Of a stretch of 48,900 bases of DNA, positions 1-48,900 are shown one piece after another (positions within the stretch are counted from its first letter, which is position 1; each line of letters begins with the position of its first letter). This stretch comes from Terriglobales bacterium (GTDB lineage: Bacteria > Acidobacteriota > Terriglobia > Terriglobales > Acidobacteriaceae), in assembly GCA_030038475.1 (NCBI GenBank), contig JASHOU010000099.1, positions 1-48,900 of the forward strand, given 5' to 3'. A model generated the notes under the pieces. The model was not told the origin of the DNA and searched no databases. It saw only the letters and a program-made list of their open reading frames with translations. Both the position numbers and the translations under genes were made by a program.

Positions 1-486
1 GTGGTGAACCTGCTCGAGAGCCTGCCGACGTGGAGCAGCACTGCCGTTGTGATCGCCTATGATGATTCCGACGGATGGTACGACCACGAGATAGGGCCGA
101 TCGTGAATCAATCCACCGGACCGGCGGATGCGCTGACCGGGCCGGGATCCTGCGGCACGGCGCTGACCTCGCTGCCGGGCGTGAACGGGACGGCGAATCC
201 GCATGCGCTGGGCCGTTGCGGCTACGGGCCGAGACTGCCGATGCTCGTGATCTCGCCCTGGGCAAAAGAAAACTTCGTCGACCACACGATCACCGACCAA
301 TCGTCAGTGATCCACTTCATCGAAGACAACTGGCTGGGCGGGCAGCGCCTTGGCAACGGTTCATTCGATGGGATCGCCAATTCGATCGTGCAGGATTTCG
401 ACTTCGTCAAGATCCGGAAAAACGGAACCCTGTGTTTGAATCCGCTCACCGGAGAAGTACAAAAACCCGCACTCTGTGGGCTGTAA
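1..486 (+). CDS. Phospholipase C / acid phosphatase-like phosphoesterase, C-terminal part
   Basis: The left window edge cuts this gene; 161 codons remain and the frame is open to base 1, so the GTG at position 1 is probably internal. The visible protein has the metal-site region of the PF04185 phosphoesterase family (residues about 20-33, DDSDGWYDHEIGP) followed by YGPRLPMLVISPWAK and a downstream SSVIHFIEDNW segment, which is the usual order at the C-terminal half of bacterial phospholipase C and AcpA-type acid phosphatases. Family members hydrolyse phosphate esters such as phosphatidylcholine and are usually exported. Two cysteine pairs (Cys51/Cys73 and Cys144/Cys159) would suit an extracytoplasmic protein. 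The substrate cannot be read from this fragment. A strong hairpin terminator follows directly, separating it from the multicopper oxidase gene. Confidence 0.8.
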   Translation: MVNLLESLPTWSSTAVVIAYDDSDGWYDHEIGPIVNQSTGPADALTGPGSCGTALTSLPGVNGTANPHALGRCGYGPRLPMLVISPWAKENFVDHTITDQSSVIHFIEDNWLGGQRLGNGSFDGIANSIVQDFDFVKIRKNGTLCLNPLTGEVQKPALCGL

Positions 487-514
487 GGCAAGAGAGTGGT
501 TTAGCTGATTCGGG

Positions 515-551
515 CGGGCATGCGAAAATGATTCGCATGCCCGTTCTTTTT
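515..551 (+). terminator. Rho-independent terminator after the phospholipase-like gene
   Basis: A perfect 12-bp stem, CGGGCATGCGAA paired with TTCGCATGCCCG, encloses a 5-nt loop and is followed by TTCTTTTT. It lies 28 bp after the stop codon of the upstream gene. Confidence 0.9.
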
Positions 552-608
552 GCGGGCGGAATTCGTAGTAAATGCTCGCAGCAAAGTTTCTGCGAAACGT
601 GACTTTTT

Positions 609-614
609 AAGGAG
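609..614 (+). promoter_or_regulatory. Ribosome binding site fixing a TTG start
   Basis: AAGGAG lies 10 nt before TTG at 625. The upstream in-frame TTG at 550 falls inside the preceding terminator and has no such site, so 625 is preferred as the start of the multicopper oxidase. Confidence 0.65.
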
Positions 615-624
615 CATCCACAGC

Positions 625-2283
625 TTGGGAATTACTCGCCGAGAATTTCTCGCCCAAGGCGGAATGACCACAATGGCGCTAGCCATGCGCCAGGGCATGG
701 CTTATGCAACATCTCACCGTATTCCGCCCAGGTTTCGCACTCAGCTCAGTGCGAGTTCGCTCGCGCAATTCGTCGATCCGCTGCCCTTGCCGGAGATCCT
801 TCAGCCCAGCGGCCACCGGCCCGATCCTGACAATCCTGCGCTGCAGCTTCCCTACTATCGCGTGGCCATGCAGCAGTTCGAAGCGAAGGTGCATCGCGAT
901 ATCAAGCCAACGCTCATGTGGGGATATGGCTCCGCTTCGCCCGGTCCAACTTTCGAGACCCGCAGCGGCCAAGGCTTGCTGGTCGAGTGGGTAAATGAGC
1001 TGCCAGAGAAGCATTTTCTGCCCATCGACCACAATATTCACGGTGCCGAGGCGGATAAGCCCGAAGTGCGGACGGTGGTGCACCTCCACGGCGCGAAAGT
1101 GCGCGCCGAAAGCGACGGCTATCCGGACAATTGGTACGTGCCCGGCAAATCCGCCGTTTATCACTATTCCAATCGCCAAGATGCCACCATGTTGTGGTAT
1201 CACGACCACGCCCTCGGCATTAACCGGCTGAATATTTTCGCGGGGCTGCTCGGTGCATTTTTTGTGCGCGACGATTTTGAAGACTCGCTCAATCTGCCGC
1301 GCGGCAAATATGAAATTCCGCTGGTGATCTACGATCGCGTCTTCGATCTCGAGGGGCAACTCAACTACCCGGTGGCCGCGAAGGATCCGAACGCGCCCTG
1401 GGTGCCGGAAGTTTTTGGCGACGCCGTGCTGGTGAATGGGAAATTGTTTCCTTATCTCGAAGTCGAGCCGCGTAAATATCGCTTCCGGGTGCTGAATGGC
1501 GCCAATGGCCGGTTCTTTCATCTGTCGCTCTCCGCCGGGCAAGCGTCCGCCGGCATCATGCAGGGACTAACTTTTCACCAGATCGGAAGTGATCAGGGTT
1601 TGCTCGCCGCGCCCGTGCCGACGAAGCTTCTATCCATCGCTCCCGGCGAGCGCGCCGATCTGATCGTCGATTTTTCCGGCAGCGCGGGAAGCAACATCGT
1701 GCTCAGAAATGACGGCCTGAACGTCATGCAGTTTCGTGTGGCCGCAGTTGCGCCGGTGAAAGCCAAGTCCAGCAACTCAGCCGCTGAAGGCGCGTTGCCG
1801 CAGGTTCTGCGCCCGGTTCCGAAAATGCCCGAATCCTCAGCCATCAAGACTCGCATGTTGACTCTCGTCGAGATCCAGGATCTGGTGCAGCGCCCCGTGC
1901 GAATGTTGCTGAATAATACGCACTGGAGCAAGCCCGTAACCGAGAATCCGGTTCTCGACTCAACCGAGATTTGGAGCCTCATCAACACCACCGACGATTC
2001 GCATCCCATCCACTTGCATCTGGTGCGCTTCCAGATTCTCGATCGCAGAAGTTTCGATGTCGCGAATTATTGGATGAAGGGCGAGATCCTCTACAGAGGT
2101 CCGGCAACGCCGCCCGAACCCGGCGAAGCGGGATGGAAAGATACCGTCCGCGCCGACCCGGCCATGGTGACACGCATTATCGTCAAATTCGAAGGATTCA
2201 CCGGCCGCTATGTCTGGCACTGCCACATTCTCGAGCACGAAGACAACGAGATGATGCGCCCCTTCGATGTGGTAGCAGGCTGA
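625..2283 (+). CDS. Multicopper oxidase, CotA/bilirubin oxidase type, Tat-exported
   Basis: The 552-residue protein contains all four copper-binding motifs of a three-domain multicopper oxidase: HLHG (about 153-156), WYHDH (191-195), HPIHLH (460-465) and HCHILEHEDNEM (532-543). The last supplies the type 1 site with Met as the likely axial ligand, as in CotA laccase. Such enzymes oxidise phenols, bilirubin or metal ions and reduce oxygen to water. A twin-arginine motif, TRREFL, at residues 4-9 followed by a short hydrophobic stretch indicates folded export. The TTG at 625 is chosen because it has an AAGGAG site and puts the RR motif at the usual distance from the N-terminus; an in-frame TTG at 550 would add 25 residues. 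The physiological substrate is not evident. A degenerate 29-bp tandem repeat runs across the stop codon. Confidence 0.93.
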   Translation: MGITRREFLAQGGMTTMALAMRQGMAYATSHRIPPRFRTQLSASSLAQFVDPLPLPEILQPSGHRPDPDNPALQLPYYRVAMQQFEAKVHRDIKPTLMWGYGSASPGPTFETRSGQGLLVEWVNELPEKHFLPIDHNIHGAEADKPEVRTVVHLHGAKVRAESDGYPDNWYVPGKSAVYHYSNRQDATMLWYHDHALGINRLNIFAGLLGAFFVRDDFEDSLNLPRGKYEIPLVIYDRVFDLEGQLNYPVAAKDPNAPWVPEVFGDAVLVNGKLFPYLEVEPRKYRFRVLNGANGRFFHLSLSAGQASAGIMQGLTFHQIGSDQGLLAAPVPTKLLSIAPGERADLIVDFSGSAGSNIVLRNDGLNVMQFRVAAVAPVKAKSSNSAAEGALPQVLRPVPKMPESSAIKTRMLTLVEIQDLVQRPVRMLLNNTHWSKPVTENPVLDSTEIWSLINTTDDSHPIHLHLVRFQILDRRSFDVANYWMKGEILYRGPATPPEPGEAGWKDTVRADPAMVTRIIVKFEGFTGRYVWHCHILEHEDNEMMRPFDVVAG

Positions 2284-2350
2284 AGCAGGCTCTCGATGTG
2301 GTGGCAGGATGGAGCGGTAACTCGACGTGATGGGAAGGGCACGAATTCAT
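2264..2350 (+). repeat. Degenerate 29-bp tandem repeat across the multicopper oxidase stop codon
   Basis: Three units begin with TCGATGTGG (2264), TCGATGTGG (2293) and TCGACGTGATGG (2322), each 29 bp apart. The first unit contains the last codons of the gene and the others lie outside it, so the gene end appears to have been duplicated and has then diverged. Confidence 0.65.
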
Positions 2351-2394
2351 TCGTGCCACAAAGGCCCGGGAAAATGCTTTGGCGCTTTAGCGCC
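2338..2394. repeat. Twin-hairpin REP-like intergenic element
   Basis: Two palindromes are spaced by 23 bp: GGCACGAATTCATTCGTGCC at 2338-2357 (9-bp stem) and GGCGCTTTAGCGCC at 2381-2394 (5-bp stem, TTTA loop). The pair lies between convergent genes, after the multicopper oxidase and at the end of the TadG-like gene, and may help end transcription from either side. From memory, similar twin palindromes with a CTTTAGC core are frequent in acidobacterial genomes; this needs a copy count. Confidence 0.6.
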
Positions 2395-2554
2395 TGAGGT
2401 AAATCTGACGCGGGTTCGATAAGTTTCCCGCAGCATCGAGACGCTGCGCACCTGAGAGCAAACTTTTCAAATCAGCGTTCGAAATCTATGCGGTCCGTCC
2501 TTAACGCGCCGCGCATAGCAGCGCTGAACCGTGAAGCACAACTCAAGGCCAAGG

Positions 2555-3892
2555 CTACAGCGGCGAGATCAGCCGCACCGCCACCGGACCCGCCCCATTG
2601 CCAATGATCGGCTGCGCGCCAGCACTGGTTCCCGCGCAGCCGGCCATGTTGATGATGGTGGTTTTTATCTGGCCTTCTGTTAATGGGGCTTCTGGTGCGG
2701 CATTACCGTCAGGGTTCAAAAACAGCTGGACGAATCCAACGACCTGCACCGAAGAGGACGGTGCAGTGTAAGTCGGCCCTGGGCCCACGTCAAAAACCGG
2801 AACGGTAACCAGCGAGTCGCTGACCATCGCATCGGCGTTAACCACGGAATTTGCAACCGCGACCGGGTTGCCGGAGCCCATGACGAATTCGAAGGGCACG
2901 CTCGGTGGATTGGTGGAGGTGACGGTATCACCTCCACCAGCGTTCGTCGCATGGGCGAGACAGTTCACCGCATCGTCAGTGTCGGCGTTTCGGTCGCCGG
3001 GGTAGGCGTTGGTGTCAATATACGCGAAGCCTCCGGGCGGACTGTTGCACGAGATTGGGATCTGGATGCAACCTGCAATACCGTACTGATAATTGCTGCT
3101 CAGTGCCGGAGTGCAGCTGGGCAGTGAGCCTGCTGGTGGAGGTGGAAAGGTTGTCCCAGGATCGCCGGGGTAATACCCCCAGGCTGCGGGAACAGGAAGC
3201 GGAGGGGGCGTGCAGCTGGTGCAAATGGCCTGTAGTGGTGTGCCTGACGTCCACCCCAACAGGTTGGAATCGCTGATGTTGCCGAAGGTGTCAAAAATAG
3301 GGGTATCGCCGGTGGTGGGATCGATGTTCGGCAGCAGCCACGGCTTCACGCACAGCGGCGCGACAGGCGGAGAAGTAGAATTTGACGCGCCCGTGCCGCC
3401 CGACGGGTTGTAGGCTTCGGCGGTTGCGGTCGCGGCGATTGCGACTTTGGTAGTTCCCCAGATGCGCGCGAAGAATGTCGGCAGATCGGCTCTTTGCACC
3501 GTCACCGTCACTTGCGGATTTGTAAATGTCGATGTCGCCTGGCTGTAGGTGATAGAAATTTCCGTGCCAGGAACCAAAGCTCTGCCCCCAACCTGACTCT
3601 GTGTCGCAACCAAATATGCGATCTGAGTGGCGATGGGTTTGGCGGCGCTCATCAAGGTCCCGGACGAATCCGAGGTTGCACCAGAGTTGGCGAGCACGCG
3701 GGCAGCGGCAAGAGCGGCGGAGTCGGCCGCCAGTTGTGCTTCGCTCCGCGCTGTGTAAAGCGTTACCACGTCGACAGAAAGCGCCGCCATCGCTCCGACT
3801 ACAAACAGCATGAAGACAGCGACGAGCGTGATGACGACTCCGCCCTCGCGGCTTGATGACGTCCTGCGCGGGTTGGTTCGACGGCGTAGCAA
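2555..3892 (-). CDS. TadG-like pilus-associated protein (Tad domain)
   Basis: The 445-residue protein starts with a basic stretch, then one membrane helix (about 20-40, VVITLVAVFMLFVVGAMAAL) and the segment LYTARSEAQLAADSAALAAAR. This is the signature N-terminus of TadG-like Flp pilus-assembly proteins (PF13400), which sit in the inner membrane with a large outside domain. The rest is Pro/Ser/Thr/Gly-rich and has many cysteines in pairs, for example ICTSCTPPP, suggesting disulphides outside the cytoplasm. No von Willebrand factor A domain is obvious. The start is a TTG preceded by GAGG. It is the last gene of a four-gene minus-strand run and begins 6 bp after the TadE-like gene ends, so it is co-transcribed with it. 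Confidence 0.75.
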   Translation of the reverse strand: MLRRRTNPRRTSSSREGGVVITLVAVFMLFVVGAMAALSVDVVTLYTARSEAQLAADSAALAAARVLANSGATSDSSGTLMSAAKPIATQIAYLVATQSQVGGRALVPGTEISITYSQATSTFTNPQVTVTVQRADLPTFFARIWGTTKVAIAATATAEAYNPSGGTGASNSTSPPVAPLCVKPWLLPNIDPTTGDTPIFDTFGNISDSNLLGWTSGTPLQAICTSCTPPPLPVPAAWGYYPGDPGTTFPPPPAGSLPSCTPALSSNYQYGIAGCIQIPISCNSPPGGFAYIDTNAYPGDRNADTDDAVNCLAHATNAGGGDTVTSTNPPSVPFEFVMGSGNPVAVANSVVNADAMVSDSLVTVPVFDVGPGPTYTAPSSSVQVVGFVQLFLNPDGNAAPEAPLTEGQIKTTIINMAGCAGTSAGAQPIIGNGAGPVAVRLISPL

Positions 3893-3898
3893 GCATCC

Positions 3899-4501
3899 TC
3901 ACAATTGATTATGGACGGTCGCGCTCTCGGCCAATGTAGTTGTAGCCGCGTAACTCGCGCCCGGAACCAGCAATTGAATCACGCTATTAAACTGCCAATG
4001 ATACGGGTACGACACGGTGACAACCGTGCCCACGGCGTCTGGCGCTGTTCCGGTACTCCCGGACGGCACCACCAATCCGCGATTGATGGTGATGGTCAAA
4101 GTATAAGGGCAACCCGTGATCGTGTATGTCCAGGTCAAGCCTGTACCCTGGGATACCGTGCCTGGCGATGTGCAAGTGGTTCCACCTGATAAAACTCCGC
4201 TGGCGACCAGCGAGTTAAACACGGCGTCGACCACTGGTAGCAGGGACTGTGGGCTGGAATTGCTCGACTGAATATCGTTCATCGGCTGCGCGCCGGCCAC
4301 AATAGCACCCTCTTGCGCGGCCTGTTCGATCTTCTGCTTGTCGTTGAAAGCGCCGCTGAAATCGTAGATGCCCACGATAAAAACGACTAGCAGCGGCAAC
4401 GCGACGGCAAACTCAAGGATCGCCGATCCCTCAGTTTGACACAAAAAAGCTCTGGCAACTTCGCTCAGGTTGTGCAGGCGAGGAACGAGCGACGACCTCA
4501 T
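3899..4501 (-). CDS. TadE-like pseudopilin, second copy
   Basis: The 200-residue protein has the TadE signature: a hydrophilic leader, then EGSAILEFAVALPLLVVFIVGIYDF (residues about 26-50) with the conserved Glu five residues into the hydrophobic helix, and after it FNDKQKIEQAAQEGAIVA. TadE-family proteins are minor pseudopilins of the Flp/Tad pilus, processed by a dedicated prepilin peptidase. The remaining C-terminal domain is Ser/Thr/Gly-rich with paired cysteines. Its ATG directly follows the stop codon of the other TadE-like gene with no gap, which suggests translational coupling. Both copies keep the same helix pattern but differ in sequence, so they look like an old duplication with distinct roles. 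Confidence 0.85.
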   Translation of the reverse strand: MRSSLVPRLHNLSEVARAFLCQTEGSAILEFAVALPLLVVFIVGIYDFSGAFNDKQKIEQAAQEGAIVAGAQPMNDIQSSNSSPQSLLPVVDAVFNSLVASGVLSGGTTCTSPGTVSQGTGLTWTYTITGCPYTLTITINRGLVVPSGSTGTAPDAVGTVVTVSYPYHWQFNSVIQLLVPGASYAATTTLAESATVHNQL

Positions 4502-5035
4502 TCAGTTTTCCATCCGGCTTTGCGCATCGGCCGTCAACGTAACGGTGCTTAGATTGAGCGCAGTATAAGGGAAGTAAAATTGGAACGGATACTGAAAGGT
4601 CACGATCGCCCCGCAAATCTGCGACGGCGATGGCTCGGGCGGCGAACCGCAACTCTGCGGCTGGCTCGGATTCGGACTGAGACTCAACACCACCTGCTGG
4701 CATACGATGATGTTATAGGTGGAGCTCGTACAATTCGTGGGCGCGGGATTATTGACGATTTGCGTGGGGTCGAGGCTGGATGCTTGCATCACAGCGGTCA
4801 CCGCGCTCGCCGCCGCGGCAGGCATAGGCTGCGCGTCGCCGCATGTGGCGCACGTGGCGCGCGCGGCAAGAATCGCTCCCTGCTGCGCCGCCTGCTGAAT
4901 AGTCGAATAGGTATTGAACGCGCGTCCGAACCAGACGATGCCCAGCAGGAACATGAACACCAGCGGCAGCACGAGTGCCGCCTCTGCGATCTCAGCCGCA
5001 TCGGTGGCAGCGAACTGGCGCACACTTCGTTTCAT
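4502..5035 (-). CDS. TadE-like pseudopilin, first copy
   Basis: This is a 177-residue TadE family protein. After the N-terminal MKRSVRQFAATDAAEIAEAAL comes the hydrophobic helix LPLVFMFLLGIVWFGRAF (about 22-39) and the conserved IQQAAQQGAILAARATC segment. The family contributes minor pseudopilins to tight-adherence (Flp) pili. A CATCGD motif and further Cys residues in the C-terminal part suggest disulphide bonding. The ATG at 5035 is preferred because it gives the normal short leader and lies 34 bp after the prepilin peptidase gene; an in-frame ATG at 5101 would overlap that gene and add 22 atypical residues. It is the second gene of the Tad run. Confidence 0.82.
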   Translation of the reverse strand: MKRSVRQFAATDAAEIAEAALVLPLVFMFLLGIVWFGRAFNTYSTIQQAAQQGAILAARATCATCGDAQPMPAAAASAVTAVMQASSLDPTQIVNNPAPTNCTSSTYNIIVCQQVVLSLSPNPSQPQSCGSPPEPSPSQICGAIVTFQYPFQFYFPYTALNLSTVTLTADAQSRMEN

Positions 5036-5069
5036 AACGCGAATGCCAGGCAAAATCCCCTCACACCAA

Positions 5070-5651
5070 CTACAAGCGCCCCGTAGCACGGCCCACGCCA
5101 TAGAGTAATACGGTCAACGCCATGGCGACGCCAAACGGAATTTTTGTCGAACCCGGATTGTCGAGCGATACCTCGGAACCCGGCATCCGCAGCGTAAACA
5201 ACGCGCCCATCATATGCGCCATGTTGATGAGCGTCTGCTTCAGCCGTCCCCTCCACACAACCACGACCAGCGCCATCGCTCCCGCAACCAGGATCGTGCC
5301 CGCCAGCACGGCGAGCAGTTGCCGCCAGCCCACGCACGCTCCCAAAGCGCCCGCCAGCTTCCAGTCACCCGCGCCCAGGCTGCGGATGGCAACGAACGGC
5401 AACAGCAGCGCCAGGCCAACCACGGCGCCGAGCAGCGCAGCTTCCAACCCAACCCAGCCAAACAAAATCGTATTGACGGCCACTCCGGCAGCCAGGCCCG
5501 ACACCGTCAGCCAGTTCGGAATCCGCCGAACCCGCCAGTCGAAAACACCGGCGACAATAGCCAGCGAAATCGCAATAATCCAGGGAGCAAAAATCCACCC
5601 GGAAACCAATGGTGCCGATGAGAACATGATGGCTGCTCGAAAACCGCGCAC
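5070..5651 (-). CDS. A24 prepilin peptidase (TadV/CpaA type)
   Basis: The product is a small polytopic membrane protein of 193 residues. It carries the two aspartates typical of GxGD aspartyl proteases: one in FDWRVRRIPNWLT (about 39-51) and one in SLGAGDWKLAGALGA (about 90-104). TadV/CpaA enzymes lack the cytoplasmic methylase domain of PilD, which fits this length. It would cleave the leaders of Flp-type prepilins and TadE/F pseudopilins, and the two TadE-like genes that follow are its likely substrates. The start could be GTG at 5651 or ATG at 5627; neither has a clear ribosome site. The major pilin and the TadA/B/C motor are absent from the window. Confidence 0.87.
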   Translation of the reverse strand: MRGFRAAIMFSSAPLVSGWIFAPWIIAISLAIVAGVFDWRVRRIPNWLTVSGLAAGVAVNTILFGWVGLEAALLGAVVGLALLLPFVAIRSLGAGDWKLAGALGACVGWRQLLAVLAGTILVAGAMALVVVVWRGRLKQTLINMAHMMGALFTLRMPGSEVSLDNPGSTKIPFGVAMALTVLLYGVGRATGRL

Positions 5652-5704
5652 TCGCTTGCAAGTACTTTAGGGCTTTCTGGGACGATGCTCAAGAGGGAAA
5701 TCGG

Positions 5705-5768
5705 TTCCCAGCTCTCAGCCCTTACTCGGTTTTGCTGAGAACTGACAACTGAGAACTGAAAACTTGCC
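5705..5768. repeat. Heptad intergenic element with short inverted arm
   Basis: Four successive 7-mers from 5734 follow the pattern ACTGANA (for example ACTGACA at 5741 and ACTGAGA at 5748). An inverted arm at 5705-5718 carries two 7-mers ending in CAG; CAGCTCTCAG at 5709 pairs with CTGAGAACTG at 5735 with one mismatch. It lies just after the S41 protease gene. Confidence 0.6.
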
Positions 5769-7394
5769 TTACCGCGGCACCGGCGCGGCCGAATTGCGCT
5801 CCGCGACGACTTTTTTCGCGTTATCGGCCAAAGCGCGCGCCTGCGGCAATAACTCCAGAGCCTTGATCACATCCGGATCGGTCTCGGCTTGCACCTTCAG
5901 GCCTTCTTCCTGGCCAAAGGCGTCGACGAACAGTTCGCTCTTGATTCTGGAGCGCAGCCACTCGTTGTTCTCGATCAGTTCGCCCTCGGTATAGGCAATC
6001 TTTTCCTGATCGAGGAACTTGCGGAAGTCCTGGAGCAGCGGATCATCCACATCAAAATTCTGCGCGATTTTGTGCGTGTTCGCGTAGTTCTTAGCAAAGT
6101 TAAAAATCGCGTAGTGTTCGAGCAGCGTGTCCTGGAATTTGTTGGATTTGTACGGTGCCAGTTTTACGTCGGGAGTGATACCGCCTCCGCCATAAACCGT
6201 CCGACCGCCGTCCGTCAGCTTGATTTCGCGGTTCGCGCTGTTGGCGCTGTTGCCGCTGCCGCTGCCGTTATCGTCATCGTCGCGGTTGTAATAGTAATCA
6301 TAGAGCGACAAGCTGGAGTAATCGCGCTGAATCAGCCGCCCGCTGGGCGTGTAATACTTCGCGGTCGTCAGAGCGAGGCCGGTATTTTCCGCCAGCGGAT
6401 AGACGGTCTGCACCAGGCCTTTGCCAAACGTGACCTCGCCCACGATCAGCCCGCGATCATGATCCTGAATCGCTCCGGCAACGATTTCAGCCGCCGACGC
6501 TGTACCGCGATTCACCAGAACTACCAGCGGATAATCCTTGCCCCCGTTCCCATGCGCAGCCACGTAGCGCTTTTCTGGCGACGAGCGCCCGTGGTGAGAA
6601 ACGATCAGCTGCCCCTTCTTCAAGAATTTATCAGCCACGCCCACGCCTTCGGTGAGCAGGCCTCCGGGATTCTGCCGCAGATCTAGGATCAGCCCCTTCA
6701 GATCGCCCATCTCGTCGAGCGCATCCGCAACCTCGTGCTCGGTCGTCTCCTGAAAACCGGAGATGTGCATATATCCGATGCCGGGCCGAATCATGAAATG
6801 TAGATCGACGCTATAGCGCGGAATCTCGTCGCGCACCACGGCGAACTCAAGCGGGTGATCCGCGCCTTCACGCAGCATGGTGATCCGGACGGTCGTGCCT
6901 TTCGGTCCTTTGAGCAGATCGGCAACGTCGGTGGTGCTCATGTTGTCGGTGGGTTTGCCGTCAATCGCGGCGATTATGTCGCCCGGCCGGATGCCCGCGC
7001 GATAAGCCGGCGTGCCGACGAACGGCGCAATCACAATCACTTTATTATTGCGTGGTCCCACCGTCATGCCCACGCCGTAATATTTGCCGCGCTGCTCCTC
7101 GCGCAGAGCGGAATATGATTTCGGATCGAAGAAATTCGAGTGCGGATCGAGCTGGTGCAACATGCTCGGAATCGCCCCGTTATAGATGGCCTTGTCGGGA
7201 TTCACAGGGTCGGCGTAGTTCTCCTCGACCGTTTCGTAAACCTGGGTGAACTCCTTCAAACTGTCGCGAACATCGGAGTCGGTACTGGGAGTGGCTGCAG
7301 GGCTGATTTTCTGGGCAAAAAGCATCCCCAGCAAACCGAACAACGCAAGCACAAAAATTATCAGTAGGGTTGAGCGACGCGAACTACCAGCCAT
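5769..7394 (-). CDS. S41 family C-terminal processing peptidase (CtpA/Prc-like)
   Basis: The 541-residue protein is anchored by one N-terminal helix (about 9-27). Next come a helical N-domain, a PDZ domain (about 105-175, with the GVGMTVG and AGIRPGDIIAAIDG signatures) and the S41 catalytic core. Ser300 in NRGTASAAEI and Lys325 in VTFGKGLVQ are the expected Ser-Lys dyad, and DLRQNPGG lies at about 238-245. These periplasmic proteases trim C-termini or degrade envelope proteins, often regulating murein hydrolases. An unusual Asp/Asn/Gly/Ser-rich insertion (about 367-388, after DYYYN) interrupts the core beyond the catalytic lysine. It is probably a flexible surface loop and would be a good strain marker. 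An extended -10 promoter lies 55 bp upstream. Confidence 0.95.
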   Translation of the reverse strand: MAGSSRRSTLLIIFVLALFGLLGMLFAQKISPAATPSTDSDVRDSLKEFTQVYETVEENYADPVNPDKAIYNGAIPSMLHQLDPHSNFFDPKSYSALREEQRGKYYGVGMTVGPRNNKVIVIAPFVGTPAYRAGIRPGDIIAAIDGKPTDNMSTTDVADLLKGPKGTTVRITMLREGADHPLEFAVVRDEIPRYSVDLHFMIRPGIGYMHISGFQETTEHEVADALDEMGDLKGLILDLRQNPGGLLTEGVGVADKFLKKGQLIVSHHGRSSPEKRYVAAHGNGGKDYPLVVLVNRGTASAAEIVAGAIQDHDRGLIVGEVTFGKGLVQTVYPLAENTGLALTTAKYYTPSGRLIQRDYSSLSLYDYYYNRDDDDNGSGSGNSANSANREIKLTDGGRTVYGGGGITPDVKLAPYKSNKFQDTLLEHYAIFNFAKNYANTHKIAQNFDVDDPLLQDFRKFLDQEKIAYTEGELIENNEWLRSRIKSELFVDAFGQEEGLKVQAETDPDVIKALELLPQARALADNAKKVVAERNSAAPVPR

Positions 7395-7448
7395 GTGTCG
7401 AAATCCTCGGGGCGGGGACGTGGAGGGATCCAGCCCGGTCTGAGCGCC

Positions 7449-7457
7449 AGTATAACA
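7449..7457 (-). promoter_or_regulatory. Extended -10 promoter for the S41 protease
   Basis: Read on the minus strand, TGTTATACT is a TGn-extended -10 element (TATACT matches five of six consensus bases). It lies 55 bp from the protease start codon. No good -35 hexamer is visible, which is usual for extended -10 promoters. Confidence 0.5.
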
Positions 7458-7734
7458 TGCTCCCGCGCCTCTTTTACTTGGATGTTAAATGGGCGCTGGG
7501 GGTTACATTAGGGCCCTAACTTGACTCCGCGGATTAAGGACCTTCGGCCCCGGAACCAATAGAACGTAGAAAACGTAGAATTCGAGGGTCACAAAAGGCA
7601 GGAAATCTGCCCCATCCGCGCCCAACAGCGTAAAAGATATCGCCCTCCCGCCGATCAAACACTATGAAACCATGCCACGCGAATCTCCTGGCCGCGACAT
7701 GCGACGCTGCCACATACAAAGAGACGTATTCCGT

Positions 7735-7761
7735 TAAAGACTGTGCTCTCAGCGCCGATGA
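7735..7761 (+). promoter_or_regulatory. Sigma-28 (FliA)-like promoter for the chemoreceptor gene
   Basis: TAAAGACT, an 11-bp spacer and GCCGATGA match the FliA consensus TAAAGTTT-N11-GCCGATAA at 13 of 16 positions with exact spacing. It sits 77 bp before the chemoreceptor ATG, a gene class that FliA commonly transcribes. Confidence 0.65.
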
Positions 7762-7838
7762 CGAGTGATGAAGAGTTTTGATTGGCACGTCGCCGCTCCA
7801 GGAACGGTCACGGCCGGGACACAATCGAGAGAAAAATC

Positions 7839-9500
7839 ATGAAACTTACACTCGGGAAAAAGCTGGGGATCGGGTTTGGATGCATCCTCGCCCTTATGGT
7901 CCTCAACGGGACAATTCTTTACTTCAAAACGAGCGCAATCAAACAGAGCCAGGACTTCTCCTTCAATGTGCGTGTACCTGGCATTAGCGCCTGCAAAGAG
8001 CTGCAGAGGGACCTGAATCAAACCGCTAGCAAGACCCGCGAGGCGATACTTGCCGGGGCCGATTCCGCTCGCAGAGGACAAGCCCAAAAAGCTTTCGAAG
8101 ACGCCTGGAATGATATTGACGAGCAAACGCTCGCCACACTGGAAGAGCTTTCCTCCAACTGGCTTCAGGACGACCGGGAGCGATACTCCGAGCTAAAGCA
8201 GCTGCTCCCGGCCCTTCGCGAAGTCGAACAAAACGCTATGAGAAATGCCGCCAGCGGCGAACGTGACGCCGTCACCCGCGCTGGCAATGAGATTTCCGAT
8301 AATGGCATTCCAATTAACAACGCCATCAAGGTATCGCTTGGCGACATGGCAGATTCGTTTGACGGATTGCTCCAGAAGGAGACAGAGAACCTGAAACGCG
8401 AGACCCGCGCCATGAACCTCACGATGGCGATCACCACCTTCGCGGCGCTCGGAATCGGAATCGTCGTGGCATTTTATCTCAGCCGTCAGATTGCCGGAGC
8501 ATCACAGTCGGTGCTGGCGCAAACTGAAGCCATCGCCGCGGGCGACTTGACGCGCACCGATCTGAAGGTCCGCAGCCAGGACGAACTCGGCGATCTGACC
8601 ATCGCGATTAATAAAATGAGCGCCAGTCTAAAGCGCATGATCCAGGCGATTTCCGAAAATGCCGTGCGCGTGGCCAGCGCCAGCACAGAACTGAGCGCCA
8701 CCAGTGAGCACATCACCGCCAACTCGGAAGAAACTTCGGCGCAGGCCGAGGTTGTTTCCACGGCGGCTCGGACGGTCAGCACCAATCTCGAGACTGTGGC
8801 TAGCGGCGCGGAGGAAATGGGTGCAAGTATCCAGGAGATCGCCAAAAATGCCACCGAAGCGGCAAAAGTTGCAACCTCCGCCGTGCAGGTCGCGGAAAGC
8901 ACGACGGCCACCGTCTCGAAGCTTGGCGATTCTTCGAGTGAGATCGGCGAAGTAGTCAAGGTTATTACTTCGATCGCCCAACAAACCAACCTGCTGGCCT
9001 TGAATGCCACCATTGAAGCGGCCCGCGCCGGAGAAGCAGGCAAAGGCTTTGCCGTGGTCGCCAACGAAGTTAAAGAGCTGGCCAAGCAGACGGCCAAGGC
9101 TACCGAAGAAATCAGCGGCAAGATTCAGGCGATCCAGACCGACACGAAAGCGGCGGTGGAGGCGATCGACTCGATCAGCCGCGTAATCCACCAGATCAGC
9201 GATATCTCCGCTACGATTGCCACGGCAGTTGAAGAGCAGAGCGCAACCACCAGCGAGATGACGCGCAACGTCAGCGAAGCGGCGCGCGGCAGCGCCGATA
9301 TCACCCAAAATATCGCTGGTGTCGCGCAGGCGGCGCAGAGCACGTCGCAGGGGGCGACCGATACGCAAAAAGCGTCGCAGCAACTGGTGGAGACCTCGGA
9401 GCAACTGCGCCAACTCGTGGAGCAATTCAAGATCGACGAGCGCGAAGGCGGCGCGATCGCTACTCAAACCAGAAGCCAGGCGGCGAAGGCGTCCGCGTAG
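7839..9500 (+). CDS. Methyl-accepting chemotaxis protein
   Basis: The 553-residue protein has the classic transmembrane chemoreceptor layout: TM1 (about 10-30), a roughly 160-residue helical ligand domain of four-helix-bundle type, TM2 (about 193-214), a HAMP domain (about 215-268, ending [13 protein letters not shown]) and a long cytoplasmic coiled coil. The kinase-contact tip contains [19 protein letters not shown] and [15 protein letters not shown] (about 382-415), the most conserved part of the family. It would signal to CheA/CheW and be adapted by CheR/CheB; no C-terminal NWETF-type pentapeptide tether is present. The ATG at 7839 is preferred over an upstream in-frame ATG at 7782 because it gives a normal N-terminus just before TM1. 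No other chemotaxis gene is in the window. Confidence 0.96.
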
Positions 9501-9510
9501 ATTGACGTCA

Positions 9511-9623
9511 AGGATTAGAGGTCGGATCTCAGAGGTTAGAATCGGAGGTTGGATCGGATCAGACAGCGGCGAATGAGATTTTAACCTCTGCCACCTGACC
9601 TCTCACCTCCAGACCTCCGATTC
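9511..9623. repeat. Heptad-like intergenic element with three interleaved inverted pairs
   Basis: A GAGGT-rich arm (9511-9560) is followed by an ACCTC-rich arm (9579-9623). Three complementary word pairs are exact: AGAGGTC 9517 with GACCTCT 9597, CAGAGGTTA 9530 with TAACCTCTG 9582, and GAATCGGAGGT 9539 with ACCTCCGATTC 9613. Spacing between words is mostly multiples of 7. It lies between the chemoreceptor and the cytochrome gene. Confidence 0.6.
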
Positions 9624-9702
9624 ATGTGCACTTATGGTTCGACACTACAACGAGCTTGGCGTTACAATCGCTCGCGTATTTCAATCTGTCATGACCATTT
9701 TC

Positions 9703-9738
9703 TGTATCACTCAAAGACGATTTTTTGTATCACTCGAA
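9703..9738 (+). repeat. Direct repeat in the cytochrome c leader
   Basis: TGTATCACTCAAA at 9703 and TGTATCACTCGAA at 9726 match at 12 of 13 bases and start 23 bp apart, just before the ribosome site. The spacing of about two helical turns would suit a dimeric regulator bound on one face; a simple duplication is the alternative. Confidence 0.5.
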
Positions 9739-9745
9739 AAGGAGG
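9737..9745 (+). promoter_or_regulatory. Strong ribosome binding site deciding a GTG start
   Basis: AAAAGGAGG ends 4 nt before GTG at 9750. Starting there gives a normal signal peptide, whereas the upstream ATG at 9624 would add 42 residues that make no sense as a leader. Confidence 0.8.
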
Positions 9746-9749
9746 CGCT

Positions 9750-10052
9750 GTGAGAACTAACAAACCGCTCATTCTGTTTCTCGTCGTCGCATTGTCCTTA
9801 TGGTTGGCTCTGCCTGCCTTCGCGGCTGATGGAGGAGCCGTCTTCAAAACCAAGTGCGCCGGATGTCATGGCCCCGAAGGCCAGGGCAAGGTTGGTCCCA
9901 AGCTGGCAGGTACCAGCCTGAGTGCCGACGACATCTCCAATTTACTTACCAATGGCAATGACGCGAGAAAGCCGCCGCACAAGAAAGCTATGTCCTCGCT
10001 TTCGGCCGACGATGTCAAGGCAGTCGCCGAATACGTGAAGACTCTGAAGTAA
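9750..10052 (+). CDS. Small periplasmic c-type cytochrome
   Basis: The 100-residue protein has a cleavable signal peptide (about 1-25, hydrophobic core LILFLVVALSLWLALPAFA, cleavage near AFA-ADG) and a single class I cytochrome c domain. The haem motif CAGCH is at about residues 37-41, and a Met in KKAMSSLSADDV near the C-terminal helix is the likely distal ligand. The closing helix DVKAVAEYVKTLK is typical of this family. It would shuttle electrons in the periplasm; its partner is not evident from the neighbours. The GTG start is fixed by a strong ribosome site. A hairpin terminator follows, so the gene is probably monocistronic. Confidence 0.92.
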   Translation: MRTNKPLILFLVVALSLWLALPAFAADGGAVFKTKCAGCHGPEGQGKVGPKLAGTSLSADDISNLLTNGNDARKPPHKKAMSSLSADDVKAVAEYVKTLK

Positions 10053-10079
10053 ACTCGCAATTTCAAATCCGCACGTCGG

Positions 10080-10116
10080 CGCGCTTCGCAGTTCTTCTGC
10101 GGAGCGCGTTTCGTTT
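10080..10116 (+). terminator. Rho-independent terminator after the cytochrome gene
   Basis: CGCGCTTCGCAG pairs with CTGCGGAGCGCG (11 Watson-Crick pairs and one G-T) around a TTCTT loop, followed by TTTCGTTT. It starts 28 bp after the cytochrome stop codon. Confidence 0.8.
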
Positions 10117-10165
10117 GCGCCGCAGCCATTGCAGCCTTTTCTCCATCCGCTGGCGTTGCTTGGCC

Positions 10166-10193
10166 TTGCAAAACCTTCCCCAAGCAGTACAAT
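10166..10193 (+). promoter_or_regulatory. Probable sigma-70 promoter of the lipoprotein gene
   Basis: TTGCAA at 10166 and TACAAT at 10188 are spaced by 16 bp, leaving a leader of about 35 nt before the ATG at 10234. Confidence 0.45.
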
Positions 10194-10233
10194 TCGGACG
10201 ATTCAAATTTGAAAATACGCGGGAGGAACGGTT

Positions 10234-10878
10234 ATGAATTCACGCCGTCTCGCATTTGCGCTGTGCTTCGCCGTCGTTGTCATGCTTAGCGCTGGCTGCA
10301 GTTCGAGCGGTAATCAACCGAACGCCAGCACGCTCGCCCCGGCCAAGCCAGAGGTTAAAGAGCCTGTGTTCTACACCGGCCAGGAAGCATTTAACCGCAT
10401 GATGGGTCTTGCCATTCGCTGGTCGGCCGATGCCCAGCCCGCGCGCATCGAATCGGTGCTCACCCCGGACGCGAACGGACAAGGCGGCAAATCGACAATA
10501 TGGCGAGGTTACTTTGCCTCACCCAGCCGCCACTCTACCGAAACCATCGTTTGTTCGGGAAGCCGCCGCCCGGATGCGCCGCCCTTTGGCGTTTCCACCG
10601 AGGGCGGCGAAGGTGGTTACAACGCTGAAACCGCCGGCTTGATTTTTTTGCCGTTGCTGGTCAAGACCGATACCGATAAGGCATTCGAGATCGCACAGCA
10701 GCATGGCGGCGATGCCATTCTCAAGAAAGACGCGCAGCAGCCCGTCACCTATCTGTTGCTCAAGGACCGCAAGCAGAACGTGCCCGTCTGGTACGTGATC
10801 TATGGCACCAGCGAAAAAGACAGAAAAGGCATTGGCGTCATCAACGCCACCACGGGAGCGTTTGTAAGTGCCCGGTAA
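10234..10878 (+). CDS. Lipoprotein of unknown function
   Basis: The 214-residue protein starts with a lipoprotein signal peptide (hydrophobic core LAFALCFAVVVML) and a clear lipobox, LSAGC, with Cys22 as the lipidated residue, followed by a Ser/Asn/Pro tether. A GGGAGGAACG ribosome site precedes the ATG. The mature part has FYTGQEAFNRMMGLAIRWSADAQPARIES near its start and ends with VPVWYVIYGTSEKDRKGIGVINATTGAFV, which resembles the C-terminal strand of small PepSY-like or YP-repeat folds, but I cannot assign a family with confidence. It is flanked by a terminator upstream and a convergent gene downstream, so it is likely transcribed alone. Function is unknown; envelope localisation is well supported. 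Confidence 0.82.
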   Translation: MNSRRLAFALCFAVVVMLSAGCSSSGNQPNASTLAPAKPEVKEPVFYTGQEAFNRMMGLAIRWSADAQPARIESVLTPDANGQGGKSTIWRGYFASPSRHSTETIVCSGSRRPDAPPFGVSTEGGEGGYNAETAGLIFLPLLVKTDTDKAFEIAQQHGGDAILKKDAQQPVTYLLLKDRKQNVPVWYVIYGTSEKDRKGIGVINATTGAFVSAR

Positions 10879-10929
10879 TTTATAAGCGCTAGCTACGCCG
10901 CAGAGATCGTGGATTCCGGTGTTGTAACT

Positions 10930-11877
10930 TCAGAACAGGCGCGTGACGCCTTCTTCGAGGATTACGACTTTATCTTTCACTCCCGCCGCCTTTGCTTCCT
11001 GCTCCAGCAATTGCAACGGTTCTTCGATAGGCTCATGCGACAGCCGGAAGGTTCCGTAATGCATGGGTACCATCCACCGGGCGTTCAAATCCAGAAAGGC
11101 GCGAGTGGCGTCGGCGGGGCTGGTATGCACGTTGCGGAATTGCGGTGGATTGTAGGCGCCGATGGGCAGCAGTGCCAGCTCGGGCGCGAGGCGGCGTCCG
11201 ATTTCGCGAAAGCCGGCAAAATACGCGGTATCTCCGGCGTGGTAGACAGAGTGCTTGCCGCTGCGCAGCACGTAGCCGCCGTAGCCGCGGTGCGAATCCT
11301 TCAGGATCCGCGCTCCCCAATGCCTCGAGGGAACATGGGTGATGTCGAGCGGGCCGTGGCGATACGTGTTCCACCACTCCAGTTCGACGATTTGCTCGAA
11401 GCCGAGATCGGACACCAGATCAAATAAATGATGCGGCACGACTAGCGTGGGCGCATTCCCAGCCTGGCGGCGCGTTTGCCGCGCTATAGTGCGCAGTGAT
11501 TGGCGGTGCAGGTGATCGAAGTGCGCGTGGGTCACCAGCACAAGATCCATCGGCGGCAAATCGCGCAGATTCACTCCGGGTTGGCGCAGACGCTTGAGAA
11601 TGAAAAGCCAGCGCGCAAAATTAGGATCGATGACGACGTTCTGCCCGCCGATCTGGAGAAAAAAACTGGCATGGCCGATAAAGGTAACGCCCAACTCGCC
11701 GTTCTCAACCAGCTTCGGTTTGTGCGTTTCGCCGGTGCGGGGTGTAACCGCGGAATGCCGCACCAGGCGCGTGAACTGGCCGACGCGCTTGCGCAGAGCG
11801 CGATTTTTCAATGATGACTTAAGCATCAACTTCGACCCGTAGCCTTCCACCCGTGCGCCGCAATTCGGCCTCTGCAT
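10930..11877 (-). CDS. Metallo-beta-lactamase-fold hydrolase, UlaG/NAPE-PLD-like
   Basis: The 315-residue protein shows the metal ligands of the metallo-beta-lactamase superfamily: GVTFIGHASFFLQ (about 63-75), THAHFDHLH (about 114-122, the HxHxDH motif), a mid-protein His in PSRHWGAR, HAGDTAYF (about 215-222) and PMHYGTF near the C-terminus. This order matches the L-ascorbate-6-phosphate lactonase/NAPE-phospholipase D-like branch that opens lactones or hydrolyses phosphodiesters. The substrate cannot be deduced. The N-terminal 55 residues are basic and may be partly untranslated: ATG at 11826 is an alternative start, and neither start has a clear ribosome site. It is convergent with the lipoprotein gene and divergent from the dehydrogenase gene. 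Confidence 0.88.
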   Translation of the reverse strand: MQRPNCGARVEGYGSKLMLKSSLKNRALRKRVGQFTRLVRHSAVTPRTGETHKPKLVENGELGVTFIGHASFFLQIGGQNVVIDPNFARWLFILKRLRQPGVNLRDLPPMDLVLVTHAHFDHLHRQSLRTIARQTRRQAGNAPTLVVPHHLFDLVSDLGFEQIVELEWWNTYRHGPLDITHVPSRHWGARILKDSHRGYGGYVLRSGKHSVYHAGDTAYFAGFREIGRRLAPELALLPIGAYNPPQFRNVHTSPADATRAFLDLNARWMVPMHYGTFRLSHEPIEEPLQLLEQEAKAAGVKDKVVILEEGVTRLF

Positions 11878-12009
11878 CCATTATCGGCTTTGCCGGCGCA
11901 AGTCTCTACCGCAATTTGATGCTCGGGGTGACGCTCGCGACACACGTACTGCCAGATTTACCTCGGGTCGTGTTCTCTATCTTCATTGCTATAAAACTTT
12001 CTCTTTTCC

Positions 12010-12037
12010 TTGACCGCTACTTTCCCGCTCATATCTA
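12010..12037 (+). promoter_or_regulatory. Probable sigma-70 promoter of the beta-hydroxyacid dehydrogenase gene
   Basis: TTGACC at 12010 and TATCTA at 12032 are separated by 16 bp, which leaves a leader of about 80 nt. Confidence 0.45.
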
Positions 12038-12124
12038 ATCCAAAGCTTAGAGCTTTACGTAGTTTGATTTCGTGAACTTCATCGGAGTCATTTTGCACAA
12101 ATTCATCGAGAGGATCTAACGCCA

Positions 12125-13006
12125 ATGCGCGTCGCTTTTCTTGGCTTGGGAATTATGGGACGGTCGATGGCCGCGAATCTGGTCAAAGCCGGCCACGAGG
12201 TCGCGGTGTGGAATCGAAGCGCGGGCAAACACGTGGAAGGCGCGCGCAGCGCCGCTTCTCCGGCGGATGCAGCGCAGGGAGTGGAAGTGGTTTGGCTGTG
12301 CGTCAGCGACACCAAAGCGGTCGAGCAGGTATTGTTTGGCACAAACGGCGTGGCACAGTCGCTGACTTCAGGCATGACCATCGCCGATTCGAGCACGATT
12401 TCGCCCTCGGCCACGGTGCGCTTCGCCGAACGCGTGAAAGCGCGGGGCGTCGATTACGTCGATGCTCCGATGACCGGCTCCAAGATCGCTGCTGAATCCG
12501 GCAGCCTGATTTTTATGGTGGGCGGCAATGACGCTGCCCTCGCTCGATTGCAGCCGCTCTTTCAGGCCATGGGAAAGCAGGTTTTTCACATGGGCGAGAC
12601 CGGCAAGGGTCAAGCCACCAAACTGGCCATGAATCTCCAGATTGCGCTCATCTATGAAGGCTTCGCCGAAGCGCTCACACTAGCCGCTAAGCTCGGCGTG
12701 GACGTGGAGAAAATGCTCCCGCTGGTGCAGGCTTCCATGGTGCGATCGGGAGTGGTCGAATACAAAGCTCCGTTCGTTCTGAAGCGCGACTTCTCGCCGA
12801 ACTTTCCCTTGCGCCTGATGCTGAAAGATATCCGCCTCGCGCTCGATGCCGCCAAAGAGTCGCGCGTGCGCCTGCCGGGCCTCGAAGCCGTGGAAGAAGT
12901 CTACGATGTCGCCGCCGAAGAAGGACAAGCAGACCTGGACTACGCAGCAACGCTTACCCTCCTTGAGAAATGGGCTGGCGTGGAAGTAAAGGCCGCAGCG
13001 AAGTGA
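12125..13006 (+). CDS. NAD(P)-dependent beta-hydroxyacid dehydrogenase (HIBADH/glyoxylate reductase family)
   Basis: The 293-residue protein has an N-terminal Rossmann fold with FLGLGIMGRSMAANLVKAGHEV (about residues 5-26) and the family substrate motif in the form DAPMTGSKIAAESGSL (about 117-132). The catalytic lysine lies in GKGQATKLAMN (about 159-169), followed by the C-terminal helical dimer domain. Members reduce or oxidise short beta-hydroxyacids such as 3-hydroxyisobutyrate, tartronate semialdehyde, glyoxylate or succinate semialdehyde. The motif has TGSK where many HIBADH enzymes have SGG, closer to the glyoxylate/succinic semialdehyde reductase branch (GLYR), so substrate assignment is open. 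A GAGAGGA site precedes the ATG. The CoA-transferase gene follows after 266 bp, and functional linkage is only suggestive. Confidence 0.92.
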   Translation: MRVAFLGLGIMGRSMAANLVKAGHEVAVWNRSAGKHVEGARSAASPADAAQGVEVVWLCVSDTKAVEQVLFGTNGVAQSLTSGMTIADSSTISPSATVRFAERVKARGVDYVDAPMTGSKIAAESGSLIFMVGGNDAALARLQPLFQAMGKQVFHMGETGKGQATKLAMNLQIALIYEGFAEALTLAAKLGVDVEKMLPLVQASMVRSGVVEYKAPFVLKRDFSPNFPLRLMLKDIRLALDAAKESRVRLPGLEAVEEVYDVAAEEGQADLDYAATLTLLEKWAGVEVKAAAK

Positions 13007-13272
13007 AACTGGCGCCGCTTGATTCCGTGCCCCAGCCAAGGTTGTTGTCGCTCCAAATAACATTCCGCTTAACCTGCGGTCCTCAAAGCTGGAAAATTGG
13101 CAACTCCTCGCAGGCAGCCATGCGGCCCCTTAGCAAAACCAGTTCGATGAGCGCCTGCTGTGGCATGTTCTCCCGTCACACCACAATGTGATCTGTGTCG
13201 CAGCTAGGCATCCAGCCAAAAGGACACAATTTGAAAGTTCGCCAAGTTTCGTTCCAAAGGAAATTCATCTCT

Positions 13273-14826
13273 ATGGCCACCACCATCTCGCCCGCTCCTC
13301 CTTCTACCACGTCCCGAGTTTTGAACGCCCGCCTCGCGTCCCGCATCATGAGCGCCGATGAAGCGGCGTCGCTCATCAACTTCGGCACTCGCATCGGCAT
13401 GAGCGGATTTACTGGCGCCGGCTATCCCAAGGCCGTGCCGCTGGCCCTGGCGCGCCGCATCTCCGACGCAAACCTGCGCGGCGAAAAAGCCCAGGTCAGC
13501 ATCTTCACCGGCGCATCGACCGGACCGGAGTTGGATGGCGCGCTGGCGCGGGCAGGTGGCATTCAGCTGCGGCTGCCCTATCAGTCCGACCCGGAGACGC
13601 GCAAGCGCATCAACGCCGGCGAAATGGAGTACATGGACATTCACCTTGGCCACGTTGCGCAATATGTCGAAAACGGATTCCTGGGCAAAATGGATTGGGC
13701 GCTCATCGAGGTCACGGCCATCCTCGAAGATGGTCTGTTGGTTCCCAGTTCTTCAGTCGGCAATAACCGGACCTGGATCGAGCAGGCGGAGAAAGTGATT
13801 GTCGAGGTGAATGCACGCCAGCCCGCCGAACTTGAGGGCATGCACGACATTTATTACGGGATGCAGCCGCTGCCCAACCGCCAGCCGATTCCGCTCACGC
13901 ACTCCGGGCAAAGAATTGGCACGCCCTATCTCCGTGTTCCCTTGGAGAAAGTTGCCGGCGTGGTGTTGACCGATTCTCCCGACCGCAATTCTCCATTCAA
14001 GGCGCCCGACGTGAGTTCGCGCCTGATTGCCGGCCACATCTTGGAATTCCTCACTGCGGAAGTGAAGTCCGGCCGCATTCCGTCATCGCTTCTGCCCTTG
14101 CAATCGGGCGTGGGAAACATCGCCAATGCCGTTCTCTTCGGCCTTCTCGAAGCCAGGTTCGAAGACCTTACCGCCTATACCGAGGTCATCCAAGACGGTA
14201 TGATCGAACTCCTGCGCAGCGGCAAGCTCACCTACGCTTCGGCCACTGCATTTTCTCTCAGTCCCGAAATGATGGAGAAGGTCAACGCCGAGATGGGGTA
14301 CTATCGCGAGCGCATTGTGCTGCGCCCGCAGGAAATCTCGAACCATCCCGAAATCATCCGCCGTCTCGGCGTGATCGGCATGAATGGCATGATCGAAGCC
14401 GATATCTACGGCAACGTCAATTCCACGCACGTGATGGGATCGCGCATTCAGAACGGAATTGGCGGCTCGGGCGATTTCGCCCGCAACGGGTACCTGGCGA
14501 TTTTCATGGCGCCCTCGACGGCACAAAAAGACGCCATCACCACGATTGTGCCGATGGTCTCACACGTCGATCACACCGAGCACGATGTCGATGTGGTCGT
14601 AACCGAGCAAGGTCTCGCCGATCTTCGCGGCCTGTCGCCCCGGCAACGCGCTAGGCTCATCATCGAGCGTTGCGCCCATCCCGACTTTCGTTCTCTTCTC
14701 CTCGATTACCAGGAGCGCGCGGAGCGATTGTCCTTCGGCAAACACACTCCGCACCTGCTGCACGAAAGTCTCAGCTGGCACGAGCGTTACGTCCGCACCG
14801 GACGCATGCGCCCGGCCGCAGATTGA
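13273..14826 (+). CDS. Acetyl-CoA hydrolase/CoA-transferase, succinyl-CoA:acetate type
   Basis: The 517-residue length and motifs match the AarC/Cat1/Ach1 family of class I CoA-transferases. GFTGAGYPKAVPLAL near the N-terminus is the CoA-domain glycine motif. YTEVIQDGMIELL contains the glutamate expected to form the acyl-glutamyl-CoA intermediate, preceded by GVGNIANAVLFGL. The C-terminal half has GGSGDFARNGYLAIFM and VVTEQGLADLRGLSPRQRA. The likely reaction is CoA exchange between succinyl-CoA and acetate (or hydrolysis), which can replace succinyl-CoA synthetase in a variant TCA cycle. ATG at 13273 is preferred because AAAGGA lies 11 nt upstream; an in-frame GTG at 13195 would add 26 residues with no family match. 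The next gene is convergent with a 14-bp gap. Confidence 0.93.
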   Translation: MATTISPAPPSTTSRVLNARLASRIMSADEAASLINFGTRIGMSGFTGAGYPKAVPLALARRISDANLRGEKAQVSIFTGASTGPELDGALARAGGIQLRLPYQSDPETRKRINAGEMEYMDIHLGHVAQYVENGFLGKMDWALIEVTAILEDGLLVPSSSVGNNRTWIEQAEKVIVEVNARQPAELEGMHDIYYGMQPLPNRQPIPLTHSGQRIGTPYLRVPLEKVAGVVLTDSPDRNSPFKAPDVSSRLIAGHILEFLTAEVKSGRIPSSLLPLQSGVGNIANAVLFGLLEARFEDLTAYTEVIQDGMIELLRSGKLTYASATAFSLSPEMMEKVNAEMGYYRERIVLRPQEISNHPEIIRRLGVIGMNGMIEADIYGNVNSTHVMGSRIQNGIGGSGDFARNGYLAIFMAPSTAQKDAITTIVPMVSHVDHTEHDVDVVVTEQGLADLRGLSPRQRARLIIERCAHPDFRSLLLDYQERAERLSFGKHTPHLLHESLSWHERYVRTGRMRPAAD

Positions 14827-14840
14827 CTTCCGGCTTTTTG

Positions 14841-15374
14841 CTACTGCGGATTCACCGTTTTTAAATAGGCAACGACCGCTTCGGCATCGCTGCGGTCCAT
14901 GCGAAACTGCGGCATCGGCAGGCGCAGGCGGTTGCCGGTGGTCCAGATACCGGTGGTCAGCAGCCTGATCATGTCGGCATCGTTGGCGGGCACCGTGCCG
15001 CCGATGCGCGGCGCGCTGATCGGCCAGTCCGAGTCGGGCCGCGACGGCTGGTAAGGAACGGGACCGCCCTGCAGCCAGCGCGAGCGGTCGAGGTTTCCGC
15101 TGCTGTCGCGCGGCGTGTGGCACTGTCCGCAAACGGCCACGTCTTCGACGATGTACTTTCCGCGCGCCACATCACTCCCCGTTCCCGCTTTCTCAGCCGA
15201 AGCTTTCGCCGAATTATTTTGGGCAAGAGCAGGAGTGGTTCCACTCGCGACTAGAGCGACAGCAATGGCGGTCGCGAGCAATAGAAGACCAAGTATCGGC
15301 GATGGCCGTCGAATCGAAATTCGCCAGCCTGAAGATCGAAGACAAGATCGTACACAAGAAGATCGTGGAAGCAT
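14841..15374 (-). CDS. Membrane-anchored or exported monohaem cytochrome c
   Basis: The 177-residue protein has an N-terminal hydrophobic helix (about 28-50, ILGLLLLATAIAVALVASGT), a possible cleavage site at ALAQ, a short linker and one cytochrome c domain. The haem motif is CGQCH in VEDVAVCGQCHTPRD, and a late Met in LPMPQFRMDRSDAEAVVAYLKTVNP is the likely sixth ligand. The RGKYIVEDVAVCGQCHTPR and RIGG/LTTGIWTTG segments resemble the small cytochromes associated with alcohol and aldehyde dehydrogenases. The ATG at 15374 has GAGGA 8 nt upstream and is preferred to an earlier ATG at 15404. It follows the zinc-ribbon gene by 54 bp on the same strand and may share its transcript. Confidence 0.9.
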   Translation of the reverse strand: MLPRSSCVRSCLRSSGWRISIRRPSPILGLLLLATAIAVALVASGTTPALAQNNSAKASAEKAGTGSDVARGKYIVEDVAVCGQCHTPRDSSGNLDRSRWLQGGPVPYQPSRPDSDWPISAPRIGGTVPANDADMIRLLTTGIWTTGNRLRLPMPQFRMDRSDAEAVVAYLKTVNPQ

Positions 15375-15428
15375 GAATGTCATCCTCGCAATCCTACACT
15401 GCACGGGCTATTGTATCGAACGGAATGA

Positions 15429-16586
15429 TCAATCGCAGGCGCTGCGGCCGGCAGGGTCGAAGCGCTCCATTTGCGCCTCGCGTTGGCTGCTGAAGCGGCC
15501 GTCGGGAGTTTTGCCATACTGCTCTTCGCCGGGACAATAATAGAGCGCGGTATGCGGATCGACCCACACCTCGATGTTAGGATCCCCGCCCTGCAAGTGA
15601 ACCACTGGAGCGGGAGCCTCGGCGATACCAAGCGTGATCAGCGCCCGTTGCCAGGGGCGAAGCACGGCCCGTCGTGGCACCGTCGCCGCTGGCCACATCA
15701 GTGCCAGCAAGGCCACCAGGATCGCGGCAGCTAGATAAAGGTTGGCGCGATGAAAACTGATCTTCACCGAGAAGTCGGTAAGACGACGCCAATAACTTCT
15801 GTTATCGTCGGCGTCGCCGGAGTGCATCGAATCTTCGCTTTCGGATAATTGCAGCACTTGGGCAATCAGATCTGGGTCTTCCAAGGCTAAGTCTTCTGAA
15901 CCTAAGACTTCCGAAGCTGACTCGTTTGGCGTCGAATCTTCTTCCACCACCCGTCCTTGCGCTTCCTGCGCTAACTCTCGCGGCATCGACTGCGGGCGAG
16001 CACTGGCAATCGTATCGTTACTCGCTACGGATGCGAATGCGTCGCGCGCGGGATCGGCGAAAACCGGCTTCTCGAAAACGTCGTGCACGTTTCCGGGCAT
16101 GGACTGAGCTTTCGTTTCACGGGCTATCTCTTTTGCTGGAGCTGGAACGGCAAGGCCATCTCTGGCAGAATCGCGTGGCGACCGAACTGGCCTAACCTCA
16201 CCAATTTTTTTCGTTGCCTCGATGGGCTCGGCTGCCGGCTCCAGCCACCCCTGCTCCTGACTCATCAGCCACATCGAAGCCCAATTGCGCTGCAAGCGCT
16301 CGCCCGGACGAAACTCGTCAAGACTACAGGTCGGGCAGCGCGATGCGCCGGTCGGCTTCTGCGCTCCGCAATGCGGGCAAACGTTTTTGGCTTCAGCTTC
16401 GGGAACGGCCTCGGGTTCTCTTGGTGGAGTTTGAGCCAGTCTCCGGCGGTCGTTATGTTCCTGGATGGTGAAGGCGGCAGCCAACAGATCCTGAAAGGAC
16501 TGCTCGTCCAGCCTCGGCTGAGGCCGTGTCAGGTTAGAACCGGTGACGGACATGGCATTGGGGGGACGAGCAACACTTGCACTCAT
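15429..16586 (-). CDS. Zinc-ribbon membrane protein of unknown function
   Basis: The 385-residue protein has, near residue 70, a rubredoxin-like zinc ribbon with two CPxC knuckles (CPHCGAQKPTGASRCPTC) followed by SLDEFRPGERLQRNWASMW. A long acidic, low-complexity middle follows (many Glu/Ser/Pro), then one membrane helix (about 285-305, LYLAAAILVALLALMW). The last 50 residues form a compact domain with VWVDPHTALYYCPGEEQYG and KTPDGRFSSQREA. From memory, this V-W-V...Y..PG..YGkT..G...s..eA motif recurs in secreted or anchored acidobacterial proteins; its role is unknown. The predicted topology puts the zinc ribbon in the cytoplasm and the C-terminal domain outside. The start at 16586 is chosen by position; an in-frame ATG at 16670 is possible. 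Transcribed before a cytochrome c gene. Confidence 0.75.
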   Translation of the reverse strand: MSASVARPPNAMSVTGSNLTRPQPRLDEQSFQDLLAAAFTIQEHNDRRRLAQTPPREPEAVPEAEAKNVCPHCGAQKPTGASRCPTCSLDEFRPGERLQRNWASMWLMSQEQGWLEPAAEPIEATKKIGEVRPVRSPRDSARDGLAVPAPAKEIARETKAQSMPGNVHDVFEKPVFADPARDAFASVASNDTIASARPQSMPRELAQEAQGRVVEEDSTPNESASEVLGSEDLALEDPDLIAQVLQLSESEDSMHSGDADDNRSYWRRLTDFSVKISFHRANLYLAAAILVALLALMWPAATVPRRAVLRPWQRALITLGIAEAPAPVVHLQGGDPNIEVWVDPHTALYYCPGEEQYGKTPDGRFSSQREAQMERFDPAGRSACD

Positions 16587-16712
16587 CTTAATTGTAGTGC
16601 AATTCCGGGGCCGTGGGAACGCAAGAAAAATGAGGCGGTTTTGGGACGGATTCCCAAATGGGAGCGCCATTCTGGACAGCCTTCATGAGAAAGGTCTAAG
16701 ACTTGGCGTGGA

Positions 16713-16735
16713 AAGTGTAAGTTAGAAGTGTAAGT
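16713..16735. repeat. Direct repeat upstream of the tandem LuxR genes
   Basis: AAGTGTAAGT occurs at 16713-16722 and again at 16726-16735, a 13-bp period, in the divergent promoter region between the zinc-ribbon gene and the first LuxR-type gene. Confidence 0.5.
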
Positions 16736-16756
16736 ACGTGCTTTTACGGGTATTCC

Positions 16757-16782
16757 CGAACAGCGAAAAATTGGCGAACAGC
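16757..16782. repeat. Second direct repeat upstream of the tandem LuxR genes
   Basis: CGAACAGC occurs at 16757-16764 and 16775-16782, 18 bp apart. Together with the repeat at 16713 this is the most repeat-dense stretch of the divergent promoter. Confidence 0.4.
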
Positions 16783-16846
16783 TTGCTTCTGGGTAGGGCG
16801 GGTCGTGACCCCAAGACTGAACGATAAGGAGCAGACAAAAAAGCCA

Positions 16847-17089
16847 ATGATCAATCTTAATGAGATCAAGATAACGCCGCGCGATCAGCAGGTGCTGCGC
16901 TTGTTGGTGCAGGGCTGCAGCAACAAAGAAATCGCCAGCCATTTAAACATCAGTCCGCGTACCGTGAAACAGCACTTGCGCACGCTGTTTTTGCGCGCGG
17001 GCATCAAAGAAGGCCGCAAGCGAGTGAAGCTGGCCACCGCTATGTTCATCAAGGAGCAGATGCCACCATGCAACCACGTGATCGGCTAA
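16847..17089 (+). CDS. HTH-only LuxR/GerE-type DNA-binding protein, first of a pair
   Basis: The 80-residue protein is almost entirely a LuxR-type helix-turn-helix: ITPRDQQVLRLLVQGCSNKEIASHLNISPRTVKQHLRTLFLRAGI. The T.RE..VL-like start, the NKEIA scaffold and the recognition helix SPRTVKQHL are all present. There is no receiver, autoinducer or sensor domain, so activity must be set by expression, partner binding or another protein. The ATG at 16847 has AAGGAG 15 nt upstream; a GTG at 16805 would add 14 residues and lacks a site. The gene overlaps the next one by 22 bp, and the ribosome site of the second gene lies inside this one, so the two are translationally coupled and probably made in fixed ratio. 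Confidence 0.85.
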   Translation: MINLNEIKITPRDQQVLRLLVQGCSNKEIASHLNISPRTVKQHLRTLFLRAGIKEGRKRVKLATAMFIKEQMPPCNHVIG

Positions 17090-17409
17090 CCGCCAAAGAA
17101 ATTCAAGTAGCGACCCTGGTGTGGCAGGGTCTCACCAACAAAGATATTGCGCGGGTGCTGATTACCAGCGAGCAGGTAGTCAAAAACTATCTGCGCACCG
17201 CCTTCGACAAACTGGGAGTGTGGACCCGGCTCGAGCTGGCCCTCTATGTGGCCAGCCACGGCGGCGCAAACTGGCGCGGCCAACTGGGCAATGGGCTGCT
17301 GCCACCCGCCGGGGCAGATTGGGGAGCACCCGGAGGTGATGGCATTGCTGCGGCGGAGAGAACGCGGGCAATCAAGACCTCCGCGGCGGTCTCGGGAGCG
17401 ACTCGCTAA
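17068..17409 (+). CDS. HTH-only LuxR/GerE-type DNA-binding protein, second of a pair
   Basis: The 113-residue protein carries a LuxR-type helix-turn-helix at its N-terminus: LTAKEIQVATLVWQGLTNKDIARVLITSEQVVKNYLRTAFDKLGV. The recognition helix is SEQVVKNYLRT, clearly different from SPRTVKQHLRT in the preceding protein, so the two probably have different DNA preferences or a heterodimer reads an asymmetric site. A Gly/Ala/Pro-rich tail of about 45 residues follows and shows no known domain. AAGGAG at 17051-17056 gives a good 11-nt spacing to the ATG. The small size and absence of a receiver domain suggest a late-branching pair of solo regulators. Confidence 0.85.
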   Translation: MQPRDRLTAKEIQVATLVWQGLTNKDIARVLITSEQVVKNYLRTAFDKLGVWTRLELALYVASHGGANWRGQLGNGLLPPAGADWGAPGGDGIAAAERTRAIKTSAAVSGATR

Positions 17410-17429
17410 AGCTGCACCGCCCCCACCCG

Positions 17430-17445
17430 CGGTTTACAGAAACCG
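17430..17445. other. Small hairpin after the LuxR pair
   Basis: CGGTTT pairs with AAACCG around an ACAG loop, 20 bp after the stop codon of the second LuxR gene. There is no T-tract, so it is only a possible weak terminator or processing site. Confidence 0.35.
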
Positions 17446-17587
17446 AGGTCAGGTCGGGTTGGAAGTGTACTGGCCTGCTATCCGCGACGGAAACAGTTTG
17501 CACAGCGGCCCGGGCGCAACTCCGTCGGTGCCAGCTGCGTTGCCGTCGAGCGCCGTTTCTAAATAACATTGTTTTCAGGTAAATAGA

Positions 17588-17603
17588 ATTGTGTTGTGAC
17601 AAT
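17588..17603. promoter_or_regulatory. ATTGT-N6-ACAAT palindrome in an AT-rich stretch
   Basis: ATTGTGTTGTGACAAT is an inverted repeat with 5-bp arms, 85 bp before the hypothetical gene at 17688 and inside an unusually AT-rich island. A similar palindrome overlaps the promoter at 45430. Confidence 0.35.
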
Positions 17604-17687
17604 GCAGCTGTCCGCGCGGAATGCGTCCGGCTGCTCCCTTCCCGGTAATCAAATTGCTCGCCTGCTGGCGAACCACTTTGTTTTCGC

Positions 17688-18101
17688 ATGGGTATGGGTT
17701 ACAAAGATACTTTCTGGATGGCCTGCGATTCGACTGAGAATCTCCGCGCCGAATACGGGCCATTCCATACTCGGGAAGAAGCTGAGAACGAAGCGCGCAA
17801 GCTCGGCTTTGGCTACCTGCTGCGCTATGAGCACATTCTCGGCGCCGACGAGGAGATCGAAGAGGTGCGCTGCATCTTCATCGAGCTACAGGATGTGCAA
17901 ACCCCTCCCAGGCCGGGCGTAACTTTTCACACCCGCTGCGCCAGTTGCGGCGAGGCCGCGGTGCACGAGCGATCATGGCAGGCCGAAGTCTGGGCCGATA
18001 TCCATGAATTCGAGCATACTCGCCACAAAGTCAGACTTTTCGAACATGCCCGCGGCGAAGGTCTCAAAGAAATCGCCGATTGGCGCGGATACGCGGCCTG
18101 A
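17688..18101 (+). CDS. Hypothetical protein with a CxxC pair
   Basis: The 137-residue soluble protein is not recognised. It begins GMGYKDTFWMACDSTENLRAEYGPFHTREEAENEARKLGFGYLLRYEHI, which looks like a small alpha/beta domain in which a stretch of the form YGPF.TREEAE.EA..LG is often seen in proteins that place an aromatic residue over a substrate or DNA. The middle has a CASCG motif that could bind metal together with His935-type neighbours HTR and HER, but only two cysteines are present. No signal peptide or membrane helix is visible. Two start codons (ATG at 17688 and 17694) are possible. The gene is convergent with zwf, separated by a palindrome. Function unknown. Confidence 0.65.
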   Translation: MGMGYKDTFWMACDSTENLRAEYGPFHTREEAENEARKLGFGYLLRYEHILGADEEIEEVRCIFIELQDVQTPPRPGVTFHTRCASCGEAAVHERSWQAEVWADIHEFEHTRHKVRLFEHARGEGLKEIADWRGYAA

Positions 18102-18111
18102 GTGTCGGTCG

Positions 18112-18131
18112 AGCGGACCCTCTTGTCCGCT
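18112..18131. terminator. Palindrome between convergent genes, possible bidirectional terminator
   Basis: AGCGGAC pairs with GTCCGCT around a CCTCTT loop. It lies between two convergent genes, 10 bp after one stop codon and 80 bp before the other. It has the look of a REP-type palindrome reused as a terminator; there is no T-tract on the plus strand. Confidence 0.45.
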
Positions 18132-18211
18132 GCTGCAACTTCCTGAACCAAAATCCGGCGGAAGCCCCGACTTCCAATCCAGCCCGCTGATATCTGAGAG
18201 GTTCCGGTGCA

Positions 18212-19771
18212 TCACTTTTCGAAGTCTCGCCAGCGCCGGCCGTCGCGCTCCAGCAGTTCGTCGGATTCCTTCGGACCCCAGGTCCCCGCCGGATAGTTGG
18301 GGAAATTGCGCGGCGGCAGCGCCTTCCACACGTCGAGCGCGGGATTAACGATGCTCCAGCCGGCCTCCACCATATCGGCGCGCTGAAATAGCGTGGCGTC
18401 TCCGATCATGCAGTCGTGCAGCAGGCGTTCATAGCCCGTCGAAGAACTGACCCCGAAATAATCGGAGTACTCGAAATCCATATTGACTTCGCCTAGCTGC
18501 ATGGTCGTTCCCGGCGTTTTGGCGGCGAAGCGCAGCGAGATGCCTTCCTCCGGTTGAATGTGCAGCACGAGCTGGTTGGGCATCATGTTTTCCACCTGAG
18601 TGTCGCGGAAAAGCATGAACGGTGCGCGGCGGAACTGGATGACGACATGTGTGTTGCGCCCGGGCAGGCGCTTGCCGGTCCGCAAGTAAAAAGGAACTCC
18701 CGCCCAGCGCCAGTTATCGATCAGCAGGCGCATGGCAACGAAGGTTTCGGTGCGCGAGTCCGGCGGAACGCCTTCTTCGGAGCGGTAGGCGGGCACGCGC
18801 TCGCCGTCGACCATGCCTTCGCCGTATTGCCCACGCACGGTTTTGCTGAGCACGTCCTCGTCGCTGAAGGGCTGAATCGCGTGCAGGATTTTCGCCTGCT
18901 CGTCGCGCACCGCGTTCGCCTCGAATGAAACCGGTGGTTCCATCGCGCTCAAGGTGATGAGCTGCATGATATGGTTCGGCACCATATCGCGCGTGGCTCC
19001 CGCCTGGTCGTAGTAGCCGCCACGCTTCTCGACGCCGACAGTCTCCGCCACCGAAATCTGCACATGGTCGATATAACGCCGGTTCCAGATCGGCTCGAAG
19101 ATTCCATTGGCGAAACGCAGCGCCAAAATGTTCTGCACCGTTTCTTTTCCCAGATAGTGATCGATGCGATAGATCTGGTGTTCGGCGGCGACCTTTAAGA
19201 GATGCTGGTTCAGATCCTTCGCCGAATCCAGGTCGTGGCCGAAGGGCTTTTCGATGATCACGCGCCGCCAGTGGCTGTTTTCCTCGTTCATCAGGCCGAC
19301 TTTCGCCAGATGCTCCACGATGCTGCCGAAATAATTGGGCGCGGTAGCGAGATAAAAAAAATAGTTGCCGTGGGAGTTGTGCTCCTGGTCAACCTTGGCA
19401 ACCTTTTCTTTCACCTTCTCGTAAGTGGCAGGGTCGTTGAAATCTCCGTTGATATAACTGATGCGGCAGACAAACCACTCCCACAAATCGTTGTCGATCG
19501 GGCCGGTGGCGAACTTCTTGAACTCCTCCGTAACCTTCTTGCGCTCGTCTTCATCGCTCCGCGGAGTGCGGCCCAGACCGATGATCGCGAATTCACGCGA
19601 CAGCAATTGCTGGCTGGCGAGATTGTAGAGCGCGGGAATCAGCTTGCGCCGGGTGAGGTCGCCGGAGAATCCAAAGATCACCATCACACACGGATCGGCG
19701 ATCCGTCCGGTGCGAGGTTTGACGGCTGCTGGCAGGGTTTCTGTCTGGGCCATTGCTCCTCGTTTTGTCAT
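18212..19771 (-). CDS. zwf: Glucose-6-phosphate 1-dehydrogenase
   Basis: This enzyme oxidises glucose 6-phosphate to 6-phosphogluconolactone, the entry to the oxidative pentose phosphate and Entner-Doudoroff routes, and makes NADPH. The 519-residue protein has the dinucleotide motif [10 protein letters not shown] (about 34-43), EKPFGHD (174-180) and the active-site signature RIDHYLGKE (202-210) with its catalytic His. The nucleotide loop has GFSGDL instead of the common GASGDL. It is the last gene of a three-gene minus-strand operon after transketolase and transaldolase, 35 bp behind the latter. An in-frame ATG at 19753 gives a 6-residue shorter protein and is preceded at close distance by GAGGAG. 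No gnd or pgl gene is present in the window. Confidence 0.97.
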
Positions 19772-19806
19772 GCTGGGAACTGCGCGCTACCCTGCGGCGA
19801 ACCGCT

Positions 19807-20958
19807 TCACTTCATCGTCTTCTCGACCGCCGCAAGCAATTGGTCGAAGGACTCCGCAAAAAGCTTCACGCCGTCGGCTGTCAGCTTGTCGGTCGCCTCT
19901 TTCATCACGATACCAGCACCGGCCAGATCGCCCATGGTTTTGCGCGCTCCGCCCACATCCTCGGTCAGGCTCAGCCGCGGCTTGCCATGCTCGCGGAAGT
20001 CCTGGAGCGTCGCCGGTGGAACCGTGTTGACCGTATCGGGACCAATCAATTCTTCAACGTACATCACATCGCGATACTTCGGATTCTTCGTGCTCGTGCT
20101 CGCCCACAGCACGCGCTGCGTTTGCGCGCCCTTGGCAGCCAGCGCCTTCCAGCGTGCAGCAGAAAAGATGCGGCCGTAAGCTTCATACGTGAGCTTGCCG
20201 TTGGCAATCGCAACCTTGCCAAGCAGACTCTCCAGCTTGGCTTTGCGTCCCGCATCGGTCTCCTTTTTCAGCTTGTCGTTGATCTGCGAGTCGATCAGCG
20301 TATCGATGCGGCTGATGAAGAAGCTCGCCACGCTGGCTATTCTGCTGATATCGCCGCCGCTCGAAGCGAATTTCTCGACCCCATCGATATATGCCGCCGC
20401 GACTTCTTCGTAGACCTCCTGTGCGAACAGTAGCGTGACGTTGACGTTGATGCCCTCGCTGATGAGCTGGCGAATTGCCGGAATGCCCTCGGCCGTTCCC
20501 GGCACCTTGATCATCACATTGTCACGGGAAACCATCTTCCACAGGCGGCGCGCCTCCTGGAGCGTTCCGTTGGTATCGTGCGCAAGATACGGTGACACTT
20601 CCAGGCTCACATAGCCGTCGCGCTTTTTCGTGTTTTGGTAGATCGCACGAAGCGTGTCAGCCGCGGTCTGAATATCGCGGATCGCCAGCAGCTCGTAGCG
20701 GCCTTTGGCGTCGAGGTCCGACCGGCCGGTGAGCGAATCGAGAAAATCCTTGTATTCGTTGGAAGCGATCGCCTTTTCGAAAATCGAAGGGTTCGAAGTC
20801 ATGCCGCGCAGGCCGTCTTCGCTGATCAAGCGCTTGAGTTCTCCGCTTTCGAGCAGGTCGCGTCGAATGTAGTCCAGCCAGATCGACTGGCCAAAGGTTT
20901 GAAGCTGAATGAGAGGATTAACGGCTTTTGCAGTTTCGAGAGTGCCAACAGGATTCAT
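19807..20958 (-). CDS. tal: Transaldolase
   Basis: Transaldolase transfers a dihydroxyacetone unit from sedoheptulose 7-phosphate to glyceraldehyde 3-phosphate in the non-oxidative pentose phosphate pathway. The 383-residue length fits the long transaldolase type found in actinobacteria and cyanobacteria. The Schiff-base lysine is Lys151 in DNVMIKVPGTAEG; other family segments are GMTSNPSIFEKAI (about 52-64), YVSLEVSPYLAHDT and STKNPKYRDVMYVEELIGPDTVNTVP near the C-terminus. GAGGAGAAG stands directly before the ATG. It is the middle gene of the tkt-tal-zwf operon, 127 bp after tkt and 35 bp before zwf, which ties it to oxidative NADPH production. Confidence 0.97.
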   Translation of the reverse strand: MNPVGTLETAKAVNPLIQLQTFGQSIWLDYIRRDLLESGELKRLISEDGLRGMTSNPSIFEKAIASNEYKDFLDSLTGRSDLDAKGRYELLAIRDIQTAADTLRAIYQNTKKRDGYVSLEVSPYLAHDTNGTLQEARRLWKMVSRDNVMIKVPGTAEGIPAIRQLISEGINVNVTLLFAQEVYEEVAAAYIDGVEKFASSGGDISRIASVASFFISRIDTLIDSQINDKLKKETDAGRKAKLESLLGKVAIANGKLTYEAYGRIFSAARWKALAAKGAQTQRVLWASTSTKNPKYRDVMYVEELIGPDTVNTVPPATLQDFREHGKPRLSLTEDVGGARKTMGDLAGAGIVMKEATDKLTADGVKLFAESFDQLLAAVEKTMK

Positions 20959-21085
20959 AACTTCTCCTCATCTGAACCAGGCAGCAGAATATTTGCCTGA
21001 GATTAATAGATTGTTATTGCATAGTCGGTCCCAACCTGGTGCAACAACAACATGATTCAGCAAGAAATCGCAATCCGCTTGATGG

Positions 21086-23167
21086 TTACTTGCCAAGCTG
21101 CCTACGCGCAGCTTCCACGACCGCGTCAACTGTAAAACCGAATTTCTTCTGCACATCCTTGATCGGCGCCGACGCTCCAAAAGTCGTCATGCCCAGGACG
21201 TGCCCCTTCGGTCCAACATATTTCGACCAGCCAAAAACCGATGCCATCTCGACCGCAACTCGTGCACTGATATCGGGTGGAATCACCTGGTCGCGGTAAC
21301 TCTGATCCTGACGTTCGAACAAATCCCACGACGGCATGGAAACGACGCGCGCGCGAATACCTTCCGTTTTTAGTTTTTCGTAGGCGTCGATGCAGAGATA
21401 GACTTCGCTGCCCGTGGCCATTAGAATGACCTGGGGCTTACCGCCTTCGGCATCCGCCAGGATATAAGCTCCGCGCGCCACGCCCGCCGCCGGCGCATAT
21501 TTTGTGCGGTCAAAAGTCGACACCGCTTGCCGCGTCAAAACTAGCGCCACTGGTTGCTCCCTCAGCTTCATGATGACTTTCCACGCCTCAAGCACCTCGT
21601 TGGCATCGGCAGGACGCAGCGTCATCAAACCGGGAACCGCCCGCATAGTGATCAGTTGCTCAATGGGTTGGTGCGTGGGTCCGTCTTCGCCGAGGCCGAT
21701 AGAGTCGTGAGTCAAAATCCAGATCGACGGCACCTCCATCAGCGATGAAAGCCGAATCGGCATCTTCATGTAGTCGGTGAAGATAAAGAAAGTTGATCCG
21801 TACGCGCGCAGTTTCGACAGCGCCATCCCGTTGACGATCGCGCCCATGCTGTGCTCGCGAATTCCGAAATGAAAGTTGCGCGCATTGTAATGATTGGCTT
21901 CAAAATCTCCCGCTCCATCGAAGGTGAGCCGCGTTTTCGTCGATGGATACAAATCGGCCGAGCCGCCCATCAGCCAGGGATCATTCTTCGCAATTGCGTT
22001 GAGCACTCTCGAAGACGAATCGCGAGTCGCCAGCCCCTTCGCATCCGCAGCGAACACAGGCAGTTCCTTATCCCACCCCTCGGCCGGTTCGTGACGCTTC
22101 ATGCGTTCATACTGCGCCGCCAACTCCGGGTACTGCGCGCTGTATTTGCTGTAAAGCGCATTCCACTGGCTGCTCAACTGGCCGCTGCGCTTGCCCATTA
22201 CGTCGCGGAAATTTTCCCGCACTCCATCAGGAACGAGAAACTTCGCGTCTTCCGGCCACCCATAAAAGCGCTTCGTCAGTTTCACTTCTTCTTCGCCGAG
22301 CGCCTCGCCATGCGCTTCTTTCGTATCTTGCCGGTGCGGCGAGCCATAACCGATAAGGCTGTCAACGATGATCAGCTTCGGCCGATCCTTCACGCCGAGC
22401 GCGTGACTATACGCATCGGCCAGCGCCCCAAGATCGTTGGCATCGTGAACGTGCTGCACATCCCAGCCATACGCCTTGAATCGTGCCGCCACATCTTCGT
22501 CGTACGCGAGATTGGTATTGCCTTCAATGGTGATGTGATTGTTGTCGTAGATCCAGCAAAGATTCGAAAGTTTCAAATGTCCGGCGATCGAGGCCGCTTC
22601 CGAGGAAATTCCTTCCATCATGTCGCCGTCGCCGCAGAACGTCCAGATGTTGTAGTTGAAGATTTCGAATCCCGGACGGTTGAAATACTCCGCCAGCCAG
22701 CGCTCCGCAATCGCCATGCCCACGCTATTGCCCACACCCTGGCCGAGCGGCCCGGTGGTGGTTTCAACGCCCGTGGTCAATCCGTATTCGGGATGCCCGG
22801 GAGTCTTGCTCCCGATCTGCCGGAAATTCTTAATCTCATCCAAAGACAGCGCCGGCGTCGAAAGAATCTTGCCGTCGCGACTCGCTTCCCGAATACCGGT
22901 TAGGTAAATCAAGGAATACAGCAACATCGAAGCGTGGCCGTTGGAGAGGATGAATCGGTCGCGGTTCGGCCAAAGCGGATCTGCGGGGTCGTACCGCAAA
23001 AACTGCTGCCACAGGCAATAAGCCACGGGAGCGAGCGCCATCGGCGTGCCGGGATGCCCCGAATTCGCCTTCTGCACCGCATCCATTGAAAGGGTCCGAA
23101 TGGTATTGATGCACAACAAGTCCAGTTGCGTACCGGTGGTCGCGACGGATTGCTCACTGACTGCCAT
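21086..23167 (-). CDS. tkt: Transketolase
   Basis: This thiamine diphosphate enzyme moves two-carbon units between ketose and aldose phosphates. The 693-residue protein has the full three-domain layout. The N-terminal domain shows KANSGHPGTPMALAPVAY (about 33-50), SNGHASMLLYSL and the ThDP motif GDGDMMEGISSEAASIAGHL (179-198), ending NNHITIEGNT. The middle domain has GIREHSMGAIVNGMAL with the catalytic Glu region, then THDSIGLGEDGPTHQP. The C-terminal domain carries VILMATGSEVYLCIDAYEKL. AAGGAG lies 7 nt before the ATG. It is the first gene of the tkt-tal-zwf operon; the 158-bp region upstream holds an inverted repeat that may be an operator. Confidence 0.98.
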   Translation of the reverse strand: MAVSEQSVATTGTQLDLLCINTIRTLSMDAVQKANSGHPGTPMALAPVAYCLWQQFLRYDPADPLWPNRDRFILSNGHASMLLYSLIYLTGIREASRDGKILSTPALSLDEIKNFRQIGSKTPGHPEYGLTTGVETTTGPLGQGVGNSVGMAIAERWLAEYFNRPGFEIFNYNIWTFCGDGDMMEGISSEAASIAGHLKLSNLCWIYDNNHITIEGNTNLAYDEDVAARFKAYGWDVQHVHDANDLGALADAYSHALGVKDRPKLIIVDSLIGYGSPHRQDTKEAHGEALGEEEVKLTKRFYGWPEDAKFLVPDGVRENFRDVMGKRSGQLSSQWNALYSKYSAQYPELAAQYERMKRHEPAEGWDKELPVFAADAKGLATRDSSSRVLNAIAKNDPWLMGGSADLYPSTKTRLTFDGAGDFEANHYNARNFHFGIREHSMGAIVNGMALSKLRAYGSTFFIFTDYMKMPIRLSSLMEVPSIWILTHDSIGLGEDGPTHQPIEQLITMRAVPGLMTLRPADANEVLEAWKVIMKLREQPVALVLTRQAVSTFDRTKYAPAAGVARGAYILADAEGGKPQVILMATGSEVYLCIDAYEKLKTEGIRARVVSMPSWDLFERQDQSYRDQVIPPDISARVAVEMASVFGWSKYVGPKGHVLGMTTFGASAPIKDVQKKFGFTVDAVVEAARRQLGK

Positions 23168-23242
23168 CGATGTTCTCCTTGTCCCTGCAAATCAGCCCGG
23201 AATTACCCCGTTAGCGAATTTAGATGAAGAGAATGGCAAATA

Positions 23243-23258
23243 GATACACTGCTGTATC
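23243..23258. promoter_or_regulatory. Candidate operator upstream of the tkt-tal-zwf operon
   Basis: GATACACTGCTGTATC is an inverted repeat with perfect 6-bp arms, 75 bp before the tkt start. On the minus strand a TAAAAT hexamer (23260-23265) directly precedes it, so a bound repressor would cover the start-site region. The -35 part is poor, so the promoter itself is uncertain. Confidence 0.4.
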
Positions 23259-23325
23259 GATTTTAAGTTTACATCGAGATTAAAAACCGTAGCGGGCGGG
23301 TGGGCCGTGCGAACGGGATCGGACT

Positions 23326-24630
23326 TCAGGTATAAAAAGTCTTCTCCTGGCTGATTCTGTGTTGCAGGGTTGCGGCCAATTGATCCACATCGGTAGCGGA
23401 AAGATTCATCACCGTCGACTCCATCACCGGAATGCGGTTGGTTCCAACCGCATCGCGCCGCACCTGGATCATCAACGCCTGCAGCGCCTGCGGATCGTAT
23501 TTTTGCGGACTCATGCGGATCAATTCCTGCAGCGCGACTCCGACGGAAAGCCGTTCGCGATAAGGGCGTTCGCTGGTCATGGCGTCAAACGTATCGGCCA
23601 GCGCCACAATGCGCACCGCCTGCGGCATTTCGTTGCCATGCAATCCGTCCGGATATCCCGAACCGTCTCCGCGTTCATGATGCCAGCGCACGATTTCTGG
23701 AATCTGTGGCCACGGAAATTGCACGTGGCTCACGATCTGATGCCCAACCACCGTGTGGTCGCGCATCTCGCGCGATTCCTGCGCGTCGAGCTGCGAAGTT
23801 TTGCCGAACAGCCGTTTATCGACGGCAACTTTGCCGATATCGTGCAGATAGCCGGCCGAGCGCAGCGACGCCACCGCGCTCGGATCCATGCCCAGCGCTT
23901 CTCCGATCGCCTGCGCGTACCGCCCCACGCGCAGCGAGTGTCCGTGAATGTTCACGTGCTTGACGTCGATGGCGGTCGCGAAAGCTTCGAGCGCGTTGTC
24001 GTAAAAGCCATGCAGCGAAGCCAGCAGTCTCAGGTTTTCCGAGACGCGATCCGCCAGCGTGCGGCTCAGATTGTGATTCTGAATCGCTAGCGCCACGTAG
24101 TGGCTCAGCATTTCAAATGCGTCAAGCGCGTCTTCTTCGTAAAACGCATCGCCAAGCCGCCGGCCCAGCGCGATCACTCCCACCAGCTTCCCCCGAACTT
24201 TCAGCGGGCAAATGCATTTGAACAGTTCCGGCGCTACATTGCCATTCGAACTCAGAAAGCTGTCGTGGGTGGCGCTCGTGAGCAGTACCGGACCGGCGGT
24301 TGCGGTCAGGGAGTGAACATGGCGCGGCAGCAAAGGAATCAGCGACGGCTCGGGCAGCAGCGCGAATCCCTGCGCATCGATCGAAGTCAGCAGCGAAGGC
24401 CGTTCGCCAAAAGAAAACAAAACCGCCTCGCGCGCGCCCGAAGCTTCGATCACGGCCGCCAGCATTACGCGGGCCGTGTCACGGAAATCACGGTCTGCGG
24501 TAAGTGCAGGCCCCAGATCCGCCAGCGCTTCGACGGTTTTCAGTAGCTTTTTGAGATTGGCTCCCTGCAATGCTCCCTGCGGAGGTGTGCGAGAAACCAG
24601 AGCGTTATCAGCGTAGCATCGCGCCCGCAA
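23326..24630 (-). CDS. GAF-HD-GYP cyclic-di-GMP phosphodiesterase
   Basis: The 434-residue cytoplasmic protein has an N-terminal GAF sensor domain (about 28-185, with KCICPLKVRGKLVGVIALGRR) and a C-terminal HD-GYP domain. The HD part shows HDIGK at 263-267, and the second signature HHERGDGSGYPDGL at 317-330 is complete, including the GYP residues, so it is predicted to be active in hydrolysing cyclic-di-GMP. It would lower cyclic-di-GMP in response to a small ligand or redox signal seen by the GAF domain. The annotated ATG at 24630 lacks a ribosome site, and residues 1-24 do not look like part of the fold, so the true start may be a downstream TTG. A 14-bp tandem array stands immediately upstream. 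PilZ and GT2 genes lie 6 kb away. Confidence 0.93.
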   Translation of the reverse strand: MRARCYADNALVSRTPPQGALQGANLKKLLKTVEALADLGPALTADRDFRDTARVMLAAVIEASGAREAVLFSFGERPSLLTSIDAQGFALLPEPSLIPLLPRHVHSLTATAGPVLLTSATHDSFLSSNGNVAPELFKCICPLKVRGKLVGVIALGRRLGDAFYEEDALDAFEMLSHYVALAIQNHNLSRTLADRVSENLRLLASLHGFYDNALEAFATAIDVKHVNIHGHSLRVGRYAQAIGEALGMDPSAVASLRSAGYLHDIGKVAVDKRLFGKTSQLDAQESREMRDHTVVGHQIVSHVQFPWPQIPEIVRWHHERGDGSGYPDGLHGNEMPQAVRIVALADTFDAMTSERPYRERLSVGVALQELIRMSPQKYDPQALQALMIQVRRDAVGTNRIPVMESTVMNLSATDVDQLAATLQHRISQEKTFYT

Positions 24631-24652
24631 CTCGATTATTGGTTAGTTTGGT

Positions 24653-24743
24653 GCAAATGTGGAAGGGTCTGGCGCAAATGTTTTGCTGCGAATGTTTTGT
24701 TGCGAATGCCGTGTTGAAAATGTTTTGCTGCAAGTGCTCGTTG
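24653..24743. repeat. 14-bp (2 x 7) tandem array between the TPR and HD-GYP genes
   Basis: Five consecutive 14-bp units start at 24674, 24688, 24702, 24716 and 24730, of the type GCGAATGTTTTGTT. A further GCAAATG at 24653 lies exactly 21 bp before the first unit, keeping the 7-bp phase. The array is just upstream of the HD-GYP start and just after the TPR gene stop codon. Confidence 0.7.
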
Positions 24744-24751
24744 TGCGTTCC

Positions 24752-26695
24752 TCACTCCTGCTGACGGCCCTTTAATGCCTCGAGCGCCTGTTGCGCTTGC
24801 GCAAACCGCGGGTCGAGCTGCAATGCCCGCTCATAGGCCATTTGCGCATCGGGAACTTTGCCGTTCTCTTGCAGAAGTTGCCCCAACTGTACGTAGCCTT
24901 GAGCACTGGGGTGAGCGGCCACTGACTGCTTCACTTTGTCGATTGCATCTTCCATATCTAACCGGCCGAGCCGTTGCAGATCTATCCAGTCGTTTGGCGT
25001 CGTCTGCGTGGCGTGAACAAAGTTAGCGCGAGCCTGCGCCCGATCTCCCAACTTGTCGTAAGCCACCCCCAGAGCCCGGTAAGTAGCGGTGATTTCCTCA
25101 TTGTCCTGGCTCGTGCGAAGAGACCTTTCCAATTTCTCAATGGATTCCTGGTAGTGCCCGTGTTTCACCAAGTAAATCCCGCTGCCCCACAGCGCCATAT
25201 GATCGTCCGGCTCCAACGCCAGCGCCTTCTGGAAGTGGAGATAGGCCTCGTCTTCGCGGCCCACATCCGTCAGGCCTATGCCCAGATTTACCTCCGCCAG
25301 CGAATTGCTGCGCGTGACCTCCAGCGCGTGACTCCACAAAGCGACGCTACTGCTCCAATAACCCACCTGTCGCCAACTCAGCAGGACCATTGCCCCAAGC
25401 ACGACCGTGGCCGCCGCCCACTGCCAGCCGATGCCGATCAATAGAACGTCAGCAATCTCAGAAAATCCCCACACCACCGCGACACAAATCCCAATCATGG
25501 GAATGTAAGCATACCGGTCAGCCATCGCCTGGTTCCCCACTTGCACGATTCCAATCGCCGGCACCATCGTGCCCAGGAACCAGAGAAAACCGGTTATCAG
25601 GTAGGGTTTGCCGGCGCGAAGTTTCCAAACCACACCACCGACCACCAATAGAAGCAGCACAGCCCAACCCACTTCCCACCAATGCAGCATCGCACCCGGA
25701 TAAAACGGCGCCAATCCGACGGGAACGAAAAACTTGCACAGGTACATCGCATACGCATGGACAGCATTCTGAATCCGCCAGCCGGCCGTCCAGCCCCCTG
25801 CAGCCAACGGCACCGCTCCTCCGCTGCGCTGTGCAACGAAAGTAATTACCCCGCTCGCGATCGACAACAAAAGCAACGGCACTTTTTCGAGCGCCAATCT
25901 CGAAAATCCAGCCTGAGGCAGTGCGAAGTGTGCCTGCGGTGAACTCCAACCTTCGATTCGCCCCAACGGCCAAAAATCCAATAGCAGCAAGACGAAAGGA
26001 AACGTAATAACCATGGGCTTCGAAGCAAGGCCTAGCACAAAAAGCGCCGGAACCGTCAGGTAGCGCAAGACGCCGGGCTTGCGCGCATACCACCCATACG
26101 CTCCCAGCGCCATCAGAAAAAAGAAAGTGCACAGCAGATTTTTCCGCTCGGCGACCCACGCCACCGACTCCACATTCAGAGGGTGAATCGCAAACAGCGC
26201 AGCCACCAGAAAGCTTCGCCACAGTGCTCCCGTAACCCGCAGCAGCAACATGCACAGCAGCACGGCATTCGCAATGTGCAGCAACAGGCTGGTGACATGG
26301 TGTCCTCCGGCATGAAGTCCATAAATCTGGCAATCGAGCGCGTGTGACATCCATGTCAAAGGATGCCAGTTCGCCGCGTCAAAGCTCGTGAGCGCCCACC
26401 TTACGGTTGACCAGCTCAGCCCGCTTAACACGTGAGAATTCTGGAATACGTACAGCCCGTCGTCGTAGTTCACAAACGGATACCACGCCACTCTCATGTA
26501 GACCAGCAACGTCAAAGCGGTTGTCGTTACGACGATGGTTAGGACCATCAGCGGCGCCGGCCTTTTGGCGAGCGCCGTCTCAGCCGCCCCGATCGGCGAG
26601 GAAAGATTTCGCGCGGAGGAAAAATTTCTCGCTCGCGCCCCCACGGCGTTTGCCCTTTTCCGGGATTTTCCTTTTGACCCCAAAGCGATTTCCAT
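24752..26695 (-). CDS. Polytopic TPR protein resembling O-mannosyltransferases (TMTC-like)
   Basis: The 647-residue protein has an N-terminal multispan membrane region of roughly 10-12 helices. Early in it comes the loop motif FVNYDDGLYVFQN (about 74-86), with the conserved acidic pair seen in GT-C-fold O-mannosyltransferases, followed by NWHPLTWMSHALDCQIYG, HHVTSLLLHIANAVLL and HPLNVESVAWVAERKNLL. The C-terminal 180 residues are TPR repeats (for example LEPDDHMALWGSGIYLVKHGHYQESIEKLERSL). Eukaryotic TMTC proteins and bacterial relatives share this GT-C plus TPR design and are thought to use polyprenyl-phosphate sugars. The acceptor is unknown. The ATG at 26695 is preferred; a TTG at 26770 would add a 25-residue basic extension. 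Confidence 0.8.
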   Translation of the reverse strand: MEIALGSKGKSRKRANAVGARARNFSSARNLSSPIGAAETALAKRPAPLMVLTIVVTTTALTLLVYMRVAWYPFVNYDDGLYVFQNSHVLSGLSWSTVRWALTSFDAANWHPLTWMSHALDCQIYGLHAGGHHVTSLLLHIANAVLLCMLLLRVTGALWRSFLVAALFAIHPLNVESVAWVAERKNLLCTFFFLMALGAYGWYARKPGVLRYLTVPALFVLGLASKPMVITFPFVLLLLDFWPLGRIEGWSSPQAHFALPQAGFSRLALEKVPLLLLSIASGVITFVAQRSGGAVPLAAGGWTAGWRIQNAVHAYAMYLCKFFVPVGLAPFYPGAMLHWWEVGWAVLLLLVVGGVVWKLRAGKPYLITGFLWFLGTMVPAIGIVQVGNQAMADRYAYIPMIGICVAVVWGFSEIADVLLIGIGWQWAAATVVLGAMVLLSWRQVGYWSSSVALWSHALEVTRSNSLAEVNLGIGLTDVGREDEAYLHFQKALALEPDDHMALWGSGIYLVKHGHYQESIEKLERSLRTSQDNEEITATYRALGVAYDKLGDRAQARANFVHATQTTPNDWIDLQRLGRLDMEDAIDKVKQSVAAHPSAQGYVQLGQLLQENGKVPDAQMAYERALQLDPRFAQAQQALEALKGRQQE

Positions 26696-26970
26696 TCTCA
26701 GCACAATTTTTGCTCGCGTCAATTTAAGACAACTTAGTCCGGATGCGCCCCTACGGCTTCCCTCGGGCAAAAAGCAGCCCTTGACACCCGCGCCAACGAC
26801 CGCTCGCTAACGATTCTGACCACCTAACGAACACGCCGGTAACTAGAGGACTACTTATTGACGACTCGCCTTGACACTCGCGCAAAGTTGGCTCATACTT
26901 CGTGCCAAATCGCCCGCGCCGCTTGCGTTTTGCCGTGTTTTGACGGCCATTTTCCAGCCGAGAGAGAGCT

Positions 26971-28689
26971 GTGGTTACGCCCCAGTCCAAGCCGTTTGCT
27001 TCCGGAAAAATAGTTAGTGCACGCGATCGCGACTCTGCGCCCCCGATTTCTTCGTCCGAATCGGGCAACGGCTCCGGTTCTGTCTCGCTTCATCTCGACC
27101 GAAATCTCGATGAGAACCAGGCATTGTCGGCGCTCAAACAGTTGGTCGCTGCCGGAAACCACCGCCTGGAGCCGATGCTGGGAACGATTGCCGATGCAGC
27201 CCGGCAGTTGACCGGCGCTTCCGGCGCTGCCTTAGCCATGTGGAAAGACGGCGCAATGGTCTGCCGCGCGCGCAGCGGCGAGACGGCTCCCGCTCTTGGT
27301 GCGCGCTTGAACGCAAGCACAGGAATCTCCGGCGAGTGTCTGCGCACCGGCAAAGTTCAGCACTGCTCCGATAGCGAGAACGACCCGCTGGTCGATGTGG
27401 AAGTTTGCCGCCGCCTCGGTTTACGCTCGATCACGGTTCTGCCGATTCAAGGCTGGCGCGGAATCAATGGAATTCTCGAAGTGTTTTCCACCCGCCCCGG
27501 AGCCTTCACCGAAGTGCACATCGGCCTGCTGGAGCAGCTGGCAGCGCTGGCAGAACGGGCGCGCGCCGCCCAGCCGCATGACGCCTCGCCTACCGCACCA
27601 AAGATAACGTCAGCCCACGAACCGTCTCAGCCTGCCCACTCCTCAAGATCCTCTGGTCTGCTGCCCGCCTCCGATCGCGTGGGAGACGTGGCCCTCGCCG
27701 TAGTGGGAAAACGATCGCAGCCTTGGGTTATAGGCGCCATCGGCGTGGCGGCCATTTTGCTTCTGGCCTCGGTCATCTGGCTGGGGTGGCGCACTCCGGA
27801 TGAAGTCGACAGGCCGCATGCAGCAGCGCCAGTTAATTCCGGCGCAAGTGGTAGTGCGGTAACGAGCAGCAATTTGGTAACCGCGCGAGCCTCGCTGCAA
27901 AATTCGTCAAGCGCGAATTCTTTGCGGACAAATCCCGCCTTCGGTAGCATTGCCGGCGCGAATTCTTCCGATCCCCGCTCTCACGCTCAGCATCCTCAAC
28001 AGCACCCCCAAAACGATGACCCGCTCCTGAAAGTCAATCCCGGCGGAGAATTGCTGTTTTCTTCGAGCGGCAAACCTTCACCCGGAACTTCCGTAAAGTT
28101 CGCCTCCAAGGTCGATGTCATCGTCGCGAACAAAACCGATTCGCACGCCCAGGCCCTGCTGGCCGACGATGCCGCCAAAGTCGCCGCCGATCCCTCGATC
28201 ATGCGCGCGGCGTCTAGCTCGGGCGCGGACTCGCCGAACGAATCGAACGCCGCCTCGCAGCCGGGATCGCAAACTCCCGACTCGCAATCCGCCGTGCATC
28301 CCGATCCCACCGATCAAGCCGTCCAGCCGCCGGCGATCTCCGCCGGTTTGACGAACCCCTCATCCCTTACCACCGTTCTTACCGCAAAAGTATCTTTCCC
28401 GAACCTGGTCGCCCCGCTCTCTACCGGCGTCTCCGGCGGGCAACTCATACGCCGCGTAGAGCCGGATTATCCCGTCCAGGCTCGGCTGCTGCATCTCAAA
28501 GGCAAAGTCGTTGTCGCCGCCCTTGTGAACGAAAATGGAACCGTCGGCGAAGTGAAAGTTGTTGACGGTCCGCAGATGCTGGCGCCATCCGTCGTAGAAG
28601 CGGTCAAGCAATGGCGCTACAAACCCTATGAGCTCGACGGAAAGCCGGTAAAGAGCGAGGTCACAATCGAGGTTAACTTCCACTTCTGA
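26971..28689 (+). CDS. GAF domain-transmembrane-TonB C-terminal domain fusion
   Basis: The 572-residue protein joins three parts. Residues about 50-200 are a GAF domain (LGTIADAARQLTGASGAALAMW, then GISGECLRTGKVQHC and VLPIQGWRGINGILEVFS). One membrane helix follows at about 252-273. A long Ser/Ala/Pro-rich linker leads to a TonB C-terminal domain (about 485-572) with the Y-P-x-x-A-R and GKVVVAALVNENGTVGEVKVVDGP signatures and W-R-Y-KPYELDGKPV. The topology is GAF in the cytoplasm and TonB domain in the periplasm. TonB domains contact outer membrane or periplasmic partners, so this may pass a cytoplasmic GAF signal outward or tune an outer-membrane receptor. No ExbB/ExbD genes are near. The start is GTG after GAGAG. 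It is convergent with the GT2 gene. Confidence 0.85.
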   Translation: MVTPQSKPFASGKIVSARDRDSAPPISSSESGNGSGSVSLHLDRNLDENQALSALKQLVAAGNHRLEPMLGTIADAARQLTGASGAALAMWKDGAMVCRARSGETAPALGARLNASTGISGECLRTGKVQHCSDSENDPLVDVEVCRRLGLRSITVLPIQGWRGINGILEVFSTRPGAFTEVHIGLLEQLAALAERARAAQPHDASPTAPKITSAHEPSQPAHSSRSSGLLPASDRVGDVALAVVGKRSQPWVIGAIGVAAILLLASVIWLGWRTPDEVDRPHAAAPVNSGASGSAVTSSNLVTARASLQNSSSANSLRTNPAFGSIAGANSSDPRSHAQHPQQHPQNDDPLLKVNPGGELLFSSSGKPSPGTSVKFASKVDVIVANKTDSHAQALLADDAAKVAADPSIMRAASSSGADSPNESNAASQPGSQTPDSQSAVHPDPTDQAVQPPAISAGLTNPSSLTTVLTAKVSFPNLVAPLSTGVSGGQLIRRVEPDYPVQARLLHLKGKVVVAALVNENGTVGEVKVVDGPQMLAPSVVEAVKQWRYKPYELDGKPVKSEVTIEVNFHF

Positions 28690-28700
28690 AACAAACGAAT

Positions 28701-30341
28701 CTACACACCCACCGGAAACGGCTTACTGCCATGCGCTTCCGATGCTACCGAGAGCCCTGCGAAGCGCCCCTGTAGCAGTGACATTAATCCCGTAACCCAG
28801 TATCCAATCACGAACAAGAGCAGAAACGGAACAGTAATATAATTCTCGTTGTTGATCGCGTAATACACCGCCATCGCGAAATAAGCCCCAATCAAAAGCT
28901 CAATCCACGGAACCCATCCCAGCCGCTTGCGATATTTCGCCCCCAGCACTTTGTCTCTCTTCGATTCCACGCGATACTTCGGAGTGCGCGCAAAAGCCGT
29001 CTGCTTGCCCACCAGTGCCTCGAGCACCGCCCGCGTGTTTGTGATCGTCAATCCGATCCCCAGCGACATCAGCAGCGGCAGGTAGAGCAGCGAGCGCAGC
29101 CAGCTTCTCGGAAACAGTTCCTTCTGCGAAACCAGATAAAAACTGGAAATCGAAAACGTCGATGCCATAAATAACGGAAGATCGATGTAGAGCATCTGGA
29201 ACCATCCCTGATAAAAGCGGATGATCATCGCCGGCAACAGCAGCACCGAAAGCAGAATCATCAGCGGATAGCTGAGATTCGCCGTCAGGTGGTACCAAGC
29301 TTCGATCTTCACCGACCGCGGCGCGTCGCTCTTGAACACGCGCGGAAGTATCTTCTTTGAAACCTGGATCAAACCTTTGGCCCAGCGCGCCTGCTGCGTC
29401 TTGAAGGCGGTCATCTCCACCGGCAATTCCGCCGGACATTCCACATCCTGCAGATATAGAAATTTCCATCCTTTAAGCTGCGCGCGATAAGAAAGGTCAG
29501 TATCTTCGGTGAGCGTGTCGTGCTCCCAACCACCCGCTTCCTCGATCGCCCGCCGCCGCCACATTCCCGCCGTCCCATTGAAGTTAAAAAAAGCCCCGCT
29601 GCGCGACCGCCCCGAGTGTTCGAGAACAAAGTGGCCGTCGAGCAAAATGGCTTCGACCTCCGTCAGCACCGAATAGTGGCGGTTGATGTGCGTCCAGCGC
29701 GTCTGCACCATGCCAACCTTGGGATTGGTGAAGTGATCGATGCACTTCAGCAGAAAGTCGGGCGGAGGAACAAAATCCGCGTCGAAAATCGCGACGAATT
29801 CGCCTTTTGCGGTCTTCAACCCCTCCGCCAAAGCTCCCGCCTTAAAGCCCTCTCGATTGTCGCGGTGCAGGTAGACTACGGGATATCCCAGCGCCGCGTA
29901 CCGTGCAACCAAACTGCGAGCGACCTCAACCGTCTCATCCGTCGAGTCGTCGAGAAGCTGTATGTCGAGTTTTTCTTTCGCATACTCCAGCCGGCAAACA
30001 GCATCGAGCAATCGATCCACCACATACTGCTCGTTAAAAATCGGCAACTGCACCGTGACGCGCGGCAGGTTGTCGGCGGGAAAATGAGCCGCAGGCTCGG
30101 TGGTCTTATTCTCTCTGTGCTTGTAATAAAGGTAGACCATCCAGTAGCGGTGCGCTCCGTATGCCGCCAAAATGGTCAGCACGATGAAATAAGGAATCAG
30201 CAGCGTCAGATCGAAGGTATTGACCTGGTAAAGCCCCTGAAAAGTCTTGTCCAGAAAATGTTGGCGAAAGTAAGGCACCAAGCCCTTGGAGGCAAGAATG
30301 AAAGCCAGCGCAATCGGGGAAGGAGTAAGAGCTAAATCCAT
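28701..30341 (-). CDS. Processive GT2 glycosyltransferase, cellulose/mannan synthase-like
   Basis: The 546-residue membrane protein has N-terminal helices, a cytoplasmic GT-A domain and three to four C-terminal helices, the layout of processive beta-glycan synthases. The nucleotide-sugar motifs are present in order: TVQLPIFNE (about 96-104), DDSTDET, DAD at 187-189 in AIFDADFVPPPDF, TED at 278-280 in DTLTEDTDLSYR and QQARW at 316-320. These D, DxD, TED and Q(Q/R)xRW residues mark it as an active polymerising enzyme making an exopolysaccharide or glycolipid chain. No BcsB or PilZ domain is fused, but a separate PilZ gene is divergent 194 bp away. An in-frame ATG at 30419 is possible; 30341 gives a normal hydrophobic N-terminus. 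Confidence 0.9.
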   Translation of the reverse strand: MDLALTPSPIALAFILASKGLVPYFRQHFLDKTFQGLYQVNTFDLTLLIPYFIVLTILAAYGAHRYWMVYLYYKHRENKTTEPAAHFPADNLPRVTVQLPIFNEQYVVDRLLDAVCRLEYAKEKLDIQLLDDSTDETVEVARSLVARYAALGYPVVYLHRDNREGFKAGALAEGLKTAKGEFVAIFDADFVPPPDFLLKCIDHFTNPKVGMVQTRWTHINRHYSVLTEVEAILLDGHFVLEHSGRSRSGAFFNFNGTAGMWRRRAIEEAGGWEHDTLTEDTDLSYRAQLKGWKFLYLQDVECPAELPVEMTAFKTQQARWAKGLIQVSKKILPRVFKSDAPRSVKIEAWYHLTANLSYPLMILLSVLLLPAMIIRFYQGWFQMLYIDLPLFMASTFSISSFYLVSQKELFPRSWLRSLLYLPLLMSLGIGLTITNTRAVLEALVGKQTAFARTPKYRVESKRDKVLGAKYRKRLGWVPWIELLIGAYFAMAVYYAINNENYITVPFLLLFVIGYWVTGLMSLLQGRFAGLSVASEAHGSKPFPVGV

Positions 30342-30535
30342 GAAATCAATGGCATCAGATAAAAAGGAAAGCCCGCAGCCCAACATTGTACCCGATCGGC
30401 AGAATCCCCCGTCTGTCAAATCGCCTTTAAATCACGAAACAGAGCTCAACCATTGCACCAAACCCGATGCCTGAACCCACTCCGAACTTTAGTAATCTGC
30501 CGCGTAACCGGCGTCTCAGGCAAAATTGACGGAGA

Positions 30536-30916
30536 ATGCCTGCGATCACGCAAAAAGGACAACGCGGCAAGCGCGTCAAGCTTGGCGGCTCCATCCTCGC
30601 TCTCGTGCTGCTCGAAAATGGACGTCAGATTCGCGCGCGCATGAGTCAGCTCTCCATCAACGGCGGGCTTGTCTCGCTCGAAAATCCGCTCGACGAAGGC
30701 ATCCGCGTAACGGTTGTCTTTCATCTCGGCTGCACCAGCATCCGCGGCCGCGCCCAGATGTTGTTTCCCATGTGGGCCACCCAGGGATGCTTGCAGCCCT
30801 TCCGCTTCCTCGAATTGCTCGACCAAAACCGTTCCGGCCTGAGCCGCGAATTGGACGACCTGGTTCGCGCCGGCGCCCCGCAGGAAGATGAAATAGAAGC
30901 CGATCAGGACGCCTAG
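30536..30916 (+). CDS. PilZ domain-like protein
   Basis: The 126-residue protein fits a single PilZ domain: an N-terminal basic region (GKRVKLGG), a core strand and the segment RARMSQLSINGGLVSLENPLDEGIRVTVVFHLG, where LSINGG takes the place of the (D/N)xSxxG motif. The first RxxxR motif is not obvious, so cyclic-di-GMP binding is plausible but unproven. PilZ proteins typically act as cyclic-di-GMP receptors that switch exopolysaccharide synthases or motility. It is divergently transcribed from the GT2 synthase at 28701-30341, its natural candidate partner. The GGAG before the ATG is very close (1 nt), so a downstream start may be used. The C-terminal Glu/Asp-rich tail is probably disordered. 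Confidence 0.65.
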   Translation: MPAITQKGQRGKRVKLGGSILALVLLENGRQIRARMSQLSINGGLVSLENPLDEGIRVTVVFHLGCTSIRGRAQMLFPMWATQGCLQPFRFLELLDQNRSGLSRELDDLVRAGAPQEDEIEADQDA

Positions 30917-30988
30917 CAGAACTCTTATGCCGTGTGAGCCTTGTCACATGCTCCGGTGATCGGTAGCCTAGTTTCCCCTTCAGCAATC

Positions 30989-30994
30989 TATAAT
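30989..30994 (+). promoter_or_regulatory. -10 hexamer for icd
   Basis: A perfect TATAAT lies 32 bp before the icd ATG. No good -35 is seen at 16-18 bp, so activity may need an activator. Confidence 0.4.
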
Positions 30995-31014
30995 GATTAG
31001 TTCCTTTGAGGCTC

Positions 31015-31023
31015 AGGAGGAGG
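31015..31023 (+). promoter_or_regulatory. Very strong ribosome binding site of icd
   Basis: AGGAGGAGG precedes ATG at 31027 and rules out an ATG at 31006 that would start inside the leader. Confidence 0.85.
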
Positions 31024-31026
31024 TTC

Positions 31027-32448
31027 ATGGCATCGTATAATGGTGTTCCTATCCCAACCAACGGGCAGAAAATCGAATACAGCAACGGTAAGTACCGCAT
31101 TCCCAATCATCCCATCATCCCATTCATTGAAGGCGACGGCACCGGCCGCGATATCTGGAAAGCTTCTGTCCGCGTCTTCGACGCCGCTGTCGAGCGCGCC
31201 TACCAAGGCAAGCGCTCCGTGGCCTGGTATGAAGTCTTTGCCGGAGAAAAATCGAAAGCCCGCTTCAACACCTGGCTGCCCGACGACACCGTCAACGCCA
31301 TCCGCGAATTTCGCGTTGCCATCAAAGGCCCGCTTACCACGCCCGTCGGAGGCGGAATCCGCTCGCTCAACGTCGCCCTGCGCCAGATTCTCGATCTCTA
31401 CAGTTGCGTACGGCCCGTCAAGTATTATTCCGGCGTGCCCTCGCCGGTAAAACACCCCGAGCGCATGGATCTCGTGATCTTCCGCGAAAACACGGAAGAC
31501 GTGTATATCGGAATCGAGTGGGAAGAAGGAACGCCCGAAGTCGCTCGCTTGATCGAGTTTCTCAACAAAGACATGCTGAAGGGCGGCAAGAAGCAAATTC
31601 GCCTCGATTCCGGCGTTGGCATCAAGCCGATTTCCATCACCGGCACCAAACGCCTGGTGCGCATGGCCATTCAGCACGCGCTCGAAAATAATCTGAAGAC
31701 GGTCACGCTGGTCCACAAAGGTAACATCCAGAAGTTCACTGAAGGCGCGTTCCGCAAGTGGGGATACGATCTCGCGAAGGAAGAATTCCGCGACCAGATC
31801 GTCACCGAGCGTGAAAGTTGGATCATCGACAACAAAGACAAGAAGCCCAGCCTGACGGTCGAAGAAAATGCCAACCTCATCGAACCCGGCCTCGAGTTCG
31901 CAACCGAGGATTTCCGCCAGGACATTTTCAAAGAAGTCACGGATTGTCTTACTTCCATCTACGCCACGCACGGCAAAGGCGCGTGGAAGAAAAAACTGAT
32001 GATCAACGATCGCATCGCCGATTCCATTTTCCAGCAGGTGGTCACGCGCGCCGATGAATACAGTGTGCTGGCCACGCCCAACCTGAACGGCGACTACATC
32101 TCCGACGCCTGCGCCGCGCAGGTCGGCGGCCTCGGCATCGCTCCCGGAGCTAACATCGGCGATGGCTACGCCGTCTTCGAAGCCACCCACGGCACCGCGC
32201 CGAAATATGCCGACAAAGATGTCATCAATCCCGGCTCCGTCATTCTCTCGGGCGTCATGATGTTCCGCTTCCTGGGATGGACCGAAGCGGCCGACCTGAT
32301 CGAGCAGAGCATGGAGCGCACCATCGAACAGAAAAAAGTGACCTACGATTTCGAGCGCCTGATGGATGGCGCCACCAAAGTCAAGACCAGCGAGTTCGCC
32401 ACCTGCATGATCGAGAACATGAACGCGGGAGTCCTATCGACCGCGTAA
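31027..32448 (+). CDS. icd: NADP-dependent isocitrate dehydrogenase
   Basis: This TCA enzyme converts isocitrate to 2-oxoglutarate and CO2, usually with NADP. The 473-residue protein has the family markers in order: [14 protein letters not shown] near the N-terminus, [14 protein letters not shown] with phosphorylation-region context, [16 protein letters not shown], the [22 protein letters not shown] stretch and the C-terminal nucleotide loop [34 protein letters not shown] serine-containing [23 protein letters not shown] segment binds isocitrate. mdh follows on the same strand after 137 bp, giving a small TCA gene pair. Confidence 0.97.
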
Positions 32449-32463
32449 GGGGCGCAAAGCGCT

Positions 32464-33512
<1,049 letters not shown>

Positions 33513-33671
33513 AGCGGGTCGGACCCTTCCCCATACAGGGCCGCCATTGGACGAAAGGGCGGTCAGATCGGCGGGAAAAGCCGCCTGCGAACCATGACCA
33601 AGGCGGAGCGTCCCAAGGTCGCAGCCAAGGCTGCGAAAGCGCGTTGGAAGAACCAAAAGCGTGCGCACTGA
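33513..33671 (+). pseudogene. Headless remnant of a small basic GGK...AARARW protein, in frame with mdh
   Basis: Immediately after the mdh TAG the same frame runs 52 codons to TGA without an ATG, GTG or TTG before an internal Met. Its end reads RKGGQIGGKSRLRTMTKAE followed by AAKAARARWKNQKR, the pattern of a widespread family of very small basic proteins (GGKxRA...A.KAA.ARW). In the family the motif lies close to an N-terminal Met, which is missing here. The likeliest reading is a 5'-truncated gene left behind by a deletion or insertion next to mdh. Readthrough of TAG or an ATT start at 33546 are less likely alternatives. It ends 2 bp before the stop codon of the convergent hypothetical gene. 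Confidence 0.5.
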
Positions 33672-33673
33672 TT

Positions 33674-33952
33674 TCAGGCGGCAACCTGCTGCTCGTCATG
33701 CTCACACCTTCCGAACCAGCCCGCTTCTGACGCCCTCCGCAGTAGCTCAAAGAGCATTGCCGATGTCTGAATGACGGGAGGTCGCGACTGAAGGGTATCG
33801 TCGGGCCTGCGCCAGATAAGGCGATACCCTGTTTCTCTTCCTCCATCATCTAGATGATACGTACCCCATTGCAGACACAGGCTCCAGCCGCCCGATTCCT
33901 GCGATGCAGGAAGGCGGACTTCGCGACCCTGCAAAACCTCAAAGTGCGCCAT
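33674..33952 (-). CDS. Small hypothetical protein
   Basis: The 92-residue protein is not recognised. It reads as a small soluble alpha/beta domain: an N-terminal strand HFEVLQGREVRLPA, a Gly/Trp-rich centre with GYRLIWRRPDDTLQSRPP and a C-terminal helix FELLRRASEAGWFGRCEHDEQQVAA. A strong AAGGAGGT ends 7 nt before the ATG at 33952; a GTG at 33961 is too close to it. It belongs to a group of three short unknown genes between mdh and a LysR regulator, where base composition is visibly lower in GC than the flanks. The Trp/Arg/Asp motif YRLIWRRPD is short and may be a nucleic-acid-binding surface, but that is a guess. Confidence 0.6.
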   Translation of the reverse strand: MAHFEVLQGREVRLPASQESGGWSLCLQWGTYHLDDGGRETGYRLIWRRPDDTLQSRPPVIQTSAMLFELLRRASEAGWFGRCEHDEQQVAA

Positions 33953-33959
33953 GTGAGAC

Positions 33960-33967
33960 ACCTCCTT
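33960..33967 (-). promoter_or_regulatory. Ribosome binding site deciding the start at 33952
   Basis: On the minus strand AAGGAGGT stands 7 nt before the ATG at 33952, the ideal spacing. Confidence 0.75.
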
Positions 33968-33982
33968 CTGACCCCTAATTGC

Positions 33983-34014
33983 TGCGTTAGTAGATTCTTG
34001 CGTTAGTAGATTCT
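33983..34014. repeat. Perfect 16-bp tandem duplication at a gene end
   Basis: TGCGTTAGTAGATTCT occurs twice without interruption. The stop codon of the convergent-side membrane protein gene lies in one copy, and the other copy lies outside, so this is a recent micro-duplication. Confidence 0.8.
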
Positions 34015-34428
34015 GGTTCCATCTTCCAGTTCCGCGTCTGCCAATATCAACTGACCGTTAACGATTTTACATCGCGAGATTCCAGCGATCTCCATACCGA
34101 ATGCATTCTTTGATGAGAAGTGGACTCTCACAATACCTGTTCGGTCGTAGAAGTCGGAACTGTCGATTACGTCGCCAAATGGAGTGTCAAAGGACGACGG
34201 GTACTTCACCAGCGATCTCGTCATATCTTTGCAGTTAATGTAATAGCTCGAAAAGTTTCCCGATGCGGTTGACGTTGAACCTGGCTTGGACCCAGAATCG
34301 CTGAATATTAAGATCAGCAGCAGTGGAAGGCCGAGGATCAGTAACAGGCCAACGCCAGCTAGAGTTGGATTCTGCTCGCAAAATCGCGCTGCCTTGCCTA
34401 GTTTGTCATCAAATTGCGTTTCTGCCAT
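34003..34428 (-). CDS. Small single-span membrane protein of unknown function
   Basis: The 141-residue protein has a short cytoplasmic N-terminus (MAETQFDDKLGKAARFCEQ), one membrane helix (about 24-43, AGVGLLLILGLPLLLILIF) and a Ser/Gly/Thr tether. An outside domain of about 85 residues follows: SSYYINCKDMTRSLVKYPSSFDTP, then GIVRVHFSSKNAFGMEIAGISRCKIVNGQLILADAE. The motif KNAFG with two conserved cysteines is seen in small secreted domains found with pentapeptide and zinc-ribbon proteins, but I cannot name the family. It may scaffold a disulphide-bonded dimer. It is probably transcribed alone. The 16-bp duplication at its end overlaps the stop codon. Confidence 0.7.
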   Translation of the reverse strand: MAETQFDDKLGKAARFCEQNPTLAGVGLLLILGLPLLLILIFSDSGSKPGSTSTASGNFSSYYINCKDMTRSLVKYPSSFDTPFGDVIDSSDFYDRTGIVRVHFSSKNAFGMEIAGISRCKIVNGQLILADAELEDGTRIY

Positions 34429-34712
34429 AACACTTCTTGAAACTTGACGGCGCAGGGATAGGAGGACAGGAATTATCGCACACGCGGCGTTATAATCGGC
34501 GTGAAGATCGCTTCGGGACTAAGACGCCCCGACTCGCCGTCGAGGTGCTTTGAATCCGTTGACTTTGCCTCATTTTGGATTTGCTTGTCCTGCCTTGCCT
34601 GTAACACTTTCCTATAAAAGATCGCCCACGGTGACTTTGGTTATGTGCCGATTCACCAAATCACAGAGAAACAACGTGCTCCGCGGTCACAATAATCCAG
34701 CGGAGGATTTTT

Positions 34713-34955
34713 GTGTTGCGGCTCGACTATCTGTCTTGCGTGTTAACCATTGCATCCACAATATTGGTTGGACGCCGATGCTGGGAAGGCTGGGCGTTGG
34801 CTACGATTAACAGCGTCATCATGTGCGTCATTGGCTTCAGAACCGAACAACTTGGATTTATTCCCGCCAACGTCTTTTGCATGGCCATCGGTGCCGTCAA
34901 CCTTCACGCCTGGCGAAAGCAAGCACCCGAGCGTACGGCGGATATTTCCCGCTAA
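34713..34955 (+). CDS. Small PnuC-like membrane protein
   Basis: The 80-residue protein is predicted to have two to three membrane helices (LSCVLTIASTILV, WALATINSVIMCVIGF, IPANVFCMAIGAVNL). The pattern RRCWEGWALATINSV...GFIPANVFCMAIGAVNLHAWRK resembles the last part of PnuC-type nicotinamide riboside/mononucleotide permeases, in which a W-W-x-x-x-x motif and a terminal aW(R/K) follow the final helix. It is far shorter than a full permease, so it may form an oligomer or be a fragment. The start is a GTG with GCGGAGGA about 6 nt upstream, which supports expression. It is the last of the short unknown genes before the LysR operon. Confidence 0.55.
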   Translation: MLRLDYLSCVLTIASTILVGRRCWEGWALATINSVIMCVIGFRTEQLGFIPANVFCMAIGAVNLHAWRKQAPERTADISR

Positions 34956-35030
34956 GTCCCTGACTTGAAAAGACCGGAATAATGGCGTAGAAGGTCATTC
35001 GGATGCTTCAGGTGCGCCTTCCGATTTCGC

Positions 35031-35059
35031 TTGGGCGATTACGCTAACATCGTTATAGT
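35031..35059 (+). promoter_or_regulatory. Probable sigma-70 promoter for the LysR-POTRA operon
   Basis: TTGGGC at 35031 and TATAGT at 35054 are separated by 17 bp, the ideal spacing. The leader before the ATG at 35101 would be about 35 nt. Confidence 0.5.
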
Positions 35060-35100
35060 CTGAGCGACCGAGCGCGACTGCCGGCGCAAGCGACCGAACG

Positions 35101-36015
35101 ATGGACTTCGATCAGCTCGAAATTTTTCTCGAAGTGGCGCGACTCTCCAGCTTTTCTCGCGCGGCCGAGAAGCGTTTCCGCACTCAACCCGCGATCTCCT
35201 CCCAAATCCGCGCGCTCGAAGAAGAAGTTGGCGCGCGGCTGCTCGACCGCTCCGGAGGCCGCGTTTCACTCACCGCTTCCGGCAAATTGTTTTTCAAGTA
35301 CGCCGAAGAAACGCTCGAACGCCGCAAAACCATCCTCACCGAGATCGCCGAAACCGAGCGCGTTCCTCGTGGAGAAATTGTCGTCGGAGCGAACGAAGGC
35401 ACCTGCCTCCACATCCTGCCCGAAGTTTTCGCGCAATTCAAACGCGACTACCCGAATGTCGCCGTCAGCATCCAGCGCTCCGATTACGCCAGGATTCTTG
35501 AGTCAATCCTCGAAAACGTCGTAGATTTTGGCGTGGTTTCGCTGCCGGTGAACGACAATCGTCTGGAAGCTCAGATGATTCATCGCGACGAACTGGTCGT
35601 GATCACGGCGCCATTGCATCCGCTCGCCAGAAAGAAAAGCGTCACCGTTGCCGAAGTCTCCACTTACCCGCTGGTTCTTCCCAAACTCGGCCACACGCGC
35701 GATGCCCTCGATGCGCTGTTTTACGACCATCACCTGAAGCCAAAACTTGCCATGGAGCTCGATTCCAGCGAACTGCTCAAGCGTTTCGTCGCCGCCGACG
35801 TTGGCGTAGGATTTATCGCCCGCTCCAACATTGAAGAAGATATCCGCGCAAAAGCTCTGGTTGCGCTTACGCTGGCCGACGCGCAAATCCGCCGCGATTT
35901 AGCGCTCGTCTTCCGCAAAGACAAATCTCTCAGCCGCGCCGCCAGGGCCTTCATCGATATCGCCGTCAAGGAGCGGAACTTTTCCCTCGCTGGAGGCGGG
36001 AAGCGATCCAAATGA
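35101..36015 (+). CDS. LysR-family transcriptional regulator
   Basis: The 304-residue protein has the N-terminal LysR winged helix-turn-helix (MDFDQLEIFLEVARLSSFSRAAEKRFRTQPAISSQIRALEEEVGARLLDR, trimmed here to positions 1-50) and the effector domain from about residue 90. The latter has the GEIVVGANEGTCLHILP start, the hinge and HPLARKKSVTVAEV; its order is closest to the CysB/Cbl and CbbR-like branches. The effector is unknown. Its stop codon overlaps the start of the POTRA gene by ATGA, so the two are translationally coupled. This is unusual because LysR genes are normally divergent from their targets. Confidence 0.95.
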   Translation: MDFDQLEIFLEVARLSSFSRAAEKRFRTQPAISSQIRALEEEVGARLLDRSGGRVSLTASGKLFFKYAEETLERRKTILTEIAETERVPRGEIVVGANEGTCLHILPEVFAQFKRDYPNVAVSIQRSDYARILESILENVVDFGVVSLPVNDNRLEAQMIHRDELVVITAPLHPLARKKSVTVAEVSTYPLVLPKLGHTRDALDALFYDHHLKPKLAMELDSSELLKRFVAADVGVGFIARSNIEEDIRAKALVALTLADAQIRRDLALVFRKDKSLSRAARAFIDIAVKERNFSLAGGGKRSK

Positions 36016-37349
36016 TGAGGATTGCCAGCTCTATCCTTTTCTTTTGCCTGCTCGTTCCGGCTGTCTCTGCTCAGCGCTCCACCAGTCGCAACACCGCGCC
36101 AGACGCCGCGAACAGGCTGGTCGTCCTGAAAGTCAACGGCACCACCCGCTACAACGACGCGGAGATTCTAGCGGCCAGCGGTCTTGAAATCGGCCAACCC
36201 GCCGCCGAAGGCGATATTAAAGAAGCCGTGCAGCGTCTGGGCAACTCCGGCATGTTCGCCGACCTCCTTTATTCCTATACGTCTTCGAGCGCCGGCGTGA
36301 AACTCGAATTGAAGCTCTCCGATATCGACCCGAGCAAGCTGGTTCCGGCGCACTTCGAAAACTTCGTCTGGTTCACCGACGACCAACTGCTCACGGCCCT
36401 GCGATCCCGCGTTCCCTTATTCAAGAAGTCGTTGCCGCTCACCGGCAGCCTTCCCGATCGCGTCAACGAAGCGCTGCAATCTACCCTCGGTGACAAAGGT
36501 CTCCCGGGACGCGTGGATTACCTGCGCGAAGCCCCAGACCAGAACGGAGGCGACATTGTCGCCATCGACTACCGCGTCGAGGAAGTCACCATCCTGATTC
36601 ATGACCTCGAGTTTCCTGGAGCTTCACCCGATCTGTCTGCCCTGCTCGAAAGCGCCGCGCGCCGCGCCACCGGACAAAACTACGACCGCACCAGCCTCGC
36701 TGCCCTGGCCAAACTCGACCTTTTGCCTGTTTACCTGCAGCGTGGATATCTGAAGGCTTCGTTTGCACCCGCCGATGCGCGCGTGCTGCCGGCGTCTTCG
36801 TCCGAGCCGGATTCGCAATCCCGCGATGAGGTTCAGGTCGATGCGATCCTATCCGTGGTGCCGGGCAACGTATATTCCTCGACCGGCGTCAACTGGAAGG
36901 GTAACTCCGTCATCGCCGCCGCCGAACTCGCTCCGCTCATCCACCTTACGCCTGGCCAGCCCGTTGACGCGGTTCGCCTTCTGAGCGACATCGAGAATGT
37001 GGCCAAACTTTACCGCAGCCGCGGCTACATCATGGTTCAAGTCAAGTCCGAAGTTCAGCTCGATGACCAGAAAAACACCGCCCACTATGACCTCAATATT
37101 GTCGAAGGCGATCTCTACCGCATGGGCGATTTAGAAATCTTAGGCCTGGACACGCAATCGACAGCCCGCATGAGAAACGCGTGGACTCTGCATGAGGGCC
37201 AGCCCTACAACGCCGATTACCTGCGACAGTTTCTGGAAAATACCAGAGACATTCTTCCCCGCGGCGTGCATTGGGGCGTTACCACACACGCGACGCCAGA
37301 GGCAAAAGACAAAACCGTAGACGTCGAAATCCACTTCAAACAGCAGTAG
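36012..37349 (+). CDS. POTRA-repeat envelope protein without a barrel
   Basis: The 445-residue protein has a signal peptide (1-20, cleavage at VSA-QRS) and then four to five POTRA-like units. The first (about 33-105) is clear: NRLVVLKVNGTTRYNDAEILAASGLEIGQPAAEGDIKEAVQRLGNSGMFADL. Others follow at about 110-190, 295-370 (NVYSSTGVNWKGNSVI) and 372-445 (LYRMGDLEILGL). POTRA arrays normally stand before an outer-membrane beta-barrel in BamA or TamA and bind unfolded outer-membrane proteins. Here the protein ends after the last unit with no barrel. It could be a periplasmic chaperone or an accessory to a Bam/Tam complex encoded elsewhere. It overlaps the LysR stop codon by 4 bp. Confidence 0.8.
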   Translation: MMRIASSILFFCLLVPAVSAQRSTSRNTAPDAANRLVVLKVNGTTRYNDAEILAASGLEIGQPAAEGDIKEAVQRLGNSGMFADLLYSYTSSSAGVKLELKLSDIDPSKLVPAHFENFVWFTDDQLLTALRSRVPLFKKSLPLTGSLPDRVNEALQSTLGDKGLPGRVDYLREAPDQNGGDIVAIDYRVEEVTILIHDLEFPGASPDLSALLESAARRATGQNYDRTSLAALAKLDLLPVYLQRGYLKASFAPADARVLPASSSEPDSQSRDEVQVDAILSVVPGNVYSSTGVNWKGNSVIAAAELAPLIHLTPGQPVDAVRLLSDIENVAKLYRSRGYIMVQVKSEVQLDDQKNTAHYDLNIVEGDLYRMGDLEILGLDTQSTARMRNAWTLHEGQPYNADYLRQFLENTRDILPRGVHWGVTTHATPEAKDKTVDVEIHFKQQ

Positions 37350-37389
37350 CTTCCAAAGTCGCTCCAGAAGTAGCATCGAAGATTGCGCT

Positions 37390-37411
37390 GGAGAATGCCG
37401 AGCCATTCTCC
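37390..37411. other. Stable hairpin after the POTRA gene
   Basis: GGAGAATG pairs perfectly with CATTCTCC around a 6-nt loop, 40 bp after the POTRA stop codon. No T-tract follows, so it may block exonucleases rather than end transcription. Confidence 0.45.
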
Positions 37412-37512
37412 GGTGGTTGCGCAACAGTCTCGGCCTCTGCGATCATGCTGGTGAGAAGATGATCGGAACCAATCTTTTTGCTCTGGGCCCTTCCCACAGG
37501 AGAATACGCAAG

Positions 37513-37863
37513 ATGAAGACGAATCGAATTGCAGCTGCGGTGATCGGAATCCTAATACTAATTGGCTTAGCGACCGTTCCGGCCCTTGCCGCCGGCAAAA
37601 ATCAAACCTTGACCGGCGAAGTCAGCGACGCCATGTGCGGGGCCAAACACCAGATGCCCGGTAGCGCCGCAGCCTGCACTCGCGCCTGCATCGAGCACGG
37701 ATCGAAATATGCGCTCGTTGTCGGCGATACCGTCTACACTCTCGAGACCTCCGATAAAGCCGCTCTCGATAAGCTCAACGATTTGGCGGGAGCCAAAGCA
37801 AAAGTTACCGGAGAAGTCGACGGCACCACCATCACCGTAAAATCCGTAGCCGCCGGATCATAG
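37513..37863 (+). CDS. Small exported Cys/His protein
   Basis: The 116-residue protein has a signal peptide (core VIGILILIGLATVPALA, cleavage before AGK) and a mature domain of about 90 residues. The mature part has GEVSDAMCGAKHQMPGSAAACTRACIEHGSKYALVVGDTVYTLE: three cysteines and two histidines in a C-x3-H...C-x3-C-x3-H arrangement that could bind a metal or haem, then a beta-rich end (KAKVTGEVDGTTITVKSV) that looks like an OB-type fold. From memory, small proteins with this GEVSDxxCGxxH pattern recur in soil acidobacteria. AGGAGA lies 9 nt before the ATG at 37513; an upstream ATG at 37417 gives no signal peptide. Probably monocistronic. Confidence 0.75.
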   Translation: MKTNRIAAAVIGILILIGLATVPALAAGKNQTLTGEVSDAMCGAKHQMPGSAAACTRACIEHGSKYALVVGDTVYTLETSDKAALDKLNDLAGAKAKVTGEVDGTTITVKSVAAGS

Positions 37864-37907
37864 CTTTAGATCGTAACCTCAGATTGTCGCCGTAACCTGC
37901 GCTCCGC

Positions 37908-39392
37908 CTACGTCGCTTTGCTGATCAACTGCGCCGCTTCTGCCGTCCGCGCGCGCAGCTTTTCCAGCGATCCCCGCAGCGCATCGCCGCCGGTTTTCCC
38001 GTCCGTCTGCTTACTCACTGTTGAAGCCATCCGCTCAACGCCCTCCGCCATTCGTTTCGCCAAATCGATCAGCGCCACCAGAGAATCGGCGTGCAGCTTC
38101 CACACCGAACGCGAGTTCTGTGTGCGCTTGAATTCCTCAATTTCGGTCGTGATGCGCGCCGTCACGCCGACCACTCTCAGCAGCATGCGCGCTGCGTCGG
38201 CTTGCGGTCCCGTCTGTTCGAGATAGTCCGCGGTGTACGCCTGCACCTCAGCCGGACTGAGCATCAAATTGAAATACCGCATCGGCACAATTTGCCGGAA
38301 CTTCGGATCGGCCACGCGCACAAAAATGCGGATCGACTCTTCCACGCGCCGCAACTTCGCCTCTTCCGCCGCCAGCGCCTGCGGAGTAATCGCCGGCGCA
38401 ACATATTTCGCAACCGCCGCCAGCGCCGGAGCCGCCGCTGCCCCACCGCCATCCACCGCGCGCCCAGCGGCTTTCGCTTCCATCTGCGTCCGCCGGATCG
38501 GCGGCCTGCGCTCCAGTTCTTTTTTCAGCCGCGCCACGCGCCGGAATTTTTCCAGCGCCGCACTGTAGTCCACCCTCAGCAGCGCTTCGCGGTTCATCGC
38601 ATTGATATGTTCGACGGTAACTTCCATCCCGTCGACTGTACTCAAAATGCTGCCGCCCAGTTCCTCTAGCCGCTGCGCAAATCCCTTGATCTCTTCCGTC
38701 GCTTCGGCAAACAGCGTCTGGAACCGGTCGCCAAACGCGGCATTATACGGCGCAAGCGTGGCCAGCACTCCCGGATGATAAATCGATTCTCCCAGCGAAG
38801 CCTTCAGCTCCCGCACCCGCGGAATAATTCCCGAATCCATTAGCGCGCTGAAATCCTGAAAGCGATTCGCCTGCTCCAGCAGCGGTCCAAATTCGCGCAG
38901 CCGTTGCACGTGATCTTCGGGCAGCACCGGCACATCCGATTCGGAAAGAATTTCAAGCAGCGCAATTTCAAACGGAGAAAGCGGAATCGAGCCATCCAGC
39001 CCATAGCCGCGCCGCTCCCACTGCCCCGGCACGCGCGGATGCCGAAACAAAAACGTCGCCACCAGGTCGGTCTTGTCGCGGTTGGCGCCGGAGTCGTCGC
39101 GGTGCCGCGCAAAATACCGCAGCAAACCCTCCGCAATCTCGGGATCGAGATCGTCCGACTGCACCCCCACGCGCAGCATCGCCGGAGTAATCGCCATGTC
39201 GAGCAGCTGAATCCAGCGGTGCATCTTCTCCAGCGTCGGGCGCACGTCGCCGTCGCGGCTGATCACTTCAGAAGAAAGTTCGGCGGGTATGGGAAGACTG
39301 CCTCCAAGCTGTTCGCTCAGCAGCCGGTAATAAAAGCCCTGCACGGTCGCCAACAGCGCCAGCTCCCATTTGGGGTCCTCGAGCAAAGTCAC
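37908..39392 (-). CDS. Large helical protein of unknown function
   Basis: The 494-residue protein is not recognised. It appears nearly all alpha-helical with charged heptads and no signal peptide, membrane helix or cofactor motif. Residues about 310-345 are an Ala/Gly/Pro-rich linker (GRAVDGGGAAAAPALAAVAKYV) dividing it into two halves. The first holds FRHPRVPGQWERRGYGLDGSIPLSPFEIALLE, the second FRQIVPMRYFNLMLSPAEVQAYTADYLEQ and a helix-rich end. The RRPPIRR basic patch before the linker may contact nucleic acid or a phosphoprotein. The start is GTG at 39392; TTG at 39386 has a better-spaced AAGGAA and is an equal candidate. Transcribed alone. Confidence 0.65.
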   Translation of the reverse strand: MTLLEDPKWELALLATVQGFYYRLLSEQLGGSLPIPAELSSEVISRDGDVRPTLEKMHRWIQLLDMAITPAMLRVGVQSDDLDPEIAEGLLRYFARHRDDSGANRDKTDLVATFLFRHPRVPGQWERRGYGLDGSIPLSPFEIALLEILSESDVPVLPEDHVQRLREFGPLLEQANRFQDFSALMDSGIIPRVRELKASLGESIYHPGVLATLAPYNAAFGDRFQTLFAEATEEIKGFAQRLEELGGSILSTVDGMEVTVEHINAMNREALLRVDYSAALEKFRRVARLKKELERRPPIRRTQMEAKAAGRAVDGGGAAAAPALAAVAKYVAPAITPQALAAEEAKLRRVEESIRIFVRVADPKFRQIVPMRYFNLMLSPAEVQAYTADYLEQTGPQADAARMLLRVVGVTARITTEIEEFKRTQNSRSVWKLHADSLVALIDLAKRMAEGVERMASTVSKQTDGKTGGDALRGSLEKLRARTAEAAQLISKAT

Positions 39393-39605
39393 TTCCTTCG
39401 CGGTCGCACAGTATGTTTTTTGGGGGCTTTCTTTGCTAGTAGACCCGAAACGCGCCCACGGCGCAATTGGTTACCTGGTTACGGAAGTGACTACACCACC
39501 ACGCAGGAAGGCGCGTAAGCCACGGTGCCACGTCGCTCCGGATGCGCCATTTTCGCGGTTTTCAACGACGGGCTTCGGTGCTCGGCCCTTGCCCAGTCAA
39601 GTAAC

Positions 39606-41306
39606 TCAATTCACCACTTGACTCACCGTCCCGTGGCTGGCTTTGCGGAAAGCGTCGCCGGGATAATCGGCCTTGATGGTATAGGTCGCAGCCTTGGAGA
39701 ACGATGTGGTCAAACTTGCCACGCCATTGGTCGTCGCGCCGGTGCCGAGATTTGTTTTGCCGTTGTAGAAGGTTACGAGCTCGCCGTTGGGCGGGGTCGG
39801 AGTAATCGTCGCCGTGAAGGTTACTGACTGATTGACCTGCGATGGGTTGGGAGACGAGGTGAGCGCCGTAGTCGTGGAATATGAAGTCTTGTTCAGCAGC
39901 ACGCCGATGCTGCCATCGAGATCGCGCTTATTCGCAGTCTCGTTCACAACAGCCACATCGGGCCTGCCGTCTCCCTTCAAGTCCGCCACCGCCGCCGACA
40001 GGGCAATGGATCCTCCCGATTCGTAGGCCGTCGCCGTCTGGAAGGTTCCGTCGCCGTTGCCCAGCAGGACGCCTACAGCTCCCCTTCGCGGCGCCCCGAT
40101 TGCACAGTTGCTATAGCTGGCACACAGGTTCGCGACAATGAGGTCGAGGTTGCCAGACCCGTCGAGGTCCGCAGCTGTTACCGAGAAGGCTTCATACCCG
40201 CCTGATCCGTAGGTGACCACTGTTTGGAAGGTCCCGTTGCCCTTGCCCAGTAGCACACCGACCGTGCCGTTGTCCGGACATGGGAAGGTGTCGGTACCGC
40301 ACTGATTTGTCACCAGAAGGTCGGGGTTGCCGTCGCCGTTTACGTCTGCCACCGCCACGGAAATGTTCCCATACCCGTCCGTTCCGTAATTCGTCGGGGG
40401 CTCGAAGGTCCCGTCGCCGTTGCCCAACAGTACGGCCACGGTGCCGATCGTCTGGCCGTCAGCGCAGTTGCCGCCAGTGGCGCAGAAGCTTGCCACCAGC
40501 AGGTCCAGGTTGCCGTCGCCGTTTACGTCTGCAACCGCCACCGAGTCCGCGAGCCCGCCCAAGTCGTACGTCACAGCTGGCTGGAATGTTCCGTTGCCGT
40601 TGCCCAGCAGTATGCTTACTTCTCCCCCGTTCGCACAGTTGCCGTAGCCGACACACTCATTCGCCACTATAAGATCGGGGATGCCGTCTCCGTTTACGTC
40701 GCCCACTGCTATCGAATTGCCTCCATACCCACCCGAGTCGTAGGTCTCTGCCGTTTGGAAGGTTCCGTTGCCGTTTCCTAGCAGCACACCCACCGTGCTG
40801 TCGCCCGAGCATGAAGGAAAGGAGTCGCATAGGTTCGTTACAAGCAGATCTGGGACACCATCTCCGTTGACATCCGCGACAGCTACGGAAGAGGCAAAAA
40901 TGCCGCCTGATCCGTAGACTACCGCCGCTTGAAAGGTCCCGTTCCCGTTGCCCAGCAGCACCCCTACCGTAGCCTCGGAGGTTCCGTTTCCATCGCACTG
41001 GCCAGAGACGGGGCACTGATTAGCTACGAGAAGGTCGAGCTTGCCGTCACCGTTTACATCCGCCACCGCGATCGAAAATGCATAGGGCGCGCCCGAGTCG
41101 TAAGGCACTGCGTTCGCGAACTTCACCTCTTGCGAAGCGGGAACCACTAGCGGCTCTCCCGTGCCGGCAAAAAGCTCTTGCGAACCGGCAACTCCGCCTG
41201 CCAGGCTGGCACGGCTCACAGGGTCGGGTTGGGCCATCAGCAAAACGACCTCCAGAGCGACAAGCGCGAAGGCGACGAGCATCGGAACGAAGCGGAAATT
41301 CTTCAT
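39606..41306 (-). CDS. FG-GAP/VCBS repeat secreted protein with a bacterial Ig-like domain
   Basis: The 566-residue protein begins with a signal peptide (MKNFRFVPMLVAFALVALEVVLLMA). Seven tandem repeats of about 60 residues follow (about 50-470). Each has VAVADVNGDGNPDLLV with the calcium-loop Asp/Asn residues, one or two cysteines in a variable loop, and a closing GTVGVLLGNGNGTFQ. Such repeats fold as a seven-bladed beta-propeller, as in integrin alpha heads. One Ig-like domain (about 480-566, LTSSPNPSQVNQSVTFTAT and DAFRKASHG) completes it. It would act outside the cell in adhesion or carbohydrate binding. The ATG at 41306 has GGAGG 4 nt upstream. The DNA repeats may cause length variation in related strains. 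Confidence 0.92.
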   Translation of the reverse strand: MKNFRFVPMLVAFALVALEVVLLMAQPDPVSRASLAGGVAGSQELFAGTGEPLVVPASQEVKFANAVPYDSGAPYAFSIAVADVNGDGKLDLLVANQCPVSGQCDGNGTSEATVGVLLGNGNGTFQAAVVYGSGGIFASSVAVADVNGDGVPDLLVTNLCDSFPSCSGDSTVGVLLGNGNGTFQTAETYDSGGYGGNSIAVGDVNGDGIPDLIVANECVGYGNCANGGEVSILLGNGNGTFQPAVTYDLGGLADSVAVADVNGDGNLDLLVASFCATGGNCADGQTIGTVAVLLGNGDGTFEPPTNYGTDGYGNISVAVADVNGDGNPDLLVTNQCGTDTFPCPDNGTVGVLLGKGNGTFQTVVTYGSGGYEAFSVTAADLDGSGNLDLIVANLCASYSNCAIGAPRRGAVGVLLGNGDGTFQTATAYESGGSIALSAAVADLKGDGRPDVAVVNETANKRDLDGSIGVLLNKTSYSTTTALTSSPNPSQVNQSVTFTATITPTPPNGELVTFYNGKTNLGTGATTNGVASLTTSFSKAATYTIKADYPGDAFRKASHGTVSQVVN

Positions 41307-41483
41307 AACGCCTCCGGCAAGCGAACAAATTCGGAAAGAGAAGACAGGCACGTTAAGCGCGACCGTAGTCCGTCTCAGCTAGGGCGGTTAGACTTTCCGA
41401 GGGGGAGACACCACGCACCGAGCGAGCCAATTATCGCCCTGCCGAAAAAGACCGTCAATAGCGAAGGCCGCAATTTCGACCTA

Positions 41484-41520
41484 TGTCATCCTGAGCGAAG
41501 CGAAGGGCCTATGCAACTTC
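41484..41520. repeat. Interspersed CTGAGCGAAGCGAAGG element
   Basis: GTCATCCTGAGCGAAGCGAA, continuing GGGCC, is a short word I recognise as very common in intergenic DNA of Acidobacteria and some Bacteroidota. Only one copy is seen here. Confidence 0.5.
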
Positions 41521-41670
41521 CGCGTTCCGAGCGCTGCTGGAACAGCCCCTGTGAATCGAGAACCTACTCCAAGAAGAACCCGCAGAAGCCCATCTGCACA
41601 GAGGCGACATCCTTATCCCACTCCTCGCGCACGCTGGCCCGGCAAAATAACTTGACTGCCAATGCTAGAA

Positions 41671-41774
41671 TTAACTCATAGTTAACAAATCGGACGAACA
41701 AAGATTCGCCGAGTAAGATTCCGTTCCTTAACAATCGAGTCGGAGCCACTAACCTTGTTAACTCACGAGTTAAC
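41671..41774. promoter_or_regulatory. Pair of GTTAACTC-type palindromes
   Basis: GTTAACTCACGAGTTAAC (41757-41774) has perfect 8-bp arms around a 2-bp centre. A related but shorter palindrome, TTAACTCATAGTTAA, lies at 41671-41685. The two centres are about 87 bp apart, upstream of the FG-GAP gene. Confidence 0.5.
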
Positions 41775-41870
41775 ACAGATATTCGGTGTTGGGTGCAACC
41801 CGAATGTTTGGAATACTTTGCCGTGAATTGGCAGTTTGCGCAAAATGTCAGATCAGTATTTTCAATGATT

Positions 41871-41905
41871 TGACTGAAGGCTGATAGCTGACGGCTGATA
41901 GCTGC
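41871..41905. repeat. Five-unit heptad array
   Basis: Five consecutive 7-mers of the pattern NNGCTGA, such as AGGCTGA (41878) and TAGCTGA (41885), follow without gaps. It lies 3' of the PYROXD2-like gene. Confidence 0.65.
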
Positions 41906-42004
41906 CTTACTAACTCCCTCGCGCTCAAGACTTTGCCTGTAACTCTCGCCGAGTCAAGATTTTGGCGACGCGCCACTATGTAAGATGATGATTCTAAAGA
42001 TCGA

Positions 42005-42024
42005 GGGGGGGTATGGGGGTGGGG
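42005..42024. other. G-rich tract with quadruplex potential
   Basis: G7-TAT-G5-T-G4 can give four runs of three guanines with loops of 1-3 nt. On the minus strand, in the 3' trailer of the FAD oxidase transcript, it is C-rich. From memory, similar G-rich words occur at gene ends in acidobacteria. Confidence 0.5.
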
Positions 42025-42051
42025 TACTAATCGATAAACAAAAAACGAGAC

Positions 42052-43665
42052 TTACTTCTTTAGAGATTTGGCGATTTCTCGCGCGGCGTTCGCGCCCGAG
42101 CCGCCAGTTAGTCCCGTCCCAGGATGCGTGCCGCTGCCGCAGAGATACAACCGTTCAATCGGTGTCTTATAACGTGCCCAATCGAGCACCGGACGCATGG
42201 TGAAAAACTGATCGAGCGCCAGCTCACCATGGAAGATATGTCCTCCAGTAAGTCCATAAGTCTCTTCCAGGTCCTTGGGAGTTATGATCTGGTGTCGCAA
42301 AATGCTTTGCGGCAGATTCGGCGCATACTGCGCGATGGTCTTCACCACGGTTTCGCCAAGCGCTTTGCGCTGGTTTTCCCAGTCGCCGTCCTTGAGCTTG
42401 TAAGGCGCGTACTGCATGTAAATCGACATCACGTGCTTGCCCGCCGGAGCCAGCGATGGATCGGAGATAGACGGAAAAGTAAGTTCAAGATACGGCGCGC
42501 GCGAAAAGTTGCCGTACTTGGATTCATCGAAGGCGCGCTCGAGATAGTCGATCTCAGGGCCGATCTGGATACGGCCGGCGAGCAGATTGCTTTGGCTTGT
42601 CGATTCCGACCTAGACTTGAGCGCGACGAATTCCGGCAACGATGCCAGGGCCAGATTGATTTTCGCGACCGTCCCCATTGACCGGTAGTTCTTGATTTTC
42701 TGAACGAAATCCGGCGCAAGGTGCGTCGGATCGACCAGGCGCATGAGCGTGCGCTTGGGATCGGCGTTCGAAACCACAGTGCGCGCGGAAATTTCTTCGC
42801 CGGAGGCGAGCACAACGCCGGTTGCAACGCCGTCTTTCACGCGAATTTCGGCGACTTCGGCATCGGTGCGAATCTCCGCTCCAACCTGTTGCGCAGCCGC
42901 AGCCATGGCGAGCGTGACAGCGCCGATTCCTCCAGCGGGAAATTGCACGCTGCCCGCGGGAGACGGACTCGAAGCGGAATCCGCAGCCGCGCGCAACAGC
43001 AAGACCAGCGCGCTGCCCGCGGACCAGGGTCCGAGAAAAGTTCCAAAGATGCCGCGCGCGGCAATGGTAGCGCGCAGCGGCTCGGTATCGAAGAATTCGG
43101 CGACCAGATCGGCAACGGCCATCGGTCCCCACCGCAGCACGCGATACAAATCTCTTTTGCCCAGATTTCGCATCGCGCGGCCTGTCTTTAGCATTCCCCA
43201 AAGATCGCCGCTGCTCGGGCTGTCGATATCAGGAGGAGTAAGAGCGAGCGCTTCGCCAATCACCTTGCCGATCTTGCCGAGCGCCACCGCGAAGTCTGCG
43301 TAGGAAGAAGCGTCTTTCTCGGACCATTGCGCGATTTCAGCCGCAGCTCTTTTAGCATCGGAGTAGAGAACGAGCGCTCGTCCGTCGGGCAGCAGCGAAA
43401 CGGTGTTTACATCGGGAGTTACAAGCTTGAGCCCGTGCTGCTCGAGCTGCATATCTCGCACAATGTCGGCGCGCAGCGGGCCGGTGTTATGCGCGAGCGT
43501 GGAGCAGCGAAAGCCGGGATGAAACTCCTCGGTGATGGCCGCTCCGCCAACCTGCGCGCGGCGTTCGAGCACCAGAGGCTTGAATCCGGCCTTGGCGAGA
43601 TAGAAAGCGCAGACGAGGCCATTGTGCCCGCCGCCGACGATGACAACATCGCGTGTATCGTTCAT
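42052..43665 (-). CDS. PYROXD2-like FAD-dependent oxidoreductase, second copy
   Basis: The 537-residue flavoprotein has the N-terminal FAD motif DVVIVGGGHNGLVCAFYLAKAG (about 5-26) then GGAAITEEFHPGFRCSTLAHNTG, and the C-terminal FAD motif PIERLYLCGSGTHPGTGLTGGSG AN. These are the marks of the phytoene desaturase-like/PYROXD2 branch of the amine oxidase superfamily. The mid-region SAGSALVLLLRAAADSA and QFPAGGIGAVTLAMAAAAQQVGAEIRTDA match that branch. The substrate is unknown; carotenoid genes are absent, so the CrtI label is not justified. It follows a paralogue on the same strand after a 16-bp gap. ATG at 43665 is preferred over 43698, which would overlap the upstream gene. Confidence 0.88.
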   Translation of the reverse strand: MNDTRDVVIVGGGHNGLVCAFYLAKAGFKPLVLERRAQVGGAAITEEFHPGFRCSTLAHNTGPLRADIVRDMQLEQHGLKLVTPDVNTVSLLPDGRALVLYSDAKRAAAEIAQWSEKDASSYADFAVALGKIGKVIGEALALTPPDIDSPSSGDLWGMLKTGRAMRNLGKRDLYRVLRWGPMAVADLVAEFFDTEPLRATIAARGIFGTFLGPWSAGSALVLLLRAAADSASSPSPAGSVQFPAGGIGAVTLAMAAAAQQVGAEIRTDAEVAEIRVKDGVATGVVLASGEEISARTVVSNADPKRTLMRLVDPTHLAPDFVQKIKNYRSMGTVAKINLALASLPEFVALKSRSESTSQSNLLAGRIQIGPEIDYLERAFDESKYGNFSRAPYLELTFPSISDPSLAPAGKHVMSIYMQYAPYKLKDGDWENQRKALGETVVKTIAQYAPNLPQSILRHQIITPKDLEETYGLTGGHIFHGELALDQFFTMRPVLDWARYKTPIERLYLCGSGTHPGTGLTGGSGANAAREIAKSLKK

Positions 43666-43681
43666 TTGTCTTTCGGAGATA

Positions 43682-45271
43682 TCACGCCGCTTTCCCATCT
43701 TTCAGGATTTCAAGCGCCGCCAGCCGTCCCGGCGCGCCCATGATGCCGCCACCGGGATGTGTGGCCGAGCCACACAGATAAAGGTTCTTGATCGGCGAGC
43801 GGAATTGCGCCCAGCCTGCAACCGGGCGCAAGAAAAATAATTGTTCGAGCGAAAGCTCGCCCTGGAAAATGTTGCCCTCGCTCAATCCCCATGTGCGTTC
43901 CAGATCGAGCGGCGTAACGACCTGGCGATGCAGAATGATGTCTTTGATGTTGGGCGCGTATTCGGCAATGGTATTGACGACGTTGTCGCCGAATTTATCT
44001 TTCTCTGTATCCCAGTCGAGCCCGGATGCGAGTTTGTAAGGCGCATACTGCACGAAGCAGGAAAGAATGTGTTTGCCCGGCGGAGCGAGCGAAGTATCGG
44101 TGAGCGTCGGAATTACCATGTCGATATAAGGGCGCGAAGACCAGTGACCGTATTTCGCTTCGTCATAAGCTTTCTCCATGTATTCGACGCTCGGCGAAAT
44201 GGAGATAGCGCCGCGCAGATGTGCGCCGACTCCAGGCATGCACTTGAAATTCGGCAAGCCGTCGAGCGCCATATTCACCTTGCCGGATGACCCGCGGAAC
44301 TTGTAGCGCTTCACGCCTTCCATGAATTCATCGGGCAGGTTGCCGGGCTCGATCATCTTGGTGAAGGTGAGCCGAGGATCGACGCTGGAAGACACAACAT
44401 CGGCGTAAATTTCGTCGCCATTGCCGAGCACAACTCCGCTGGCGCGTCCGTTCTTGACGAGAATTTTAGCAATTGGAGCTTCGGTGCGAATCTCGGCGCC
44501 AGCTTCGCGCGCAGCATCGGCAATCGCGTTCGAAATCGCCCCGGTGCCTCCTCGTGCGAATCCCCAGGCTCGGAAAGCGCCGTCAATCTCGCCCATGTAG
44601 TGATGCAGCAGAACGTAGGCGGTTCCCGGCGAGCGCACGCCAAGGAAAGTTCCAATAATGCCCGAGGCCGACATCGTTGCCTTGAGCACATCGGTCTCAA
44701 ACCATTGGTCGAGAAAGTCGATCGCGCTCATGGTCATGAGCTGAACCTGGTTGTATTTGTCTTCGCTCGATATGCCCTGAAAGCGGCGGCCGATGAAAAG
44801 CAGTTTCATCAATTCTTTTGGATTCAGCGTCGCTGGATCGGGCGGAATCATGCCGAGAATCGGCTTGACGAAGCGGCACATGGCCTGCATCGCCTTGCCG
44901 AATTCGTCGTAGGCTTCGGCATCGACGCGCGAGTGGCGCGCGATTTCACGATGCGTTTTGCCGTGATCGTTCACGCGCCACAAGTAATTGCCGCTTGGCA
45001 TGGGCGTGAAAGTTCCGTCGAGAGGAAGGATTTCGAGTCCGTGGCGGGGAAGATCGAGATCGCGAATGATTTCGGGGCGCAACAGCGAAACGACGTAGGA
45101 GCAAACGGAAAACTTGAAGCCGGGAAAAACTTCTTCCGTGCACGCCGCGCCACCAAGAATGTGGCGGCGTTCGAGCACCAGCACTTTCTTGCCCGCTCTG
45201 GCGAGATAGGCGGCGTGGGTGAGGCCGTTGTGGCCTCCGCCAATCACGATTACATCGTAAGGAGCAGCCAT
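43682..45271 (-). CDS. PYROXD2-like FAD-dependent oxidoreductase, first copy
   Basis: The 529-residue protein is a close relative of the next gene: DVIVIGGGHNGLTHAAYLARAG (about 6-27), GGAACTEEVFPGFKFSVCSYVVS, GTFLGVRSPGTAYVLLHHYMGEIDGAFRAWGF with RGGTGAISNAIADAAREAGAEIRTEA, and C-terminal KNLYLCGSATHPGGGIMGAPG. It belongs to the PYROXD2/phytoene dehydrogenase-like family of FAD oxidases, which oxidise hydrophobic or amine substrates. The duplication followed by divergence suggests a heteromeric enzyme or two substrates. The ATG at 45271 gives a standard N-terminus; a short heptad array directly precedes it. It is divergent from the GcvT-like/Rieske pair, which suggests a joint oxidative demethylation route, but that is inference. 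Confidence 0.88.
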   Translation of the reverse strand: MAAPYDVIVIGGGHNGLTHAAYLARAGKKVLVLERRHILGGAACTEEVFPGFKFSVCSYVVSLLRPEIIRDLDLPRHGLEILPLDGTFTPMPSGNYLWRVNDHGKTHREIARHSRVDAEAYDEFGKAMQAMCRFVKPILGMIPPDPATLNPKELMKLLFIGRRFQGISSEDKYNQVQLMTMSAIDFLDQWFETDVLKATMSASGIIGTFLGVRSPGTAYVLLHHYMGEIDGAFRAWGFARGGTGAISNAIADAAREAGAEIRTEAPIAKILVKNGRASGVVLGNGDEIYADVVSSSVDPRLTFTKMIEPGNLPDEFMEGVKRYKFRGSSGKVNMALDGLPNFKCMPGVGAHLRGAISISPSVEYMEKAYDEAKYGHWSSRPYIDMVIPTLTDTSLAPPGKHILSCFVQYAPYKLASGLDWDTEKDKFGDNVVNTIAEYAPNIKDIILHRQVVTPLDLERTWGLSEGNIFQGELSLEQLFFLRPVAGWAQFRSPIKNLYLCGSATHPGGGIMGAPGRLAALEILKDGKAA

Positions 45272-45298
45272 TAGCTCTTGGCCTCTAGCTCTTAGCTT
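45271..45298. repeat. Four-unit heptad array in a gene leader
   Basis: Four 7-mers (TTAGCTC, TTGGCCT and two more of the type NTAGCTN) follow one another directly before the ATG of the first FAD oxidase gene, so the array would be transcribed as the 5' leader. Confidence 0.6.
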
Positions 45299-45429
45299 TC
45301 GCACTCAGGGATGACGAATGAGGATACCACCGCAGAGAAGCGGGCAGCGGATCAGAGACCGCTCGGAAGGACCGACCATTGAATTATACGGCTCATCGAC
45401 TGGACTGAGACCACATTTTAGCAGACATA

Positions 45430-45447
45430 ATTGTCCACCGTGACAAT
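45430..45447. promoter_or_regulatory. Candidate operator overlapping the GcvT-like promoter
   Basis: ATTGTCCACCGTGACAAT has perfect 6-bp arms around a 6-bp centre. Its right arm overlaps the -35 hexamer of the promoter, the classical position for repression. Confidence 0.55.
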
Positions 45448-45467
45448 CGCGTCGTTACATATATAAT
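45440..45467 (+). promoter_or_regulatory. Sigma-70 promoter of the GcvT-like gene
   Basis: GTGACA at 45440 (five of six consensus bases) and a perfect TATAAT at 45462 are spaced by 16 bp. The start site would be near 45475 with a leader of about 25 nt. Confidence 0.7.
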
Positions 45468-45499
45468 CCGCATTTGAAGCAACGCGCGAGGAATAAATC

Positions 45500-46705
45500 T
45501 TGCCGATAGGAACTGCGTTTCACGAGAGAACGTTGGCGCTCTGTCAGAGCCTGAACTACCGCGAGTGGTCGGGATACTACACGGTCAGCGTGTATGAAGT
45601 GCACCACGAGCACGAGTACAACGCGATCCGCAACGCGTGTGCGCTGATCGATATTTCGCCGCTCTACAAGTATCTGATCACTGGCAAAGACGCTACCAAA
45701 CTGGTGAATCGCGTGGTCACGCGCGACATTAATAAAGTTGCTGTCGGGCAGGTGATTTACGCGTGTTGGTGCGATGAAGAGGGCAAGGTTATCGACGACG
45801 GCACGATTACGCGGCTCGAAGAAAACAAGTATCGCTGGACGGCCGCAGATCCCAGTCTGCGCTGGTTCCGGCAGAACGGCCTGAACATGGAGGTTCGAAT
45901 TGAAGATATCTCCGAGCAAACGGCTGCTCTGGCGCTGCAGGGGCCAATGTCTGCAAAACTTTTGAAAACGGTTGCCGAAGCCGATATTACGAATTTGAAA
46001 TACTTTCGCAAAACGAGCGGCAAAATTGGCGGCGTTTCGGTCGATATTTCGCGCACGGGATATACGGGCGATCTCGGCTACGAGATTTGGATTCCACTTA
46101 GTAATTCCAGTCATGCACTTACAGTGTGGGATGCGTTGATGGATAAGGGCAAACAGTTCGATATCCATGCTGCGGGAATGTTGGCGTTGGATGTAGCGCG
46201 CGTCGAGGCGGGGTTGTTACTGATCGAAGTGGATTACATCAGCTCGAAGAAGGCGCTGATTCCATCGCAGAAATACTCACCTTATGAGTTAGGCTTCGGC
46301 AAGATGGTGCATCTCGAAAAGGAAAACTTTATTGGCAAACGAGCGCTAACTCGGGATAACAAGGATGGCGTGGCGCGGCAGTTAGTGGGATTGGAAGTCG
46401 ATTGGGTGGAAGTGGAAGCGCAGTTCGATCGATTCGGACTGTCTCCGGCGGCGCCGAGCCAGGCGTCGCGGGTTGCCGTGCCGGTCTATTCGGGGGATAA
46501 ACAAGTAGGCAAGGCCACGACGACCGCCTTTTCTCCTATGCTGAAGAAGCTGATTGCGCTGGCCAGCGTGGCGACTGAGTATTCGACGCACGGTACCAGG
46601 GTACAAATGGAGTTGACCATCGAAGCGCAACGCATGACTACCACGGCGACGGTTGTGCCGTTGCCGTTCTTCAGTCCGAAGCGCAAGACCGCGACGCCGG
46701 TGTAA
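45500..46705 (+). CDS. GcvT-like folate-dependent aminomethyltransferase/demethylase
   Basis: The 401-residue protein has the aminomethyltransferase fold of glycine-cleavage T-protein. Marks are YREWSGYYTVSVYEVHHEHEYNAIRNACALIDISPLYKYLITG near the N-terminus, CDEEGKVIDDGTITRL with the conserved acidic residues, LQGPMSAKLL, and the folate-domain signature ISRTGYTGDLGYEIWIP followed by DVARVEAGL. No gcvH or gcvP is nearby, and a Rieske protein follows, so a role in demethylating a methylated amine (as in dimethylglycine or sarcosine systems) with tetrahydrofolate as acceptor fits better than glycine cleavage; this is inference. The start is TTG, set by GAGGAA 6 nt before it. It has a strong promoter with an overlapping palindrome. 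Confidence 0.85.
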   Translation: MPIGTAFHERTLALCQSLNYREWSGYYTVSVYEVHHEHEYNAIRNACALIDISPLYKYLITGKDATKLVNRVVTRDINKVAVGQVIYACWCDEEGKVIDDGTITRLEENKYRWTAADPSLRWFRQNGLNMEVRIEDISEQTAALALQGPMSAKLLKTVAEADITNLKYFRKTSGKIGGVSVDISRTGYTGDLGYEIWIPLSNSSHALTVWDALMDKGKQFDIHAAGMLALDVARVEAGLLLIEVDYISSKKALIPSQKYSPYELGFGKMVHLEKENFIGKRALTRDNKDGVARQLVGLEVDWVEVEAQFDRFGLSPAAPSQASRVAVPVYSGDKQVGKATTTAFSPMLKKLIALASVATEYSTHGTRVQMELTIEAQRMTTTATVVPLPFFSPKRKTATPV

Positions 46706-46714
46706 TGTATTGGA

Positions 46715-47014
46715 ATGTTCACTAAAATGGCCTCTCAATCCGAACTTCCCGGACCGAACGAAGCCAAAGAATTCACCTGCGGCGACAAGACTATCTGTGT
46801 TGCGAATGTAAATGACGAGATCAGCGCGATGGACAATGTCTGCCTGCACCAGGGAGGGCCGCTCGGGCAAGGCGTGATCGAAGGCGGCAAGGTGATTTGT
46901 CCTTGGCACGGCTGGGCCTACGATCCAAAAACCGGCGCCGAGGAGATGAGCGGAGAGAAAGTTGCCGTGTATCCGGTGAAGATTGAAGGCGGAGACGTGA
47001 TGATCGATTTGTGA
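46715..47014 (+). CDS. Rieske-type [2Fe-2S] ferredoxin
   Basis: The 99-residue protein is a single Rieske domain. The two cluster motifs are CLH in DNVCLHQGG (about 42-50) and CPWHGW (about 67-72), giving the two Cys and two His ligands. The NVNDEISAMDN stretch before them and the C-terminal VYPVKIEGGDVMIDL match small ferredoxin-subunit Rieske proteins such as those of dioxygenases or NirD. It would carry electrons to or from a partner oxidoreductase. It starts 9 bp after the GcvT-like stop codon, so the two are co-expressed. A second ATG at 46727 is possible. Neighbouring flavoproteins are the most plausible redox partners. Confidence 0.92.
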   Translation: MFTKMASQSELPGPNEAKEFTCGDKTICVANVNDEISAMDNVCLHQGGPLGQGVIEGGKVICPWHGWAYDPKTGAEEMSGEKVAVYPVKIEGGDVMIDL

Positions 47015-47065
47015 ATCTAGCCGGACCGGGAAAGACGAGAGCACTCCGCCGCTGCACGAGTTTTC

Positions 47066-48325
47066 CTAGCCTAGTAGTTTTACGAACTGCTCCGGCTGGC
47101 CTTCGAAGCCCGGGAATACTGTTTTCAAATCCTTATTCCCCAGATATCGCGAGACGACTTCACTCAGGACCATTCTGAAGTCGGTGGTCAACGCCAGGTC
47201 GCGCCCTTCGTAGAGCTGCGACCGATCGAGACCGGGCCAGCGCCCGTAAACCTTGCCGCCGCGCACGGGGCCGCCTAACACGAACATCACGTTGGCGTGG
47301 CCGTGGTCGGTGCCTCGGTTGCCGTTTTCGCGCGCGGTGCGGCCAAATTCCGACATGGTTACAACGACGGTGTCTTCCGCTAAATCGCCGAGGTCGTTCC
47401 AGAAGGCGGCGATCGACTGCGAGAAATCGCCGAGAACGTTAGCGATCTGACCTTCGGTGTTGCCTTCGTTGACGTGGTGATCCCAGCCGCCGATATCGGC
47501 GAAGGCGACCTGCACACCGAGGTTGGCTTTGATGATTTGGGCGAGCTGCTTCAGGCTGTCGCCGAAGCGTCCCTTGGGATAATTCGCATTGGGTGCGGGC
47601 GTGTATTTCGAGGGATCGGCGCTTTTCAGCATCTTGACGGCGTCGAAGGTCTCTTCGCCGGTGCCGTGCAACACAGTATCGACCGAGTGGTCGTACATGG
47701 CTTCGAAGGTGTTTGAGATCGGCGCAGCGCTCGGATTCTTGCCGCCGACCGAGAAATCGTTCAGGTTGTTGACGGCCACGGCCGGCTCCTGGCCGGAGAG
47801 AATGCGCGGCAGCGACGGGCCGAGCGCAATCGCACGAAATGGCGACTGAGGCGAATCGTGGAGCGCAGAATTCGAGGGAAGATCGCGCAGAGCGCGGTTC
47901 AGCCAGCCGTCGTCAGTGACCTTCAGACCGGGTGTGCCGGATTCCATGAAGTCCTGCGCATCGAAATGCGAGCGCGTGGGGTCGGGCGACCCGGCGGCGT
48001 GGACGATGGCGAGATGGTTCTGCTTCCAGAGCGGCTGAAACGATGCCATCGCCGGATGCAACCCGAAAAAGCCATCGAGATCGAGCACGGATTTCTTCGG
48101 GATGTTGATGGTTGGCCGCATCGCGTAGTAGGCCGGCTCGCCGTGGGGCACAACGATGTTGAGGCCGTCGGCCGCTCCGCGCTGGAAGATGACGACCAGG
48201 CGCTTGCTGCGAGTGCCGGGATCGGCCGCGCCAAAGGCGGCGCGCGCCAGAAAACTCGGCACCGCGGTTGTGCCGACTACGGCTAAGGCTCCATTGCGAA
48301 GAAACACTCGACGGGTTATTGACAT
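47066..48325 (-). CDS. DUF1501 protein, Tat-exported
   Basis: The 419-residue protein starts with a twin-arginine signal (SITRRVFLRNGALAVVGTTAVPSFLARAAFG). The mature part fits the DUF1501 family of sulfatase-like/alkaline-phosphatase-fold exported proteins: RLVVIFQRGAADGLNIVVPHGEPAYYAMRPTI near the start, HPAMASFQPLWKQNHLAIVHAAGSPDPTRSHFDAQDFMESG and VVTMSEFGRTARENGNRGTDHGHANVMFVLGGPVRGG at the end. Function is not established; family members pair with DUF1800 genes, and that gene is directly upstream here. GGAGG lies 5 nt before the ATG. The 79 bp between the two genes hold a perfect ten-heptad inverted element. Confidence 0.92.
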   Translation of the reverse strand: MSITRRVFLRNGALAVVGTTAVPSFLARAAFGAADPGTRSKRLVVIFQRGAADGLNIVVPHGEPAYYAMRPTINIPKKSVLDLDGFFGLHPAMASFQPLWKQNHLAIVHAAGSPDPTRSHFDAQDFMESGTPGLKVTDDGWLNRALRDLPSNSALHDSPQSPFRAIALGPSLPRILSGQEPAVAVNNLNDFSVGGKNPSAAPISNTFEAMYDHSVDTVLHGTGEETFDAVKMLKSADPSKYTPAPNANYPKGRFGDSLKQLAQIIKANLGVQVAFADIGGWDHHVNEGNTEGQIANVLGDFSQSIAAFWNDLGDLAEDTVVVTMSEFGRTARENGNRGTDHGHANVMFVLGGPVRGGKVYGRWPGLDRSQLYEGRDLALTTDFRMVLSEVVSRYLGNKDLKTVFPGFEGQPEQFVKLLG

Positions 48326-48337
48326 AATTGCCTCCGC

Positions 48338-48407
48338 TTCGAGCTACGAGCTGCGAGCTTCGAGCGAACGCGGTTGGTCGCAGCTCGTGGCTCGTAGCTC
48401 ATAGCTA
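48338..48407. repeat. Ten-heptad inverted element between DUF1800 and DUF1501 genes
   Basis: The element is exactly 70 bp and reads as ten 7-mers in phase. Units 1-4 follow NNCGAGC (for example TACGAGC), units 5-6 are a spacer, and units 7-10 follow NNNGCTC/NNAGCTN, the reverse complement in style (GTAGCTC). The last 3 bp are the stop codon of the DUF1800 gene. It could form a long imperfect hairpin. Confidence 0.75.
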
Positions 48408-48900
48408 TCTTCTCTGAAACTCCGGCGACCCCAAGATCAGTCCCGCAATCGCGGCCACGTTAGGCGGACGCTTCGGATCATCCAGGCGGCGCTGACTGAT
48501 GGCGGGGTCTTCGAGTTGCTTGCTGATCGTGTCGTGCGTTTGCCGTGAAATATCGCCCGCCAGCAGGGCGTTTTCCAGGTTCGCCAGAGTTTGCTGGGCG
48601 TCGATCATTCCAGAGGGCGTCGCCGATAACGTTCCTGGTGCCGCTCCCGATGTTGTGGTTGCGCCTGCCAAGGTTGCGGAATCCACCTTTACACCGCGAA
48701 CTTTTCCCCCGGCCAGGCTAAGCGCAAAATTCATGCGTGCCAACAGCGCCGAAGAATTCACCCAGGTTTCGGCCTTCATCGAATAGCCGGTCGGCGGCAA
48801 CATACCATAAGGCATCATGCCCATGTTGTTGAGCGTAGCTACCAGTGCGCGCGCGTCGTCCACTTGTGCGCCACTGGCGCGCACGGCGGAGAGCACAAAT
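48405..48900 (-). CDS. DUF1800 protein, C-terminal part
   Basis: The right edge of the window cuts this gene; about 164 residues of its C-terminus remain. The DUF1800 signature end is clear: MPYGMLPPTGYSMKAETWVNSSALLARMNFALSLAGGKV, and the closing IAGLILGSPEFQRR. A Ser/Thr/Gly/Ala-rich insert (TLAGATTTSGAAPGTLSATPSG) separates the two. DUF1800 proteins are large exported proteins of unknown function that occur next to DUF1501 genes, as here. The pair is transcribed toward lower coordinates, DUF1800 first. Confidence 0.88.
   Translation of the reverse strand, partial: FVLSAVRASGAQVDDARALVATLNNMGMMPYGMLPPTGYSMKAETWVNSSALLARMNFALSLAGGKVRGVKVDSATLAGATTTSGAAPGTLSATPSGMIDAQQTLANLENALLAGDISRQTHDTISKQLEDPAISQRRLDDPKRPPNVAAIAGLILGSPEFQRR

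Follow-up and report, generated by a model that had tools for sequence, protein, structure and literature searches.

The intergenic gap between a DUF1800 and a DUF1501 gene, near the end of a 48,900-nucleotide stretch of Terriglobales DNA (hereafter the window), holds a 70-bp element that is one of a large class of small intergenic elements. Members of the class, seen in a group of soil Acidobacteria, have two inverted arms, each of about four 7- or 8-bp units, around a spacer that is typically 15-30 bp long. The same layout recurs at no fewer than 18 orthologous gaps in 81 genomes, in a ribosomal protein operon where the homology of the sites is beyond doubt. On the evidence, they look more like fast-turning, mobile-like elements than like control sites that stay fixed. 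What is new here is the many-word, word-swapping form; heptamer pairs with fixed words are already known from Xanthomonas and Geobacter.

The element between DUF1800 and DUF1501

The 70 bp at 48,338-48,407 divide, as a first-pass annotation of the window had proposed, into exactly ten heptads. A left arm of four units of the type NNCGAGC (48,338-48,365; TTCGAGC, TACGAGC, TGCGAGC, TTCGAGC) is followed by a 14-bp spacer (48,366-48,379; GAACGCG, GTTGGTC) and a right arm of four units of the inverted word (48,380-48,407; GCAGCTC, GTGGCTC, GTAGCTC, ATAGCTA); sequence reading delimits the right arm and the spacer, whose two heptad lengths are not repeat units. Tandem Repeats Finder (TRF) reports period 7 at 48,336-48,365, the lag-7 score of 16.4 has p=0.001, the lowest value that 1000 dinucleotide shuffles allow, and folding gives z -5.7, or -5.95 on a slightly longer stretch. 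Both flanking genes are on the minus strand: the DUF1800 gene upstream, represented by its C-terminal part at the window edge (48,405-48,896; Pfam PF08811, E 5.5e-19), and the DUF1501 gene downstream in the transcribed direction (47,066-48,325; PF07394, E 4e-38), with its start codon at 48,323-48,325. The 79-bp gap between stop and start codons (48,326-48,404, minus strand), which relatives also have, is nearly all taken up by the element, whose last heptad overlaps the DUF1800 stop codon TAG (48,405-48,407). No Rfam family reached its gathering score anywhere in the window.

The annotation had placed the element among seven sites of the window sharing a 7/14-bp period and, often, the inverted layout. 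Six of the seven are significant at lag 7, 14 or 8; the exception, at 9511, has no significant period-7, -8 or -14 array (p=0.060 against shuffles). Lags 7 and 14 were found as proposed, and lag 8 too, so the grammar is one of 7 and 8 bp. A second array of the class lies at site 5705 (5690-5764; CAGCTCTCAGC... then CTGAGAACTGACAACTGAGAACTG; best at lag 7, p=0.001). Site 24653 is a 14-bp direct array without an inverted arm (24,663-24,736; lag 14, p=0.001), site 32464 an octad array, AATTGGGN (32,466-32,499; lag 8 and not 7, p=0.001), site 41871 an array of CTGAAGG / CTGATAG (41,874-41,904; lag 14, p=0.001; TRF periods 7 and 14), and site 45271 a weak array (AGCTCTTGGCCTCTAGCTCTTAGC; 45,267-45,300; lag 14, p=0.004). 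The inverted two-arm layout is clear at 48,338. Folding makes it likely at 9511 (z -3.1) and gives marginal support at 5705 (z -1.9); sites 24653, 32464, 41871 and 45271 fold no better than shuffles (z +1.5, -0.5, -0.1 and +0.3). A perfect 16-bp direct duplication (TGCGTTAGTAGATTCT twice) was also seen at 33,983-34,014, at the edge of a convergent gap.

Beyond the window, 330 kb of the same genome were scanned, comprising the window and 18 stretches, a biased sample in that many were picked for a contig match to the element. Segments scoring at least 12 number 36, 24 and 29 at lags 7, 8 and 14; Markov-1 sequence matched in dinucleotide content gives 0, 0 and 1. Lags 15 and 16 also stand out (24 and 15 segments against 0-1); the lag-15 signal looks partly coding or 7+8 in origin and was left out of use. 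Arrays of 15-bp period, possibly 7+8 units or coding repeats, occur for instance at L022:3860-3915 and L026:876-942.

The same gap in relatives

Nineteen genomes of the genus, the window's own included, were searched for DUF1501, and 12 have a near-full-length match together with upstream sequence (loci L031-L042); a thirteenth locus, L043, is cut off and was left out of the gap comparison. In 11 of the 12, a lag-7 segment scoring 8.8-24.4 lies within the 150 nt upstream of DUF1501, where the best of five control lags reaches 0-5.6. In the twelfth genome, G012, the lag-7 score is 6.2 against a control of 6.0 and the array is visible by eye only. Absence of arrays from close relatives at all loci, which the annotation had named as counting against its view, is not what these gaps show. 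About five different words, read by eye, occupy the gap across the genus: GAGCTAC in the window's genome, G010 and G018; TTAGC in G008; GCTGA in G005, G011, G003 and G013; ACTGA in G002 and, in its by-eye array, G012; and GCTAG in G001 and G015. Relatives thus have an array in the gap with differing words, so the layout persists at the site as the word changes, and the annotation's idea of one grammar with different vocabulary, strongly supported, extends to orthologous gaps. None of seven DUF1501 loci in the sister family rises above its own control lags (scores 0-6.0), and five of them have gaps of only 4-43 bp.

Gaps of the ribosomal protein operon

The S10/spc operon of the window's genome lies on contig 151. 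Ten of its genes are confirmed by Pfam and the remaining names were assigned from order and sequence, the first two genes of the set probably being rplC and rplD. Its gaps were compared first in 15 congeners and five sister-family genomes and then in 80 named Terriglobales records, 81 with the window's genome; most are metagenome-assembled, one per species, so that no event is seen directly. The 18 gaps used have median lengths of 18-145 bp in this group and are mostly shorter than 40 bp in the sister family, those outside the 18 having near-zero length or badly projected ends. Start codons were projected from tblastn, some wrongly, with ATG at the projected site in 224 of 260 sampled gaps.

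From 1861 operon gaps, the 1129 of at least 50 bp and free of N were scored, with a cut-off of 10. Lag 7 was found in 500 of them against one shuffled gap, and lag 8 in 104, again against one; control lags 5, 6 and 9-12 gave 1-3 gaps each, and lags 13 and 17 gave 9 and 14. The period-7 signal is thus far stronger than in shuffled intergenic DNA, the comparison that the annotation had suggested, and unit length 7 is over-represented against other lengths, as in heptameric simple sequence repeats (LSSRs). The segments total 1055 (868 of period 7, 187 of period 8), in 699 of the 1129 gaps. Each unit combines a fixed core with two or three positions that vary, as in [G/A]CTGA-N-[A/G]. Rounded unit numbers are four for 403 of the 868 period-7 segments, five for 235 and six for 39, and four for 102 of the 187 period-8 segments; below four units, the threshold for detection limits the count. 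At least ten word families are spread across many gaps, and a single genome has a median of six word classes in this operon (genomes with eight or more classed gaps), the classes being coarse regular expressions with a threshold of three hits that leave many gaps as "other" or "short".

The first and last segments of a gap are complementary in 81% of 350 multi-segment gaps, against 18% with partners swapped between gaps, and are direct repeats in 6.6%. An inner stem AAAACC/GGTTTT was considered as a core common to all families and rejected; in five families its own pairing is no better than swapped. In many genomes the rpsC-rplP and rplP-rpmC gaps each hold two non-pairing arrays of unrelated words (AGAAGTC/AGATTGC then CTGAGAA).

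In the window's genome, arrays occupy 20 of 35 tandem gaps in two ribosomal stretches (L015, and L016 with rplM, rpsI, rpsB and tsf) against 24 of 121 elsewhere (p=7e-5); a 400-kb stretch of G015 has them in 10 of 126 tandem gaps. Outside the ribosomal stretches, genes adjoining arrays have higher codon adaptation (p=0.0004 in G015, p=0.04 in the window's genome). Convergent gaps carry arrays as well (3 of 27 in the window's genome, 3 of 31 in G015), as do divergent gaps (5 of 37 and 3 of 52), by the counts of a purpose-made simple gene caller. Among 56 rplF loci, some genera of the family are without arrays and others have them in further words. Of 15 rplF loci from other families, L220 carries five arrays, and five more show a single hit each, at the level of control lags.

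Known heptamer repeats

Cyanobacterial STRRs consist of a fixed heptanucleotide word; in the present elements, the families differ between gaps and genomes. This contrast, drawn in the first-pass annotation, is partly right, but the Nostoc trnL(UAA) intron hairpin has two repeat classes (PMC3488679). As that source describes it, stem P6b of the intron consists of degenerate heptanucleotides that pair into a hairpin, as here, with the two classes at the same site, copy-number change and insertions of non-repeat sequence; it is one intron locus with two classes, whereas the present families are spread over many gaps (PMC3488679).

Heptamer pairs of Xanthomonas and Geobacter resemble the present elements in layout. 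In Xanthomonas, GGGAATC / GGGANTN heptamers are mostly in four units and mostly intergenic, with 70-75 inverted pairs per genome, and they and the GGGGA(T/C)T repeats of Nostoc PCC 7120 have been studied as formers of G-quadruplexes (PMC4692102). Those heptads, too, are described as degenerate, with a fixed core and variable positions, and as varying in length and sequence between related species (PMC4692102). Inverted pairing and about four units per array are also found in the operon gaps. The Xanthomonas and Nostoc repeats belong, in the same account, to one word family (PMC4692102), whereas here no one word is common to a genome's arrays and words are exchanged at orthologous gaps. The putative global-regulator sites of Geobacter metallireducens (classes 1-3 and a family of four heptanucleotides) likewise include, in classes 1 and 2, three to five tandem hepta- or octanucleotides in opposite-strand pairs at variable distance (PMC2700814). 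By that report the sites were not identified in G. sulfurreducens, some class 1 sites have an insertion sequence at a constant distance, and the words are few and fixed, in one genome (PMC2700814), unlike the case here; binding of IHF/HU is a suggestion of that paper.

Two further systems offer comparisons. TAACTGA repeats of Beggiatoaceae are, like the present arrays, intergenic heptamers just upstream of start codons, including those of ribosomal protein genes, but are reported as one fixed word in direct repeats with one inverted case (PMC4679880). REP elements with GTAG/CGTC tags are small, mostly intergenic, strain-variable palindromes, but are built of a family-specific sequence of 20-40 bp and a tetranucleotide tag, with no heptad period in the account cited (PMC3733652). 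In the element of the window, the one checked for this, there is no such tag beside a family-specific stem (by eye, its gap is free of CGTC and has GTAG only within an arm), and the stem words are not fixed. In short, unit length, unit number and layout are shared with known heptamer pairs, and the many words and their exchange are what differs.

Reports of heptamer excess in bacterial genomes go back to 2007, and a slippage conjecture is the sole explanation offered. In the open-access papers searched, no report of word exchange at orthologous gaps was found, nor any that joins heptamer tandem repeats, Acidobacteria and intergenic position. With the same layout at so many homologous sites, "why seven, why inverted, why four" becomes a comparative question with many replicates, and the tests below separate three explanations: copying, slippage and RNA selection.

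Probable gain and loss, and possible copying, of elements

We tentatively favor the reading that these are mobile-like, non-autonomous passengers whose lifestyle resembles that of REPs or MITEs, because gaps alternate between empty and filled states, at one locus a Shine-Dalgarno tract is kept on the downstream side of some filled sites, and a minority of spacers are shared. Whole units would be copied in from other loci and lost again by deletion, and the gaps would tolerate them since genes stay unbroken; a trans-acting protein might read the arms as recognition sites, by period and inversion more than by exact word. If so, this would be a class of non-autonomous element set by period and layout, not by sequence, and similarity searches would miss it.

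The rpsS-rplV gap shows such alternation, short states of 3-22 bp being interspersed on the tree with 27 filled states of 44-125 bp. The Shine-Dalgarno tract GAGAC is present in 22 of 30 rpsS-rplV gaps of 6-29 bp. Of the 27 filled sites, 8 have it within the final 16 nt; for filled gaps at nine other loci the figure is 16 of 517 (p=5e-6), a difference that would follow if some elements had inserted upstream of the tract. That the tract is kept in those eight only, and absent from the last 16 nt of the other 19, counts against mobile passengers. The short state is conserved, and unsystematic reading brought no target-site duplication to notice. In one genome, L101, the gap looks like the deletion remnant of an element that its relative L074 still has. 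Over 18 gaps, changes between filled and empty states sum to 175 on the tree against 214 for shuffled tips, and word changes by parsimony to 279 against 298, so that some phylogenetic signal is left.

Copying is supported for a minority of elements and may still be the general route, but fast copy-paste should have left more. Within a genome, 1.04% of 6550 element pairs from different loci have 20-mers in common; across genomes, where most pairs come from more distant relatives, 0.24% of 200,000 sampled pairs do. A blastn search of 564 elements, four loci being left out, found matches for 313 of 2299 possible pairs from different loci of the same genome, 42 of them aligned over at least 80% of the longer element. 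Not one of the 2299 possible same-genome pairs of the operon set reaches 85% identity over 80% of the length, which is hard to square with fast copy-paste, and 11 pairs from different loci of different genomes do. The 48,338 element has no recent full-length copy in the window's genome (next best match 82%, over positions 11-73 of a 95-nt query), nor does the rplF-rplR element (best match 75%, over positions 3-99 of 112). Spacers have a relative at another locus in another genome in 16 of 114 CTGA, 2 of 30 GTTTC, 2 of 30 ATTAC, 0 of 22 CGAC and 0 of 24 GCTA cases, shuffled spacers having none in any of the five families. The view that spacers are wholly unique is therefore too strong (20 of 220 have relatives), and the 200 of 220 without such a relative weigh against mobile passengers. 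The annotation's claim that the arrays are not copies of one element agrees with the many words present.

The enrichment in ribosomal operons is unexpected for a neutral passenger. Nor are arrays concentrated near Y1 transposase (RAYT) genes: 20 Y1 stretches hold 14 arrays, 0.10/kb against 0.19 in the sample of the window's genome and 0.05/kb in G015. For gene comparisons, array-bearing and array-free genomes were hand-picked from three gaps or the operon; G134, which has no array, was left out, as were several genomes that have just one or two. Y1 transposase genes have a median of 8 in 21 array-bearing and 2 in 23 array-free genomes (p=0.0008, uncorrected for genome size or phylogeny). As a permissive change, loss of SbcCD, a palindrome nuclease, was rejected, since SbcD is below cut-off in all 44 genomes of the phylum, with arrays or not. 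The NCBIfam search gave a weak match in 10 of the 44. Of 14 named genomes searched as a control, only 8 scored above the cut-off. The 44 genomes may lack the usual palindrome nuclease or have a divergent form of it.

Possible pairing of the arms in operon mRNA

That the elements are selected RNA hairpins of operon mRNAs, acting in translational coupling, processing or as barriers to decay, with their sequence free as long as the arms pair, seems unlikely. It would account for the stability of the gaps, whose folds surpass those of shuffles (z below -2 in 149 of 250 sampled gaps, median -2.7), for the crowding of arrays into ribosomal operons and beside genes of higher codon adaptation, for the other, non-heptad hairpins that some gaps hold, and for the position of the arrays, which end a median of 7.5 nt ahead of the projected start codon (260 sampled gaps). 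The pairing itself does not behave as a structured RNA should, neither base-level covariation nor wobble-tolerant pairing being found in 284 two-arm gaps. Mismatches on the sense strand show no preference for G-U over A-C (0.506 against 0.508 permuted), on which ground base-pair-level selection was rejected, and the real order of units brings no gain in folding stability (p=0.24). Shine-Dalgarno words are not specially paired (mean 0.56; 0.54-0.75 in 5-nt bins from -60 to -5). Also against RNA hairpins are the arrays in convergent and divergent gaps, those without a complementary partner in rplP-rpmC and rpsC-rplP, and a sister family that is mostly without arrays. The transcribed hairpins may affect operon mRNA; selection for this at the level of base pairs was not seen.

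Word turnover and the slippage conjecture

Generation in place is unlikely as well. By this account, replication slippage makes the heptad arrays, with 7 nt as a polymerase contact length, template switching at a hairpin makes the inverted arm, and words then drift and homogenize. The annotation had suggested slippage plus inversion, and the slippage idea is in print (Mrazek 2007, as reported in PMC4679880 and PMC4692102). The dominance of periods 7, 8 and their multiples, the variation of words from locus to locus and the lack of relatives for most spacers would all follow.

The arms, however, have the word in common and not the unit order. Permuting the units of one arm leaves complementarity unchanged (16.13 real against 16.20 permuted, 336 two-arm gaps) and does not lower stability either, so an arm is not the mirror of its partner unit by unit, and slippage plus inversion was rejected. 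Unit number peaks at four to five with a steep fall at six, below which peak the threshold applies, and units are degenerate, rather than near-perfect tandem copies with the length variation of slippage that an LSSR would have. Indels in period-7 elements number 23 of 7 nt, 19 of 6 nt, 9 of 8 nt and 89 of 1 nt, so those of 7 nt are only slightly in excess.

Words turn over quickly, the exchange taking in both arms. The closest pair, L090/L097, is 94.3% identical over 7.4 kb of coding sequence. Its named word classes differ at five gaps, and of 14 gaps compared, only three reach an alignment identity of 0.65. Pairs less than 8% diverged have the same word class in 21 of 48 gaps worded in both; at 8-16% divergence the fraction is about 0.32, near the within-locus chance of 0.28. 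Where words have changed, the new word is related to the old no more often than the locus baseline, contrary to drift (0.40-0.51 of changed pairs; for any pair of genomes the figure is 0.44 within a locus, and it is 0.30 when loci are pooled).

Polarity and a conjectured writing of the arrays

A bolder conjecture, distinctly unlikely, is that a dedicated process, such as the annotation had mentioned, writes short inverted arrays into intergenic DNA from a small, lineage-specific stock of words, rewriting the word within a few percent of divergence as orthologous gaps retain their layout, and that the four-unit pairs of Xanthomonas and Geobacter belong to the same widespread system. We have stronger doubts about one specific form of writing, in which, ahead of joining, a polymerase extends both 3' ends of a break by about four units of a single short word. 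From this one would expect the same inverted word to either side, units that vary independently and a polarity that does not change, and the first two agree with the shared word, the unmatched unit order and the four-unit arrays.

The polarity, inside against outside, is strong and not absolute for most word families; since both strands of an inverted repeat read alike, it belongs mainly to the element itself. T/G-rich forms, as break-end addition would have it, are confined to the 5' half of gaps (5':3' counts of 128:0 for TCAG, 54:0 for GTTTC, 62:0 for GTCG and 41:1 for GTAAT). A/C-rich forms favor the 3' half without being exclusive to it (CTGA 43:169, CGAC 18:41, GAAAC 11:34), and AGCT-type words, the one in the window included, with their self-complementary core AGCT, have little polarity (AGCTC 10:11); both are difficulties for addition at break ends. 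Elsewhere in two genomes, 14 of 22 multi-segment gaps run T-then-A; no two-segment gap among the 22 runs A-then-T, and one three-segment gap ends so. Ku, present in 23 of 24 genomes, counts in favor, but it fails to tell genomes with arrays from those without. Reverse transcriptase was rejected as the user of a template: 7 of the 12 genomes with arrays and 4 of the 12 without have hits, which leaves 5 array-bearing genomes, the window's own among them, with none. The searches for SbcD, Y1, Ku and reverse transcriptase genes thus point to no enzyme. Some spacers, moreover, are common to several loci.

Import of diverged alleles by homologous recombination, bringing different words to orthologous gaps, is very improbable and was rejected: flanking genes are similar enough to recombine (the 40 closest pairs are 88-94% identical) and downstream flanks are less conserved at replaced gaps (0.878, n=73) than at conserved ones (0.935, n=97), a difference that may stem in part from mis-projected start codons, but upstream flanks hardly differ (0.897 against 0.905), the flanks of non-conserved L090/L097 gaps are mostly 0.92-1.0 identical, and the origin of the words would be left unexplained.

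Other sequences in the same gaps

A second class of intergenic hairpin, GTAGAGACGCGGCTTGCCGCGTCTC...CGTCTCTAC, occurs in L054, L074, L093, L101 and others and replaces heptad elements in several ribosomal gaps, e.g., rpmD-rplO and rplB-rpsS; these hairpins look like GTAG/CGTC-type REPs. A repeat of the type CTTCGCTTCGCTCAGGATGACA lies in gaps of L063 (rplP-rpmC) and L083 (rplN-rplX), at L019:8179-8311 and in the 400-kb stretch of G015, sometimes inside the spacer of a heptad element. In the rpsK-rpsD gap, a conserved CAATCGGGACGAAAGGGTCGCCACCCCGTAAACCGATT precedes rpsD in L093, L077, L073 and L075, and another conserved form, TCCGGGACGAAGGGTGAAGCCAAACCTGTAAACCGGTCA, is found in L080, L101 and L107; this conserved stretch is possibly a leader RNA.
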